From positions 109,081-173,080 of the forward strand of contig JAOZIE010000002.1 of NCBI GenBank assembly GCA_026014485.1: a stretch of DNA of 64,000 nucleotides, written 5' to 3'. A program made the translations under genes and the position numbers. Under the pieces are notes generated by a model that saw nothing but the letters and a program-made list of their open reading frames with translations, was not told the origin of the DNA and did no database searches. Positions 1 to 64,000 of this stretch are shown piece by piece. Positions within the stretch are counted from its first letter, which is position 1. The number at the start of each line of letters is the position of its first letter. The stretch comes from Candidatus Bathyarchaeota archaeon (GTDB taxonomy: Archaea > Thermoproteota > Bathyarchaeia > Bathyarchaeales > Bathycorpusculaceae).

Positions 1-315
1 AACACATTTGGCTGCGATTTCAAAGTTTTCTCCGTGGTCAAGGTGTACACTCATGGGGACAGGGGCATTCTGCGCGGCGGTTTTTGCCATGCCCGAAATG
101 TAGGGGAGTCCAGCATATTTTACGACGCTGGGGCTGATGGCGAGAATAACGGGGGATTTTTCTTCAACTGCGGCTTCCGCGACTGCAGTTAAGCTTTCCA
201 AGTTTTGTACATTGAGGGCTGGGATTGCGTAGCCGTTTTTTCTGGCGGGAACCATTAAATCCTTATTTGTAACAAGCAAACGTGTCTCTTCTCCAAGTTT
301 TGGGTTCTGAGGCAT
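1..315 (-). CDS. Class II fructose-bisphosphate aldolase family protein (partial, runs off left edge)
   Basis: Manual translation from ATG at 315: MPQNPKLGEETRLLVTNKDLMVPARKNGYAIPALNVQNLESLTAVAEAAVEEKSPVILAISPS...VPMSVHLDHGENFEIAAKC; NVQNLES and HLDHG motifs of class II aldolases. Confidence 0.85.
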   Translation of the reverse strand, partial: MPQNPKLGEETRLLVTNKDLMVPARKNGYAIPALNVQNLESLTAVAEAAVEEKSPVILAISPSVVKYAGLPYISGMAKTAAQNAPVPMSVHLDHGENFEIAAKCV

Positions 316-452
316 TAATCAAGTCTTCAGTCTAATTAGTTTTTCTAAAGCACACCGCCGCCTTCGGGTGTGTGTAGTGTTGCTAGCTTGATGCAGTCAC
401 ATATCTTAATACAATAATTGTAGAAAATCCTCTTCTAGGAGGATATACGATT

Positions 453-1013
453 TTGTCTGAAAACCAAAAGAAAAAGGCACAATATTATAGCGGCAAAGAG
501 AAGAAAGCAAGCGAAATAACGAAAACCGACGAAGGCATAGCTCCCTACGCGTTTTTTGATGTCCAACTGGATTTTGACCGAATGATGGAGCGGTTCCAGC
601 GCGAATTTGAAGACTTCTGGGAGTTACCCCCATGGAGGCATGGAAGACGTTGGCGGCACCGCTTTCCTTTGATGCCCCAAGAAGTCATGGCGCCATCCCT
701 GGATTTGGAGGACTGCGGCAGCACCTTCCATTTAACCTTGGATTTGCCTGGATTCAAGAAGGAGAACGTAGACATAGAAGTAGACGAAGACGCAGTGATT
801 GTTCATGCAGAAACAGCCCGCTCTGAGGAAGAAACGAAAAAGAATTACGTCCGAAGGGAAAGAACCTCACAGACCTTCTACAGACGGATACCGTTGCCTG
901 AAAAGGTACGGTCAGAAGAAGCGAAGGCATGCTTAAACAATGGTGTACTGGAAATAACTTTACCCAAAAAGCAACCTAAAGAAGCTAAAGCTAAGAAACT
1001 TAAAATCGACTAA
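453..1013 (+). CDS. Hsp20/alpha-crystallin family small heat shock protein
   Basis: LDLPGFKKENVDIEVDEDAVIVHAE...FYRRIPLPEKV...NNGVLEITLPKK typical alpha-crystallin domain; TTG start with GGAGG upstream. Confidence 0.92.
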   Translation: MSENQKKKAQYYSGKEKKASEITKTDEGIAPYAFFDVQLDFDRMMERFQREFEDFWELPPWRHGRRWRHRFPLMPQEVMAPSLDLEDCGSTFHLTLDLPGFKKENVDIEVDEDAVIVHAETARSEEETKKNYVRRERTSQTFYRRIPLPEKVRSEEAKACLNNGVLEITLPKKQPKEAKAKKLKID

Positions 1014-1073
1014 CACACCTCTTTTTCTTTTCTCTATTTGCAGCATCTTGCAAAGCCACACAAAAGCGGATGT

Positions 1074-2249
1074 TTAGTAGACCGTTTGGTTCCAGTAGTA
1101 GACTGTTTGGTACTTGTCGGTAACTGGAAGCGCGGGGTCATCGTAGACTATGTCCAGCCGTGCACCGTACATCCAGATGAGTGTACGCGTTATGTTCAAG
1201 ATTTGAGCGGAATACTCGTCTGCACCCCAAAAACCCCAAATCCTATCGTTTGCGTTTCTCAGACCAAACCCATAATTTTTTGGCAGAACTAAGGCAGCCT
1301 GAGCTTGGCTGAAGTTCAGGTTGGTCGTGTCGGTTGCCGCTGGGGAATCGTTCATGACAGTGTTCCAAAGCTTCTCCAGGGCGACGAAGTGCTGGTCTGT
1401 CAATAAACCGTATTTGTTGTCGTCTGGGTAGGTTGGGTAATTGAAAATTGTCAGGTACTTGGCGCCTGACTGGTAGGCAAGCAGCAGTTGGTTGTAGATT
1501 TCTTCTGCCGTATCCAAGTACGGCGGGTTCTCATATCTCCAGGTTACTATTGCACCCCAGCTTTTGTTAGTCATCTGCGCCGCGCCCCTTGTTAAGGCAA
1601 TGTTTTGGGCGGTGCTCATGTTCCACCCGAATTGGGTGAGCACAACGTCAAACCCTGCTTTATAGTCGAACCAGTAGAGGGCGTAGTCAGAAGTGTAGAC
1701 GGTAACTGGGCATTGCTTTAACGCTTTGAAGTTAGGGTAGTTTTGGAAGCTGTGGATGAAGCCTGCTGCGGCTTTGTCGTAGTCTCGGGTGGTGTTTGCG
1801 TAGTTGGGAACTGAACTTGTGGTGCTGTTTGCCCAGTTGTAATCTAGTTGAATCCCGCCTGGTTCGTCGTAGTAGTAGATTCCTAAGAATTGGTCGCCTA
1901 ACTCCTGTTTGGTTGCGTTTACCCAGCCCAGCTGCCACGGGAGGTTGAAGTCGCCGAAATAAACCATCAGATACAAGCCTTGGGAGACGACGTAGTTGCA
2001 TATTTCGGTTAGAGCCGTTTCGTTCTTGTTGACGACTATGGAGTCCACAATGAAGATGTTCGTGTAGGATTTTACTTTGTCAACCAGCAGTTTTCCCTCG
2101 GCGGTGGTGTTGCCGCAGAAGGCGACGCCTATGAAGTAGTCTGGAGTGGACGTGGCGTCTTTTTCTTCTCCGAAGTTGTAGGTAACCAAAAACCCCGCTG
2201 TCACCACAATTACGATGGCAAACACGGCGAAGGCTACCGTGCCTTTCAT
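1074..2249 (-). CDS. Secreted/membrane-anchored protein of unknown function, possibly glycoside-hydrolase-like TIM barrel
   Basis: N-terminal TM helix MKGTVAFAVFAIVIVVTAGFLV; many N-glycosylation-type NxT/S sites; YYYDEPGG and WGAIVTWRYENPPYLDT segments resemble glycosidase-like barrels (inference). Confidence 0.6.
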   Translation of the reverse strand: MKGTVAFAVFAIVIVVTAGFLVTYNFGEEKDATSTPDYFIGVAFCGNTTAEGKLLVDKVKSYTNIFIVDSIVVNKNETALTEICNYVVSQGLYLMVYFGDFNLPWQLGWVNATKQELGDQFLGIYYYDEPGGIQLDYNWANSTTSSVPNYANTTRDYDKAAAGFIHSFQNYPNFKALKQCPVTVYTSDYALYWFDYKAGFDVVLTQFGWNMSTAQNIALTRGAAQMTNKSWGAIVTWRYENPPYLDTAEEIYNQLLLAYQSGAKYLTIFNYPTYPDDNKYGLLTDQHFVALEKLWNTVMNDSPAATDTTNLNFSQAQAALVLPKNYGFGLRNANDRIWGFWGADEYSAQILNITRTLIWMYGARLDIVYDDPALPVTDKYQTVYYWNQTVY

Positions 2250-2648
2250 TTGCTGAGCACCCTGTGAATCCTCTGTTTTATTTTGTTGTGCTGCGTTTTC
2301 TTCGATTAATTGGGTTCTGTTAATCGTAAATAGGTTATGGTTACGGGTGTCAAGAGGTCTTCTTTTGGTGTTGAGGCAGAAAAAGCTCCTAAAATCTTAC
2401 CTGCGCTGCGGTTAATCCCTTGGAAGATGGGTCTTGGCTTAGTGGATTAGTGTATAATAGTGTGTTCTTAATTTTGATTGTCTGTTTTTTGCTTTCGGAA
2501 ACAGGCTTTTCTCAATGTTGTTTTCTAAAATTTTGTTGGTAATTAGCATGCGAAGCCGAGTTCGCATTTTACTTAGTGCCAGTTTGCAGTAATTATTAAG
2601 TTTTTCAGGGCTAATAGGGGAGTATCAAAATGAGGGGCCTATGAACAA

Positions 2649-3032
2649 ATGGTTAGAAGATCAATATTTGACCAAATCTTCAGGGAAATGCAGAATATCC
2701 GTTTTCGGCTGGATGACCTTGAAAATAATATATCTCGATGGAATCCGCAGCCTCTGGAGGTTTCTGAATCAGAGCTTATTTCTTTACCTGACCACCTTCG
2801 GAGAACATACATGATTGTTTTATCTAAGGGCGAATGTAGCGCCGTGGCTGTTTCAAACACTTCTGGACGCTGCCGCGCCATCGAAAGCAACTACCTAAAT
2901 CAGCTTTGCCGCATGGGCTGGCTAAACAAACGCCGCATATCCAAAGCAACCCATTTCCGTGCGGTTTCACAAAAACTCGTGGCGGAACACGCAGCGGCTA
3001 GCCCCAATCTGCCGCCTTCCCGATTTAAATAA
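2649..3032 (+). CDS. Putative winged-HTH DNA-binding protein
   Basis: LPDHLRRTYMIVLSKGECSAVAVSNTSGRCRAIESNYLNQLCRMGWLNKRR resembles an archaeal wHTH; N-terminal helical region. Confidence 0.5.
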   Translation: MVRRSIFDQIFREMQNIRFRLDDLENNISRWNPQPLEVSESELISLPDHLRRTYMIVLSKGECSAVAVSNTSGRCRAIESNYLNQLCRMGWLNKRRISKATHFRAVSQKLVAEHAAASPNLPPSRFK

Positions 3033-3063
3033 ACAGCAAGTGCCGTCTGGAGGGGTTCATGGG

Positions 3064-6000
3064 TCATTTGGATTTAGCGTAGACCTCTACTTTCACTTCG
3101 GGCGCTTTTTGCCCCGTGAACTCTGTTAAGGTGCCGCTCCATTTCGGCGTCGAGTTTGCCGTGAACTCCACGGTCTCGGCGATGCCCCTCCACAGAAGCG
3201 CTTTGTCGTAGTCTCTTGCATCTTGGGGCATAAACTGGAAAATGGATTTACTGGCAACAATTATGAGCTTCTTTTTCATTCGGGAGACGGCGACGTTTAT
3301 GCGGTTCATGTTCAGCAGAAAGTCGCTTTCGCCTCGGACGTAGTCGGGGTCGCTGACTGTGGAGGAGATAACTATGAAGTCACCTTCGCCGCCTTGATAG
3401 CGTTCCACAGTGTCCACGCGGACATCGCCAAAGCCGTCGGAGAGCAGATTCTTAATTAAGCCCCTTTGCGCGTTGTGAGGCGTTACAATTCCCACGGCGT
3501 CACATGGGGAGTTTCTGACTATAGATTCGATGATTTTCGCTTCAACCATGTTAGACTGGAAGCTCTCCGCTTCGTCATGGACAACCAGTACAAACACGTT
3601 CTCAGGTTTCAATGTGACCCCTAACCCCGCTGTTTGAGGGTTCGATGGCGGCAGAGTTTCTGTTTGGTCAGAGCGGAAATCGATTCCGTCGTTCTTGTAA
3701 ACCCACTCTCTCAGAAACTCAGCAACCACTTGATGGCAACGGTGGCTTTCGCTAAGACGCTCCGCGGGAATATCCGCTTTATTCTTGCACTTCACGTGTT
3801 CTCTGCCTAAATCCTCCTGCCGCAGTAAGCGAAGGAAATCCTGCGCGGACAAAAACGAAGCCATCTCCTCAATGGTTCGCCGGTCTTCCTTTTCCCAGTT
3901 GTGCGCCTGAATCGGAGGGAGCTGTCGGTGGTCGCCTGCGACGAGAATCTGGGCGTTCTTTTTGATGAATGCACCTGACAAAATCAGTTCAGGCAGCCGC
4001 ATCATGCTGGCTTCATCCACGGCAAGCAAGTCAAAGAAGCCTTCGCCCCATGGAGGTTCGCCTTCGCCGATTTTCTTCATAAGACCATACATGCCTGGCG
4101 GCGTAACGCACAGAATAAGAGGCTGCAAATCGGCGCTGTTTGAGAGGAGTTTTCCCTGATTTACAAGGCTGTCTCTGAGTTCCTCCACGGCGTCTTTGTC
4201 CTCGTTGTAGTTGAGGTATTTGACGCCGTCGATGGTTTGCCCTCCTGAAACGTCGCTGCTCAGAACACGATAAATGGAAAGATCAGCCAAGCCGCCGTTG
4301 CCTTCCCTGCAGTAGTTCAGCCATGAATCCGCCAGCTTGCTTACAAATTCGTGGATGGCTTTGTGGGTGGGCGCAACCATCAGCACTCGGCACCTGCCCC
4401 CTGCTTTATGTGCGGCGATGTGTGCCAGAACCGCGAGTTGTAGGGATTCGGTTTTGCCTGTTCCTGGGGGACCTTGAAGCAGCACGATTTGTTCGGCGCC
4501 GAATATGCGGTTGATGAACTCTTTCTGTTCAGGTTTTGGCGGAAAACGCCTTTGTTGCTCTGCCCACTGCAGAAATGCTTCTGCTGAGGCTTTGGGTAGC
4601 GCCTTGTATTCTGATGGTTCGGTTTTGCCTGCTAAAAAGCCTGTTAGCAGCCGGTAGAGTGCGTTGCTGTCGATGTAGTCGAGGCATTTGACTGCTCTCT
4701 CCGAGATGATGTCGTCTGCCAACTCATCCAAGATGTAGGTTCTCCCCGCCTCAAAAAGCTGATGGCACCTGCTGCGGCTGGCTTTCTCGGGGTCGGTGGT
4801 GGGCAGGTTATGCCACGCACTGTATTTTCTGTGTTTGCCGCTTGGCCATGTTAGGACTTTGATTGTTATCTGCATTTTGCGCAGGTTCACGGTGTCGACG
4901 ATGGCGCGTGCGGATTTCTCAACTTCTGAGGGCGACCGCTCTTGGGCTTCCTCAAACAGTCCCTGCTCGTTCCGTTTGACTTCCGTGACCACCAGCCAGT
5001 CGCCTGAGCCTGAGCTGTCGGAGCCTTTGAGCCTGCAGGCGTTGGCGGTGCAGTCCACGTTCTGCAGCCCGATGCCCTCATAAACCAGCTTTCCACGAAC
5101 GATGAAATCGCGTTCCACTTCCTCCACGTCTGTGCACTCGAAAATTACTGATCTGCCTGTTGCTACCCGCTGGTAGGGCAGCAAAGCGTAATGTTGATAC
5201 AGTTCTTGGCGTTTTGCGAAGTATTCTAAGTCGAGGAATTCTCTGCAGCTCCGCTCCAGTGTTGCGGCTCCAAGGGTGAACTCCGCGATTTTGGGGACTG
5301 CTATGGGTTTTTTGCCTAGCCGCCTGTTTCTTATGCTCAGCGAGCGTTCGATGCATTCTAAGGCGAGGCAGAGTCGGCTGCCCAGCAGCGTGAGTTCCTC
5401 TTCGGTTATGCGGCGGGTTTTCTGAGGGTAATCGGCCCACATGCGCTTCTCAATCAGCAGCTTTGACCAGCCTTTCTCGTTGTGGTTGTTTAGGCGACCT
5501 TTCGCTGCCCACACGTATTCGATGGGGATTTGGTTTCCGAAGCGGGCGCGCGCAGGGTAATGGCCGTCACTTCGCCGCCTGTCCTCGAAGCCGAGAATAA
5601 ACGAGACTTCTCCGTCAGGGCTCCTAGTATAGGGTAAGGAAAAGTTGAAGAAACCGTAGTGGAAGATGCGGCGTAAATCCGCCCGTGAGCCGTCTTGACG
5701 TATTGCGTTCCAGTTGTTTCTGTCAAAGTAGCAGGCTTGCTCCAGAACCGGCAGAAGACCCGTGCTGTGGTAGCCAGCGGCTTTTCTGAGCATGACTTCG
5801 TTTTGGACGATGGAGAACATGGGTTGGTCAATGGCTTGCCGAAGACCCAGCAGGTCCCTGACGGCTTGAGCGCTCATAAGCGAGGGTTGTCGGCGGACGG
5901 CTTCCATGAGTATGTCTCGTTCATGTTGCGTGTAGAAGTAAAGGTGAATGGGCGCTTCATCGGGGCTTTCCACTTCCGAGGCGACCTTGTTGATTGCCTT

Positions 6001-7425
6001 GGTGACTTCTGAAAAGAACTCTTCCATCATCAGCCTTTCTTCTTCAACGCATTTTTCGTGCGTATCGGGTAGGCTGCGGATAACTTTGGATATGCTGATT
6101 GATTCGCCGCGGTATCTTGTGCAGCTGACTCGGGCGCTTAGCATCGACAGGACATCAAGCATGTAGTCCCACTGGATGTGGAAGTAAACGCGTATCATGC
6201 CGTCTGGCTTAAACAGAAGCGCCCTGTTAGTGCCCTCTTGCGGGCTGTCCTCAGGTAAGCCTCCGTAACCTGTGCCTGTAAGCCAAGGCATCCACCGAGT
6301 CTTATTCACGTAGGGGCTGCTGGGACGAATCCAGCCGAGCATGAACTGGGCACGCTGAATTATCCTGTCAAGTTTAGGTCCGATGATAAGGTCTGATGAC
6401 AGCGCCTTGACCTTTTGGGTTTCGCGAGCGGGGATTTCCTTGAAGTTATAGGGTTTCTGCGAATAGGAGTCGGGCACAAACTTTAGACGGGCTAAATCCT
6501 CCAGTTTCCGTATACCATACTGCTCCAGCGCATGTTGCTCGCCCCGCGTCAAGTTAAGCAGGGAGATGCTTTCGTTTTCCACTGCGCGGATGATGCAGCA
6601 TTCGTTGAATCCGCAGGTGTCGCATCTCCAGCAAAGCTGATACTCCACCTCTGGCAGCGGGGTCTTGTGGATTCGGTAGAGTTCGCCTTCTTTACATAGG
6701 AGCCTTTCCACGTCTTGAATGAGCGGTTTGAGCCTAAAGCTGGGTAGGCTATCGTAGGTTAACGAGGTTAAATCGGAGTCCTTGTTGATTACGCCGCCTT
6801 CTATATCCACCCCAGAACCGAGGTCTTCCAGCCCACGGGAAAGCAGCAACGCGTAAATTGCCACTTGAATTCGGTGGGCCGTCTGCTCCTTCCATGAAGC
6901 TTTGATTTCAAAAATCTTCACTTTAACCTTGCCGTTTCGTGAGGGCCAGATGCCGATGAGGTCTGCGAGTCCTTTAAGCTCCCAGACACCGATGTGCCCC
7001 GTCATGGGAACCTGATACAGCAGCACAGGTCTCGCGGTGCCGTCATCTTGCAGGGTAAGCTGATGCTCGATAATTTCCCTTATCTTCCGCAGGGATTCCC
7101 TCCACGCGGGGTCCCAATCCGCCCTTTTTGTGTCTATACTGTCGAAGCTGTGGTAGTCGGCGGCTTTCTGTTTGAGTTCAGCTACTTTGGCGGCTTCAAG
7201 TTCTCTGCCTGCGCCATACAGTAGAGGGCTGAGGGGCTTGAAGGCTTCGGGCCACTTGCGGCTGTGCTCCTCAGTTTTTCCTTCAAATTTAAGCTTAAAG
7301 TACCGTGGGCAGCAGTCAAAACGGATGTACTCGGCTATACCCGAGGCGTAAAGCGAAGGCAACTTTGCGGAGTCGTTGCTGTCTGCTTCGTTTTTCTTCT
7401 CGGCTGTCGAGTTGTCGGCGCTCAT
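3064..7425 (-). CDS. RecB/Cas4-like (PD-(D/E)XK, probable Fe-S) nuclease fused to superfamily 1 helicase, Dna2-like
   Basis: N-term FDCCPRYFKLKF ... EIKASW ... CWRCDTCGFNECC (Cys set as in Fe-S RecB nucleases); C-term GPPGTGKTES (Walker A), VDEAS, GDHRQLPPI, VDTVERYQGGEGDFIVIS, NVAVSRMKKKLIIV (SF1 motifs). Confidence 0.85.
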   Translation of the reverse strand: MSADNSTAEKKNEADSNDSAKLPSLYASGIAEYIRFDCCPRYFKLKFEGKTEEHSRKWPEAFKPLSPLLYGAGRELEAAKVAELKQKAADYHSFDSIDTKRADWDPAWRESLRKIREIIEHQLTLQDDGTARPVLLYQVPMTGHIGVWELKGLADLIGIWPSRNGKVKVKIFEIKASWKEQTAHRIQVAIYALLLSRGLEDLGSGVDIEGGVINKDSDLTSLTYDSLPSFRLKPLIQDVERLLCKEGELYRIHKTPLPEVEYQLCWRCDTCGFNECCIIRAVENESISLLNLTRGEQHALEQYGIRKLEDLARLKFVPDSYSQKPYNFKEIPARETQKVKALSSDLIIGPKLDRIIQRAQFMLGWIRPSSPYVNKTRWMPWLTGTGYGGLPEDSPQEGTNRALLFKPDGMIRVYFHIQWDYMLDVLSMLSARVSCTRYRGESISISKVIRSLPDTHEKCVEEERLMMEEFFSEVTKAINKVASEVESPDEAPIHLYFYTQHERDILMEAVRRQPSLMSAQAVRDLLGLRQAIDQPMFSIVQNEVMLRKAAGYHSTGLLPVLEQACYFDRNNWNAIRQDGSRADLRRIFHYGFFNFSLPYTRSPDGEVSFILGFEDRRRSDGHYPARARFGNQIPIEYVWAAKGRLNNHNEKGWSKLLIEKRMWADYPQKTRRITEEELTLLGSRLCLALECIERSLSIRNRRLGKKPIAVPKIAEFTLGAATLERSCREFLDLEYFAKRQELYQHYALLPYQRVATGRSVIFECTDVEEVERDFIVRGKLVYEGIGLQNVDCTANACRLKGSDSSGSGDWLVVTEVKRNEQGLFEEAQERSPSEVEKSARAIVDTVNLRKMQITIKVLTWPSGKHRKYSAWHNLPTTDPEKASRSRCHQLFEAGRTYILDELADDIISERAVKCLDYIDSNALYRLLTGFLAGKTEPSEYKALPKASAEAFLQWAEQQRRFPPKPEQKEFINRIFGAEQIVLLQGPPGTGKTESLQLAVLAHIAAHKAGGRCRVLMVAPTHKAIHEFVSKLADSWLNYCREGNGGLADLSIYRVLSSDVSGGQTIDGVKYLNYNEDKDAVEELRDSLVNQGKLLSNSADLQPLILCVTPPGMYGLMKKIGEGEPPWGEGFFDLLAVDEASMMRLPELILSGAFIKKNAQILVAGDHRQLPPIQAHNWEKEDRRTIEEMASFLSAQDFLRLLRQEDLGREHVKCKNKADIPAERLSESHRCHQVVAEFLREWVYKNDGIDFRSDQTETLPPSNPQTAGLGVTLKPENVFVLVVHDEAESFQSNMVEAKIIESIVRNSPCDAVGIVTPHNAQRGLIKNLLSDGFGDVRVDTVERYQGGEGDFIVISSTVSDPDYVRGESDFLLNMNRINVAVSRMKKKLIIVASKSIFQFMPQDARDYDKALLWRGIAETVEFTANSTPKWSGTLTEFTGQKAPEVKVEVYAKSK

Positions 7426-7580
7426 TTGACTGTTTCCCCTTTCGTTTTGTTAATCAGCGGGTTGCCGTCGTGGTTCAGATAGGCTCCTTATATTGTGTTC
7501 GCAGTTAAAAGGAGTTATCTACAAGCATATGATAACTTGGAAACCCGAAAAAGGGAAAAAAGCAAGCGCCGTTTAAGGGG

Positions 7581-9011
7581 CTAAGTGTCTGTGTGCAGCC
7601 AGAAGGGTTTGCCTGAGAGGAAGTCAGTTAAGAACTCCGCGAACCCCTCATTGTAAATGTAGTGCTCTGTGACTTCTTCGCATACCAACACCAAAAAATG
7701 CTCTTTCAGCGCTTTTGCGATGAGTTCTGCTACGCCAGCGTTTCTTCCGCCTCCCGCGACTCGTGCCTTTAGCAGTTCGGTGGCGTCGGTGAATTTCCGC
7801 GTCAACTCCACTACCCAGCGCCCTTGGTCTATGAAGGGTCCCGCTGAGACTGTGGGTTTTTCTGTGTATTTCGACAAAAAGTTTTCGCATTCCCTCTGAA
7901 GCTCAAGCGGCGGACCCAAATGCTTCTTGACATCGGGTAGGGTGCGCTGTTCCAGTTCAAACACGAAAACGGCGTCTTTTGCGTGCTCTTCGCTCCAGAC
8001 GGCGTCTCTGAGAACTTTAAAGTCGCCAAGTTCAAGCTGTTTTCGAAGAGCCTTTTGTGTACGGTACAGTTGCCCCCAAAGCACATCTGGCACGGCTTGG
8101 ATTTTACTGAAAGCCAAGAAAACCAATGTGGAGCCTCGGTTTTGCAGGGTCTGGTGCAGTTCCTCCACGGTTAACGGCTGGGTTTTGAGCGGAGTAAAAA
8201 ATTCTTTGTTTGGCTGCTTTTGGAAGGCGCGGCTTGCAGCGACAAATGCGTGGAGCCTCTGCGGCTGGACGGCGGAAGCTACGTTTCTGGCTTTGTCCAC
8301 GGGGTCCACGACGACAAGGGTCTCGGGGAAAAGCATGTCCAGTTCACGTTGCCTGCCTTGGTAGTAGCCTTCGATGTCTATGACGCGGCGGGGCTGATGC
8401 TGCGCGAGGGTTTGCAGCGCCTTTTGGAATCCCCCGTAATGCAGAACCAGTAGTTCACAGAGGTAGCCGCTAAATCCCCCCACCTTTATCTCTGCGCCGT
8501 AAACGCCTATGCCCTTCATGAACCGCTTTAGCAACCGCACATCCCCCCGAAGCTCCTTGGCGAGGTGTTGGTTGATGTATTCGGTGTGGTAGGGGGTGCG
8601 GTCGGTTGCGCTTAGCCACTCGCTGGGCTTAGCGTCGTAGCAGGGTACAATGTTTACTCGTGTGTCATCCACGAAAGCCTCAAGATAAGGATGCTCGGCA
8701 AAACGTTCCACCTGCTGTGCGCCTTGGGTGGCTTTGCGGGCTATTTCTAGGGCGACTTCGCCCAGCGACTTTCGAGGAACCGACGTGGGCAACCGCATGA
8801 AAACGTCGATGTCGGGGTCGCCTCTGAGCCACGTGTCCTTTGCAAAGGAGCCCTCTACCCGCACGGTAGCTTCAACGCCGAGTTCTTTGCATGCAGCCGA
8901 AACCTTAAGCTCCAGTTCCCTTGCCAACGCCGACATTTTCTGTCTGTCCGCTGGGGAAGGCGTGATTTCCTCCAGAACTTGGCGGGTTACGGTGTCGATT
9001 TCTTTTTGCAT
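7581..9011 (-). CDS. cca: CCA tRNA nucleotidyltransferase, archaeal class I
   Basis: VEGSFAKDTWLRGDPDIDVFMRLP nucleotidyltransferase motif; GVYGAEIKVGGFSGYLCELL; overall archaeal CCA enzyme layout and length. Confidence 0.93.
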   Translation of the reverse strand: MQKEIDTVTRQVLEEITPSPADRQKMSALARELELKVSAACKELGVEATVRVEGSFAKDTWLRGDPDIDVFMRLPTSVPRKSLGEVALEIARKATQGAQQVERFAEHPYLEAFVDDTRVNIVPCYDAKPSEWLSATDRTPYHTEYINQHLAKELRGDVRLLKRFMKGIGVYGAEIKVGGFSGYLCELLVLHYGGFQKALQTLAQHQPRRVIDIEGYYQGRQRELDMLFPETLVVVDPVDKARNVASAVQPQRLHAFVAASRAFQKQPNKEFFTPLKTQPLTVEELHQTLQNRGSTLVFLAFSKIQAVPDVLWGQLYRTQKALRKQLELGDFKVLRDAVWSEEHAKDAVFVFELEQRTLPDVKKHLGPPLELQRECENFLSKYTEKPTVSAGPFIDQGRWVVELTRKFTDATELLKARVAGGGRNAGVAELIAKALKEHFLVLVCEEVTEHYIYNEGFAEFLTDFLSGKPFWLHTDT

Positions 9012-9032
9012 GGCGCTACCTTTCTGGCTGAG

Positions 9033-9599
9033 CTATTTTGGACAGTACTCTTTGAGTGTGGAGTAGATGGGTCCCTTCGGCGTTAGCTGGCTGCGTTTAA
9101 GCCGTAGGCATCGGGCTTCGACAGCGCCAAAGTCATACTTCGCGTTTTTGGTCACGAACTCCGCCAGCTGAGGCTTGTTTCGGGCTGACCGCACGCGGGC
9201 TATGGTTAGATGGGGGCTGAAGGCCTTGTTGTCTGGTGTTAAGCCCAGCTTCTGCAGTCGCGGCTCAATCTGTTCAAAGACGTTCTGCAGCTGATCTGCG
9301 CCCAGTGCTATGCCCGCCCAAACCACGCGTGGATAGCTTAAACTGGGGAAAACACCCAACCCCGTCAGCTGAACGGGAAACGGCTTAAACTGAGTCTTCT
9401 GCATCTCCTCAAAAATCTTGTCTGCCATGTTCAAGGTGATGTCGCCAAGGAAACGGATGGTCATATGGATGTTTTCAGGCTCAACCAGCTTCAGGTCGGC
9501 ACCTGTCTGAACCGCCTGCGTCTGCATGTAGGTCAGTTTCTTCTTGACGGCGTCGCTGTCTATGTCGAACGCCAGAAACGCTCTCACGAACTCAGACAT
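9033..9599 (-). CDS. thpR: RNA 2',3'-cyclic phosphodiesterase (LigT/ThpR)
   Basis: Two HxTx motifs: IHMTIRFLGDI and SPHLTIARVR. Confidence 0.93.
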   Translation of the reverse strand: MSEFVRAFLAFDIDSDAVKKKLTYMQTQAVQTGADLKLVEPENIHMTIRFLGDITLNMADKIFEEMQKTQFKPFPVQLTGLGVFPSLSYPRVVWAGIALGADQLQNVFEQIEPRLQKLGLTPDNKAFSPHLTIARVRSARNKPQLAEFVTKNAKYDFGAVEARCLRLKRSQLTPKGPIYSTLKEYCPK

Positions 9600-9721
9600 C
9601 TACGTGTTCCTCACGGTAGCTTTATGCTTTCCTTCATAAATGCTTTTTATCCTTCACATGTTGCTTTTTGCCGTTTACTCAACATACCATTATAAGACCG
9701 CAAAACCGTTCTGGCTATCAT

Positions 9722-9838
9722 ATGACTGAAGCGCCAAATTGCCCCTGCCCCAAACGGGACTGCCCCCGCCACGGCAAATGCACCGAATGCACCGCATACC
9801 ACAGGGCTAAAGGCGAATGGCCCTACTGCGCACGATAA
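9722..9838 (+). CDS. Small Cys-rich protein (38 aa), putative zinc-binding microprotein
   Basis: Manual translation: MTEAPNCPCPKRDCPRHGKCTECTAYHRAKGEWPYCAR*; 6 Cys, 2 His; below the size cutoff of the supplied ORF track. Confidence 0.6.
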   Translation: MTEAPNCPCPKRDCPRHGKCTECTAYHRAKGEWPYCAR

Positions 9839-10008
9839 CGCGTGTATCCCGATTTTAAGAGACCCGCCCACTTCCGTGTCTTTTCTTTGCGTAGTCGCAG
9901 GCGAAGAAAACAGCGCTGCTGAAGTCTTGTTGTTGAACAGGAATCTGTTGCAAATGCTTTTTAATTGTGAACGAGGCTAATGACTAAAACAGCAACGAGG
10001 ATACTTAC

Positions 10009-10575
10009 GTGAACGCTAACAAACTTGTAATCGGCTTAACTGGTATGCCGGGCTCGGGCAAAAGCCTTGTCGTAGCAGCCGCCAAGAACCTTGGCTACCA
10101 AGTCGTAACGATGGGCGACGTGATACGGGAAGAAACCGCTAAACGCGGGTTGGAGCCGACGCCGCAGAACGTGGGCAAAGTCATGCTGGAACTCCGCGCG
10201 GAGCGAGGTGCAGGCGTGGTCGCTGAAAAGTGCCTCCCAAAAATCGGGGAGACCCAAAGCGCAAAGATTATTGTTGATGGCTTGCGCAGCTACTTTGAGG
10301 CGGAGGTTTTTCAAGCGAATCTTGCTAACTTTACGCTTGTGACGGTGCATTCTTCTCCGCTGGTCAGGTTTGAGCGGCTTTCCACGCGGGGCAGAAGCGA
10401 TGACCCCCCAACCTGGGATGTCTTTCATGAGCGGGATATGCGCGAGTTAGGGGTAGGTATAGGTAACGCCATTTCTTTATCCGAATACGTCATAATTAAC
10501 GACGGTTCCATGGAGTGCTTGAACGCCAAGGTGGCGGAGGTTTTGCGGAGGGCAGAGGAACAATGGTTCAAGTGA
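10009..10575 (+). CDS. UPF0200-family P-loop kinase-like protein (dephospho-CoA/adenylate-kinase-like)
   Basis: GLTGMPGSGKSLVVAAAKNLGYQVVTMGDVIREE; GTG start. Confidence 0.88.
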   Translation: MNANKLVIGLTGMPGSGKSLVVAAAKNLGYQVVTMGDVIREETAKRGLEPTPQNVGKVMLELRAERGAGVVAEKCLPKIGETQSAKIIVDGLRSYFEAEVFQANLANFTLVTVHSSPLVRFERLSTRGRSDDPPTWDVFHERDMRELGVGIGNAISLSEYVIINDGSMECLNAKVAEVLRRAEEQWFK

Positions 10576-10970
10576 CGATGCACGTAGAAGCCGACGTTAA
10601 CCCAACCGAATCTGAGGATAAAGTCAAAAGGGCAGTTTGGAACCTTTTCGGTGATGTGCCCACGGCGCTAAAACCCGCCGAGAAAGGCAGCGTCTTAACG
10701 GTGGACGTGAAGGGTCAGCAAAACCTTAGCACGCTACGCAGCATCCTGAGCAGGGATCGCATCCGCGACGCCTCCCGAAGAGCCCTCCGCCAAGGATTAC
10801 GCGGCAACACCCTAACTTTCTATGTCAACAAGCAGGTGGCGTTTGCAGGGCACGTTTCCTTCTGCGAAGCCGAATCGGAGTCGCCACTGGGACCCATCAA
10901 AATCACCATTCAAACCGACGAGCCCCTGCAGCTCATTGACTGGCTGGCGCCCAAAACAACTAAGCCCTGA
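10563..10970 (+). CDS. UPF0201 family protein
   Basis: MVQVTMHVEADVNPTESEDKVKRAVWNLFGD...NKQVAFAGHVSFCEAESESPLGPIKITI; 13-nt overlap with the UPF0200 gene. ORF track starts upstream in frame; ATG at 10563 preferred. Confidence 0.87.
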   Translation: MVQVTMHVEADVNPTESEDKVKRAVWNLFGDVPTALKPAEKGSVLTVDVKGQQNLSTLRSILSRDRIRDASRRALRQGLRGNTLTFYVNKQVAFAGHVSFCEAESESPLGPIKITIQTDEPLQLIDWLAPKTTKP

Positions 10971-10980
10971 GTGTGACTGC

Positions 10981-12000
10981 TTGATTGAAAAAGCCTCGGT
11001 GACGCATCGCGGCGCGGTCTTGCTTGGCAACTCGGTCGCCTGTGACGCCTACCACGAAAAACGCCCCGTCAGAATTGTGACGCACGCGCACGCGGACCAC
11101 ACGGGCGGATTGCGGTGGAGTCTTCGGGAATGTCAAAAAGTTGTCATGACCGCAGCTACACGTGACCTTATCGGCGTCTTGGAGGGGCTGGAGTCACGGC
11201 TAAGCGGCGTCCACACACTGGAGTATGGGAAGCCTTTGCGGTTTGACGGGGAGCAGGTTACGCTTTTTCGGGCGGAGCATATTTTGGGTGCCGCGCAGGT
11301 TCTTGTGGAGTCTGCGGAGGGCGAGCGGGTGGCTTGGACGGGTGACTTCAAGCTGGATGGTACGCCCGTGATGGACTGCGATACGCTGGTGGTGGAATCC
11401 ACCTACGGTAGCCCCATGTGCAGGCGGAACTTTGATGTGGACGTTCACAAACTGCTGGTTCATATGGTTGAGCAGCGTCTCAAAGACGGCGTAGTCTACG
11501 TTTTCGGATATCATGGCAAGCTACAGGAAATCATGCAGATTCTCCACGACGCCGACGTTTCAGTGCCGTTTGTTATGCCTGAAAAAGTCTACAACGTCAG
11601 CAAAGTCTGCGAGCGCCACGGCATGCGGCTGGGGTGCCTGACGCAGTCACTGAGTAAAGAGGGGAAGGTGATGCTGGAAGAGAACCTGCCGTGCGTGGCG
11701 TTTTATCATATGAATACCCGCGGAAAAGTCGGTTTAAGCAACGAACGCATCTGCGTGAGCGGCTGGGAATTCCGCAAGCCCTGCAGACGCATAGGAGAAA
11801 AAGAGCACGTTATCGCGTTAAGTGACCACTCGGACTTCGACGGGCTGGTCGAGTACGTGCGGCAAGCAAAACCCAAACGGGTAATAACAGACAACCACGG
11901 CGGACGCCACGGAGAAGCCTTAGCAAAAGAAATTGAGCGGCGCCTCGGCATACCCGCAGTGGCGATGCCCTGCAAAAGCTACCAAGCAACCTTCCCGTAA
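10981..12000 (+). CDS. MBL-fold metallo-hydrolase, exonuclease/mRNA 3'-end-processing-factor-like
   Basis: VTHAHADHTGGL (HxHxDH), VAWTGDFKLDGTP, ALSDHSDFDGLVEYVRQAKPKRVITDNHGGRHGEALAKEI. TTG at 10981 is the likely start; the upstream ORF-track extension overlaps UPF0201 in another frame. Confidence 0.85.
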   Translation: MIEKASVTHRGAVLLGNSVACDAYHEKRPVRIVTHAHADHTGGLRWSLRECQKVVMTAATRDLIGVLEGLESRLSGVHTLEYGKPLRFDGEQVTLFRAEHILGAAQVLVESAEGERVAWTGDFKLDGTPVMDCDTLVVESTYGSPMCRRNFDVDVHKLLVHMVEQRLKDGVVYVFGYHGKLQEIMQILHDADVSVPFVMPEKVYNVSKVCERHGMRLGCLTQSLSKEGKVMLEENLPCVAFYHMNTRGKVGLSNERICVSGWEFRKPCRRIGEKEHVIALSDHSDFDGLVEYVRQAKPKRVITDNHGGRHGEALAKEIERRLGIPAVAMPCKSYQATFP

Positions 12001-12584
12001 TCCTTGTTTCTGCTGCGATTTTTGTTCATCTCCCTCTTTTCTGTGGGCTTGTTTTGGTTTGCTTTTTTGTTTCTGGGCTTGAAGCGGGGTTTTTCCACGG
12101 TTTAAAATGGCTTGGAAAGACGGGTTTCGGCTCTGTTTGGCTTTGTTTGGCTGCGTCTCATTGTTTCTGCTGTTGTTCACATCTGGTTTTCCGTGCGGTT
12201 TCTTAGTGCTTGCTTTTCTTTTGGCATATTGGTTTGGCTTGAAAAACCGCCAATGGCGACCCTCCCCCTATAGATTTCTGCAATGAATCGCTATTGGCAT
12301 CCAAATATGTCCACGTTTTTGCGTTTTATCGGTTGCATTGGGCGCTTTCTCAGAATACCCCCTAAACCAAAATACACTTACCTTTTTGCGTTCATCTTCC
12401 CTGAGGTTCAAACCTGAAATCACCTGCCAAAACCCCAAAACAGACCCACTTAAAAGCCCGAAATTGCGAAGAAATTTGTAAATCTGCAAAGAAATTTTTT
12501 CGGCTTCAAACAGACTGCGCTGGGTGCTTACTCAGAACTGCTACCGCTTTTTGCTGTGCTTGATTTCTTGTACTTCTATTCGAG

Positions 12585-12866
12585 TTATTCATAGGCTTTT
12601 TTTCTTGCGCCTATGTAGTGAATCAGTATTGTTTTTTCTTTCCATAGAACTTCGTAGACTACTCTTTGGTTTTCGATTGACCTGATTCTGTAGGTGCTGT
12701 CGTAGCCCCTCATTTTACAGATGTTTGTTTTCTTGTAGGGAATGGGGTCCTTCTTCAAAATCAGAATAACGTCTTTTATATCCTGTTTTTGTTTGCTGCT
12801 TGCTTTTTCAAGGCTTTTAAGAGCTTTTCTTTTGATTTTAATGGTGAACATTGCGTGTTCAGCCAA
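12585..12866 (-). CDS. RelE/ParE-family toxin
   Basis: MFTIKIKRKALKSLEKASSKQKQDIKDVILILKKDPIPYKKTNICKMRGYDSTYRIRSIENQRVVYEVLWKEKTILIHYIGARKKAYE; RelE fold signature. Start TTG 12866 or ATG 12851. Confidence 0.8.
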   Translation of the reverse strand: MAEHAMFTIKIKRKALKSLEKASSKQKQDIKDVILILKKDPIPYKKTNICKMRGYDSTYRIRSIENQRVVYEVLWKEKTILIHYIGARKKAYE

Positions 12867-13035
12867 GAATTTTCATCAGTTCTTCTTCATCAGCAACTTC
12901 ATCTTTTTGCTCGATGGCTTTCTTCTCTTTCTTGGTCGGTTCCTCTACTGGAACTAGTTTGTCAACTAGCTCTTTGTAAAGGAGTTTGATTTCAAGCAGT
13001 TCTTCGCGGATATCTTCTAAAACTTTGGTGCTCAC
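12859..13035 (-). CDS. Putative antitoxin partner of the RelE-like toxin (58 aa)
   Basis: Manual translation from GTG 13035: MSTKVLEDIREELLEIKLLYKELVDKLVPVEEPTKKEKKAIEQKDEVADEEELMKILG*; stop overlaps toxin start; absent from ORF track because of size. Confidence 0.65.
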   Translation of the reverse strand: MSTKVLEDIREELLEIKLLYKELVDKLVPVEEPTKKEKKAIEQKDEVADEEELMKILG

Positions 13036-13406
13036 ACCTAAAGCCTCAACTAAACCTATGCACTAATTTGCGTTTAAATCTATCGCGAAACAGCCAATCA
13101 AACCCAAGAAGACCCAAGCCCGAATATCCCAGAGAAAACTTGACTTGGTTATGCACTCGGGTGTGACCGTTGCACCTTAACAAAAGCTACAACCCGACCT
13201 CTCTTGTTGTTCTAAGATTTTCGTGTTTAGCTGTATGCCGTTTCACGTGGCATTCTGGACAATTTTAAGTTTTTGCATTGCTGGCTTTTGGGGAAAGACG
13301 CCTGACCGCTTATTCTTTTCTGTTGGGTATCTTAACTTGCCCTTTTTTTGTTGAGTTAACACTTAAAAGCAGATGTATATTATGTTAGAAGTCTGGTGCA
13401 ATATGC

Positions 13407-14681
13407 ATGACGGCATCTTCAGCTATTTCAGGTTTCTACAAACTCACCCCAAACGAGAGACTTACTAAAGTCAAGGAATTCGCGGCCTTAACCGATGAGG
13501 AAGCGGCGGTGCTGGCGAACACGGGCGCGCTGCCCATAGAGGTAGCTGACCGCATGATAGAAAACGTCGTCGGCGCTTTCCCTCTTCCGCTGGGTATGGC
13601 TGTGAACTTTCAGATAAACGGCAAAGACTACCTTATTCCGATGGCTATCGAGGAGCCCTCAGTGGTGGCGGCGGCAAGCTACGCGGCGAAGATGGTGCGG
13701 GACAGCGGCGGCTTCCAAACAAGCAGCACGACGCCTGTTATGATTGGGCAAATTCAAGCCGTGGGCATCAAAGACCCCTACGCTGCACGCCAGCGGGTGC
13801 TCGCCGCGAAAACGGAGCTTCTCAAGAAAGCCAACGACCAAGACCCAGTTTTGAACAGCTTTGGTGGAGGCGCCAAAGACCTTGATGTGAAAGTAATCCA
13901 AACCACCCAGGGCGCTATGCTTATCACGGAGTTGCAGGTGGACTGCCGTGACGCCATGGGCGCAAACGCCGTAAACACCATGGCTGAAGCCGTGGCACCC
14001 CTGATTGAGGAATTAACAGGCGGCAAAGTGCTGCTGCGGATAATCACAAACCTTGCTGTGAAGCGGCTTGCACGCGCCTCATGCACTGTCTCCAAGCAAG
14101 CTGTCGGAGGCGAAGAAGTCGTCGACGGCATCGTAAATGCCTCGGCATTCGCCGCGGCTGACCCATACCGCGGAGCAACCCACAACAAGGGCGCCATGAA
14201 CGGCATAATTGCTGTCGTCGTCGCTACAGGTAACGACCATCGCGCCATCGAAGCAGGCGGACACGCTTACGCGGCAAGAAACGGCGCCTACACCACGCTT
14301 TCGCAGTGGGAGAAAAACGCGAAAGGTGACCTTGTTGGCTCCATCGAGATGCCCATGGCGGTTGGGCTCATCGGCGGCGCAGTCAAGACGCATCCAACCG
14401 CGAAAGTCTGCATGAAAATCCTCGGCGTCAAGTCAGCAAACGAGTTTGGTGAAGTTCTCGCAGCAGTCGGCTTAGCCCAGAACCTCGCGGCGTTACGTGC
14501 ACTGGCGCATGAAGGCATCCAGAGAGGACACATGTCGCTTCACGCCCGAAACATAGCCGTCCAAGCAGGCGCCACAGGAACCGCAATCGACCTCGTCGCT
14601 GAACGCATGGTGAAAGAACGAAAAGTACGCGTGGACAAAGCAAAAGAAATCCTTGCCGAATTGAACTCAGCCCAGAAATAA
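13407..14681 (+). CDS. hmgA: Hydroxymethylglutaryl-CoA reductase
   Basis: HMG-CoA reductase family: RMIENVVGAFPLPLGMAVNFQING, GGEEVVDGIVNASAFAAADPYRGATHNKGAMNGIIAVVVATGND, GHMSLHARNIAVQAGA. Confidence 0.95.
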   Translation: MTASSAISGFYKLTPNERLTKVKEFAALTDEEAAVLANTGALPIEVADRMIENVVGAFPLPLGMAVNFQINGKDYLIPMAIEEPSVVAAASYAAKMVRDSGGFQTSSTTPVMIGQIQAVGIKDPYAARQRVLAAKTELLKKANDQDPVLNSFGGGAKDLDVKVIQTTQGAMLITELQVDCRDAMGANAVNTMAEAVAPLIEELTGGKVLLRIITNLAVKRLARASCTVSKQAVGGEEVVDGIVNASAFAAADPYRGATHNKGAMNGIIAVVVATGNDHRAIEAGGHAYAARNGAYTTLSQWEKNAKGDLVGSIEMPMAVGLIGGAVKTHPTAKVCMKILGVKSANEFGEVLAAVGLAQNLAALRALAHEGIQRGHMSLHARNIAVQAGATGTAIDLVAERMVKERKVRVDKAKEILAELNSAQK

Positions 14682-14707
14682 CAAACGCCTTTTCTTCAGG
14701 CGCTGGA

Positions 14708-15637
14708 TTACTGTTCTTGAAAAAGCATGGTGCTTAAGTACCGCTCTCCAGTATCTGGCAGGATAACCACGATGAGTTTCCCCTCATTTTCTGCTCTTTT
14801 TGCCAATTCTAAAGCGGCAAACGTGGCTGCCCCCGAGGAGATTCCTGCAAGTATGCCTTCTTTCTTGGCAAGCAACCGCGCAGTCTCAAAAGCCTCTGCA
14901 TCTTTTACTTTGAAGACTTCATCCACCAAATCCAACTGTAGCACCTCAGGAACAAAACCTGCACCTATCCCCTGAATCCCGTGGGCACCCTTCGAGCCGC
15001 CGCTGAGCACAGGTGACCCCTCAGGCTCCACCGCCACCGCTTTGAATGCGGGTTTAAGCGGCTTAATGTACTGTGCTATGCCCGTGATTGTTCCGCCTGT
15101 TCCCACGCCTGCAACGACAAAGTCTACTTTCCCGTCTGTATCCTCGTAGATTTCTGGACCCGTGGTTTCCCTGTGGGCTTTCGGGTTTGCTAAGTTCGTG
15201 AACTGGTGGGTAAGAAACGAGTTAGGCGTCTGAGCGGCGAGTTCCTCGGCTTTATTGACGGCTCCACTTATGCCCTCCGCGCCCGACGTGAGGACAACTT
15301 TTGCGCCGTAGGCTTTTAGCAGGGTGCGGCGTTCAACACTCATGGTCTCTGGCATGGTGAGGATGAGGCGGTAACCTTTTACGGCGGCAATCACGGCTAA
15401 GCCGATTCCCGTGTTCCCGCTGGTGGATTCAATCAGGGTGTCTCCTGGCTTGATTAACCCCTGCTTTTCGGCTTCGGTAACCATGCTATCGCAGGCGCGG
15501 TCTTTGATGCTTCCTCCAGGATTGCGGGATTCAAGTTTAACCAGAACCGTAGCTTTTGTGTCCGCAGCCAAACAATTCAGTTTTACAAGGGGCGTTTTCC
15601 CAATGGTTTCCAAAACGGAGTCGTAAATTTTCGCCAT
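14708..15637 (-). CDS. cysK: Cysteine synthase A (O-acetylserine sulfhydrylase)
   Basis: [16 protein letters not shown] (PLP Lys), [39 protein letters not shown]. Confidence 0.95.
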
Positions 15638-15749
15638 TGACTCACCAGCAATCCAATGACATCGTTACAATCGGTGGGCATATAAAACTGTTATCTTCAA
15701 CCCGCCAGCACCACCTTTGAATGCGGAAGCGGCGAAGACAGATTGCAGG

Positions 15750-16850
15750 TTAATCTGTGGGGGTTTGCTGGATGGTTTTTTTCAGTTCCTGCGCCGCCGT
15801 CTCAGGCGTCACGGTGTTGATGTATATCCCCGTGCTTTTCTCAAAACCCGCCCAAATCGCCAGCTTCGGATAAACCTCCAGATGCCAGTGATAGCTGTCT
15901 TGAGCGTCTTTGTTGATGGCTAAGTGTATGCCAAAGTTGTAGGGCGGGTCATTCACTAAATCTTTGAGCGCTTTTAGCGTCGTCTTTAACGTTTGCGCGA
16001 ACGCCTCCGTTTCTTCTTTAGTGAGGCTCAGAAAGTTCGGGGTATGCCGCTTTGGAACAATCCAAAATTCCAAGGGGTGAACGCTGGCGTAAGGCGCAAA
16101 AACCGTGAAATGCCCGCCGTCCAATATGAGCCGTGGGGTCTGCGCTTCCTGCTTTATGAGGTCACAGAAAAAGCATCGTCCATGCTCTTTGTGGTAGTTT
16201 CTGCTTGCCTCCATTTCGTCGCTTACAACGGGCGGTATGAAGGGCGTGGCGACTATTTGGCTGTGGGCATGGGAAAGGGAAGCGCCTGCTTCTAAGCCGT
16301 GGTTGCGAAAAATCTGGACGTATCGAACGTAGGGTTTCTGCGACAAATCCCGCAGGCGGTCTTTGTAAGCGTTAACCACAAGCACAAGCTGCCCCAACTC
16401 CATGTTTGCAGGGTGGTCAGTGTGGTTTGGGGATTCCACCAGCACTTCATGATGCCCCACCGCGTAACCAAAATTGCGGCTCTTCATTATCTTCGAGTCG
16501 TCGGCGTCTTTTGGCGGAGAAAACGCAGGGTACAAGTTTGGGATGTTGCGGAGAAGCCAGTTTTTGCTTCGGAAATCGCCCTGCTCCTTGTCTTTGCGGA
16601 TTCCCCCCTCTGACGGCAAATAAACCAGCATAGCAGGCGGAGTTACATGTTCGTTGCCTGGGCAAAGTGGGCAATTAACCGTTTTTGGTTGTTCAGTTTT
16701 GTTTTTCGCAAAATCGGTTGGTCTTCGGGCGCGTTCCGTGGCGATTACTACCCAGCGGTTTAGCAGGTAGTCTTTTCTGAGTTCGTTATGTGCCATTCCA
16801 GCTTGCACCTTACCAAAGACAGGGGGCTGGAGCAATTTTAGCGTTTCCAA
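15750..16850 (-). CDS. galT: Galactose-1-phosphate uridylyltransferase
   Basis: ELRKDYLLNRWVVIATERARRPTDF, CPLCPGNE, NHGLEAGASLSHAHSQIVATPFIP (HxH). True start may be ATG 16796. Confidence 0.9.
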   Translation of the reverse strand: METLKLLQPPVFGKVQAGMAHNELRKDYLLNRWVVIATERARRPTDFAKNKTEQPKTVNCPLCPGNEHVTPPAMLVYLPSEGGIRKDKEQGDFRSKNWLLRNIPNLYPAFSPPKDADDSKIMKSRNFGYAVGHHEVLVESPNHTDHPANMELGQLVLVVNAYKDRLRDLSQKPYVRYVQIFRNHGLEAGASLSHAHSQIVATPFIPPVVSDEMEASRNYHKEHGRCFFCDLIKQEAQTPRLILDGGHFTVFAPYASVHPLEFWIVPKRHTPNFLSLTKEETEAFAQTLKTTLKALKDLVNDPPYNFGIHLAINKDAQDSYHWHLEVYPKLAIWAGFEKSTGIYINTVTPETAAQELKKTIQQTPTD

Positions 16851-16876
16851 ACCCTGCGGGTTGGCGGCATCCTTGT

Positions 16877-17356
16877 TTATGTTTCGAAGTGGTTCTGCTT
16901 TTCCTTAGACCGCTGTCTATACGCTTCGTAGTCAGGCAGCATCCGCGTGTACTCTTTGGCCATAAGCGGCGACGAAACCATAAAATCCGCAGAAGTCCGG
17001 TTGCATGCTACGGGGATATTCCAGACGGCGGCGACACGCAGCAGCGCCTTTATGTCTGGGTCATGTGGCAGCGGCTCTAGGGGGTCCCAGAAGAAAATCA
17101 GAAAATCGATGAAGCCTTCTGCGATGCGGGAGCCGATTTGCTGGTCTCCGCCTAAAGGTCCGCTTTCAAAGACTGTGATTTGGCAGCCGAGTTCTTTTGA
17201 TAAGATTTTGCCTGTGGTGCCTGTTGCGTAAAGTTCATGTTTAAGCAAGGTTTCCCTGTTAAATTTCACCCACTCCAGCAGGTCCCCTTTCTTGTTGTCA
17301 TGAGCAATTAAAGCAATTTTTTTCCTTTCGCTTATGAGAGCGTTTGCCTTTGCCAA
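16877..17356 (-). CDS. mgsA: Methylglyoxal synthase
   Basis: KKIALIAHDNKKGDLLEWVKFN...LYATGTTGKILS...SGPLGGDQQIGSRIAEGFIDFLIFFWDPLEPLPHDPDIKALLRVAAVWNIPVACNRTSADFMVSSP. Confidence 0.95.
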   Translation of the reverse strand: MAKANALISERKKIALIAHDNKKGDLLEWVKFNRETLLKHELYATGTTGKILSKELGCQITVFESGPLGGDQQIGSRIAEGFIDFLIFFWDPLEPLPHDPDIKALLRVAAVWNIPVACNRTSADFMVSSPLMAKEYTRMLPDYEAYRQRSKEKQNHFET

Positions 17357-17528
17357 GTTAACTCACCCTTTAACTACTGCCTTCATACCAAACGTGCCTA
17401 TAACCGTTTTCGCTATAAAAACAAGCAGCTATAGAAACCAAAAGGCGTACGCGTGGTTCCGCCAAGAAACACCTTCGCTGCCCTCACGTTGGCAAACCTT
17501 ATTTTCGCCCAGATGGTATTGTCTGGAT

Positions 17529-18158
17529 ATGATGTTGAAAAGGGATTTCTATCAAAGAGACCCGCTGACTGTGGCAAAGGAGTTGCTGGGGAAAACTCTG
17601 GTTTACGAATCTTCTGAGGGCGTTATGTCTGGAAAAATCGTTGAAACCGAAGCGTATCTGGGACCTGAAGATAAAGCTTCGCATGCCTACCAAAACCGCC
17701 GTACCGCACGCACAGAAATCCAGTTTGGCCCAAAAGGACACGCCTACCTATACCTCATCTACGGCATGTACTACTGCTTTAACGTAACCGCAGGAGAAAT
17801 CCCAAAGAAACCTGAAGCGGTTTTCTTTCGCGCAATGGAGCCACTGGAAGGCGTCGAATTCATGAAAAAACGGCGTCCTTGCGCAAAAGGGGACATCGCG
17901 CGTTTAGCTAACGGTCCAAGCAGGCTTTGCATGGCGTTGGGTTTATCAAAGCAGCAAAACGGAACCGACCTGTGTGCGCCGCCTTTTTACATCCGAGACG
18001 ACGCCGTTTCTGTTGCCAAAGAAGACATAGTTCAAACTACGCGGATAGGCGTAGACTACGCGGATGAGTGGAAAACTAAGCCTTGGCGGTTTTACATAAG
18101 AGGAAACCCATTCGTGTCCGTTAAAGAGAAAAAACCTGCTCGCCGTTCCGCTGAATAG
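17529..18158 (+). CDS. DNA-3-methyladenine glycosylase (AAG/MPG family)
   Basis: KELLGKTLVYESSEGVMSGKIVETEAYLGPEDKASHAYQNRRTARTEIQFGPKGHAYLYLIYGMYYCFNVTA. ORF-track start (17334) is an upstream extension overlapping mgsA. Confidence 0.92.
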   Translation: MMLKRDFYQRDPLTVAKELLGKTLVYESSEGVMSGKIVETEAYLGPEDKASHAYQNRRTARTEIQFGPKGHAYLYLIYGMYYCFNVTAGEIPKKPEAVFFRAMEPLEGVEFMKKRRPCAKGDIARLANGPSRLCMALGLSKQQNGTDLCAPPFYIRDDAVSVAKEDIVQTTRIGVDYADEWKTKPWRFYIRGNPFVSVKEKKPARRSAE

Positions 18159-18312
18159 CTGAGCGTTTTCGGTGCCTATTTTTGTTGGTTCTGTTGGGTG
18201 TGTCAAAGACAAGTGGGTGTTTTTTCCCTTTTAGGTGTTAGGACAATTGTGCACTAATTTGCTGGTGGCTTCTGATTATTGTGCACATTTGTTCTGTTTT
18301 TGTGAAGAAATG

Positions 18313-18323
18313 TTTATATAAAG
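18313..18323 (+). promoter_or_regulatory. Archaeal TATA box for the Lrp/AsnC gene
   Basis: TTTATATAAAG about 38 nt upstream of ATG 18361. Confidence 0.5.
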
Positions 18324-18360
18324 TTTTATTCCATGAACAAGCATTTCAGGTGCAGCCCCC

Positions 18361-18849
18361 ATGAAACACACTTTGGACAACTGTGACGTCGCCTTAAGCG
18401 GCAAGATTGATAATGTGGATTTGCAAATCCTCAATGTTCTCCAAGAAGAATGCCGCTTAAGCTACAACAAAATCGCCGCAAGAGTCCAAATCTCTGTAGG
18501 CACCGCCTACAATCGCGTCAAAAACTTGGAAGCAAAGGGGCTGCTCAAGGGCTGCTCAGTACTCCTTGAACCGTTGAAGCTGGGCTACCCTTTGACTGCT
18601 GTTGTTTTCGTCCAAGCTGAAGGGGGACACTTTGCATCTGCCGAACAGGAAATTGCAGAAACTGACGGCGTTGTTGCAGTATACGATGTTACAGGGGAAT
18701 TTGATGCTGCCGTAATTGCCAAATTCAAAGACCGCAACGGCTTAAACGCCTTCATTAAACACATAGCCGCTTTACCGTACGTGAAGCGAACCATCACAAA
18801 TGTATCCCTGAACACAGTTAAAGAGGACTTCAGAATTAAACTCCCTTAA
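18361..18849 (+). CDS. Lrp/AsnC family transcriptional regulator
   Basis: KIDNVDLQILNVLQEECRLSYNKIAARVQISVGTAYNRVKNLEAKGLLKG plus RAM domain. Confidence 0.92.
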   Translation: MKHTLDNCDVALSGKIDNVDLQILNVLQEECRLSYNKIAARVQISVGTAYNRVKNLEAKGLLKGCSVLLEPLKLGYPLTAVVFVQAEGGHFASAEQEIAETDGVVAVYDVTGEFDAAVIAKFKDRNGLNAFIKHIAALPYVKRTITNVSLNTVKEDFRIKLP

Positions 18850-18887
18850 CACAAACCTAAAATTCAGAAAATAACGAAGTGTATACT

Positions 18888-19442
18888 ATGCCTAGAAACC
18901 CAACCCGAATTACAGTTGCTTTCGATTCGGCAACGGCGAGTTTGCTAGAGAAAATCACTAAGGAAACGGAGCTTTCCCAAAGCGAAATAATGCGGCGCGC
19001 CCTGAAATTCTACAGCGACAACCAAGCTTTAACGGATCCTGCAACTCGCAAGAAAGCTTACGCCTACATGGAGTTACTGCTGGACGGCGAACACATAATC
19101 CTTGACGTTGACCACTGGCTGCTATTTCTGCGGCTAATCGAGAGCACCCCTGAAAAAGAAAAATTCTGGAACGAACACCGAGAAGTAGCGCGAGCACACA
19201 AAGACCAACTGAAAACCAAAGTGCTTTCGGCAGAGGAGCTTCTTACACGGTTAGAGACCTGCAACTTTTATCGGTTGACCAAAAACTCGGAGCGGGACTA
19301 CACGTTGATTTTCGGTTCTGAGCTGCCAAAGAAGTTTGTTCGCGTGTTTCTGGAAGAATTCTTCTCAGCTATGGCTATCAAAGCGGAAATCAAAGAAAAC
19401 TTCACCAAACTTAACGTAACAGTAAAGCCGACGCCAAGATAA
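18888..19442 (+). CDS. Ribbon-helix-helix (CopG-like) regulator with unknown C-terminal domain
   Basis: MPRNPTRITVAFDSATASLLEKITKETELSQSEIMRRALKFYSDNQ RHH motif; ~130-aa C-terminal extension. Confidence 0.75.
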   Translation: MPRNPTRITVAFDSATASLLEKITKETELSQSEIMRRALKFYSDNQALTDPATRKKAYAYMELLLDGEHIILDVDHWLLFLRLIESTPEKEKFWNEHREVARAHKDQLKTKVLSAEELLTRLETCNFYRLTKNSERDYTLIFGSELPKKFVRVFLEEFFSAMAIKAEIKENFTKLNVTVKPTPR

Positions 19443-19479
19443 CCTAGAAAATATAAGAGTACTTTTGGCTGGTTGAAGC

Positions 19480-19713
19480 TTATTCTTCCATCATAATCAG
19501 CGTTAATGTAGAACGGACTTTAGACAGCGAACGAACCTTGTTTGTCACCATCTCTTTTAGTTGATCCATTGTTTCCGCTTTAATCTTTGCGATTATGTCA
19601 TAGACGCCATAAGAGAAGTAGGCTTCTTCAATGCTTGGAACACTTCTCAACTTCTGCAGAACGGTGTCTTCAAATCCAGACTCAACGTTTATCAATACAA
19701 AAGCTCTTGGCAT
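19480..19713 (-). CDS. Stand-alone Lrp/AsnC ligand-binding (RAM) domain protein
   Basis: MPRAFVLINVESGFEDTVLQKLRSVPSIEEAYFSYGVYDIIAKIKAETMDQLKEMVTNKVRSLSKVRSTLTLIMMEE. Confidence 0.9.
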   Translation of the reverse strand: MPRAFVLINVESGFEDTVLQKLRSVPSIEEAYFSYGVYDIIAKIKAETMDQLKEMVTNKVRSLSKVRSTLTLIMMEE

Positions 19714-19856
19714 ACAACTCTCCCTTAGCTATTGATACAAAGCTTCACCATTAAAATATTTTGCTAGAAAAAACCCAAAGTTGCAGACTTATCCGTTTCA
19801 AGTTTTTGGACTCATGTTTGCATGGGCTTCAGCAGCTAAACCCGAACATCAAGTTC

Positions 19857-20465
19857 TTACAGGTCAAATTTTTGGAGTATCCGTTGCTTGTTGGTCTTAA
19901 CTTTTTTGTCAACTTCAAAATAGAGGTTTCCCCCGTGAGCGTCGATGGCAACAACCAACGGCCCAAACTCTTTCACTTCCAGAACCCACATCGCTTCAGG
20001 CATACCTAAATCCAGCCACTCCACATCCCGAACGCAACATATCGCTTTGGCAGCTAAAACGGCTGCCCCTCCCGTAAACGCGCAGTACACCGCGCCCTCC
20101 TCCGCCATGGCGTCCGTGGTTCGTTGACCCATGCCACCCTTGCCAATGATTATTCGAGGCTTAAAGGCTGATATGAATTCCGCCTCGTAACGGTCCAGTC
20201 TCGTGCTGGTGGTGGGTCCAGCGGCGACCGCAACCCAACTGCCGTCAGGCTGTTTTTTCATAACCGGACCACAATGGTAAACCGCTTGCCCCTCCAAGTC
20301 AACAGGCAAAGGTTTTCCTTCCTTTAGGTATTCTAAAGCGCGTCTGTGCGCTTGGTCGCGGGCAGTCACTACAACGCCAGTGACGTAAAGTACATCGTTA
20401 ACTTTGAGTCGACGCGCATCCTTCTCAGAAATTGGCATCTGCAGTCTATGAATCGCCATCAGCAC
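19857..20465 (-). CDS. Fumarate hydratase class I, beta subunit (C-terminal domain)
   Basis: GAVVTARDQAHRR-type VVTARDQAHRRALEYL, YHCGPVMKK, GPTTSTRLDRYEAEFI, IIGKGGMGQRTTDAM. Confidence 0.92.
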   Translation of the reverse strand: MLMAIHRLQMPISEKDARRLKVNDVLYVTGVVVTARDQAHRRALEYLKEGKPLPVDLEGQAVYHCGPVMKKQPDGSWVAVAAGPTTSTRLDRYEAEFISAFKPRIIIGKGGMGQRTTDAMAEEGAVYCAFTGGAAVLAAKAICCVRDVEWLDLGMPEAMWVLEVKEFGPLVVAIDAHGGNLYFEVDKKVKTNKQRILQKFDL

Positions 20466-21364
20466 TTCCCTGCCCCATTTTTGGTGAGGTATTCAACTGT
20501 TCCGTCAGCGCTGATTTTGGCGGAGGCACGCCTGCAAGCCCAACAGCTAAACGCAACTGCCACGGGGAAAGACGCTGGATGCCTAAACGCAAAATCCACA
20601 TGCGCACCTAGAACCGTTGTTTTTCCTCCTAACCCCATCGGACCGATGTCCGTCAAGTTCGCCGCCTCAACCAGTTCTTTTTCAAGCGCCGCAATTTCGG
20701 GGTCAGCATTAGCTTCGTTTAGAGGTTTCAGCAGTGCCTTCTTTGCCAAAATCATCGCCGCGTCAGCGCCGCCCCCAACCCCTACACCTAATATGGTTGG
20801 AGGACAAGGCTGCGCCCCCGCCTTAACAACGGCATCTAATACAAACCGCTTGAGCCCTTTGACGCCTTCGCCTGGAGAAAGCATGCCCAACGCAGACACG
20901 TTTTCGGAGCCTCCGCCCTTAGGAAAAACCGTAATTTCCACGCTGTCGCCTGAAACGATTTCCCAGTGCACCAGCGGAACCAGCCGCCCTGTGTTGTCGC
21001 CGCTATTCTTAGCTGTGAAAGGATTAACAGCGTTGGGTCTAAGCGGCACCTCAACCGTGGCTCTTCTTGTCGCCTCCACCAAGGCTTTCTCCAGCAGGTT
21101 TAGGTTTTCTGCCTTTGTCCCTGCTTTAACAAAGAAGGTTAAGGTGCCTGTGTCTTGGCAAATGGGAACTTGCTTCTCCTCAGCTAAGGCTACGTTCGCC
21201 AATATGGCTTGGAGCTGAGTTCTGCCGATTTCGCTTGTTTCTTCCCCACACGCTCTGTTTATAGCGTTCTTGATGTCAACGGGCAAGTAAACGACTGCCT
21301 GTTTGATTAAGTTGAACGCGACTGCTTCAAGACTTCTGTTTTCCAGCTTCAACACGTTTCCCAT
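20459..21364 (-). CDS. Fumarate hydratase class I, alpha subunit (N-terminal domain)
   Basis: QVPICQDTGTLTFFVKAG, PKGGGSENVSALGMLSPGEGVKGLKRFVLD, CPPTILGVGVGGGADAAMILAKKALL. Confidence 0.92.
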   Translation of the reverse strand: MGNVLKLENRSLEAVAFNLIKQAVVYLPVDIKNAINRACGEETSEIGRTQLQAILANVALAEEKQVPICQDTGTLTFFVKAGTKAENLNLLEKALVEATRRATVEVPLRPNAVNPFTAKNSGDNTGRLVPLVHWEIVSGDSVEITVFPKGGGSENVSALGMLSPGEGVKGLKRFVLDAVVKAGAQPCPPTILGVGVGGGADAAMILAKKALLKPLNEANADPEIAALEKELVEAANLTDIGPMGLGGKTTVLGAHVDFAFRHPASFPVAVAFSCWACRRASAKISADGTVEYLTKNGAGKC

Positions 21365-21598
21365 AAAACATTTGATGTTTTGTCTAATAAAATAAGACTG
21401 TACTTATAGTTTGGCATCACCCAACCGCATTCGTACTCCCAAAAGGGCAAAGTTCCTTAAACTATACCTGAGTGTACCCGTGTAGTTTTTCACTTTAACC
21501 TGCCTCTCCCTAAGGGCTAAGCCGTCAGGTTCTTCGCCTATTTTAAATATACCTTAAATCAATGTTCCCGTATTCACCTATACAGAATGTGAGACCTA

Positions 21599-22642
21599 AT
21601 GCCCGAAGACGAAAGCATAAACGTTGAAGCCGAAGAAAAAGAAGAATCTGCTGCCCCAAAAAAGCCCAAGTATGAATTCATCGAAGACATTCCTGGAGTG
21701 GGACCCGCCACTTCACAGAAGCTCCGAGAGTTAGGCTACCACACCGTGGAATCGTTAGCTATGGCTACATCCCGTGAACTGGAGCCTGTGGGCGTCAGCG
21801 AAAAGAAATCCTTCCAAATAATCAACGCTGCCCGTTCCGCCGTAGGCATAAACTTCATTCGTGCTGATGAACTATACAACATGCGCAAAGATGTTTTGCG
21901 TTTGACGTCAGGCAGCAAAGCTCTGGACAAGATGATTAACGGCGGCTTAGAAAGCCAGACTATAACCGAATTCTACGGCGAATACGGTAGCGGCAAAAGC
22001 CAGTTCTGCCACCAACTGTGCGTAAACGTTCAGTTGCCGCCTGAACGTGGAGGACTCGGCGGCGGCGCCTTGTACGTGGACACTGAGAATACCTTCAGGC
22101 TGGAAAGAATTATCCAGATGGCTACCCATTTAGGTCTAGACCCCGAGCAGGTGGTCAAAAACATCATTTACGCTGAAGCCTTCACTTCAGACCATCAGAT
22201 GTTCCTCTTGGAGAACGCAGACGAGATAATCAAAGCAAACAACATTAAAATAATCATCATAGACTCGCTTACGGCTCACTTCAGAAGTGAATACATAGGA
22301 CGCGAAATGCTAGCCAGCAGGCAGCAGAAACTCAACAAGCACATGCACAAGCTTATCTCGCTGGCTCGCGCCTTCAACGCCGTTGCCGTGGTGACGAATC
22401 AGGTTATGGCTAAACCAGACCAGTTTTTCGGCGACGCCACACACCCCATCGGCGGACACATAGTCGGGCACACAAGTAACACGAGGATTTACCTGAGGCG
22501 TTCCTCTCGCGGTCCAGTGCGCATCGCACGGCTGGTTTCAAGTCCATATTTGCCTGAGGGCGAGGAAATCCTTAAAGTAACCGAAAACGGTATAGAAGAC
22601 ATCACCGAAGAGGAGAAAGCAGCCAAGACTCGTGGTCGTTAA
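21599..22642 (+). CDS. radA: DNA repair and recombination protein RadA (Rad51 family)
   Basis: HhH N-terminus (IEDIPGVGPATSQKLRELGY), GEYGSGKSQFCHQLCVNVQLP, ALYVDTENTFRLERI, IIIIDSLTAHFRSEY, GHTSNTRIYLRRS. Confidence 0.97.
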   Translation: MPEDESINVEAEEKEESAAPKKPKYEFIEDIPGVGPATSQKLRELGYHTVESLAMATSRELEPVGVSEKKSFQIINAARSAVGINFIRADELYNMRKDVLRLTSGSKALDKMINGGLESQTITEFYGEYGSGKSQFCHQLCVNVQLPPERGGLGGGALYVDTENTFRLERIIQMATHLGLDPEQVVKNIIYAEAFTSDHQMFLLENADEIIKANNIKIIIIDSLTAHFRSEYIGREMLASRQQKLNKHMHKLISLARAFNAVAVVTNQVMAKPDQFFGDATHPIGGHIVGHTSNTRIYLRRSSRGPVRIARLVSSPYLPEGEEILKVTENGIEDITEEEKAAKTRGR

Positions 22643-22644
22643 AC

Positions 22645-23148
22645 ATGCCGGTACCTCAAGCTTTAGTTGCACGATACTTCCAACTTATAGGCTCAAGACA
22701 GTTCACCGAAGCAGAACGCGAACTGGAACGGCTCAAACAGAAAATGCAGAAAACCGAATGGAACAGAGGCTACTTCAGAGCGCTGTACGGCATGTTGCGT
22801 TCCCGAAAAACATCCAACGACAACTACTCTTTTCTCTCAAAGCTTGACTTATCAGATAAACCCGCGCTGCACGGTTACAGACGCGAATTTCTGGATCACA
22901 CAAGAAACGGGCTGCACGGCGATTTTGACCGCGGCTTTTTCTCCGCTTGGGCTGACTGCATGCGCGTTTTTGCCCGCATAGAACTAGCAACGCCCACTTC
23001 TAAGAAATCAGAAGCCGCAACAACCGCAAACGCCCCAGAGGCTCAAATCGAGACGCTCAGAAGCGACAAAAGTCAGGCTACAATCGCTAATTTTTTGAAA
23101 AAGAACGCCGCAGACGCTGAGAAAGCTGGAACTAAAAAAGAAGAATAA
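22645..23148 (+). CDS. Conserved hypothetical protein downstream of radA
   Basis: Immediately follows radA (2-nt gap), charged helical protein MPVPQALVARYFQLIGSRQFTEAERELERL...; family not recognised. Confidence 0.6.
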   Translation: MPVPQALVARYFQLIGSRQFTEAERELERLKQKMQKTEWNRGYFRALYGMLRSRKTSNDNYSFLSKLDLSDKPALHGYRREFLDHTRNGLHGDFDRGFFSAWADCMRVFARIELATPTSKKSEAATTANAPEAQIETLRSDKSQATIANFLKKNAADAEKAGTKKEE

Positions 23149-23160
23149 TTTTTTCTTCTC

Positions 23161-23514
23161 TTAAAGTGGACCAAGGATTGCGGTTAGGCTTAGCACCCAG
23201 ACAATTATCCACGTGAAGAAGTAGATGAATATGCCCATGCTCATGAGTTTTGACTGTTTCTCTATTCTTGTGGCGTATTTTGCTTTGATTACGTAGTAAC
23301 TGATTATGTACACGAATAGGGCGATGGTGATTCCGTTTAGCAGCGTGTTAAGCGGCGGGGCACCACCTCCAACAGGTGCAACCAAGTCACGAATCGTCAT
23401 GCTGGGATCTAGTATTGGCCATACTGCAAGTAACCCTGTGCATAATAGCCCCGCGACTGCGCCTAACGCGACTCTTGTCCAGTAAATCTTTGTGAGCGCT
23501 TCCACATTTTTCAT
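23161..23514 (-). CDS. Small integral membrane protein, unknown
   Basis: Three predicted hydrophobic helices; basic N-terminus. Confidence 0.55.
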   Translation of the reverse strand: MKNVEALTKIYWTRVALGAVAGLLCTGLLAVWPILDPSMTIRDLVAPVGGGAPPLNTLLNGITIALFVYIISYYVIKAKYATRIEKQSKLMSMGIFIYFFTWIIVWVLSLTAILGPL

Positions 23515-23657
23515 CCTCGTGAGCGATGCCTTTTGGATTTACATTAAACCTGCAAGTTAATAACTGTTTCAGGAGTCTCCCACAATTAGCTATAGTTTAC
23601 TTGGCGCTTTAGGCTTCTCTAAAAGACGTGTCCAGAAAAATTAGGTGTGAAGAAGGT

Positions 23658-23883
23658 TTGCAGGTTGAGTCTAAGCCTTAATATGTTCGCGGTCCATTGA
23701 GGCGTTGTTTTGGTCGCACCGTGGTCTTTCACCGTTTTGACCACGTCACTCAAAGCCTCGATGCAACATCGCATGTCCAGCCCATCGAGGCAAAGTCTTT
23801 GTCGCGTACCAGTTTTTCGCTGTTTGAACCAGTACGCTCTATGTCTCAATGCATCGCGTTAAAGCGTGCTCCTCAACCTGCAA
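23658..23883. other. Structured intergenic element: 12-bp perfect terminal inverted repeat enclosing three hairpins (candidate ncRNA or MITE)
   Basis: TTGCAGGTTGAG (23658-23669) / CTCAACCTGCAA (23872-23883); CGTGGTC/GACCACG (23720-23745); GCCTCGATG/CATCGAGGC (23755-23791); GCGTAC/GTACGC (23804-23837). Confidence 0.5.
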
Positions 23884-24170
23884 TCTATACATATGGGCTT
23901 GGTTTGATATAACTTGTCTTGCACAAAAATTCAGCAAATAAACGTGTATTTCGTGGTGTAATGGTCTGTTTTCTAAATAAATGCGGGATGCGTGCATCAA
24001 CTAATCCCGAGCGGTTGTTTTCGTCGGCAGCGGTTTTAACATAAACTACGCAATTTAACATGAACATGGCAATTTACTGCGAAAAAAGGCTTGCAATCAA
24101 AGGCACCCCAAATTTCGGAAAACAAAAAACTGAAAAAAAACGACACCAAATAGGCGGATACGGCTTGAAA

Positions 24171-24524
24171 TTATGTGCTCTCATCTGGCTTTGCTGCTGG
24201 CTGCGCTTCAGACAAGCTTTTGCCACATTGGAAACAGTAAACCGCACTGGCGGCGTTTTTCTCTCCACAGTTTGAGCAAACCACGGGTTCCTTGTACCCT
24301 GCCTTTTGCATGTTTTCCCTTGCCGTTTTAAATGCTACCTGCACTTGTTTGGCAGCTATGTTGAAGGCTTTCTCCATTTCAACGCTCATTTTTGTGAGAG
24401 CCTCCTTAAGTTCCTCTGACGGGGCACCCACCGCTGATGTGTCGGTAACAACTTTTGAACCACAGTTCGAGCAGTACAAGGCGTCTTTTGGGAGTTCTTT
24501 GCCGCAACTAAAGCAATAAGTCAT
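24171..24524 (-). CDS. Double zinc-ribbon domain protein
   Basis: MTYCFSCGKELPKDALYCSNCGSKV ... VVCSNCGEKNAASAVYCFQCGKSL. Confidence 0.85.
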   Translation of the reverse strand: MTYCFSCGKELPKDALYCSNCGSKVVTDTSAVGAPSEELKEALTKMSVEMEKAFNIAAKQVQVAFKTARENMQKAGYKEPVVCSNCGEKNAASAVYCFQCGKSLSEAQPAAKPDEST

Positions 24525-24620
24525 ATTTTTCCCCATGCGAGATTGGCGGTTCAAAAATTTAAACTTTGCCTGAATCAAAAATTTCAGAAAAGAAAAAGGA
24601 GAGGGATAGGTTTGTACTGG

Positions 24621-24983
24621 TTAAAGTGCGAGGGCGAGCGAACCCCAAACTACGAAGCCGATTAATCCTAGTATGACTGCTATTGCAGCAAATAACAGTA
24701 TAGTAATGATGCTTATTGCAAATGCTTTTAGCCATCCGCAGTCGAAGAAGTGCTTCACCAGCGCCAGCCAAATGAATAGCACGATGATTGCTGAAGTCCA
24801 GCCTATGAAGAAGTATTCTATTATGCCGCCTATGACTGTTCCCAGAACAACAATCCAAATTGCGTCGGTGAATTTTGCTTTGTCTCTGCTTACCAAGAGT
24901 CTGCCTGCAATCCAAAGAACTGGCGACAGAATTATTATGCGGATGATTAAAGACAGGATTACTGCATCTAAGTTAACTGACAT
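24621..24983 (-). CDS. Small membrane protein, unknown
   Basis: Four hydrophobic segments (IIRIIILSPVLWIAGRLLV, IWIVVLGTVIGGIIEYFFIG, AIIVLFIWLALV, ISIITILLFAAIAVILGLIGFVVW). Confidence 0.6.
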   Translation of the reverse strand: MSVNLDAVILSLIIRIIILSPVLWIAGRLLVSRDKAKFTDAIWIVVLGTVIGGIIEYFFIGWTSAIIVLFIWLALVKHFFDCGWLKAFAISIITILLFAAIAVILGLIGFVVWGSLALAL

Positions 24984-25085
24984 ATCTTTCGGTCTCCCAA
25001 TTTCTTCCGTTTTCTATAGTCGTGTTGTTTGTTCTTTAAAATTTTTCCGTTCAACGCTCCAAACGGGAAAAGATGACGTTTCACT

Positions 25086-26222
25086 TCAAAACATGAATTT
25101 ATGTCGTTTAGGCTTCACTTCTTCGCCGAACTCTTTAGCCAACTCCTGAAGCAGTTCCCTTTGTTTGGCGGTCAATTTTTCTGGAACAGCAATCCCCACC
25201 TGAACCAGCAGGTCGCCTTTGCCGTAGCCTCTAAACCGCGGCATCCCTTTCCCCTTCAACTTCATGATGTCGCCGACTTGGGTTCCAGGTTGAATCTTAA
25301 CTTTAGTGGGGCCATCCAATGTGGGCACTTCCACTTCGGTTCCTAGCGCAGCTTGCGGGTAACCGATTATCTGCACGTAATGCAAGTCGTCTCCGTCTCT
25401 GACGAACTCTTCATGGGGGATGATGTGAACCAAAACGTACAGGTCGCCTGATTCGCCGCCGTTTCCTGCCATACTGCCTTCGCTTCTGAGCCTAAGCTGG
25501 TAGCCTTCGTCTATGCCAACAGGTATGTTAACCGTGATTTTTCGGCGTCGATTAACTAAGCCTGAGCCTTTGCAGTCCTTGCAGGGCGACTCAACTATCT
25601 TGCCTTTTCCCCTACACTGAGAGCACGGCGCCACCTGAACAAACGTGCCAAAGGCGCTTCTGCGCATATGCTGAATTCTGCCTGCGCCATTGCATTGTGG
25701 GCAAGTTTTGGGTTGTGTGCCTGGAGCCGCTCCTGAACCTCCGCAGACATCGCAACGTTCTGTTCGGGGGATTTCAATTTCTTTTTGAGCCCCTTTAGCG
25801 GCTTCTTCTAACGTGATGTTTAGGTCATAGAGGAGGTCCTGTCCACGGTTAACGCGTTCACCAAAGCCTCCAAACCCTCCGCCGCCGAATCCTCCGCCGA
25901 AAAACATGCGGAATATGTCGCTGAAGCCGCCTCCTATATCTCTGAATATGTCGCTGAAGTCGGCGCCGCGGAATATGTCTTCTTGAGTGTACCGCTGGTC
26001 AAATCCTGCGTGTCCTAATGTGTCGTATTGCTGGCGTTTTTGGTCGTCTGAAAGAACAGCGTAGGCTTCGGAAACTTCTTTGAATTTTTCTTCTGCTTCT
26101 GGTGCCTTGTTCCTGTCAGGGTGGTACTTCATAGCAAGTTTTCGGTAAGAGTCTTTAATCTGGTCTTTCGTGGCGCTTCTTTCAACGCCGAGTACCTCGT
26201 AGAAATCCCTTTTTTCAGCCAT
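25086..26222 (-). CDS. dnaJ: Chaperone protein DnaJ
   Basis: J domain with HPD ([13 protein letters not shown]), G/F-rich region, four CxxCxGxG zinc repeats. Confidence 0.97.
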
Positions 26223-26279
26223 ACAGATTAACCGCGGTAAACAAAAAATAAAGGTGGTAGATTAAGACTGTTTCGCTTC

Positions 26280-28187
26280 TTATTTCACATTGTAGTCTTT
26301 GGAGTCAACCACTTTTTCTCCGCTTGGACCTGTGGCTTCTTGACTTGGCTGCCCTTGGGGTCCAGCTTGACCCTGTTGAGCCTGTGCACCTTGAGCTTGC
26401 TGCTGAGCCTGCGCTTCTGCTGCTGCCTGCTGGTAAATCACCGTGCCAACTTCCTGTAGCACTTTGCCCAACTCTTCTGTCTTTGCTTTGATTTCTGTTA
26501 AGTCTCCTTTGGCTGAAGCATCTTTCAGCACTGTAACTGCAGCGTCGATTTTGCCTGACTGCTCAGCGGTAAGTTTGTCCCCTAGGTCTTTCTTGGTTTT
26601 CTCTGCGGTGTAGAGCATGCTGTCGGCGTTGTTTCGCAGTTCTGCTTCTTCCCGCTTCTTCTTGTCTTGGTCAGCAAATTGTTCTGCTTCTTTAACCATG
26701 CGCTCTTTGTCTTCCTGTGAGAGCTTAGTGGAAGCTGTGATGCGGATTTTCGCTTCTTTGCCTGTTCCTCGGTCTTTTGCGGTTACGTTGAGGATGCCGT
26801 TGGCGTCTATGTCAAACGTCACTTCAATCTGTGGAACCCCTCTGGGTGCAGGTGGGATACCTTCAAGGTTGAAAATGCCCAGCGAAACGTTGTCTGTAGC
26901 CATCTGGCGTTCTCCTTGCAGTACATGGATAGTTACGGCGGTCTGGAAGTCTGCGGCGGTCGTGAATACTTGGCTTTTCTTGGTGGGTATGGTTGTGTTT
27001 TTGTCTATGACTTTAGTGAAGATGCCTCCCATCGTTTCTACACCCAGCGACAGCGGTGTAACATCCAAAAGCAGGATATCGTGGACTTCACCTGTCATGA
27101 CTCCGCCCTGTATGGATGCTCCGATGGCGACGCATTCCATGGGGTCTAACCCACGTTCAGGTGCCTTACCCAGAATCTGCTCCACGAACCTTTGAACAAG
27201 GGGCATTCGAGTCATACCGCCGATAAGAATGATTTTATCAACGCCCGTAGGTGTGAGTTTCGCGTCCTCAAGTGCCTTCAGAATGGTTTTTTCGGTTTTC
27301 TGAACGACAGGCTGCGCAAGTGACTCAAGTTTTGTCCGTGTCAAAGTCAAATGCAGGTGCTTAGGTCCTGAGGCATCTGATGTTATGAAGGGCAAGTCTA
27401 TGTCGGTGGACATGAGCGTGGTGAGTTCAATTTTAGCTTTCTCTGAGGCTTCTTTTAGCCTTGCCTGAGCCATCTGGTCTCCTGCGAGGTCTACGCCTGT
27501 TTGCCGTTTGAACTCCTCCTCGACGTATCCCATGACTGCTTTGTCAACGTCAGTTCCGCCCAGCTGGGTGTCTCCGCTGGTGCTAAGTACTTGGAAGACT
27601 CCTTTGCCAAAATCCATGACGGTAACATCGTGGGTTCCGCCGCCGAAGCTGAAAACCAAGATTTTCATCTCTTTTTCCAGCTTGTCTATGCCGTAGGCGA
27701 GGCAGGCAGCAGTCGGCTCGTTAATTATACGCATAACTTCGAATCCTGCGATTTCGCCTGCATCTTTGGTGGCTTGGCGCTGGTTGTCATCGAAGTGGGC
27801 GGGTACAGTTATGACCGCTTTGTTGACGGTTGTTCCCAAATAGGTTTCCGCGTCTTTCTTGATTTTCTGCAAAATAAACGCGCTGATCTGCTGAGGCGTG
27901 TATTCTTTGCCGTGCACTGTAACTTTCTGGTTGGTTCCCATTTTGCGTTTTATCTCAAAAATGGTTCCTTCAGGGTTTGCTGTGGCTTGGCGCTTCGCGG
28001 GTTCACCAATTAAGAGTTGCCCGTCTTTGGTGAAGGCAACCACTGATGGAAACATTTTTCCAGCCATTGTGGGTCCCTCAGCGCTGGGTATAACTGTGGG
28101 TCTCCCATTTTCGTATAAGGCTGCTGCTGAGTTTGTGGTTCCAAGGTCAATTCCTAAAATTTTTACTCCTGTTTTAACTTCACTCAT
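26280..28187 (-). CDS. dnaK: Chaperone protein DnaK (Hsp70)
   Basis: [58 protein letters not shown]. Confidence 0.98.
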
Positions 28188-28732
28188 TCTTGCTTTTTCT
28201 CCTTGTCTTGTGACTGTGATTTTTTAACTGCGACCTTAACTATACTTGGTCTAATCACTTTGGCTTTCATCATATAGCCTTTTCTGACCTCTTCAGTCAC
28301 GACGCAGTTTTCCACGTCATCGCGTTCCTCCGCGGCGATGGCGTTATGCTTGCAGGGGTCGAAAGCTTTACCTGCGCTTTCTATTGGAGTGACTCCTTCT
28401 AGCTCAAGAACTTTTCGCAGACGCCTAAGCGTCATCTGAACGCCCTCAATGAGCGTTTGACCCGAATTTGAAGCTTGAGCGGTTTTGATTGCCATCTCCA
28501 ACTCATCCACCACTTCAAGTAACTGAATTACTAGGCGTTCAGTGCTATATTGACTGACTTCTTGTATTTGTCGGTCACACCGTTTCCGCAGGTTCTCAAC
28601 GTCTGCCTGCATGTACTTTAATCGTGTTAGGTACTCTTCACTGCGCCTTTTCTCCTCAAGCAGCAGTCGCTCCAAATCCTTCTTGTTCAACTGGGACTGC
28701 TTGGGCTCTCCGAAAGTGTTATCATGATTCAT
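28184..28732 (-). CDS. grpE: Nucleotide exchange factor GrpE
   Basis: [59 protein letters not shown]; 4-nt overlap with dnaK. Confidence 0.93.
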
Positions 28733-28959
28733 AACTTGTCGCCTTCTTGGCTTTATAGAATTTTAGCTGTCTAAACGAAAATATAGGTTTTGCTTTTGTG
28801 TATGCCTGATGCTTAACTAAATTGGTGTTTTTATTGTTCATCGGGGTTTTGATGGCTGTTTGAGGGTGGAGATTTGGGTTTTGGCAAAACTTTTATGCTT
28901 CCCCCGTCTACTTTAGACTTAACGTTTTATCTTATAATTAAACCGAGAGCGTATGGAGA

Positions 28960-31383
28960 ATGGTTAACGAATTATCCCCTACCCAACTCCGAAGAACCTG
29001 TGACCCAAACTTCATAAAATGCAAAAGCACCAGTGAATTGGTTCCGCTCCAAGAAATAATAGGGCAGGAACGAGCAGTCCGAGCGCTAAAATTCGGCTTA
29101 GGTATCAAAGATAAAGGCTTCAACGTCTACGTTGCAGGTTACCCGGGAACAGGCAGAACCACTGCCGTCAAGAACTTTCTAGAAGAAATAGCCAAAAACC
29201 AGCCCGTGCCTCTGGACTGGTGCTACGTCAACAACTTCAGCGACGAATATACCCCTAAAGCCATTAAGCTACCGCCGGGCAAAGGGAAAGTTTTCCAGAA
29301 AGACATGAAGACCTTTATCGAAGACGCCAAACGGGGCTTACGCAAGGTCTTTGAAAGCGAGGACTATGCCATAAGAAGAGAGAACACTGTGAAACAGGTG
29401 GAGGCAAAGCGGAAACAACTCATCGAGCAGCTAAACATTGAAGCTCAAAAAGAAGGTTTCGTTATTCATAGCAGCTCCATCGGCTTGCTTATCATACCCG
29501 TAATTAAGGGTAAACCCGTCTCAGACGAGGAACTTTTGACCATGTCCCCGCAGGTTAGAAGCCAAATTCAGGATAAACGTGCCAAACTGGAATCCGACCT
29601 GAGAACTGCCATGCGTCAATTCATGGATTTAGACCGGCAAGCGCGTGGAGAAATCGACAAGCTGAACCGTGAAATCGCGCTTTACGCCATCGGAAACTTG
29701 GTTTCGGAGCTCACAGAGCGATACAAAGGCTTTCCTGATGTGGCAACCTACCTTAAAGACGCGCAAAACGACATACTGGAAAACATTGTCCAATTCATAA
29801 AAAACCCTGAGGAGAACCAGCGTTTGTCTTTGACGCTGCCTTGGATGGCAAAGGAACCCTCATTCAGGAAATACGAGGTCAACGTGGTCGTGGATAACTC
29901 AGAGGCGAAAGGGGCGCCAGTAGTAATTGCCTCTAACCCAACTTACCATCACCTTTTTGGGCGAATCGAGCGGGAAGCCCAGTTCGGCGCGCTCATAACT
30001 GACTTCACGATGATTCGTGGGGGGTTTCTGCATCAAGCTAACGGCGGCTACCTGATTGTGCCCGTTGAGGAATTGCTCACTAACTCCTTCTCGTATGAAG
30101 GCTTAAAACGTGCCTTGAAGAGCGAGCATATAAACATTGAAGAGTTAGAGGAAAGATTCGGGTTCGCAGTTACCAAAAGCCTCAAACCTGAACCCATACC
30201 GCTTGCCACTAAAGTGATACTCATCGGCGACCCCTACATTTACCAGAAGCTATACGCGTTGGATAGAGAATTTAATGAGCTCTTCAAAGTCAAAGCTGAA
30301 TTCGACACCAGCATGAAGCGAACCGACGAATACCTAGAAAAGTACGCAGCTTTTGTCTGCGCTATATGCGAAAAAGAGACGCTTAAGCACATGGACGGTT
30401 CAGGCTTAGCTAAAATAATCGAACACAGTAGCCGCCTCGCAGGCGACCAGACGAAGCTGTCAACTCGTTTCGCCGAAGTCGCAGATATCGTCCGCGAAGC
30501 AAATTTCTACGCACACCAACAAAACGCCCAGTTCGTAACCGGCGAGCACGTCAAAAAAGCCATCGAAGAAAAAATCTACCGCAGCAAAATGATTCAGGAA
30601 AAAATCCAAGAGATGATTAACCGTGACTTCCTGTTAATTGACACTGAAGGCGAAAAAATCGGGCAAGTCAACGGGTTATCAGTTGCCAGTCTGGGCGACT
30701 TTGCTTTCGGCATGCCAAGCCGCGTAACCGTCAGCGTCGGCTTAGGTAAAGAGGGCGTGATGGACATTGAGCGAGAAGCAAAGATGGGCGGACCCATCCA
30801 CACCAAGGGCGTTTTGATTTTAAGTGGCTACTTAAACGAGAAATACGCAAAAGACAAGCCGCTAACGCTTTCGGCGAGGTTGGTGTTTGAGCAGAACTAC
30901 GAAGGCGTCGAAGGCGACAGCGCATCCAGCACGGAGCTTTACTCGATTTTGTCAAATCTGAGCGGGTTACCCATAAAACAGAGCATCGCCGTCACAGGTT
31001 CAGTTAACCAGAAGGGCCAAGTGCAAGCCATAGGCGGCGTAAACGAGAAAATCGAAGGGTTCTTTGAGGTCTGCAAGGCAAAGGGGCTATCAGGCAAACA
31101 AGGTGTGATGATTCCAGCAAGCAACATGCAAAACCTTATGCTGAAAGAGGAAATTGTGGACGCTGTTAAGCAGGGTAACTTCCACATTTACTCTGTGAAA
31201 ACCATAGATGAAGGCATTGAAGTTCTCACGGGCATGAAAGCCGGCGTAAGAGGCAGCGACGGAGAATTCGAAGCAGGCAGCGTAAATGCGCTTGTCAATA
31301 AGCGGTTTAGTGACCTGTCCAAAAAGTATGCTGAGTACTCAAATCTTGAGAAAGAAGGAAAACGCAAACACGCAGAAAGCTAA
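28960..31383 (+). CDS. Lon-like ATP-dependent protease (AAA + S16 Lon C-terminal domain)
   Basis: GYPGTGRTTAVKNFL Walker A; EGVEGDSASSTELYSILSNLSGLPIKQSIAVTGSVNQKGQVQAIGGVNEKIEGFFEVC (Ser/Lys dyad of Lon proteases). Confidence 0.9.
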   Translation: MVNELSPTQLRRTCDPNFIKCKSTSELVPLQEIIGQERAVRALKFGLGIKDKGFNVYVAGYPGTGRTTAVKNFLEEIAKNQPVPLDWCYVNNFSDEYTPKAIKLPPGKGKVFQKDMKTFIEDAKRGLRKVFESEDYAIRRENTVKQVEAKRKQLIEQLNIEAQKEGFVIHSSSIGLLIIPVIKGKPVSDEELLTMSPQVRSQIQDKRAKLESDLRTAMRQFMDLDRQARGEIDKLNREIALYAIGNLVSELTERYKGFPDVATYLKDAQNDILENIVQFIKNPEENQRLSLTLPWMAKEPSFRKYEVNVVVDNSEAKGAPVVIASNPTYHHLFGRIEREAQFGALITDFTMIRGGFLHQANGGYLIVPVEELLTNSFSYEGLKRALKSEHINIEELEERFGFAVTKSLKPEPIPLATKVILIGDPYIYQKLYALDREFNELFKVKAEFDTSMKRTDEYLEKYAAFVCAICEKETLKHMDGSGLAKIIEHSSRLAGDQTKLSTRFAEVADIVREANFYAHQQNAQFVTGEHVKKAIEEKIYRSKMIQEKIQEMINRDFLLIDTEGEKIGQVNGLSVASLGDFAFGMPSRVTVSVGLGKEGVMDIEREAKMGGPIHTKGVLILSGYLNEKYAKDKPLTLSARLVFEQNYEGVEGDSASSTELYSILSNLSGLPIKQSIAVTGSVNQKGQVQAIGGVNEKIEGFFEVCKAKGLSGKQGVMIPASNMQNLMLKEEIVDAVKQGNFHIYSVKTIDEGIEVLTGMKAGVRGSDGEFEAGSVNALVNKRFSDLSKKYAEYSNLEKEGKRKHAES

Positions 31384-31688
31384 AAAATCCTTGACGATTA
31401 GAGTATTATGGCTGTGAAGGGGCGACGATACGTTGCTATTTTCTCATTGAGCACTTAGATTGCGGATATATGATGCATTATGGCTGCTTTCTTCAATTTT
31501 TGAAGCTGTTTGATTGTATTAGCTTTTAATGTTGCAACTGTTAGTTGGCATTCCATCTAATGTGCTATGGTTTTTTCTATGGTTCAATAAATCCAAATCG
31601 GATACTTGTCAAAAATGGGAAAAAGCTTAAACGTAAGACTGTCTAACAATTGCTTTAGGGAGAAGGCGAAAAGGAGCAATTTGATAAA

Positions 31689-32027
31689 GTGAGTCGCGAA
31701 ACAAACGATAAACGATACGTTCTGTCTAGGCTCAATGAATGTAAAAACACAGATGAGGCGGTCGCTCTGATAAGGTCCCTTGTTGAGGGCCCAAAATTTT
31801 TTGCTCTTTTCCGCAATTTTGCAGACGCCAAGAGAGCTGCAGCGAAAATTCCCTACATAGACAAGCAGGGCACAGTTACCTACATTAAGTCAACAGATGA
31901 AGGCTACCAGTTGTTCACGGGCGGCATAATATCTGACAAAGATGCCGCACAAGTTTTCAGCGTAGTAAATGACCCCAAAAGCCGACAAATAGCCCTATCC
32001 TTTTATGACTGGGCACCCCAAGTTTAA
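31689..32027 (+). CDS. Hypothetical protein
   Basis: Open frame of 112 aa; SRETNDKRYVLSRLNECKNTDEAVALIRSLVEGPKFFALF...; no family recognised. Confidence 0.45.
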   Translation: MSRETNDKRYVLSRLNECKNTDEAVALIRSLVEGPKFFALFRNFADAKRAAAKIPYIDKQGTVTYIKSTDEGYQLFTGGIISDKDAAQVFSVVNDPKSRQIALSFYDWAPQV

Positions 32028-32215
32028 TTTTTAGTGTTATTAATTCAGAATCAGTTAATCGGTATAGTTTTTTCAGAGAGAGATAAACTGGTTATTTTCG
32101 CGGTGTGTATGTACGTGTAAACTTTGTTTCAAAAATATGTTTTTTGTGCAGTGCGGTAATGATAACCCTCTCTTTTTCCCCTTTACTGTTGAGCAAAATC
32201 TGCAGTGTGAGTGTA

Positions 32216-32641
32216 ATGAGCATACTACGGCGTATACCCCTGAAAGAAATTTCTGTTGCAGCCAGCACAGTATGGTCGGATAAAGCGACGGCTAGCAAAG
32301 TGGCCTTGGACGCTGACGAAATCATAAGTCGAACTTACAAGCGGAAATTTGCGTTTTTCACCGGCAAAAGCTCAAAATGCCTCGTCAGCGGGCTCTTCTA
32401 TATTCTGGGGTTTAGATACGATGCCGTGGTTAAGCAGAGGGCACTTGCGGATAAAATGGGAACCAGTGATGTTACAATACGTGCTTCGTACAAGCAGTGG
32501 CTGGAGACCTTTCCTGATTTGTTCTTAGATGTCCTTGGCAAACTTGCGCAGAACGCCGCTTTCCGCTGTTATGTCCTGTCAGAGTTGAAACTCAAACAAA
32601 ACTTGTCTATGACTGCTTCGTCTGCTGCTCTAAGTAACTGA
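32216..32641 (+). CDS. TFB (TFIIB)-like protein with a single C-terminal cyclin repeat
   Basis: TGKSSKCLVSGLFYILGFRYDAVVKQRALADKMGTSDVTIRASYKQWLETFPDLF matches the second cyclin repeat of archaeal TFB (GKSPKGLAAAALYIA...[23 protein letters not shown], from memory). Alternative start upstream at 32105. Confidence 0.6.
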   Translation: MSILRRIPLKEISVAASTVWSDKATASKVALDADEIISRTYKRKFAFFTGKSSKCLVSGLFYILGFRYDAVVKQRALADKMGTSDVTIRASYKQWLETFPDLFLDVLGKLAQNAAFRCYVLSELKLKQNLSMTASSAALSN

Positions 32642-32845
32642 CCGCCTATCCAGTTTGTAGCCCGTTTGCTTCTTGGGTCTGTGACGCTTTTCCATACTTA
32701 CCGTGTGTTTTATGAAACTCGTAATTTGTAGTTTGTTTCTTATTTACGAAATAAAAATAGGCTATGTCTATACTAATTACGAAAAAACATTATTATATCT
32801 GCAGGGCGAAGTAGTTACAGTTTAGACACTTTACAGGAAGGAACT

Positions 32846-33133
32846 TTGTCTTTGTCTTCTGATGAAATGGTGGTTTCAAACGACAGCGCATTCGCGGTAG
32901 CTGAAGCTCTCACCGCAACCACATTGCGAATACTTAGGTTGCTTTCACAGGAACGCTTAGATGTTTCGACAATCGGGGAACGACTTGCTTTGAGTGAAGC
33001 GTACATAAGCGAGCAGATACGCATACTTGAAGAACTTAAACTTGTGAACGTTTCCTATGAGCGCGGCAAAAGAGGTATCCGAAAAATTTGCCAAACGGCT
33101 GTCAAAAAAATAACCCTCGTCATAAGTCAATAG
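32846..33133 (+). CDS. Winged-HTH (ArsR-like) regulator
   Basis: EALTATTLRILRLLSQERLDVSTIGERLALSEAYISEQIRILEELKLVNVSYERGKRGIRKIC. Confidence 0.8.
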   Translation: MSLSSDEMVVSNDSAFAVAEALTATTLRILRLLSQERLDVSTIGERLALSEAYISEQIRILEELKLVNVSYERGKRGIRKICQTAVKKITLVISQ

Positions 33134-33269
33134 CCAAATACTAGCGTGGCTTCTGGCGGCGGTTGTCCTTTGGAAGTTTACTAACTGTTTCTCTTTTTCT
33201 TTTTCTTCGTGTTTTTCTTGGCTTAGTTTATTGGTTACGCTGTGAGAGAAGGGGGTTTGCTTAGCTTTG

Positions 33270-34346
33270 TTAAAGCCAGTTTAGTAAAATAATTCCTGGT
33301 GTTGCAGTGAGGTTGGCGGCGCTGGCTGCTGCAATTGTTGTGTAGATGAAGAGCGCGTATATGCAAAGGAATATTGCTCCTTCTTTCCAGCTTATTTTGC
33401 CTTGGGATAGGAAGTACCAGAAGAACAGGTTTGTGATTATGGAGAAGATGACTAGGTTTTCGTAAACTGACATGTTCATGACTATTGGTCTTCCCAGTAC
33501 TGCGGGCAAGAACAAGGTGATTCCCAAAATCAGGGTTATGTTCATGAAGCTGCTTCCGATGATGTCGCCAAGTGCAAGCGCTGAGTGTCCCCCTAGGAAA
33601 GCCTTTAAGTCCAAGGTGAGTTCTGGCAGGCTGGTTCCGATGGCCACGATGGTTGCGCCTACTATGGTTTGGGGAATTCCAACGGCGCCCGCTATCACTA
33701 CTGCTGACTCAACAAGGAAATTAGCGCTTATAACAACGCCTATGGCGCCAAGAATCGTGAACATAACGAACCGTCTGAGTTTGCTTTTTTCCTCATCCGT
33801 TACGGGGTCGCTGTCCTCTTCGGGAATTCTCACTTTAGCCATCTGGAACATGTAGACCGCGCAGATTGAGATTAAAACAAAACCCACCGCCCACGTGGCG
33901 TTCCCTACGTAGATTAACCCGAGGGGAATTATTGAAGAAACCAGCAGTCCAAAATGGATGTTGCTTAACTCTTGTTTGGCAAAGGTCGGAACGATGCTTA
34001 CACACTTTGATTTGTCTTTGTTTCCTTTACGGGAATACCGCAGATAGATAATGAGCGTTGCAAGACCCACTACCAAGCAAATGTTAACTATATTTGAACC
34101 TAAAACGTTGCCAACAGACAGGGGCGCACCGCCTGAAATCACCGCGGCAACCGCCACTGTGAGTTCAGGAAGCGAAGTGGAAAAGGCGATTAGGGTGAAG
34201 CCAACAGCTGTTTTGCCTAGTCGCGTTATTCTGGAGACTTTAAGCGCGTTTTGGATGGCAACGTTGCTGGCCCAGTTTAAAACTAGAAAAGCGACAGCTA
34301 TGATTACCACGTTGATTATTAAAGTACTGACTGTTGTTTCTGCCAT
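33270..34346 (-). CDS. Sodium/calcium exchanger family (CaCA) membrane protein
   Basis: Two alpha repeats: VGFTLIAFSTSLPELTVAVAAVISG...SVGNVLGSNIVNICLV and VGATIVAIGTSLPELTLDLKAFLGGHSALALGDIIGSSFMNITLIL. Confidence 0.95.
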   Translation of the reverse strand: MAETTVSTLIINVVIIAVAFLVLNWASNVAIQNALKVSRITRLGKTAVGFTLIAFSTSLPELTVAVAAVISGGAPLSVGNVLGSNIVNICLVVGLATLIIYLRYSRKGNKDKSKCVSIVPTFAKQELSNIHFGLLVSSIIPLGLIYVGNATWAVGFVLISICAVYMFQMAKVRIPEEDSDPVTDEEKSKLRRFVMFTILGAIGVVISANFLVESAVVIAGAVGIPQTIVGATIVAIGTSLPELTLDLKAFLGGHSALALGDIIGSSFMNITLILGITLFLPAVLGRPIVMNMSVYENLVIFSIITNLFFWYFLSQGKISWKEGAIFLCIYALFIYTTIAAASAANLTATPGIILLNWL

Positions 34347-34655
34347 TTTCTTTCTGCACCCAACATTGTGCTCCGCACATAGGCGTCTCAGCTGTCTAAG
34401 GGAATGTGCGGTTTTGTTTTAATAAGCGTTGCTGCCAAAATATCAAATAACTTGTATTTAGAAGTATTGAAAATCTAAGTGTTTTCCAAAATTGTGTTTC
34501 TTTATGCTTTGGGTTCATTCAGGGTATACGCGAAATGGCGGTGCGTGATGAGTGATGGATTTGTTGCTACTGGGTAGCTATTTATTAATATCACTTAAGC
34601 GCTATTGGTACCTATAATTTTGCCAGCTTGCTTTAGGCGGCAGGTGATTTGAAAC

Positions 34656-35843
34656 ATGGAGTTTGATCAAGAAAAAATTACCCGAATACACGAAGTTTGT
34701 ACGGATTTTAATGCGATGGAAGCAAAGCTTGAGGACCTTAAGAGTGTGCATCCTTGTGGAGTGATTATTCCTGTTCTTGGAGATGCCTTCAGGAAGCCAA
34801 CTTTTGGCAAGATAATTGAAGGCTTAAACGAATGTCAGTACCTGAAAAAGGTGTTTATTGCTCTTTCAACGGTGAATGATGGCGACTATGATCGTGCTAT
34901 GCAGATGTCACATAAGTTTGAAGTTCCCTGCGAGATAGTCTGGTGTAACAAACCCGAAGTTGAGGTCATTCTAAAGGGATTAAAAAGCAAAGGTCTTGAT
35001 GTTACTATATCCAAAGGAAAAGGAAAAGACCTCTGGATTGCGACTGGAATTGCCTCTTTGGATCTTCACGCCTTTGCACTACATGATGCAGACATAGTAA
35101 CGTATTCTGGGTCTATACCTACCAAGCTTCTCTACTCGATAGTGGAGCCCCGTCTTGATTTCTCCTTCGCTAAAGGTTACTATGCTCGAATTAACCTTGA
35201 TAAAAAGAAGATGTATGGACGAGTATGCAGGCTTTTCATAAGCCCAATAATCGACGCATTACAGAAAAAACTTGGTCACCGCTCGGATTTTCTGCGGTAT
35301 TTAAAATCCTTCAGTTATGCCCTGTCAGGAGAAATTGCCATTTACAGCGACTTGGCGTTGAACCTGCGGATTCCTGGAGGTTGGGGTCTGGAAATGGGTA
35401 TGCTTGCTGAACTTTACCGAAACGTCTCAACCAAACGCATCTGCGAGGTTGACCTTGGCTTCTTTGACCACTACCATAAGAGAGTTAGTCAGGGGTCTTT
35501 GATTAAAACCGCTCAGGACTGCTTTATCACCTTATTGAGAACTCTAACAGAAACAGAGGGCATAGACATTTCTGAACCGTTTCTGCTGAGCCTTCAAGTT
35601 ACTTATCTACGTTTTGCTCAGGATAGAATACGGCAATACAACGCTGATGCCATCTGCAACGGCTTACACTTTGACCGGCACGAAGAAGAATCAAGTGTTG
35701 AGGCATTATCCCAAGTCATAATGGATGCTGGCAGACAGTACATGTCAACCCCGACGAGCGCTCAGTTGCCCGATTGGTTGCGCACGATTTCAGCTATGCC
35801 CGATGCTAGAGAACAGCTGAGGGACGCAGCCATTGAAAAGTAG
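34656..35843 (+). CDS. Glucosyl-3-phosphoglycerate synthase-like glycosyltransferase
   Basis: CGVIIPVLGDAFRKPTFGKIIEGLNECQYLKKVFIAL...GKGKDLWIATGIASLDLHAFALHDADIVTY...GGWGLEMGMLAELYRNVSTKRICEVDLGFFDHYHKRVS; downstream gene is a phosphoglycerate-sugar phosphatase. Confidence 0.75.
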   Translation: MEFDQEKITRIHEVCTDFNAMEAKLEDLKSVHPCGVIIPVLGDAFRKPTFGKIIEGLNECQYLKKVFIALSTVNDGDYDRAMQMSHKFEVPCEIVWCNKPEVEVILKGLKSKGLDVTISKGKGKDLWIATGIASLDLHAFALHDADIVTYSGSIPTKLLYSIVEPRLDFSFAKGYYARINLDKKKMYGRVCRLFISPIIDALQKKLGHRSDFLRYLKSFSYALSGEIAIYSDLALNLRIPGGWGLEMGMLAELYRNVSTKRICEVDLGFFDHYHKRVSQGSLIKTAQDCFITLLRTLTETEGIDISEPFLLSLQVTYLRFAQDRIRQYNADAICNGLHFDRHEEESSVEALSQVIMDAGRQYMSTPTSAQLPDWLRTISAMPDAREQLRDAAIEK

Positions 35844-36609
35844 CGCCGCCAAAGCGGTTGTTTTCGCAGACCTCGACGGCACCCTGATAAACGAAGAATA
35901 CAGCTACGAAGGTACCCAACAGACCCTTGAACGTCTTTTGGCGTTGAATACCTCAATTGTGCTTTGCAGTAGCAAAACATCCGCGGAAATCGAGTATTAC
36001 CAAAAAGAGTTAGGCATAGCTGACCCCTTCAGTTCTGAGAATGGCGCCGCCGTTTTCATCCCAAAAGGCTACTTTGGTGTTAGCTACGATTGCAGCAGGC
36101 AAACCGAAAAGTACAACGTGGTTGAGTTAGGTACACCGTACTCCAAATTAAGAGACGCGCTGGCGCAGGTTCGAATGGAAACAGGCGCCGAAATTGTGGG
36201 GTTTGGTGACTTAACCACCGCAGAAGTCGCAGAGGACACCGGCTTAAGTTTTGAGTTAGCTAAACTTGCCCAGCTAAGAGAATACGATGAACCCTTCCGT
36301 ATAATTGAAGGCGACCAAAAACGGGTAGTTGCCCTGCTCGAACGCAAAGGCTTAAGCGTCACGCAGGGCGACCGATACTTTCACCTAACTGGCAGCCACA
36401 ACAAAGGAAAAGCAGTGGCTTTGCTAACGAAACTGTATTTGAAAACCTTTAGGAAAATTCGCACTTTCGGAGTTGGAAATGGACCAAACGACTTAGAGAT
36501 GCTGAAAGTGGTAGATATGCCCTTTTTTGTGCAGAAAACCATGAACCTCTCTGAGGTTTGGCAAACGATTTTAGCCGACATCACGCATTTGGCTTCTGGG
36601 ATGCCTTAG
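35833..36609 (+). CDS. Mannosyl/glucosyl-3-phosphoglycerate phosphatase (HAD, Cof-like)
   Basis: VVFADLDGTLINEEYSYEGTQQTLERL; SSENGAAVFIPKGYF; FGVGNGPNDLEML; TTG start overlapping upstream gene by 11 nt. Confidence 0.8.
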   Translation: MKSSAAKAVVFADLDGTLINEEYSYEGTQQTLERLLALNTSIVLCSSKTSAEIEYYQKELGIADPFSSENGAAVFIPKGYFGVSYDCSRQTEKYNVVELGTPYSKLRDALAQVRMETGAEIVGFGDLTTAEVAEDTGLSFELAKLAQLREYDEPFRIIEGDQKRVVALLERKGLSVTQGDRYFHLTGSHNKGKAVALLTKLYLKTFRKIRTFGVGNGPNDLEMLKVVDMPFFVQKTMNLSEVWQTILADITHLASGMP

Positions 36610-36705
36610 TGTGATGCATGTTGCCTTTTGGTTTTGCCATGTTGTTTGATAAGGCTTAATAGACGCCTGCCCCGTTGTTTTTTATCTGTACTCGTGTGAG
36701 TTATA

Positions 36706-38013
36706 ATGGTTGATGTTTGGCTTCCCTACGGAAAAACAGACGTTTGCGTCAGAATTCCCGCGCGAAACTTCGTTGGCTCAATTGAACCTACAGAGCAAAA
36801 GGCTTGCCCAGACGCAAAAGCAGAAGTGGAACGTGCACTCAGAGAACCTGTACCCGCTGGATCCAAACGCCTAAACGAAATTGTTCAACCCCAAAGCAAA
36901 GTAGCCATAGTCATTGATGACGCAACCCGAAAATCTCCCAGCGGCATAATGCTTCTTCCTGTTCTTGACGAGCTAAATCAAGCTGGCGTGAAAGACGAGG
37001 CAGTTACGGTAATTTTCGGATGCGGAACACATCGCGCTGTTAAACCTGATGAAGCCCGCTTACTTTTGGGTGAAGCGTTTGAACGAGTGAAAGCGGTAAG
37101 CCACAACTGCAAAGCAGACGACCTCGTTTATGTGGGCACAACCAAACACGGCAACAAGGTCATGATTAACCGCATCTTCGCTGAAGCGGATGTCCGCATA
37201 GTCTTGGGTGATGTGGGCTTCCACTATTACGCTGGATACGGCGGCGGCAGAAAAAGCGTTTTACCCGCAGTCGCCGGCGAAGAAACTATCAAATGCAACC
37301 ATGCGTTGATGCTAAATGCCGCTGCACGCACAGGCGTATTGGAGGGTAACCCCGTGCATGAGGACATGGCGGAGGCTGCGCGGTTGGCAAAGGTGGATTT
37401 TGCTGTGAACGTTGTAACCAACAGCAAGTGCGAGGTGGTTGGGGCTTTCGCTGGGGACGTGGAGCAGGCGTTTTTGGAGGGCGTAACAGTTGTGGACGAC
37501 ATGTTTCGAGTGATGGTGGACCGCAGAGCCGACATCGTGGTGGTTAGCTGCGGGGGACGCCCAGCAGACCTCAACCTGTACCAAGCCTACAAAGCAGTTG
37601 ACGGCGCATTAGAGGTGGTTAAACGCGGCGGCGTCATAATTCTTGTGGCTGAATGCGCTGAAGGACACGGTAACCAGGTATTTTACGATTGGATGGTGCG
37701 GTTTGGCGATTTGAAGGCAGTGGAACGCGAAATTAAACGCAACTTCATGTTGGGTGGACACAAGGCGTATTACCTGCTAAAAGCGTTGCAGCACCACAAG
37801 ATAATTTTGGTTTCTTCACTGCCTGACTACTACGCGAGCAACATTTTCAGATTGAAGACCGCCCGCGCAGTAAACGACGCGTTGAACGATGCATTCACAA
37901 TCGCGGGAAAAGCCGCTCGGGTTTGGACCATCCCCCAGGGCAACTACACGTTGCCACAAGTAGGAGTTCCAAATGCAGAATCCAATGGCTCAGCAACGTC
38001 AGATAAAACGTAA
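36706..38013 (+). CDS. Nickel-dependent lactate racemase family (LarA-like)
   Basis: SKVAIVIDDATRKSPSGIMLLPVLDELNQAGVKDEAVTVIFGCGTHRAVKPDEARLLLG ... GDVGFHYYAGYGGGRKSVLPAVAGEETI. Confidence 0.88.
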   Translation: MVDVWLPYGKTDVCVRIPARNFVGSIEPTEQKACPDAKAEVERALREPVPAGSKRLNEIVQPQSKVAIVIDDATRKSPSGIMLLPVLDELNQAGVKDEAVTVIFGCGTHRAVKPDEARLLLGEAFERVKAVSHNCKADDLVYVGTTKHGNKVMINRIFAEADVRIVLGDVGFHYYAGYGGGRKSVLPAVAGEETIKCNHALMLNAAARTGVLEGNPVHEDMAEAARLAKVDFAVNVVTNSKCEVVGAFAGDVEQAFLEGVTVVDDMFRVMVDRRADIVVVSCGGRPADLNLYQAYKAVDGALEVVKRGGVIILVAECAEGHGNQVFYDWMVRFGDLKAVEREIKRNFMLGGHKAYYLLKALQHHKIILVSSLPDYYASNIFRLKTARAVNDALNDAFTIAGKAARVWTIPQGNYTLPQVGVPNAESNGSATSDKT

Positions 38014-38055
38014 ACTTTAAGTTCCGTCTGGAAAACTGGATAAAGAAGGATAAAA

Positions 38056-38532
38056 ATGCAAGAGACTTTCACGTTGCGGAAGTTCAAGCCCGACGATTTG
38101 CAGAAAGTGATGCGGATAAACCGCGTTTGCCTACCCGAGAACTACACAGACATGTTCTTCATGGATTTACATGAGCGTTTCTCGGAAACCTTCATTGTGG
38201 CTGAAGAAAACAGGGAAATCGTGGGTTACATCATGTGCCGCATCGAAGTAGGCTTGGGCAGCTTCGGACTAGGCGGCTTGATACGCAAGGGCCACGTAGT
38301 TTCGCTTGCGGTTCTGCCTAAGTCTAGACACCACGGCATGGCATCAGCGCTGCTTGAGGCGGCAATGGCAGGCATGAGCAACTACAAAGCCAAACAAATC
38401 TACCTAGAAGTCCGAGTAACCAACGAAGCAGGCGTGAACCTATACCGAAAAGTCGGTCTATCCATAACACGGACAATTCCCGGCTACTACAGCGACGGCG
38501 AAAACGCCTACGTGATGAGCAAAAAACTCTAA
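38056..38532 (+). CDS. GNAT N-acetyltransferase (RimI/Ard1-like)
   Basis: HVVSLAVLPKSRHHGMASALLEAAMAGM...IYLEVRVTNEAGVNLYRKVGLSITRTIPGYYSDGENAYVMSKKL. Confidence 0.92.
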   Translation: MQETFTLRKFKPDDLQKVMRINRVCLPENYTDMFFMDLHERFSETFIVAEENREIVGYIMCRIEVGLGSFGLGGLIRKGHVVSLAVLPKSRHHGMASALLEAAMAGMSNYKAKQIYLEVRVTNEAGVNLYRKVGLSITRTIPGYYSDGENAYVMSKKL

Positions 38533-38565
38533 ACAACCCCTTTTGTCACCTGTCCCACAACAGAC

Positions 38566-38703
38566 CGACCTACCATTTTTGAGCCAGAATACGCCAGTTT
38601 TTGCCGAATCGCGCCTTTTCTGTACGCAACATAAACCCAAATCAAGTTCTGAAGTAAAAAAGCAACCCAAAACAGACGCTGCAGAAAACGAGGGGGTAGG
38701 TTG
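38566..38703 (+). repeat. Dispersed intergenic repeat, copy 1
   Basis: Shares AATCGCGCCTTTTCTGTACGCAACATAAACCCAAATCAAGTTCTGAAG exactly with the reverse complement of 57.8 kb region, similarity continuing both sides; bounded by CGACCTACC/GGTAGGTTG. Confidence 0.85.
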
Positions 38704-38826
38704 CACAAAGCAACAAAGTGTAAAGGTTTTTGGACTGCTAAAATGTTTATTTTGTCCTGCTTCAGGGTAAAAGCATATATCTTGACTTGTTCCCTTGTAT
38801 TTCTTCAAACTTACAGGCGCAACACG

Positions 38827-39738
38827 ATGTCCGATTTAACCGCTAAAATTCAGAAGCTGAAAAAAGAAAAGAACGCCATTATACTTGCCCATAATTATCA
38901 GCGTGCAGAAATTCAGGATATAGCCGACTACGTGGGTGACAGCATTGAGCTCAGTCGTAAAGCTATGCATGAGGAAGACGCGAAAATCATCGTTTTCTGC
39001 GCGGTAGATTTCATGGCGCAATCTGCAGCTATCCTTAATCCGACAAAGAAGGTGCTTCTGCCGACCCTTGGCGCAAGATGTCCCATGGCGCAGATGCTCA
39101 CGACGGACGAAATTAAACGTGCCAAGAAGAAGTATCCGGGTGCACCCGTGGTTTTGTACGTGAACACCCTTGCGGAAGCCAAAGCGGAATGCGATGTGTG
39201 TTGCACCAGTGCTAACGTTGTTGAAGTCGTAAATTCGTTGAATTCTGAGACAGTGCTTTTTGGTCCTGACCGTAACCTTGCCAAGTATGCAGCGCATAAA
39301 ACAGGCAAAAAAGTCATTTCAATTCCTGAACATGGTTTCTGCCCCACGCATCTGTTGTTCCAGCCAGAAGATGTAACTGTGCAAAAACAGCAACACCCAA
39401 AAGCGGAGGTTATGGCCCATCCTGAGTGCAGTATGGAAATGCAGAAAATCGCGGATTTCATAGGCAGCACCAGCAAGATGTGCCGCTACGCCAAAGAAGC
39501 CGACGCAACAGAATTCATAGTGGGCACCGAAGATGGTATTCTACATCGGTTACGCAAGGAGAATCCAACGAAACGCTTTTACTTGGCGTACGAAGGCGCA
39601 GTTTGCCCAAACATGAAGCTCACCACGCTGGATAGACTCTATGCTTCGCTTAAAGAAGAAAAGCATATAGTGAAAGTTCCCAAGAACGCCTCTGCTAAAG
39701 CGAGACGTTCCCTTGAACGCATGTTCCTTGTGAACTAA
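38827..39738 (+). CDS. nadA: Quinolinate synthase
   Basis: AIILAHNYQRAEIQDIADYVGDS, CCTSANVVEVVNSL, AHPECSMEMQKIADFIGSTSKMCRYAKE, YEGAVCPNMKLTTLDRLY. ATG 38827 preferred to ORF-track 38701. Confidence 0.96.
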   Translation: MSDLTAKIQKLKKEKNAIILAHNYQRAEIQDIADYVGDSIELSRKAMHEEDAKIIVFCAVDFMAQSAAILNPTKKVLLPTLGARCPMAQMLTTDEIKRAKKKYPGAPVVLYVNTLAEAKAECDVCCTSANVVEVVNSLNSETVLFGPDRNLAKYAAHKTGKKVISIPEHGFCPTHLLFQPEDVTVQKQQHPKAEVMAHPECSMEMQKIADFIGSTSKMCRYAKEADATEFIVGTEDGILHRLRKENPTKRFYLAYEGAVCPNMKLTTLDRLYASLKEEKHIVKVPKNASAKARRSLERMFLVN

Positions 39739-40145
39739 ACCGTTACTACAACGGTTTTGAGGATTTTTACACCCCGCTTCGTGGCTAGCTCGTCGCTTAC
39801 GTGCCTAATTTCTGAGGCTTTGCCTTTTACAGCGATGGCTTCTAGGCAATCGCGTTCGCCGATGTGGATGTGCAGCGTGGAAGTCACGATGTCGGTGTGG
39901 TGATGCTGAACGTCAGTTAAGCCGCTTTCCAAGCCTCGAACGTCATGGTCGTAGACCATAAGGATTACTCCTGTGTGCTCAGTTTTAGGTTCTTGCTGAA
40001 GCCATTTCCGTTCGGAGACAAAAAGGCGAACCGCATCCTGAATGGCTTTGCTTCGGCTTTCGTACCCCATTTTCCCGATTATGGAATCAAAATCTTGAAG
40101 AAGCTCAGGTGGGAACGTTACGCCAATACGCGTAATTTTTGTCAT
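39735..40145 (-). CDS. nikR: Nickel-responsive regulator NikR
   Basis: MTKITRIGVTFPPELLQDFDSIIGKMGYESRSKAIQDAVRLF (RHH) ... GVILMVYDHDVRGLESGLTDVQHHHTDIVTSTLHIHIGERDCLEAIAVKGKASEI (Ni-site His/Cys). Confidence 0.93.
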   Translation of the reverse strand: MTKITRIGVTFPPELLQDFDSIIGKMGYESRSKAIQDAVRLFVSERKWLQQEPKTEHTGVILMVYDHDVRGLESGLTDVQHHHTDIVTSTLHIHIGERDCLEAIAVKGKASEIRHVSDELATKRGVKILKTVVVTV

Positions 40146-40371
40146 ATCTATCGCTATGGATTGGGTGTTTGGCACCTAAAAGCTTTTACATCCCCCGTTA
40201 CCTGCGTCTGCAAGTCAGCGTTACCCAAGGCACCCCAAAAGGGCGTTTAATCAGCCCCCTAACTCGAATGCATGCCCACAAAGCGTTTTCTTCTGAATGT
40301 CTCTCAGCAAAAAAGAAAAGCAAGGTATGATTCTGTAGTCTTGGAAGACTCACCAGAAAACCGATTTCGCG

Positions 40372-40632
40372 TTATCCGAAGTTGTAGTGCTTTCGAATTT
40401 TCTCTTTTATCTGCCAAGTACATTTTAGCCCTACGGGAAAAACAACATAGTCTCCCGCTGCGAACTCCACCGTTTCTTCAGAACACTTAACAGCTGCTTT
40501 TCCCTCAAGGATAAGACATGTTTCCTGTTCGTCGTACTCCCACGGAAAAGTTGATTCCTCTTTTTCCCAGATTGGCCAAGTTTGAGCTGTTTGTTTTTCT
40601 TCTTGGCTAGGTTTCTTCACGGTCGGCTTCAT
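40372..40632 (-). CDS. Cupin-domain protein
   Basis: WPIWEKEESTFPWEYDEQETCLILEGKAAVKCSEETVEFAAGDYVVFPVGLKCTWQIKEKIRKHYNFG. Confidence 0.88.
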   Translation of the reverse strand: MKPTVKKPSQEEKQTAQTWPIWEKEESTFPWEYDEQETCLILEGKAAVKCSEETVEFAAGDYVVFPVGLKCTWQIKEKIRKHYNFG

Positions 40633-40675
40633 TTAACCACCTTCAGGTGTTTATGCGAACAGAAGTTTTTGAGGG

Positions 40676-41413
40676 TTACGCTGGTGAGCGTTCGGTTTCG
40701 CTGTCTGCATGAAGCGGCGTTAAATGCGTGATGTTGGTCAGCACCCTGTAAACTACCAGCAGATGATTGCTTCTAAGTCGTTCACTTCTAATCAACTCTA
40801 AGTTCACGGTGCTTTCCAGATACCTGAAAAGGTTGGTTGAGCCTTTTCCGACCACTACAGGAGAAATCAGCAGAGCCACCTCGTCAACCAAGCCCTCTTT
40901 AAGCAGGATGCTGTTTAAGCCACCGCCGCTGTCGGTTAACACCGTCCGTATGCCAAATGACATGTCAAGATAGTCAAGAGCGCCTCGGAAGTCAATTGTT
41001 TCTTCTCCAGAAACAAGCACGTTGTAGTTTCTCTCTTTCAAGTAGCGGATGTAGTCTTCGGGAGTTTTGTGGGTAACCAAAACGATTACGTCTTTGCAGT
41101 AGCAGGACCTTCGGTAGACATGCAACAGCCCCTTCAGTTTGCCTTTGCTGTCAGAAAGTACCCAGAAAGGCTTTGTTTCCCCTTTTTTCATTATCGGCTT
41201 GTTAAAGTCCGCTGGCTCTTCGGGCGGAACGTTCTCTGTAAACATCTCTACGCCTGTTTTCGCAGTTTCAGAGCCAATCAGGTGGGCGTCGGCTTTGATT
41301 TTGTCGGCGATTTCATAATGTAGACCGATGTCTAATTCAAAATCCTTAATTGAGCCGTCGGCGCTGATGGTGTTAAACATGATTACTCTCGGGGACATTT
41401 TTTTCTGCCTCAC
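40676..41413 (-). CDS. RibD C-terminal / dihydrofolate reductase-like reductase (pyrimidine reductase family)
   Basis: PRVIMFNTISADGSIKDF ... VLTDSGGGLNSILLKEGLVDEVALLISPVVVGKGSTNLF. Confidence 0.82.
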   Translation of the reverse strand: MRQKKMSPRVIMFNTISADGSIKDFELDIGLHYEIADKIKADAHLIGSETAKTGVEMFTENVPPEEPADFNKPIMKKGETKPFWVLSDSKGKLKGLLHVYRRSCYCKDVIVLVTHKTPEDYIRYLKERNYNVLVSGEETIDFRGALDYLDMSFGIRTVLTDSGGGLNSILLKEGLVDEVALLISPVVVGKGSTNLFRYLESTVNLELIRSERLRSNHLLVVYRVLTNITHLTPLHADSETERSPA

Positions 41414-41492
41414 TTCAAGTTAAGTATAAAATGGTCTATGCATGAGTCTTCTGTAGCTTGAGAGCTATAATTGTTTCTACACCCGCAAAAGT

Positions 41493-42258
41493 TTAGCATA
41501 CTCTCATTACAGCTTCAAGAACTGCCTTTGTTGAACTTATCTCCGCCAAGGTGCATTTTCGGTTTAGCTCCAACGTTACTGGTCCAGTGTAGCGGTATTT
41601 TGAAAGTTTGGTTATGAAATCTTTAAGCTGCGACGTTTCTTCAAGGCAGGGTTTATGGGCGCGGTTGCTCATGTGCACGTTGCAAAGGCGTTTATGATAG
41701 GTTTCCAGCAGGCTTTGAGTGACCCCTGTGGCTGTTGCGTGGCAAAAATCCAATGTCACAGCAATTTCCCCTCCGTCGATTACACTGAAGACTTCATCCA
41801 TTTCAGCCACATTTTTACCAAACCCCATCGATGCATAAGAGAGGTTCTCTAACGCAAGAGTCAGGTTTAGACTCTCCGCGTAAGGCTTAATCTCTTTGAA
41901 AATTCTTGCCAGCAACAAGTTTCTTTGGTCGTGCGGGAGCCTGCGAAAAACGTTGGAGTGCACAACCATAACGGACGCGCCGAGTTTGTAGGCGAAGTCG
42001 GCGGAGATTTTTCCATAGTAAACTGCCCGATGCACTTCCACTGCATCTTTTACGGGTAGGGTGGCTGCGTGAAGCGTTAAGCAGGTTAACCCGTGCTCAC
42101 GGACGAGTTTTTGGGCGGCATAAATGGACAGGTCATCTTTCTGTTTCTACGCTTTTCATGTTGAACTCGATGTTTTCAAAGCCGAGTTTTCTAATTTCCG
42201 CAAGGTTCTGCTCCAACGGAAGAGCAGAAAAGGTTCCTGTAGAAAAGCTCAGTTTCAA
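41493..42258 (-). pseudogene. Sugar phosphate isomerase/epimerase (AP endonuclease 2-like), split by a single-base frameshift near 42138
   Basis: 5' part (42258-42133, TTG start) LKLSFSTGTFSALPLEQNLAEIRKLGFENIEFNMKSVETE then, one base shifted, DDLSIYAAQKLVREHGLTCLTLHAATLPVKDAVEVHRAVYYGKISADFAYKLGASVMVVHSN... Confidence 0.8.
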
Positions 42259-42396
42259 TGGCTGTCACCTGCGTGCAGTGTACACTAAAAAGCGTTTTAC
42301 CTATTTTAGTTCCCCCTTCTTTGCGGCGTTTAATCAATTTGTTAAGTGTAAAGGCTGGGCATTCAACTTAATAATAAGCATGTAAGTTCTTAAGTT

Positions 42397-43173
42397 ATGA
42401 ACGCTGAGATAAAAATTCTGAAGCCCTTCAAACCCAGCGAGTTAACCCTTATCGTGGGGTTACCGGGCATGGCATACATTGGAAAACTCTCTGTTGACTA
42501 CCTCATCCAGCAGCTTAAAGCCGACTTAATCGGGGAAGTTTACTCCAAGTTCTTCCCCCCCTACGTCATCATAAAAGAAGATGGCTTGGTTGAACTTCTC
42601 CGCAATGAACTGCACGTTTTCGCTGATGCTGCAGGGCGGACAATCGTTTTTCTCTCAGGCAACTCGCAGGCGTTCTCCCCTGAGGGTCAATACGAAATCT
42701 CCGAGAAAGTCATTGATTGGGCGATTGAAAACGGCGTGAAAAAAGTTTACGCTGTTGCTGCTTTAGTTACAGACAAGCAGTTTGACACCCCCAACGTTTA
42801 CGTTACCGCCACCTCGGCAGATATGCTGGAGGAAGCCAAAGCCCAAGGCGCAAAATTGCTGGACCACGGCATAATCGGCGGAGAAAACGGGCTGGTTGTG
42901 GGCTTAGCCAAAAAAAGAAACTTGGAGGGTGCATGTTTGCTGGCGGAAACCCACGGGTACCAAGCTCCGACTGGCGAATACGTGATTGACCCGCGAGCTG
43001 CAAAGGCCGCTCTGAATGTGCTCACGCAGATTCTAGACATCAAAGTAGACATGGAACCCATGGAGAAACAAGCCCTCGAGATGGACGAAGCGTTCGCGAA
43101 GATGGCTGAAATCGAGAGGCGCGTACGCGAAGAAATGGCTCAATCAGGTAAAAGACCCAGCTACGTAACCTAA
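42397..43173 (+). CDS. PAC2-family (proteasome assembly chaperone-like) protein
   Basis: LTLIVGLPGMAYIGKLSVDYLIQQLKADLIGEVYSKFFPP...GGENGLVVGLAKKRNLEGACLLAETHGY. Confidence 0.88.
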   Translation: MNAEIKILKPFKPSELTLIVGLPGMAYIGKLSVDYLIQQLKADLIGEVYSKFFPPYVIIKEDGLVELLRNELHVFADAAGRTIVFLSGNSQAFSPEGQYEISEKVIDWAIENGVKKVYAVAALVTDKQFDTPNVYVTATSADMLEEAKAQGAKLLDHGIIGGENGLVVGLAKKRNLEGACLLAETHGYQAPTGEYVIDPRAAKAALNVLTQILDIKVDMEPMEKQALEMDEAFAKMAEIERRVREEMAQSGKRPSYVT

Positions 43174-43187
43174 ACGAGGCGCATATC

Positions 43188-43874
43188 ATGGAAAACGACA
43201 GCGGCATCTGGATAAAGCGGCATTCAACTTTGGCGCTGCAAGAACCCGTAGCTATTGCAGGGTCGCCTGGACTGCGCAGCGTGGGTAAACTCGTTGTGGA
43301 CAGCCTCATAGCTCAAACAGGCGCAAAGCTGTTTGCAGAATTGTATTCTACACATTTGCCGTCGGTTTACCAAACTAAACCGTCTTATGCTGCCCACCCC
43401 TCGATGCCTGGTATGGGTGGCGCCGTGGTTGAGTCGGGAAATTTGGATTTTCCCAAAGTACAGTTTTATGCATGTTCCAGTCCGCCACTGATTCTAGTCA
43501 GAGGGTACCACCCCAACTTTGAGGGACAGTACACGGTAGCGGAAAATGTTTTGGACCTACTCAGAGAGGCGCAGGTGAAGCGGATGATTGTGGCTGCGGG
43601 ATACGGCTCAAAAGAAACAAAAATTTGCTGTGCAGCTAGCAGCCAAAACGGCATTGAGGAAATGAAAAAGTACGAAGTTGGAGTTGGCTATAAGGGTCCG
43701 TTCATGGGTTTTTCGGGTTTGGTTTTTGGGTTAGCAAAGCAGAAGGGTATCGAGGCAGTTTGCCTTTTCGCGGGGACTGCGCCAAAAGAAGATGACCTGG
43801 AGTTCCCCGATAAAGAAGCCTCAGGCAGAATCGTGGAATTGTTGAACCGAATTTTAGGTTTGCAGGCACCGTAG
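43188..43874 (+). CDS. PAC2-family protein, second paralog
   Basis: VAIAGSPGLRSVGKLVVDSLIAQTGAKLFAELYSTHLPS...GFSGLVFGLAKQKGIEAVCLFAGT. Confidence 0.87.
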   Translation: MENDSGIWIKRHSTLALQEPVAIAGSPGLRSVGKLVVDSLIAQTGAKLFAELYSTHLPSVYQTKPSYAAHPSMPGMGGAVVESGNLDFPKVQFYACSSPPLILVRGYHPNFEGQYTVAENVLDLLREAQVKRMIVAAGYGSKETKICCAASSQNGIEEMKKYEVGVGYKGPFMGFSGLVFGLAKQKGIEAVCLFAGTAPKEDDLEFPDKEASGRIVELLNRILGLQAP

Positions 43875-43926
43875 AGGCAACAAGCTTTATTGTAGCAAAC
43901 GCGTGTGTTAATGTTAGGGATTCAAA

Positions 43927-44289
43927 GTGAGCCTGCCCAAATATCACCTATACATAGAATACGCGCAGGACCCTGAGAAATCAGGCATACGGTTTAACCT
44001 CTCCGAAGAAGAACTCGTGCGAACCTTCGTGAACCCATACGAGACGGGCAAACCATTCTGGTTCTGCGGCAGACTCCTAAAACCCGCCAAAGTCGAAAAA
44101 ACCATAATCTTCTGGTCATTTGAAGACGGCAGCACAATAGTTTTACCCAACAGAGAGATGGTGGCGGGGCACCCAAACAAAAAGTTCGTGATGGAAAAAA
44201 TCTGCGCAGGACGCGTAAAAGGCGTTAACATCTGCACAGACAAATTCCTGAAAAACAACACGGACACGACAACCGCAAAAAGCAAATAA
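43927..44289 (+). CDS. Hypothetical protein
   Basis: MSLPKYHLYIEYAQDPEKSGIRFNLSEEELVRTFVNPYETGKPFWFCGRLLKPAKVEKTIIFWS...; family not recognised. Confidence 0.55.
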   Translation: MSLPKYHLYIEYAQDPEKSGIRFNLSEEELVRTFVNPYETGKPFWFCGRLLKPAKVEKTIIFWSFEDGSTIVLPNREMVAGHPNKKFVMEKICAGRVKGVNICTDKFLKNNTDTTTAKSK

Positions 44290-44705
44290 CAGTCGACGAA
44301 CACGCAGATAAACCGAAAACTGCTCATATTCAGTACCAATCCCTGATTGAAGAGATTACGCGCAGTTGCCGCTCTTTACGGTTAGTTAAATTTTCTTGAC
44401 CTATAACATAATAGAGTTTAGCGCAGTCGCTCTATGTATCTGGCCTGTTTTGTTTTTCTTTTTGTAGACTATTACACCTACCCTGCTAGGGCAAGGCATA
44501 AAAACAATCAATGCTTTTCTACCATCCGCAAACAGTGGAATACGCTGCACAGAAGCTAAGCGAACTGAAAACAGACACAAGCAGCATTGTTCATGCGTCG
44601 GGGAAACAGCAAAGACGGTCAAGTGTCTAATCAGCATCATCCAGCAACCTTAGATAACCTTAAATCAAGCCTAGAAACTGTAAATAGCGAAGCTAAACAA
44701 GGCGT

Positions 44706-44792
44706 GCGGGATTGCCCAAGCCTGGTATGGGGCAGGCCTGCTAAGTCTGTGGTCGAAAGGCCGCGGGGGTTCAAATCCCCCATCCCGCGCCA
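44706..44792 (+). tRNA. tRNA-Ser (anticodon GCT), CCA encoded
   Basis: Acceptor GCGGGAT/ATCCCGC; anticodon stem CAGGC/GTCTG with loop CTGCTAA; variable arm GGTC-GAAA-GGCC; T arm GGGGG-TTCAAAT-CCCCC; discriminator G, CCA. Confidence 0.93.
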
Positions 44793-45045
44793 ATATCCTT
44801 TTGCCAATTAAAGCCTATTTATTGCCTTTATTGGTGAAGGGGCTTAAATATGGCGTAAGCCTTGGGCTGCGGGGTGTAGGTTACTATGTATAGCGGTTTT
44901 TTTATCGCAAATTAGAATCTGCTTAAAGTTGGCAGTTGGTTTAGCTGCACATCAGCCTAAGAGTATTCAGTTTGACAAACGTTGGTAACCCGCGGTGTGC
45001 TTTAGCAAGACAAAAAAAGTGAGAGGGAGCTGTTGAAGGCTCGTT

Positions 45046-46762
45046 TTATTGATTTATTTGTGGCTGCGGTGGAGGTGGAGACTGTTCAGCTTTTGGCTTT
45101 GGCGCTGTTCGGACTATGATGCCTCCCACGACCCTCAGTATGGCGGCGATTATGAACAGGTAAGCTCCTAAGCCAAGTCCCCACGTCACGGTTGTTGATC
45201 CGATTATTGGGAACAGCGTAGTCGCGGTTCCACCGATTGGGGATGCTCCCACTGACTGTATCAGATTTGAAACTTGTTCAGGTATTTGTCCGCCAGGTAC
45301 TAGCCCTGAAGTCATAGGTAGAAGTGATGGCAGCAACATAATGACAGCTATGACAAAGATTACGGGTAACAAGAGTCCTGTTATGCCGAAAATGAGCTTG
45401 TTGCCTAAGCTGTTCTTGTTTTTTAGCCCAATTATGTCTAAAGCAAACAAGATGATGCCTGCTGCGATAACGATGGCAAAGGGCATCTGCGCCGAAGCAA
45501 AGCTTGCAAAGCCCGACGTGGAATCACTTGATACATCGCCCAAAAACAGGTTTACTTGAAGTCCATTGACGCCGTTTATAGTCATCAGCGTAGTTCCGCC
45601 CTGGTTAGCTAAAGGTCCAGCTTCAGAAGTAGCGGTCATAGTGTACCAGGGTACAAAAAACGCAGCTATCGAGAGGGCAATTGCCGCAACTCCAATTAGT
45701 AAGCCAACAGCCACTCTACCCTTAATTATCTTATGGGCAAGTAAACCACTTTTTCTGAGTTTGGCTATGCCCCAACCCTTCCATGCAGCCCTAATCAAAA
45801 TGTAGGCTAAGAAGATTGTCAGAAAGTTAGCGACCAATAATGCCAAAACGAAGTAAGTTCCATCTACATTCAACGTTGAATCCACGTAGTATTCTGGTTC
45901 TGCCCATCTTATGCCGTCTTGATTGAATACGGGTCCTAACGGTCCAGCAGACCCTAAGGCAACTTCTTGTTCAGTGCCCCAGTATCCCCATCTGCCCTCA
46001 AAGCTTAGCCAACTCTGATCCTCAGGCAAATTACCCAGCTCACCTAGCATAATCAGGTTCAGGTCTGCTGGCTGTATGGTTTTTCCGTCGTTGGCTACCA
46101 TATCGTTTTCTATGCCGATTTTGCCTTGGTATGACCTGAAGTAGTTGGCGTGTGAGCCTTGAGCGACGTAGACTATTGGGTGGTTGCCTTGCTTTTCTAC
46201 GTCTATCCATGCTGCGTTTTCGCCTGAGCCATGTTGGGAGTACAGCGCTTTTTCGGGCTTACCGGTGTTGTCTAGGAAGATTTGGATTACTTCCCAATCT
46301 CCCTGATGGTTGTTTAGAGGTCCGTTATTGTACCGCGTATAGAAGCCAGTATTGAATGACCTTGTGTTGTCCGCTATTCTCGATGTGAACGTAGGCATGA
46401 TAACCCAAACTTGCGGCGTTTATGCTGTAGTCTGCGGCAATTGCATCCAAATCCCCTAAGGTGTTATCCAAAAACAGGTCGTTTCCAGTAAACGAGCCCA
46501 AGTTAGATGCGGTTGGATTGGAGCTGATGGTGGTTGAGTATAAGCCGGCGATTGCTCTCTGCTTTAGCGTTGAGCTTTCAATGACGTAGTCAACACTTGT
46601 TGGGTAAAATGTTTCTCCACCTGTAAATTTTAGGACAGGAGCATATTCTGCTGCCAAATCGGTGTTAGTTTGTGCGGTAAGAGTTTGCGCTGAAGCTGTT
46701 AACAGTATGACCAGAAGCAGGGCTCCTGCCGCGGTTAAACAGAGGTGTTTCTTGTTTGACAA
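45046..46762 (-). pseudogene. Secreted/membrane Vps62-related protein split by a frameshift near 46335
   Basis: 5' ORF (46762-46325) ends ...YHAYVHIENSGQHKVIQYWLLYAVQ*; 3' ORF in another frame reads ...YNNGPLNNHQGDWEVIQIFLDNTGKPEKALYSQHGSGENAAWIDVEKQGNHPIVYVAQGSHANYF followed by C-terminal TM helices; together one Vps62-like protein. Confidence 0.78.
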
Positions 46763-46950
46763 TTTTCTCCCCCAGATTCTCTCTTTTACTCTCAGGTTTG
46801 GGTATAAATGACTTGCTCCAGTCTGCGGGTGACGCTAAAACTATTCTAAAGCAAATCTTGTGGTATGCGGCAATTTGACTAGTCTATCTAAAATATGAAC
46901 GCCCAATAGCTGTGAATGTATGTTACCGACAGTTTTGCATAGTTAGCAAT

Positions 46951-46984
46951 TGAAAAGCCGCGTGGGTTCAACTCCCCTCCCGCG
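46951..46984 (+). repeat. Degenerate tRNA-Ser 3'-half fragment (copy B)
   Basis: TGAAAAGCCGCGTGGGTTCAACTCCCCTCCCGCG vs tRNA TCGAAAGGCCGCGGGGGTTCAAATCCCCCATCCCGCG. Confidence 0.6.
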
Positions 46985-47150
46985 TTTTATTCCGCCGCTG
47001 TCTGTTTTTCTGGCGGTTCATTTTTCGTTCGGTGCACTTTTGTTGAAGCAACAACATTCTTGATGATTAAACGGCTTTGAGAATCTTTTTCTACCTCTCT
47101 GGAAGAAAACCTAGTAATCCATAGCTTTCGATTTGACCGTTTTTGTCTTG

Positions 47151-47852
47151 TTATTGGAAGTATTTGCAGTATCTGTTTTTGCAGAACTTTCTGTAATTGC
47201 CGTATTTCTGGAAGGCAGCGTAGTCTATTCTTGTTATTTGTTTTCGGGATTCAATGAATCGGTCAATTGATTCGAGTTGCTGATTAATCATCTTTGACTG
47301 GGTAGGCGTAATTTTTGAGATTACAGAAGCAAAATGTATAGCATAAAACGCATCCGTCTCAATCTCTATTTCAGGCGGGAAAAAGATATTGAGCAGTTGC
47401 AACGTAAAGTCTAATCCAGAGTATTCAGCATTAACAGTGTTGTTTTCTTCTTTTACTTTCACTGGAAGAAGCATATGGCCAACCAACCACGTGGGGTGGT
47501 CAGTTATGGGGCAATTTTTAGTTATTGCATAGCTAGATGCAAGGGCGTCTTCAGCCATATTCCAATGTGCCACGCTGCAAAAATGGCTGTATATGTCGCC
47601 TTTAGTTATTACCTCGTCCTCTGAATCATTTTTTGAACAAACGCAGAAATCTCTTAACCTGTGAAATGCAGTCTCACCACAGGATTCACCAACAATATCG
47701 AGCATTTGTTTGAAATCAAAACAGTCGCCATTACTGTGCGTGTGGTAATGCTGAATTATTTCTTTTTCTGCCGCCAAACTGATTGGGCATTGGCAACTAA
47801 GCAGCACTTTTATCAGCAGTTTTGCAGCTTCGCTTTCGATTTCCAACAGCAT
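47151..47852 (-). CDS. Hypothetical protein, divergent from the ECF-S-like gene
   Basis: 233-aa frame, Cys-rich; no family recognised. Confidence 0.5.
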   Translation of the reverse strand: MLLEIESEAAKLLIKVLLSCQCPISLAAEKEIIQHYHTHSNGDCFDFKQMLDIVGESCGETAFHRLRDFCVCSKNDSEDEVITKGDIYSHFCSVAHWNMAEDALASSYAITKNCPITDHPTWLVGHMLLPVKVKEENNTVNAEYSGLDFTLQLLNIFFPPEIEIETDAFYAIHFASVISKITPTQSKMINQQLESIDRFIESRKQITRIDYAAFQKYGNYRKFCKNRYCKYFQ

Positions 47853-47897
47853 ACTTAGCCCTTCTGTATCATCATTTTTCCCGTAAACACATATATA

Positions 47898-47927
47898 GGT
47901 GTTACTTTCCTAAAAAATAGTAATACC
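47898..47927. promoter_or_regulatory. Putative NikR-type operator
   Basis: GGTGTTACT-N12-AGTAATACC (core GTGTTAC-N14-GTAATAC) directly upstream of 47928 and in the divergent intergenic region. Confidence 0.6.
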
Positions 47928-48578
47928 GTGGGCGGTATGATGAAAAAGACATCTCACAAACACCTCTTCCACCTCAGGCCTTTTGATTTGGCTCTAATCG
48001 GAATCATGTCGGCAACAAATTTTGTAATATCGCTATCTGTTGCTCCCGCGTTAAAGGCAATCATACCTCACGTTTTCTTGGGTGCTTTTCTGATGGTTCC
48101 CTTGGACATTTTTCTTGCCTACCTAGTTTGGGCTGTTACACACAAAAACATTTTCACGTTATATTTTCTCATCTATGGCCTACTCACTGCACCAACAACA
48201 ATCTGGGGAAACATGCCCGGTTTATTCAAGCCCTTTCTGGGGATAGCAATAGGCTTATCACTGGACCTTTTAACTTTGAAATTTAATCCTCAACATAAGA
48301 GCGCCCGCTATCTAATGGGCACAGTTTTCCCTGTAGTTTATTGGAGCTGGACTGCCTTTGTCTGGATGATAGCAGGTCTGCCGATTGTGCAATTATTCCA
48401 AATGATGATGCAAACCACACCCATATTAAACTCGATAATCCCCTCCGGATTCATAGCAACCTTTGCCGCCCTAGCCTTCCTAACAATCCCCTCATCAGTT
48501 ATCGCAGTAAATCTTGCGGTTTCACTATCAAAAAGGGTGAAAAAAATTGTTCCCGTCCAAGTACCGGAGGAGCCATAA
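47928..48578 (+). CDS. Integral membrane protein, ECF transporter S-component-like
   Basis: LRPFDLALIGIMSATNFVISLSVAPALKAIIPHVFLGAFLMVPLDIFLAYLVWAVTHKNIFTLYFLIYGLLTAP...; starts at GTG 47928 or ATG 47937/47940. Confidence 0.65.
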   Translation: MGGMMKKTSHKHLFHLRPFDLALIGIMSATNFVISLSVAPALKAIIPHVFLGAFLMVPLDIFLAYLVWAVTHKNIFTLYFLIYGLLTAPTTIWGNMPGLFKPFLGIAIGLSLDLLTLKFNPQHKSARYLMGTVFPVVYWSWTAFVWMIAGLPIVQLFQMMMQTTPILNSIIPSGFIATFAALAFLTIPSSVIAVNLAVSLSKRVKKIVPVQVPEEP

Positions 48579-48790
48579 CGAAAATTTCCTGCATCAAAAC
48601 CGCCTCTCTGTATCCAGAAGAATCAAAGTAACTCAGTTGAACAAAACAGTTTATGCCGACGTTACAGCTGCTTCCCGCCTTTCTATCTGTTTTTCCGTCT
48701 TTTTATGAACGCTGAAGCTGCGCATCTGGCTTTGGTTCAGTGGATGTTGCTATAAGTTGATTATTGCGTAGAGGCAGCAACACTAAAATA

Positions 48791-48818
48791 GTGCTACCTT
48801 TTTTAAGAACAGTAACAC
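48791..48818. promoter_or_regulatory. Putative NikR-type operator upstream of [FeFe]-hydrogenase
   Basis: GTGCTAC-N14-GTAACAC, 16 nt upstream of ATG 48835; same architecture and spacing as the 47899-47926 site. Confidence 0.6.
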
Positions 48819-48834
48819 CTCGTGGTGAAGGGAC

Positions 48835-50646
48835 ATGCAAGTAACCATTAATAAAAAAATAGTTCAAATACCCGACAACACCTCCATTTTGGAAGCTATT
48901 GAATCTGTTCATGAAACCGTTCTGTCACCAGATTTAGGCGATGCCAAAGATTGGGTACGTAACCCGTCTTGCCCACTGATGGGGTTGGCTGAAGTAGATG
49001 GAAAACTTGTTTCGCTTCCGGCTTTGAAGAAACGTCTAGCAATGGATGGGATGTCAATACTAACTCATTCTCCAAAAGCAGAAGAAGCCGTTGCTGAGCG
49101 TGCTCATTTGCTTACAGATCATCATGAATGCTATTTCATGAATGAATGGCAAAAAAAGATAGCAATTGAGGGCGTGAATGCGGGTTTTATTACGCAAGAA
49201 GAATATGAACAGTTTTCTTTTCCTGAGCGTGGAGCTAAACCATCGATTGTCCACGACCCCAACAGGTGCATCCGATGCCAAGCTTGTGTGGAAACCTGCA
49301 GACTGCAAGGTGTAGAAGCGTTAAAGTTTGATGAAGAAACCGGCGTAATTGTTGATGAAGAACGCTGTGTCAGATGCGGCCAATGCATCCTTCATTGCCC
49401 CGTCGGCGCAATAACAAACCATAACCCATTAGCTGAATTTTTAAACTGTGAAGAATGCGCTTTCACTACCCCACCCGGAGCTATGCGAGAACATGATAAC
49501 ACCTTCAAAGTTTGGAATTTGCTCCAAGACCCCAACGCTTATTGTGTTGCAGAATTTGCTCCTGCTGTCCGCGCGTCTCTGGGCGAAGAGTTCGACATTC
49601 CCGCAGGGGAATTAGTTACCGAAAAAATCTATGCAGCCCTTCGCCGATTAGGCTTCAAAAAAATATGGGATACCAACTTCGCCGCTGACCTCACCATCAT
49701 GGAGGAAGGCACAGAATTCATCGACCGTTTCGCCAATGGCGGCGTCCTGCCACTTTTCACGTCCTGTTGCCCCGCTTGGGTCAGGTTTGCCGAAAGGTTC
49801 TACCCTGAATTACTGCCGCACATTTCTTCTGCGAAAAGTCCTCAACAGATGTTTGGAGCAGTAGCCAAAACCTTCGGAGCTAAGTCCCTAAACGTGACGC
49901 CCCAATCAATGAGGGTAACATCTATTATGCCCTGTACCTCAAAGAAGACCGAAGCTAAACGTCCAGAAATGAACAGCGCCTCCACATACTGGAAGAAACA
50001 AGACGGCGGGACCAGCGACAAATCCTTCCAAGATGTCGATGTGGTTCTTACTTCAAGAGAATTAGCGCGTCTCCTCAAACTGTCGGGTATTGACCTGCGT
50101 CAGATGCCTAAAGAAAACGCTGATCCGCTTTTGGGCAGTTACACGGGCGCAGCACCTATCTTTGGTAGGACAGGCGGCGTTATGGAAGCGGCACTTCGAA
50201 CAGCCATCACTTTGCTTTCAGGAAAACCCCCTGCCAATCTAGAGTTCAATAACTTAGCAAGCTTGGACGGAATAAAACGGGGCGAAATTCTGATAGGCGG
50301 CAAAGTTGTAAAAGTGGCGGTTGCTCATGGCTTGGACAACATTCGAAAGGTTTGTGAGTCGGTTCTTTTAGGCGGCGAGTTTTCTGATTATCACTTCATT
50401 GAGTTCATGGCGTGCCCCGGCGGCTGTATTGGAGGCGGCGGACAACCTTTGCCAACAAATGTTTGCACTAGAAAAGCGCGCACTACGGGATTAAATCGTG
50501 ATGACAGCGAAGTCTGCGATTTGCGTATGAGCCACGAGAACCCTGAGATAAAAGCGTTATATGAAGAATTTCTGGAAAAACCCCTTAGCCACACAGCGCA
50601 TCAGCTTTTACACACCAGGTACACTGCGTATTCTCTTCGTGACTAA
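48835..50646 (+). CDS. [FeFe]-hydrogenase (monomeric HydA-like) with two [4Fe-4S] ferredoxin motifs
   Basis: H-cluster motifs TSCCPAW, MPCTSKKTEAKRPE, FMACPGGCIGGGGQP; CIRCQACVETCRLQG and CVRCGQCILHCPVG; C-terminal small-subunit-like tail. Confidence 0.9.
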   Translation: MQVTINKKIVQIPDNTSILEAIESVHETVLSPDLGDAKDWVRNPSCPLMGLAEVDGKLVSLPALKKRLAMDGMSILTHSPKAEEAVAERAHLLTDHHECYFMNEWQKKIAIEGVNAGFITQEEYEQFSFPERGAKPSIVHDPNRCIRCQACVETCRLQGVEALKFDEETGVIVDEERCVRCGQCILHCPVGAITNHNPLAEFLNCEECAFTTPPGAMREHDNTFKVWNLLQDPNAYCVAEFAPAVRASLGEEFDIPAGELVTEKIYAALRRLGFKKIWDTNFAADLTIMEEGTEFIDRFANGGVLPLFTSCCPAWVRFAERFYPELLPHISSAKSPQQMFGAVAKTFGAKSLNVTPQSMRVTSIMPCTSKKTEAKRPEMNSASTYWKKQDGGTSDKSFQDVDVVLTSRELARLLKLSGIDLRQMPKENADPLLGSYTGAAPIFGRTGGVMEAALRTAITLLSGKPPANLEFNNLASLDGIKRGEILIGGKVVKVAVAHGLDNIRKVCESVLLGGEFSDYHFIEFMACPGGCIGGGGQPLPTNVCTRKARTTGLNRDDSEVCDLRMSHENPEIKALYEEFLEKPLSHTAHQLLHTRYTAYSLRD

Positions 50647-50741
50647 CAAATGGCAGAACATAATTAACCCCCTGCAGAAAAAACAATCCGGCGCTACCGT
50701 GCACCTCAAAAAACGTGAGCCATAAGCCTTAATTCAAAACC

Positions 50742-50791
50742 CTAAGTTTGTGGTTGAAAGGCCGCGGGGGTTCAAAGGTGCATCCCGCGCC
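50742..50791 (+). repeat. tRNA-Ser 3'-half fragment (copy C)
   Basis: CTAAGTTTGTGGTTGAAAGGCCGCGGGGGTTCAAAGGTGCATCCCGCGCC vs tRNA CTAAGTCTGTGGTCGAAAGGCCGCGGGGGTTCAAATCCCCCATCCCGCGCC. Confidence 0.85.
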
Positions 50792-50863
50792 GTGACCACG
50801 TATCTATATTCCTTTTGCTGTTTCAGTCTTTCGCGTTTTGCTTCTGAGTGAGTTTGTTTTCTG

Positions 50864-53800
50864 TTATGGTTTGCTCTTGTTTCGTCTGACGAGAATCGCT
50901 GCCAAAACCAGAATTACTGCGGTGACCACTATGGCTACAACTACAAGAGTTATAAGCGCCGTGGGGGCCGCTGGTGGTTCCGTCGTAGTTGGGGTTGGCG
51001 ATGCTGTTGTTTTGGTTGGACTCGGCGTTGGGGAGGCTGTGGGTTCTGTTGGTGTCGGAGTTGGCGTAGTGGTTGTTGTGAACTTTATTGACATTTCGTG
51101 AATTGAGAACTGTGTTGTGTACCACACGTAAAAGTTGTCGGCGTCTTGCGTGTATCCCTGATTTGCCGCTTGCTGTCCATCTACGAATAAGACGGGTGTG
51201 TCTCCGAAGGGGATGGCGGCTTTTGGAATAGTTACGTTACTGAAACCTGCGGTGCCGCTTGTTCCTGTTATCGTAAACGACAGGGTTGTTGTGGCTGCCG
51301 CTTGGTCAGAGGTTATAGCGATGTTGGAGAGTTGCGGAGCAGTTATGTTTCCGTAGATTGTAAGTGTAACTTCAGTGGCATCCGTTTTCACGGCGGTTAC
51401 AGTTTCAGTTGTGTACGGTATGATTACTATTGAGAAGTTAACCGTTATTGTTCCTGCCCCATTCACCGTTGCTGTTGTCAAAAGTGACGATGGAGACGAG
51501 AGAGTAATGGATTCTGTCGCCAACCACGAGGAGAATACGTATCCCGCGTTTGGCGTGGCAGATATTGAAAGGCTTCCTGCGGTAACCCACACGCTTGCCC
51601 CCGAAGGCGTAATCATGCCGCTTCCGCTGGGATTCAGATTAAAGGCTACTTGGTATTGCGTATTGTATGCGGCAGCAATGGTCAGTGGAGAAGTAACTGT
51701 TAGAGGAGAAGTCACGTTAACATTTGAAAGGGCGTACCGTTTACCCTGAATGCTGCTTGATATCGTTCCAGAATAGCTGAAAGATAACGAGGTGCCGCTG
51801 TCAACCCAAACATCGCAGGGTAAAGCGTTGTATGTATAGGTATTAGAGCCAACCGTCAAGATAGTGTTAGAGCCAGTGCTGCCATCCAAGCCCTGCTGCT
51901 CAAAACTCACCCTGTACTGAGTCTCGTAGGTGCCTGTAACAGTTGCCGAACTGGTTATGGATAGTGGCGAAGTGGCGTCTGCTCCTATTAGGGTGAACTG
52001 TTTATCGGAATTACTGCTTGAAACCGTAGCGGTGTAGCTGAACGTCACGGAATCTGAAGGATTCACCCACAAACAGAAAGGTAATTCACTGTATGTCTTG
52101 GCAACTCCGTTTACTGTAACTATCGTGCCTGTTGCGTCGTAGTCTAAGTTTACTTGTGTAAACGTGACCTGACACTGATGAGTTATGCTTATAACTTGGC
52201 TCTCTGGAGAAGCGGCAGAAAAGCTATCAGGACTGGGAATCCAGCGTTCACCAGCACCCTGTGTAACTGTGCTGATTGTTATGTATCCTGATGCGTCAAA
52301 CCAATAAGCCGTCGGTGTGAGCGACAAAGCAGGTGCATACGGAGACCCTGAAGACAAACCTGTAGCCGTTGGTGCCACGGGTGACCCTCCGCCGACAACG
52401 GAGTAACTCAAGGTCTGCGGATATTGATGATAATACTGCTTTGAGTATGTGTTTCCACCGGTTGTTAACTCTGCCGTGGCGTAATCTGCACCGATAGACC
52501 AGCGTTCGCTTGACCCACTGTTGACGGTGACCGACGGGAAGGTAACGGATGTACCATAGTCGCGCCAAACTGAGGCATTCCAACTGTTGCTTGAGTTAAG
52601 CACTGTTGATGCACTGTTGCCGAGGTAGGTGCCTGTCAAGTAGACGGAGTCGCTTCCTGAAACCCCCAAGGCGCTGAAAGCATTATTCAGTTGTGTATAA
52701 GCAGTTACAGAAATTGGGGTTGTTGAAGAATTATATGCGGAGGAAGTTGCTGAGAAAGCATCTGATATAATAAAGCCACTTCGAACATTGCCGCTGTTGC
52801 TAAAAGAAAGCGTGAAGGGTGCTTCTTGGTCTATGATTATGATGTGTTGGTTTCCGTCTGCCAAGAACGTTGATGGCGAGGGGTTTCCGCCGATTATGGT
52901 CACGGTAGCTGAAGGAGCTGAACCGCTCAGGGAAACGGTGAGGGGCTGAAATACTGAGGTAACATTGTAGGAGCTGGCTGCCGCGTTTTGGTTGCTGTCA
53001 GTGACGACTATTGATTTGACGCCAGCTGTAGAATTTGGTACCGTAAACGTTGCTGAGAACGAGCCGCTACCATTTGTGCTTACTGTATTCGTCAAGGGCA
53101 GTGGCGAACCGTCGAATGTTGCGGTTATTTGAGAAGAAGCCGCAAATCCTGTACCGCTAATCACAAAGGTGGACTTGACTTGCCCGCTATTCGGGCTCAA
53201 ACTAACACTAGGGATGACCGTGTATGAATCATTTAGTGTGTTTATGCCGTCGGTCACCTGAATTGTCTTAGTGCCTGCGGGGGAGGCTGGTACTGTAAAC
53301 GTAGCTGATAAACTGCCTAACGAATTTGTGGTTGAATTGATTAACGTCAATTCCGCGCCGTCAAAGCTGGCTGTAACTGGGTGAGAACCAACTAAACCAG
53401 TGCCTGTAATGGTAACGGAGGAGCCAACAGTGCCGTTTGTAGAACTCAAACTAACCACGGGGGTGGTCCAGAAAGGGGCAGAGACGTTATGCACGCCGTC
53501 ATTCAAGGTGAACGTGTTGCTGCCATATGCAGAAGCGGGCACCTCAAAGGTAGCCGTTAGGTAACCAGAAGCATTCGTGGTAGCTGGCGTTAAAGTTACA
53601 GGTGTATCGCCGAGATAGCCCGTAACCCCAGTTGACGCAAGCAAACCTGAAGCCTGAAACATAACTGGGGAACCGACAGTGCCGCTTGTGGGGCTCAAAC
53701 TAATGGCGCCTAATGCATACAAAAATCCATCACGTGAACTGACATAAACAACCCCGTTAACGACCGTAGGTGAAGAAAAAACGTGTCTTCCGGTAGTGAA

Positions 53801-54850
53801 AGACCAGAGCATGCTGCCGTCAGCGGCGTTTAACGCGTAAATACGGCTGTCAACTGAGCCGATGTACACGATTCCTGAAGCAACCGCTGGAGAAGAGTAC
53901 CAATAACTTGTCGAGTATGGGGTAATAGGGGAACGGAACGTCCAATATTGAGCGCCTGTGGCTGCATTTAAGGCGTAAACAAGCTTGTCGCGTGAAGCGA
54001 TGTAAACAAAGCCCCCCGAAACAGCCGGAGATGAATCAACAGCGCCACCAGTAGTATAGTGCCACATTTGGGTGCCATCGGAAGCGTTCAAAGCGTAAAC
54101 ATTGGCATCTTCGGATCCAAAATAAACAATGCCTCCAACAATAGCCGGAGATGATAATACCCGGCCGTTTGTTTGGACTGACCAAATTTGCTGTCCCGTG
54201 GCGGCGTTCAAAGCGTAAACGTAGCCGTCATATGAACCGACAAAAACAACTCCATCAACAACTGCGGGAGACGAAAAGACAGAGCCGCCAGTAATAAACG
54301 TCCAGATTGGGGACCCGTTAGTTGCATTCAAAGCATACAAATTGCCAATGTATGAACCAAAGTAAACGATGCCATCAGCAACAGCAGGGGAGGACTCTAT
54401 GCCGCTGTTGGTGGTGAACTGCCAAATTTTTGTTCCGTTAGCGGCATTCAACGCATACAAATGGCCGCTGCTGTTGTCAAACAAAGAGCCCACATAGACG
54501 ACGCCATCGACAACTGTTGGTGATGACTCCACATAGGGGCTTGTAGTGGTGAATTGCCAGATTTTTGAGCCATCCGCGGCATTTATTGCGTAAACAAAGC
54601 CATCATAGGAGCCGACGTAAACGACGCCATTAACAACTGCTGGTGATGAACGTGAATTGTTACCTACGTATGTTTGCCAAAGCAGATGACCGTTAGATGC
54701 TGGGGACGCGGAGTTTCCTGAGTGCTGCAGGTCATGACGAAACATTGACCAATCGTCACCATATCCATCGACCGACGTAGCTGTAGTGGAAAACGCTACC
54801 AATATGGAGGAAAGGAAAAACGTAAGGAGTAAGATTTGTGCTTTATTCAT
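50864..54850 (-). CDS. Secreted PQQ-like beta-propeller protein with IPT/TIG-like domains, Thr/Pro stalk and C-terminal TM anchor
   Basis: Eight SSPAVVxGVVYxGSxDxxVYALNAxxGxxxWxF repeats; three xSLSPxxGxVGSxxxxxGxGL repeats; TPTPTPTEPTASPTPSPTKTTASPTPTTTEPPA then TM and RRNKSKP; N-terminal signal peptide. Confidence 0.9.
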   Translation of the reverse strand: MNKAQILLLTFFLSSILVAFSTTATSVDGYGDDWSMFRHDLQHSGNSASPASNGHLLWQTYVGNNSRSSPAVVNGVVYVGSYDGFVYAINAADGSKIWQFTTTSPYVESSPTVVDGVVYVGSLFDNSSGHLYALNAANGTKIWQFTTNSGIESSPAVADGIVYFGSYIGNLYALNATNGSPIWTFITGGSVFSSPAVVDGVVFVGSYDGYVYALNAATGQQIWSVQTNGRVLSSPAIVGGIVYFGSEDANVYALNASDGTQMWHYTTGGAVDSSPAVSGGFVYIASRDKLVYALNAATGAQYWTFRSPITPYSTSYWYSSPAVASGIVYIGSVDSRIYALNAADGSMLWSFTTGRHVFSSPTVVNGVVYVSSRDGFLYALGAISLSPTSGTVGSPVMFQASGLLASTGVTGYLGDTPVTLTPATTNASGYLTATFEVPASAYGSNTFTLNDGVHNVSAPFWTTPVVSLSSTNGTVGSSVTITGTGLVGSHPVTASFDGAELTLINSTTNSLGSLSATFTVPASPAGTKTIQVTDGINTLNDSYTVIPSVSLSPNSGQVKSTFVISGTGFAASSQITATFDGSPLPLTNTVSTNGSGSFSATFTVPNSTAGVKSIVVTDSNQNAAASSYNVTSVFQPLTVSLSGSAPSATVTIIGGNPSPSTFLADGNQHIIIIDQEAPFTLSFSNSGNVRSGFIISDAFSATSSAYNSSTTPISVTAYTQLNNAFSALGVSGSDSVYLTGTYLGNSASTVLNSSNSWNASVWRDYGTSVTFPSVTVNSGSSERWSIGADYATAELTTGGNTYSKQYYHQYPQTLSYSVVGGGSPVAPTATGLSSGSPYAPALSLTPTAYWFDASGYITISTVTQGAGERWIPSPDSFSAASPESQVISITHQCQVTFTQVNLDYDATGTIVTVNGVAKTYSELPFCLWVNPSDSVTFSYTATVSSSNSDKQFTLIGADATSPLSITSSATVTGTYETQYRVSFEQQGLDGSTGSNTILTVGSNTYTYNALPCDVWVDSGTSLSFSYSGTISSSIQGKRYALSNVNVTSPLTVTSPLTIAAAYNTQYQVAFNLNPSGSGMITPSGASVWVTAGSLSISATPNAGYVFSSWLATESITLSSPSSLLTTATVNGAGTITVNFSIVIIPYTTETVTAVKTDATEVTLTIYGNITAPQLSNIAITSDQAAATTTLSFTITGTSGTAGFSNVTIPKAAIPFGDTPVLFVDGQQAANQGYTQDADNFYVWYTTQFSIHEMSIKFTTTTTPTPTPTEPTASPTPSPTKTTASPTPTTTEPPAAPTALITLVVVAIVVTAVILVLAAILVRRNKSKP

Positions 54851-55396
54851 TTTTCGTCACCAACTTTTTTATTAATAACGCTATCAATGAAGCGGATTTC
54901 TTGGCAAATACTTGAAAAATTGTTTCACGTATAAAAGACGACACGGAAGACAAAAGGAATCGAGTTGCCAAGGTCTGGCCCGGTTTCGTTATTTTCAAAT
55001 TCTGGACCTCCCAAAGGTACCTGTGTTTTCAGCCACGGTTATACCCGTGCGGATACTTCACACGTACATTCATGTTGACACCCATTTAACGGGATTGAAA
55101 TATTAATGTTTTTTGTCAATTTTTTTTGACAAAGTTTTTCTGTTTACTCCTAGACATTTCTTTTTTGCTAAAAATCCGAATCGGATGACTGAAACTCGAC
55201 TGGCGCGAGCAAATAAGGGGTTCGGTTTACTTCTTTGCTAAGGTTTGAAGCGAAACGGTATGTGGTCAAGTTTCACACGCCGCACAAATAAAGCAAGTGC
55301 CAACTAGTTTTTTGCCGTTAATGCGTGAAACATATTTTCTTTATTTATAATAAAATCAAAACACATATTAGCTGACTTGTCGTTGGCTCTGGATAT

Positions 55397-56557
55397 ATGG
55401 GCATAAAGTCCAGTAAACACAGCACAAACGAACAAAAACTGGTGAAGGGGATGTCTGGGCAAACAACAAGTCATCCGAGTGATAAAATCTTAGTTCTCCA
55501 TGTAGATGATGACCCATCCGTTTTAGAAGTTTCAAGGCAGATTCTGGAATCAGAGGGTAAGTTTCGGGTTGAAGCAGCTTCATCCGTAGAGGATGCCCTC
55601 CAAAAAATTGGCACACAGCCTTTTGAGGCGATAATTTCAGACTACGAAATGCCTGGGAAAGATGGTCTTCAATTTCTAGAAGAGCTGCGTCAACAGAAGA
55701 ACGAGATAGCGTTTGTGATGTTCACTGGAAGAGGGCGTGAAGAAGTCGCGGTTAGGGCATTAAACCTGGGTGCTGACCGCTACATAAACAAAAACGGTGA
55801 CCCCGAGGCAGTTTACTGTGAACTAGGTTATGCAATAAGCAAAATTGTAGAGCGAAAGAAAGCTAAACGAATGATAGTTAATGACGCAAAGAGAATCATT
55901 GAACTTAACGAAAAACTCCGCGTCGTTGGAAGCCTCACAAGACACGATGTGCGAAATAAGCTTGTATCGTTGAGTGGACATGTTTTCTTGTTGAAAAAGA
56001 AGCTCGAACAGAATCCTGATTTGGCGAAACATGTTTCCGAGATCGAGTTTGCTTCCAAACAGATAGTTGAACTGCTAGAGTTTGCCCAGCTTTATGAAAA
56101 GTTAGGTGCAGAAGAGTTGACATATTTGGAGGTTGAGAAGTACGTGAATGACGCTGCGGCTCTTTTTCCTGACTTTAAAAACATACGGTTGATAAATCAG
56201 TGTCAGGGGCTAGTTGTTCTGGCGGATTCTTTGCTTAGACAGCTTTTCTATAATTTAATCGAGAATACAATGAAGCATGGTGGAAATGTTACAAGCATAC
56301 GCTTCCGTTACGAAGTGGATGATTCTCAAATTAAACTAATCTACGAAGACGACGGCGTTGGAATACCTGACGCTCTCAGAAAAGAACTGTTTGAGGAAAG
56401 AACCAGTCGAGGAATTAATCATGGTCTGTATGTGGTGAGCAGAATTTGCGAAGCCTACAATTGGGCTGTTAAAGAAACAGGAAAAACTGGTGAAGGTGCC
56501 CAATTCACTGTATACCTGCCAAGGCAACTCGTTAAAGACAGCGCCGCCCAACATTAG
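55397..56557 (+). CDS. Response regulator receiver-histidine kinase hybrid (REC-HisKA-like-HATPase)
   Basis: LHVDDDPSVLEVSRQIL...IISDYEMPGKDGLQFLEEL...VMFTGRG; SLTRHDVRNKLVSLSGHVFLL; NLIENTMKHG, YEDDGVGIP, GLYVVSRICEAY. Confidence 0.93.
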   Translation: MGIKSSKHSTNEQKLVKGMSGQTTSHPSDKILVLHVDDDPSVLEVSRQILESEGKFRVEAASSVEDALQKIGTQPFEAIISDYEMPGKDGLQFLEELRQQKNEIAFVMFTGRGREEVAVRALNLGADRYINKNGDPEAVYCELGYAISKIVERKKAKRMIVNDAKRIIELNEKLRVVGSLTRHDVRNKLVSLSGHVFLLKKKLEQNPDLAKHVSEIEFASKQIVELLEFAQLYEKLGAEELTYLEVEKYVNDAAALFPDFKNIRLINQCQGLVVLADSLLRQLFYNLIENTMKHGGNVTSIRFRYEVDDSQIKLIYEDDGVGIPDALRKELFEERTSRGINHGLYVVSRICEAYNWAVKETGKTGEGAQFTVYLPRQLVKDSAAQH

Positions 56558-56792
56558 CAGTTAAATCGGCTGCCGGTGCTCTGTTTTTAGCGTTATAATC
56601 CGGTGAATGGGTAGCGGCAGGCACGGTTAACCTCAACAATGTTTTTGGACAGGTTTTAAGTTTTTTTGGAGAAAAGTATTTATGTGAATAACCTGTATGT
56701 AATTAGCATTACAATTGAACAGGTTATTGGAGTAAAAGTGAAAGGATGAACAACTGTGAAACTTGTGCTTGCTCGGCGAAGGGGGGAGCCAA

Positions 56793-57479
56793 ATGAAAGT
56801 TGCGGTGCTCTGGACTGGCGGCAAAGACTCCGCCTTAGCTTGCCACAAAACAATCAAAAGCGGCCACGAGGTTGCCTATGTTGCCACCTTAATCTGGAGC
56901 AAGCCTTCTTTAGCTCACTCCCTTTCCTTAATCAAACTCCAATCTGAAGCCATGAACATTCCTTTCCTCTGGGACAAACTTGAAGAACCCTACTTTGAAG
57001 CATACCGCGAAGCAATAATCGAAATGGCAAATGAATACGGCATCAAAGGAATCGTAACGGGTGACATCGCTTACGTGGACGATTTTCACGGTAACTGGAT
57101 AGATAAAGTCTGTGAAGGCACAGGGGTAGAAGTCATTAAGCCATTATGGGGTATGGAACGGGAAAAAATCCTACATGAACTTCTCTCTTACGGCTTCAAA
57201 GTCATCTTAACTTCAGTCACGGAACCTTGGCTGACCAAAGACTGGCTGGGCCGAACCATCGATTCAAAGAGCATAACAGAAATCCAACAACTACACGAAA
57301 AGAAAGGCTTGGACATGTGCGGCGAATTCGGGGAATACCACACCATGACAATTGACGCCCCGTTCTTCAAAAAAATCATAAAGATACCCCAGTTCAAGAA
57401 ACTAAAAACAGAAAAAGGCTACATCCTAAAACCCGCAGAGGTTTCCTTAGAAGCCAAATGGTCAAGTTACGTGAAGTAA
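56793..57479 (+). CDS. Diphthine--ammonia ligase (Dph6 family)
   Basis: MKVAVLWTGGKDSALACHKTIKSGHEVAYVATL...GIVTGDIAYVDDFHGNWIDKVCEGTGVEVIKPLWGMEREKILHELLSYGFKVILT...DMCGEFGEYHTMTIDAPFF. Confidence 0.92.
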   Translation: MKVAVLWTGGKDSALACHKTIKSGHEVAYVATLIWSKPSLAHSLSLIKLQSEAMNIPFLWDKLEEPYFEAYREAIIEMANEYGIKGIVTGDIAYVDDFHGNWIDKVCEGTGVEVIKPLWGMEREKILHELLSYGFKVILTSVTEPWLTKDWLGRTIDSKSITEIQQLHEKKGLDMCGEFGEYHTMTIDAPFFKKIIKIPQFKKLKTEKGYILKPAEVSLEAKWSSYVK

Positions 57480-57755
57480 AGAAAACAATAAAAACCCCTC
57501 CTTCTAATCGGCATCAGCTGGACCTGAACAACTTCTGGTTTTGCCTCTTTTCATTTTGCGTGCTCCAAAAGCCACACCGACAAACTTTAACATTTATCGG
57601 GGTCATAAAAGAAACTCTACCTTTGCAGCCCATCCTTGACAGGTAAACCAGAAAAATCTCTAACTAACACATAGAACGTATTTGGTGAGCAAAAAACAAC
57701 CAGTGGTCGTGACGGGCAAATTCAGAGCCCCTGTAGGTTAATGTTACGGCTAATG

Positions 57756-57915
57756 CTTTGTGTTTTGTGCAAAGCGGTCCCTCTCTTGTTTTCTGCAGCG
57801 TCTGCTTGGGGTTTGCTTTTTTGCTTCAGAACTTGATTTGGGTTTATGTTGCGTACAGAAAAGGCGCGATTTGGCAAAAACTGGGGCATTTTGGCTCAGA
57901 AGGGTAGGTTGGCTG
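57756..57915 (-). repeat. Dispersed intergenic repeat, copy 2 (opposite orientation to copy 1)
   Basis: Reverse complement CCTACCCTTCTGAGCCAAAATGCCCCAGTTTTTGCCAAATCGCGCCTTTTCTGTACGCAACATAAACCCAAATCAAGTTCTGAAGCAAAAAAGCAAACCCCAAGCAGACGCTGCAGAAAAC aligns with 38566-38720. Confidence 0.85.
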
Positions 57916-57984
57916 CTTTTGTTTCTGGGAAACCTTTAAACCCTCATGTTTCTACCCTTTCTTAAAACTGGGGTGTGTTTATTT

Positions 57985-58242
57985 ATGCCTCGACTTAAGT
58001 GTAAGAAATGTGGTGTTGTCTTTGAGCAGGGTTTGGGGGGCGCAGTTTTCTCTCCTCACGTGGGGCCCTACCATTACATTAAGTGTCCTGCCTGCGGTAA
58101 ACGGAGCTTTCTTAACGTGTATTCCTCGGTGACAGACCCAGTTACGTATCCCCCGCAGCAGAAGGAGCCTGAGGTGCAGCTGCTTTCCGAGGAAGAGCTC
58201 GAAAAGAGGCGCATCGAAGAATCTAAATACGAAAAAGCCTAA
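57985..58242 (+). CDS. Zinc-ribbon protein, hypothetical
   Basis: MPRLKCKKCGVVFEQGLGGAVFSPHVGPYHYIKCPACGKRSFLNVYSSV. Confidence 0.75.
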   Translation: MPRLKCKKCGVVFEQGLGGAVFSPHVGPYHYIKCPACGKRSFLNVYSSVTDPVTYPPQQKEPEVQLLSEEELEKRRIEESKYEKA

Positions 58243-58259
58243 CATACCTCATCCTCGGA

Positions 58260-59201
58260 GTGTCGTCTGAGATGATTGAAACCGAAAACTTGACCAGAAA
58301 ATTTGGCGGCTTAACCGCTGTCGAAAACCTCACGCTTCGTGTTGAGGAAGGTGAAGTTTTTGGTTTTCTTGGGCCAAACGCGGCGGGAAAAACCACCACT
58401 GTCCGCATGCTTTGCTGTCTTATTAGCAAAACCAGTGGGGAAGCCCGCATCGGCGACTACCACGTGGACAGGGAAGCCGATTGCCTTGCTATACGCAAGA
58501 TGGTGGGGTTTTTACCTGAGAACGTGGGTTTGTATGAGAACCTTAGCGCTTACAGGAACTTGGATTTTTATGGGAAACTCTATGAGGTTCCAGATGAGAA
58601 ACGCCGCGAAAACATAGAGCGGCTGCTTAAGTTGCTGGGTATCTGGGATCGTAGAAACGATAACGTCGGTGACTTCTCAAAGGGCACAAAGCAGAAAATT
58701 GCCATAGCCCGTGCTCTTATTCATGAACCCAAGGTGCTGTTTTTGGATGAACCTACTGCGAACTTGGATCCTGAAGCCTCCAAAACGGTGCGTGACTTCG
58801 TGTTGGAGCTCAAAAAGGAGAAACACACTATATTCCTTAACACGCATAACTTGGATGAGGCAGAGAAGCTCTGTGACCGCATCGGCATCCTGAAAACACG
58901 CCTGATAGCCGTCGGCGCACCTACCGAGCTGGAACGTAGCCTCTATAACCGCAAAACCATTGTGCACCTGCAAGCTGTAACTGCACAGGTCACCGAGGCA
59001 GTCAAGCAGTTTAATGCTGTTAAGAGCGTGCGTGAAGTCGACAACAAGCTTGTGCTGGATATGGACCACCCCGAACGGGACAACCCTGAACTGGTCCGAA
59101 CAATCGTGGCGGCGGGCGGAGACATCCAGTACGTGACAGAGCTTAAGTCCACGCTGGAAGACGTTTACCTCAAACTTATCCGGGAGGCGAAGACGCAGTG
59201 A
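58260..59201 (+). CDS. ABC transporter ATP-binding protein
   Basis: GFLGPNAAGKTTTVRML Walker A; DFSKGTKQKIAIARALIHEPKVLFLDEPTANLDPEA. Confidence 0.95.
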   Translation: MSSEMIETENLTRKFGGLTAVENLTLRVEEGEVFGFLGPNAAGKTTTVRMLCCLISKTSGEARIGDYHVDREADCLAIRKMVGFLPENVGLYENLSAYRNLDFYGKLYEVPDEKRRENIERLLKLLGIWDRRNDNVGDFSKGTKQKIAIARALIHEPKVLFLDEPTANLDPEASKTVRDFVLELKKEKHTIFLNTHNLDEAEKLCDRIGILKTRLIAVGAPTELERSLYNRKTIVHLQAVTAQVTEAVKQFNAVKSVREVDNKLVLDMDHPERDNPELVRTIVAAGGDIQYVTELKSTLEDVYLKLIREAKTQ

Positions 59202-59950
59202 GGTTTGCAAAAAGCTGGATAGTCGCCACCAAAGACCTTTCTGTGTTCAAAAAGAACCGCTACATCTTGTACTCGCTGATTGGTTTGCCCCTTCTTATGG
59301 GTATCCTGATTCCTGGTATCCTGATTTTCTCGTTGCAGGCAGAATCCGCTGGGCTTACTCAAGCGCAGCTCACGGAAACCGCTAACATGCTCATCAACCT
59401 GTTCACGGCGTACTTTGTTATTATAGCAGCGGTGCTTCCCACAATAATTGCCTCCTATAGCTTTGTGGGTGAAAAACTTGAGAAAAGCCTTGAACCGTTG
59501 CTGGCGACACCCACAACTGACAGCGAGCTACTTTTCGGCAAGAGCTTAGCTGCATTTATCCCCTGTGTTGGAGCCACATACATCGGGACAGCGATATTTG
59601 TTGTTATAGTTGACGTGTGGTCATTTACGGAGTTGGGTGTTTTGTTGATGCCTAACCCGTACTGGGCAATAATTATAGGTGCCGTTACCCCGCTTGCATG
59701 TGTACTCAGCGTTGAAGCTAACGTCATCATATCCTCAAGAGTCAACGACATACGTGCAGCCCAGCAAATCGGCGGCTTAGTCATCCTTCCGCTGTTGCTT
59801 GTGATGATTTTGGCGTCTACCTCGCAGATTTTTCCCCTTGTGACCCTTGCGTTGATTGTATCGGGCGCTCTTGCTGTTGCTGACTTAGCGCTGTTTTATC
59901 TTGCAAAAGCCACGTTTAAACGCGAAGAAATCCTCACCAAATGGAAGTGA
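59198..59950 (+). CDS. ABC transporter permease (ABC-2 type)
   Basis: Six TM helices, YSFVGEKLEKSLEPLLATPTTDSELLFGKSL; overlaps ATPase gene by 4 nt. Confidence 0.9.
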   Translation: MRFAKSWIVATKDLSVFKKNRYILYSLIGLPLLMGILIPGILIFSLQAESAGLTQAQLTETANMLINLFTAYFVIIAAVLPTIIASYSFVGEKLEKSLEPLLATPTTDSELLFGKSLAAFIPCVGATYIGTAIFVVIVDVWSFTELGVLLMPNPYWAIIIGAVTPLACVLSVEANVIISSRVNDIRAAQQIGGLVILPLLLVMILASTSQIFPLVTLALIVSGALAVADLALFYLAKATFKREEILTKWK

Positions 59951-59954
59951 CGCC

Positions 59955-60113
59955 TTGGCTGAAACTAAACTTGTTTGCTGCCAGCGATGCGGTAAACCCA
60001 TTGGTTATGTTACAGTCCGCGCTAAGACCCCGCTGGGCATCCAGACCATCAGGAATGCTGAAGTTGTTGCTGTCTGCGTGAACTGTCGTCGTAAAAAGTT
60101 CGTGGTGCCCTAG
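59955..60113 (+). CDS. Small zinc-ribbon protein
   Basis: TTG start: MAETKLVCCQRCGKPIGYVTVRAKTPLGIQTIRNAEVVAVCVNCRRKKFVVP. Confidence 0.6.
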   Translation: MAETKLVCCQRCGKPIGYVTVRAKTPLGIQTIRNAEVVAVCVNCRRKKFVVP

Positions 60114-60117
60114 CAGT

Positions 60118-60621
60118 TTACTCTGCCAGTGTTTTAGCGAAGTTCCAGACTTTGTCGCCCACGTAGTGTCTGCTTTTTATTACCGGTCCCTGATGTGTTG
60201 CCTTTGCTTGCTCATGGTCCAAAAGCGCTTCGCCCAAAGCCAACGGCTTTCCATGTTTAACGTCCACAACTACAATCGCCTCGCCTTTGGCAAAAGTGCC
60301 TTCGTAGCGTACCACGCCTGGTGCCATGATGTCGGCGCCGTTGCAGACAAAGCGAACCGCACCCATATCTACCACTGCCTTGGGCAGTTGAGCTAGAACT
60401 TCTTCAGCTAGAAGCGTCGGATAAACCGCATTGCCCAACCTGAACAGCAGAGGCTTTCCCTCAACGAGTAGTAACGCTCCAAAATCGGCTTCCACCGTTT
60501 CCACGCTGGGCTTTGCTTCCGCGGTGGCGCCCCAATCAATTTTTAGTTTCTCTGAGACGCCTTCAAGAATCTGCCGTGACTCTTTGGATTTCAACATGTA
60601 TCTTCGATGTTTCTGTGACAT
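60118..60621 (-). CDS. PUA-domain RNA-binding protein (MCT-1/DUF1947-like)
   Basis: VRFVCNGADIMAPGVVRYEGTFAKGEAIVVVDVKHGKPLALGEAL PUA signature. Confidence 0.9.
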   Translation of the reverse strand: MSQKHRRYMLKSKESRQILEGVSEKLKIDWGATAEAKPSVETVEADFGALLLVEGKPLLFRLGNAVYPTLLAEEVLAQLPKAVVDMGAVRFVCNGADIMAPGVVRYEGTFAKGEAIVVVDVKHGKPLALGEALLDHEQAKATHQGPVIKSRHYVGDKVWNFAKTLAE

Positions 60622-60677
60622 AGGTTTTCTGGTTTATTCGTGATTGCAAGGAGCCTATTTAGCCTTACCGATGGCGC

Positions 60678-61307
60678 CTACGAGGCAGTTGTAGAGGGCT
60701 TCTGTTCCGGTGTTGTGTGGGGTTTTTTGCCTTTGATTTTCTGGCTGATTTTCTCCACAAGTTTGCTTATATCCACTTTTAGCAAAATTACCGTGAAGAC
60801 TACCGTGAGGATGATAGAGAGCGCAATCATGGCTTCAGGGCTTAGTTGCTCTGAAAACGTACTTTGAGTCCAAGCTGCCAGAAACGCCCCCGCCACCGTT
60901 ATGGATAACTTGCCCAGAAAGAAAGCTGTGAAAAACTTGGCTGGGTTGTACTTCATTAGTCCCAGCGGGATGACCACGGGTTCGTCGGGGATGGGGGTTG
61001 CGGCAGCTGCGAAAAGCAGTAGAAACGCCCACCGCTTAACCTTCTGCGCCTCGACATCTAGCCGTTTGCGTCGTTTTTCACTGAGGTGCTGGCTCACGAA
61101 GAACGTGACCATGTAGTGTACACTTTTTGCTACTGATGCTCCTATGGCGACAAGGAAGCCGATGGCGACCAGAGTCGGGGAGTCTGTGACGCCTAACACC
61201 AGCACCCAATTTGAGGCTATGAACAGGTTCGAGGGACCCGCAAACGGGATGAGACCGAACCCTAAGGAGCTTAGCAGAACAAACAGTAACTCAATAATTG
61301 ACGCCAT
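60678..61307 (-). CDS. VTT/DedA-like membrane protein
   Basis: IPFAGPSNLFIASNWVLVLG...AAAATPIPDEPVVIPLGLMKYNPAKFFTAFFLGKLSITV. Confidence 0.75.
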   Translation of the reverse strand: MASIIELLFVLLSSLGFGLIPFAGPSNLFIASNWVLVLGVTDSPTLVAIGFLVAIGASVAKSVHYMVTFFVSQHLSEKRRKRLDVEAQKVKRWAFLLLFAAAATPIPDEPVVIPLGLMKYNPAKFFTAFFLGKLSITVAGAFLAAWTQSTFSEQLSPEAMIALSIILTVVFTVILLKVDISKLVEKISQKIKGKKPHTTPEQKPSTTAS

Positions 61308-61491
61308 TCCACGGGTCCCACGCTTCAGAGTTTAAGAGAACCCCAAATTTATAAGTGTAGCATGTTTCCCGCATACGTTTTCGCTGTGGCAAGGCAGTTT
61401 ATCGGGTTCGCGGCATTCCTTTTCGGGACATAAAGCTGCTTCTGCTTGATAACCAAATTTTTATGTGGCGATAACAATAGTGAACATTCAA

Positions 61492-61950
61492 ATGCTGACC
61501 GAAAAGAAGAAGCGAACAACCGTTTTGGCTTCAGGCGTGTTTGACCTGCTGCATCTGGGACACGTGAAATTCCTTGAGGAAGCTAAAAAAGCAGGGGGCG
61601 AAAACGCGCAGTTAATAGTTATTATTGCTCGGGACAGCACTGTTGAGAAAACTAAGGGTAGAAAACCCGTAATTCCAGAGAACCAGCGGCGGGCGTTGGT
61701 GGAGTCGTTGAAGGTGGTTGATGAGGCGCTTCTGGGAACCGAAGGCTTCGGCATAGCCGATGTAGTTAGAGCCGTCAAGCCTGACATCATAGCTTTGGGG
61801 TATGACCAAGCAGACATGGAACGCCGCGTCAAAAAATATGTAGAGGACAACGGCTTACCCGTGAAGGTTCTTCGGGTGGGCAAATTTGAGGCGGAAGAGC
61901 TGGATAGTTCTTCTAAGATTAGGCAGAAAATTGTTGAGAAATTCACATGA
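61492..61950 (+). CDS. ribL: FAD synthase (archaeal cytidylyltransferase-family RibL)
   Basis: TTVLASGVFDLLHLGHVKFLEEAKKAGGENAQLIVIIARDSTVEKTKGRKPVIPENQRRALVESLKVVDEALLG; ATG 61492 preferred. Confidence 0.88.
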   Translation: MLTEKKKRTTVLASGVFDLLHLGHVKFLEEAKKAGGENAQLIVIIARDSTVEKTKGRKPVIPENQRRALVESLKVVDEALLGTEGFGIADVVRAVKPDIIALGYDQADMERRVKKYVEDNGLPVKVLRVGKFEAEELDSSSKIRQKIVEKFT

Positions 61951-62573
61951 TGATAAACGTCGTTAGCAGCAGCCAAAAATACAAAGTGACTTTCGTTCTG
62001 ATTGCCTTAAACGTTGCCATGTACATTTACACTTCCATCGCTGGCGGAGATTTCTTTGTTACCAACTATACTTTTACAACTTTTCAGCTAGCCCAATACA
62101 ATGCGCTAGTGTTTCAAGGGGCATACTATCAACTGTTAACTTCAATGTTTATTCACAGCAGCATCATACACTTAGCGGGCAACATGATGTTTCTGCTGAT
62201 TTTCGGTTTACGCGGCGAAGAAATGTTTTCTCTGCCCGAATACCTCGGCGTCTACCTACTCGGCGGCTTAGCAGGCAACGTGCTTTCTTTAGCGTTGGGT
62301 CCAAACTTGATTTCGGTTGGCGCTTCAGGCGCTGTGTTTGCCATGTTCGGAGCCTGCGCGGCATACGCTAGACGTAGTCTTGGGCAGTCGATTATGGGTG
62401 CGATAATCTTTGGTGTTTTTCTTTTGATGATTAGTTCAGGGGAAAACGTGAATTACTTAGCTCACATCGGGGGGATGGCTGCTGGTTTGGCATTTGGGTA
62501 TGTTTTGGCAAGAAGCCGCCGACCCCAAGCAGCATCCTACAGGGTTAGCTACTCTTATGCAACGCTGTTTTAG
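61947..62573 (+). CDS. Rhomboid family intramembrane serine protease
   Basis: SMFIHSSIIHLAGNMMFLLIFG, VGASGAVFAMFG (catalytic Ser), NYLAHIGGMAAGLAFGY (catalytic His). Confidence 0.93.
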   Translation: MMINVVSSSQKYKVTFVLIALNVAMYIYTSIAGGDFFVTNYTFTTFQLAQYNALVFQGAYYQLLTSMFIHSSIIHLAGNMMFLLIFGLRGEEMFSLPEYLGVYLLGGLAGNVLSLALGPNLISVGASGAVFAMFGACAAYARRSLGQSIMGAIIFGVFLLMISSGENVNYLAHIGGMAAGLAFGYVLARSRRPQAASYRVSYSYATLF

Positions 62574-62574
62574 G

Positions 62575-63264
62575 CTACGGCACAATTAAGACTTCTACCT
62601 TCACTTTGTTGCCGTCTTTGAGGTTCAACTGTTTTCGTAGGCAAACAGGCGCGATTATCTCCAGCACTGAAACGTCGTAGTGGCTTCTTAACGCCGTAAT
62701 CAATGCCCCTTTCACTTTGTTATTAACCAAAGCGGGGTAGCATTTGACTATGCCGAAGGTGCGGTCCTCGTTTCTGAAGCCTTCAATTTCAACGGCTGGG
62801 TACGCTTCAAGTTCAGAGCGGGCTTTGATGTCATAGTCGCTGCTTAACCTCAGATTCAACGTTCCCGAGTAGGGTTCGAAACCAAGTTTCTCAATGAACT
62901 GTTTGCGGTAACGGTCCTTTCCAATGTAGTATGCTCCCTCGCCTAATCCCGTGAAAACTATGCCTTCCAACGTGACGCTGGGCGGGTACGCAGTCTCCAT
63001 CAGAAATTTTAGGCTGTTGTAGATTTTTTGGAGCTCCACCGTTCCCGCAGCATCAATTCTCACGAGGCACCCATCGTGGGTTATGCTTCTTTCAATCCAG
63101 CCTTCCCGTTCAAGCTCTATTAAGTATCGGCTTGCAGTCTGCTGGCTGGTGCCCAGTTTCTCCGCCAAATATTCCGTGCTGACTTTCGCGGTTCGCTTAT
63201 GTGCCCCCATCTCAGCCAGCTTTAAAAGCGTGAAGATCTGCCGCCATTTTTGAGCATCTGTCAT
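62575..63264 (-). CDS. ribK: CTP-dependent riboflavin kinase with N-terminal HTH
   Basis: HTH (EYLAEKLGTSQQTASRYLIELEREGWI); GIVFTGLGEGAYYIGKDRYRKQFIEKLGFEPYSGTLNLRL; CYPALVNNKVKGALITALRSHYDVSVLEIIAPVCLRKQLNLKDGNKVKVEV. Confidence 0.93.
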   Translation of the reverse strand: MTDAQKWRQIFTLLKLAEMGAHKRTAKVSTEYLAEKLGTSQQTASRYLIELEREGWIERSITHDGCLVRIDAAGTVELQKIYNSLKFLMETAYPPSVTLEGIVFTGLGEGAYYIGKDRYRKQFIEKLGFEPYSGTLNLRLSSDYDIKARSELEAYPAVEIEGFRNEDRTFGIVKCYPALVNNKVKGALITALRSHYDVSVLEIIAPVCLRKQLNLKDGNKVKVEVLIVP

Positions 63265-63432
63265 TTTTATCCGCAGTTATGGTTTATGAAGTTAGATGTA
63301 TTAGATTTAGTGTTGAATATTTAAATAACTCGAAGAGTTCCGCAGCGAACACCCATAGACCCGTCAAAGGTATATCAAAACCGCAAACCGAAGCTAAAAC
63401 GGAGAGGCAGCGTCACGGCGCCAAAAGGCGAA

Positions 63433-64000
63433 TTGCCCACCCCCACAGTTTTCGAAGAAACAGCCTCCTACTGGACGGAGATAGCGGATGCTAACCACAC
63501 AGCGGAACAGGTGAGCTTCACAAAAAAAGCGCTTCCCGCCGAAGGGACTGTTTTGGATTTAGCCTGCTGCACAGGACGGCACCTTATTGAACTGTGCAAG
63601 TCAGGCTACCCTGTGGTGGGACTGGATTTCTCGCGGCGCCTACTCCACATAGCCCAAGACAAAGCCGCAGACGCCGGGGTAACAGCGTGGCTGGTGAGGG
63701 CGGACATGCGGTTTCTGCCTTTCCGCTCCGCGTCTTTTGGTTCAACGATAAGTTTGGATTCCAGCATCGGCTACTTGCCCTCCGAAGAAGCAGAATTGCA
63801 AAGCCTCAACGAGGTAGCGCGGACACTGCGGAACAGAGGCGCCTTTTTGGTTGATGTCTTCAACGGCGCTCGCATTGCTAAACGGCACAGACAAAACTAT
63901 GATTTGGGTTTGAGGTGGCTGATTCTGGGGTTGCTGCCAAGATTTCCTCTGCTTGCCGCCCTGTTCAAGTGGCGCGACTACCCAAGTTTTCGCCTGCTAC
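63433..64000 (+). CDS. Class I SAM-dependent methyltransferase (partial, runs off right edge)
   Basis: Manual translation: VFEETASYWTEIADANHTAEQVSFTKKALPAEGTVLDLACCTGRHLIELCKSGYPVVGLDFSRRLLHIAQDKAADAGVTAWLVRADMRFLPFRSASFGSTISLDSSIGYL; start uncertain. Confidence 0.82.
   Translation, partial: MPTPTVFEETASYWTEIADANHTAEQVSFTKKALPAEGTVLDLACCTGRHLIELCKSGYPVVGLDFSRRLLHIAQDKAADAGVTAWLVRADMRFLPFRSASFGSTISLDSSIGYLPSEEAELQSLNEVARTLRNRGAFLVDVFNGARIAKRHRQNYDLGLRWLILGLLPRFPLLAALFKWRDYPSFRLL

Follow-up and report, generated by a model that had tools for sequence, protein, structure and literature searches.

Two 28-bp palindromes in the window, the 64,000-nucleotide stretch of Candidatus Bathyarchaeota DNA that was analysed, are probably operators of a NikR-type nickel repressor, from which a [FeFe]-hydrogenase gene and a membrane-protein gene would be derepressed at low nickel in a switch of hydrogenase isozymes. 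An earlier note on this DNA had proposed much the same, and the sequence comparisons reported here largely support its model.

Operator 1 (GTGTTAC-N14-GTAATAC; 47899 to 47926, plus strand) lies 5' of the membrane-protein gene, between it and a divergently oriented gene, and operator 2 (GTGCTAC-N14-GTAACAC; 48791 to 48818, plus strand) lies 16 nt before the hydrogenase ATG at 48835. Both are exact matches to GTGYTAC-N14-GTAAYAC and no other exact match was found in the window, in agreement with the earlier description of position, spacing and distance to the hydrogenase start. The inverted 7-bp arms (GTGTTAC/GTAACAC) and the spacer of 13 or 14 nt place the sites in the GTGTTAC class, correctly given in the note as a known class of NikR operator; the consensus equals the delta-proteobacterial NikR signal GTGTTAC-[N13/14]-GTAACAC described by Rodionov et al. 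in 2004 (PMC545781). The sites were scored with a 28-position matrix built from other loci only, the window sites and their orthologues in a second species of the genus (genome G005) having been left out to avoid circularity. The two best positions in the window were 47899 with 34.1 bits and 48791 with 32.9 bits, followed by a third-best position with 4.9 bits, while no position of 22 bits or more was found in 20 Mb of first-order Markov random sequence. A one-mismatch match at 37767 was rejected as an operator because it lies inside a coding ORF and scored 4.9 bits. When the pattern was compared with its reversed control, exact sites numbered 20 versus 1 in seven genomes of the same genus and 51 versus 9 in 101 genomes of the same order. 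With the spacer allowed to vary from 8 to 20, N14 accounted for 21 of the 22 strand matches. Once two to three mismatches were allowed, no enrichment over the controls was seen. Both window operators are real, far beyond chance.

The position of the operators relative to the promoter is fixed. Across the genus the heptamer just 5' of the operator conforms to TAWAWWA, G and C being absent from -4 and -3, and the last base of this TATA-box-like element adjoins the first base of the operator. The element is TATATAG at operator 1 (47892 to 47898, plus strand), where it is also kept in G005, and TAAAATA at operator 2 (48784 to 48790, plus strand), where it was recognized from the sequence and from identity with G005; each abuts its operator directly. 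In Archaea, the transcription start lies approximately 25 bp 3' of the TATA box. At that distance the start is predicted to fall inside the operator, where a bound protein would block initiation, so that the abutting arrangement predicts repression by this means. Where transporter promoters carry tandem operators, the spacing of the pair is 35-37 bp, and in most cases a TATA-like element separates the two sites.

The multi-helix, transporter-like membrane protein is encoded at 47937 to 48578 (plus strand) if translation begins at the likelier ATG, the listed start being a GTG at 47928. The statement that operator 1 abuts the start of this gene holds for the GTG, which follows the operator after 1 nt, and is weakened by the likelier start at 47937. 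The label "ECF-S-like" given to the protein was not confirmed. It had no match in Pfam or NCBIfam, in profile-profile comparison with site-linked small membrane proteins resembling ECF S-components, or in a profile search of the PDB, and a single-sequence AlphaFold model, all-helical and of low confidence, gave nothing usable. The orthologue, 65% identical, was found in G005 only. A role as a metal-transport component is possible, the ECF S-component identity being unproven. The divergent gene on the other side (47151 to 47852, minus strand) shares the intergenic region containing operator 1 and encodes a 233-aa protein of no known family, without a match in Pfam, NCBIfam or structural comparison. 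Its orthologue in G005 is 52% identical and also adjoins the operator; the gene may be co-regulated via operator 1.

Among the 101 genomes searched, the full-length hydrogenase was found only in the window's own genome (G000) and in G005, where it is 78% identical. Gene order across the divergent, membrane-protein and hydrogenase genes is unchanged in G005 and both operators are kept, which bears out the conservation on which the earlier reading depended. The G005 counterpart of operator 1 is GTGTTACtttttttaaaaaaaGTAACAC. In an ungapped comparison anchored at the hydrogenase ATG, operator 2 is identical at 23 of 28 positions, in unchanged register to the ATG and with all five mismatches in the spacer, and its TATA element region (-60 to -45) is identical at 15 of 16; the distal stretches between -160 and -81 matched at 6 of 40 and 9 of 40 positions, which is chance identity. 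In genome G006, the hydrogenase appears to be in decay: only a remnant comprising aa 386-601 is left, directly behind a FecBCD-type transporter cluster (L064:10366-14160, G006:C2). No convincing upstream site was found in the available flanks of 35 loci with hydrogenase orthologues outside the genus, including those of Altiarchaeales, Archaeoglobaceae and a Zixiibacteriota-labelled contig. The closest named relative of the hydrogenase, with 64% identity, is encoded on a short Zixiibacteriota-labelled contig (JAAYTW010000345.1, L028) that may be misbinned archaeal DNA or the result of a transfer.

Pattern searches with zero to one mismatch of the window's own genome (2.37 Mb) yielded the two window sites, C2:226258, two tandem operator pairs (C9:276149/276186 and C9:103894/103930) and the coding match at 37767. 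The motif is thus rare and is found 5' of metal-uptake genes, and of nikR in relatives; to the extent that sequence can decide, the earlier reading withstood the checks it had named for itself. Targets in the genus include a Peripla_BP_2, FecCD and ABC ATPase cluster with a methyltransferase-like gene; a second Peripla_BP_2/FecCD/ABC cluster, in which the tandem pair lies between divergent ATPase and binding-protein genes and which adjoins hyp genes in five genomes (hypF, hypC and hypD in G000); a CooC-like ATPase with another FecBCD-type cluster; NicO in G003; and a small membrane protein with a methyltransferase in G002. The names "CooC-like" and "methyltransferase-like" come from reading the sequences, Pfam assigning the CooC-like protein to the CbiA-type P-loop ATPases. 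Farther in the order, sites were found 5' of CbiM, ZnuA-family binding proteins and ABC ATPases. At L022:8895-9390 (G000:C9), tandem operators precede what looks like a fusion, now degenerate, between a CooC-like ATPase and a binding protein; in relatives of this locus the CooC-like gene is still full-length. In G005 (L092:2724-4989) and G006 (L086:5304-7647), the operator is located 5' of nrdJ, encoding the B12-dependent class II ribonucleotide reductase, followed by cobA, encoding cobalamin adenosyltransferase. The motif thus marks a metal regulon, one that appears to centre on nickel uptake or nickel enzymes, as indicated by the transporters beside hypFCD, NicO, CbiM and the CooC-like ATPase; the exception is nrdJ-cobA, which is out of place in a regulon for nickel alone.

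The predicted regulator is encoded within the window at 39735 to 40145 (minus strand), where a nikR gene had been noted before. The product, designated NikR1, scored over cut-off for Pfam NikR_C and NCBIfam PRK01002, and has the architecture of a ribbon-helix-helix (RHH) domain plus NikR_C; in alignment to solved NikR all four nickel ligands are kept (H81, H92, H94 and C100, corresponding to H76, H87, H89 and C95 of E. coli). A second, more divergent NikR is encoded at C2:36714 of the same genome. In relatives, NikR1-like genes are preceded by operators and so are other NikR-like genes; the sites stand upstream of nikR genes in G007, G082, G099, G068, G035 and G014. Autoregulation of the window's nikR was rejected, no site with fewer than four mismatches being found near it. 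Two nikR genes were present in 14 of 20 genomes with exact sites versus 13 of 41 without (Fisher p 0.006), a comparison among related genomes that is supportive only. These results are consistent with a NikR, whether NikR1 or the second protein, as the likely binding protein and with nickel as the likely signal.

The sites could instead belong to a cobalt- or cobalamin-sensing NikR paralogue, or to another metalloregulator, with the FecBCD-type transporters importing cobalt or corrinoids. The operator in front of nrdJ-cobA in two genomes points in this direction, as do the overlap between the FecBCD and BtuCDF families, a CobN-like gene near one cluster and the two NikR paralogues in the genome. 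We nevertheless consider this explanation unlikely, given the transporter locus beside hyp genes in five genomes, the presence of the site at the CooC-like ATPase and NicO genes, the conserved NikR ligands and a nickel-free hydrogenase among the targets. Furthermore, it is only nickel limitation that raises NikR1 and a CobN1 in Methanothermobacter marburgensis (PMC12350162).

The hydrogenase (48835 to 50646, plus strand) is a monomeric group A [FeFe]-hydrogenase of 603 aa identified with Pfam and NCBIfam models, TIGR02512 scoring over cut-off. The L1-L3 H-cluster motifs and Fe-S clusters are present, with TSCCPAW at residues 309-315, MPCTSKKTEA at 365-374, FMACPGGCIGGGGQP at 524-538 and two CxxCxxCxxxC clusters, and HydA relatives in the PDB were matched with E values down to 5e-120. 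Nothing over cut-off was found with the models for HydE, HydF and HydG in G000, G005 and G006, each search having brought one known control genome over the cut-off. Incompleteness is an unlikely reason, since the maturases are missing from two independent genomes, one of which is a single 2.7-Mb contig. Intact [FeFe]-hydrogenase motifs stand alongside no detectable HydE, HydF or HydG. Several [NiFe]-hydrogenases, including Vhu/Mvh-like enzymes, are encoded in the genome; the [NiFe] large-subunit loci that were read had no operator, either exact or with one mismatch.

Since no maturases were found, a conventional role in H2 metabolism is not secured, and the hydrogenase might serve redox balancing or sensing in place of an isozyme switch. 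Alternatively, NikR might bind the sites and activate, as Helicobacter pylori NikR does for some genes. Against activation is the operator between TATA box and start codon, a repressor position common to the uptake systems, and against another role are the intact H-cluster motifs; together these possibilities are judged improbable, slightly more so than a cobalt sensor. That the palindromes are a chance or common repeat devoid of regulatory meaning, which would agree with the lack of enrichment at two to three mismatches, is refuted by the held-out scores, the reversed-pattern controls, the fixed N14 and TATA register, the gene association and the cross-species conservation, and deserves practically no weight.

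The preferred explanation is accordingly that of nickel-dependent repression by NikR. With sufficient nickel, nickel-loaded NikR would occupy the operator immediately 3' of the TATA box, where transcription is expected to begin, and would keep RNA synthesis from starting at the [FeFe]-hydrogenase gene and, independently, at the membrane-protein gene. Under nickel scarcity NikR would be released, and both genes would be turned on along with the nickel-uptake ABC transporters bearing the operator. Hydrogen metabolism would then move from the several [NiFe]-hydrogenases to the nickel-free enzyme. The two window operators are near-identical, and the presence of such operators at nickel-uptake genes elsewhere in the genome indicates that this enzyme is probably on when nickel runs out. 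Counting against the explanation are the second NikR, the lack of a site at the promoter of the window's nikR, the operator before nrdJ-cobA, the orthologues outside the genus with no site in the available flanks, and the missing maturases. In the earlier proposal of repression by nickel-bound NikR and a switch from [NiFe]- to [FeFe]-hydrogenase, the sites, the regulon and the coexisting [NiFe]-hydrogenases held up, while binding by NikR, nickel as the ligand, repression and the isozyme switch itself are what we infer from them. A stronger proposition, which stands somewhat short of an even chance, is that the choice between [NiFe]- and [FeFe]-hydrogenases is under the direct control of a nickel sensor in this archaeon, the [FeFe] enzyme being a nickel-scarcity isozyme apparently matured without HydE, HydF and HydG and tied into the regulon through operators abutting the TATA box.

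If true, the nickel switch would explain why a [FeFe] enzyme is kept in a genome rich in [NiFe]-hydrogenases. The results also provide a testable regulon, with a promoter geometry that predicts mechanism, for a lineage known from assembled genomes, and show that the GTGTTAC-class NikR operator described in delta-proteobacteria also extends through an archaeal order. With its maturases missing, the hydrogenase offers a test case for archaeal H-cluster assembly. Archaeal [FeFe]-hydrogenases have been recognized only recently, and no paper linking archaeal NikR to [FeFe]-hydrogenase was found in the literature.

Known systems share parts of this arrangement. H. pylori NikR with NiuBDE also pairs a member of the NikR family with a FecBCD-type nickel transporter as target, although the operators there are poorly symmetric and the main output is urease, not the choice of hydrogenase. 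The archaeal NikR resembles that of E. coli in the nickel-ligand residues, the RHH plus NikR_C architecture and an inverted repeat of 27-28 bp, whereas the arm sequence and promoter architecture differ from those of the enterobacterial operator GTATGAT-N13/14-ATCATAC (PMC545781). In the archaeon M. marburgensis, nickel limitation causes NikR1 and a CobN1 to rise and [NiFe]-hydrogenases to fall while Hmd takes over, such that a nickel-free H2 enzyme replaces [NiFe]-hydrogenases at low nickel as is proposed here; that enzyme is the [Fe]-hydrogenase Hmd, not a [FeFe]-hydrogenase, and the available part of the report describes no operator (PMC12350162). The closest likeness is to the delta-proteobacterial NikR regulon, in which the consensus is the same and a nickel-free hydrogenase is predicted to be NikR-repressed besides nickel transporters; for Desulfovibrio desulfuricans, the Fe-only hydrogenase hydAB was predicted in 2004 to be repressed by nickel (PMC545781). 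In contrast to the delta-proteobacteria, the archaeal spacer is almost always N14, the operator is fixed against the TATA box, the sites at transporter promoters are often tandem and 35-37 bp apart, the transporters are mainly FecBCD-type, and the hydrogenase is a monomeric group A enzyme where D. desulfuricans has periplasmic HydAB. The system described here is thus the archaeal counterpart of a known prediction and not a new kind.
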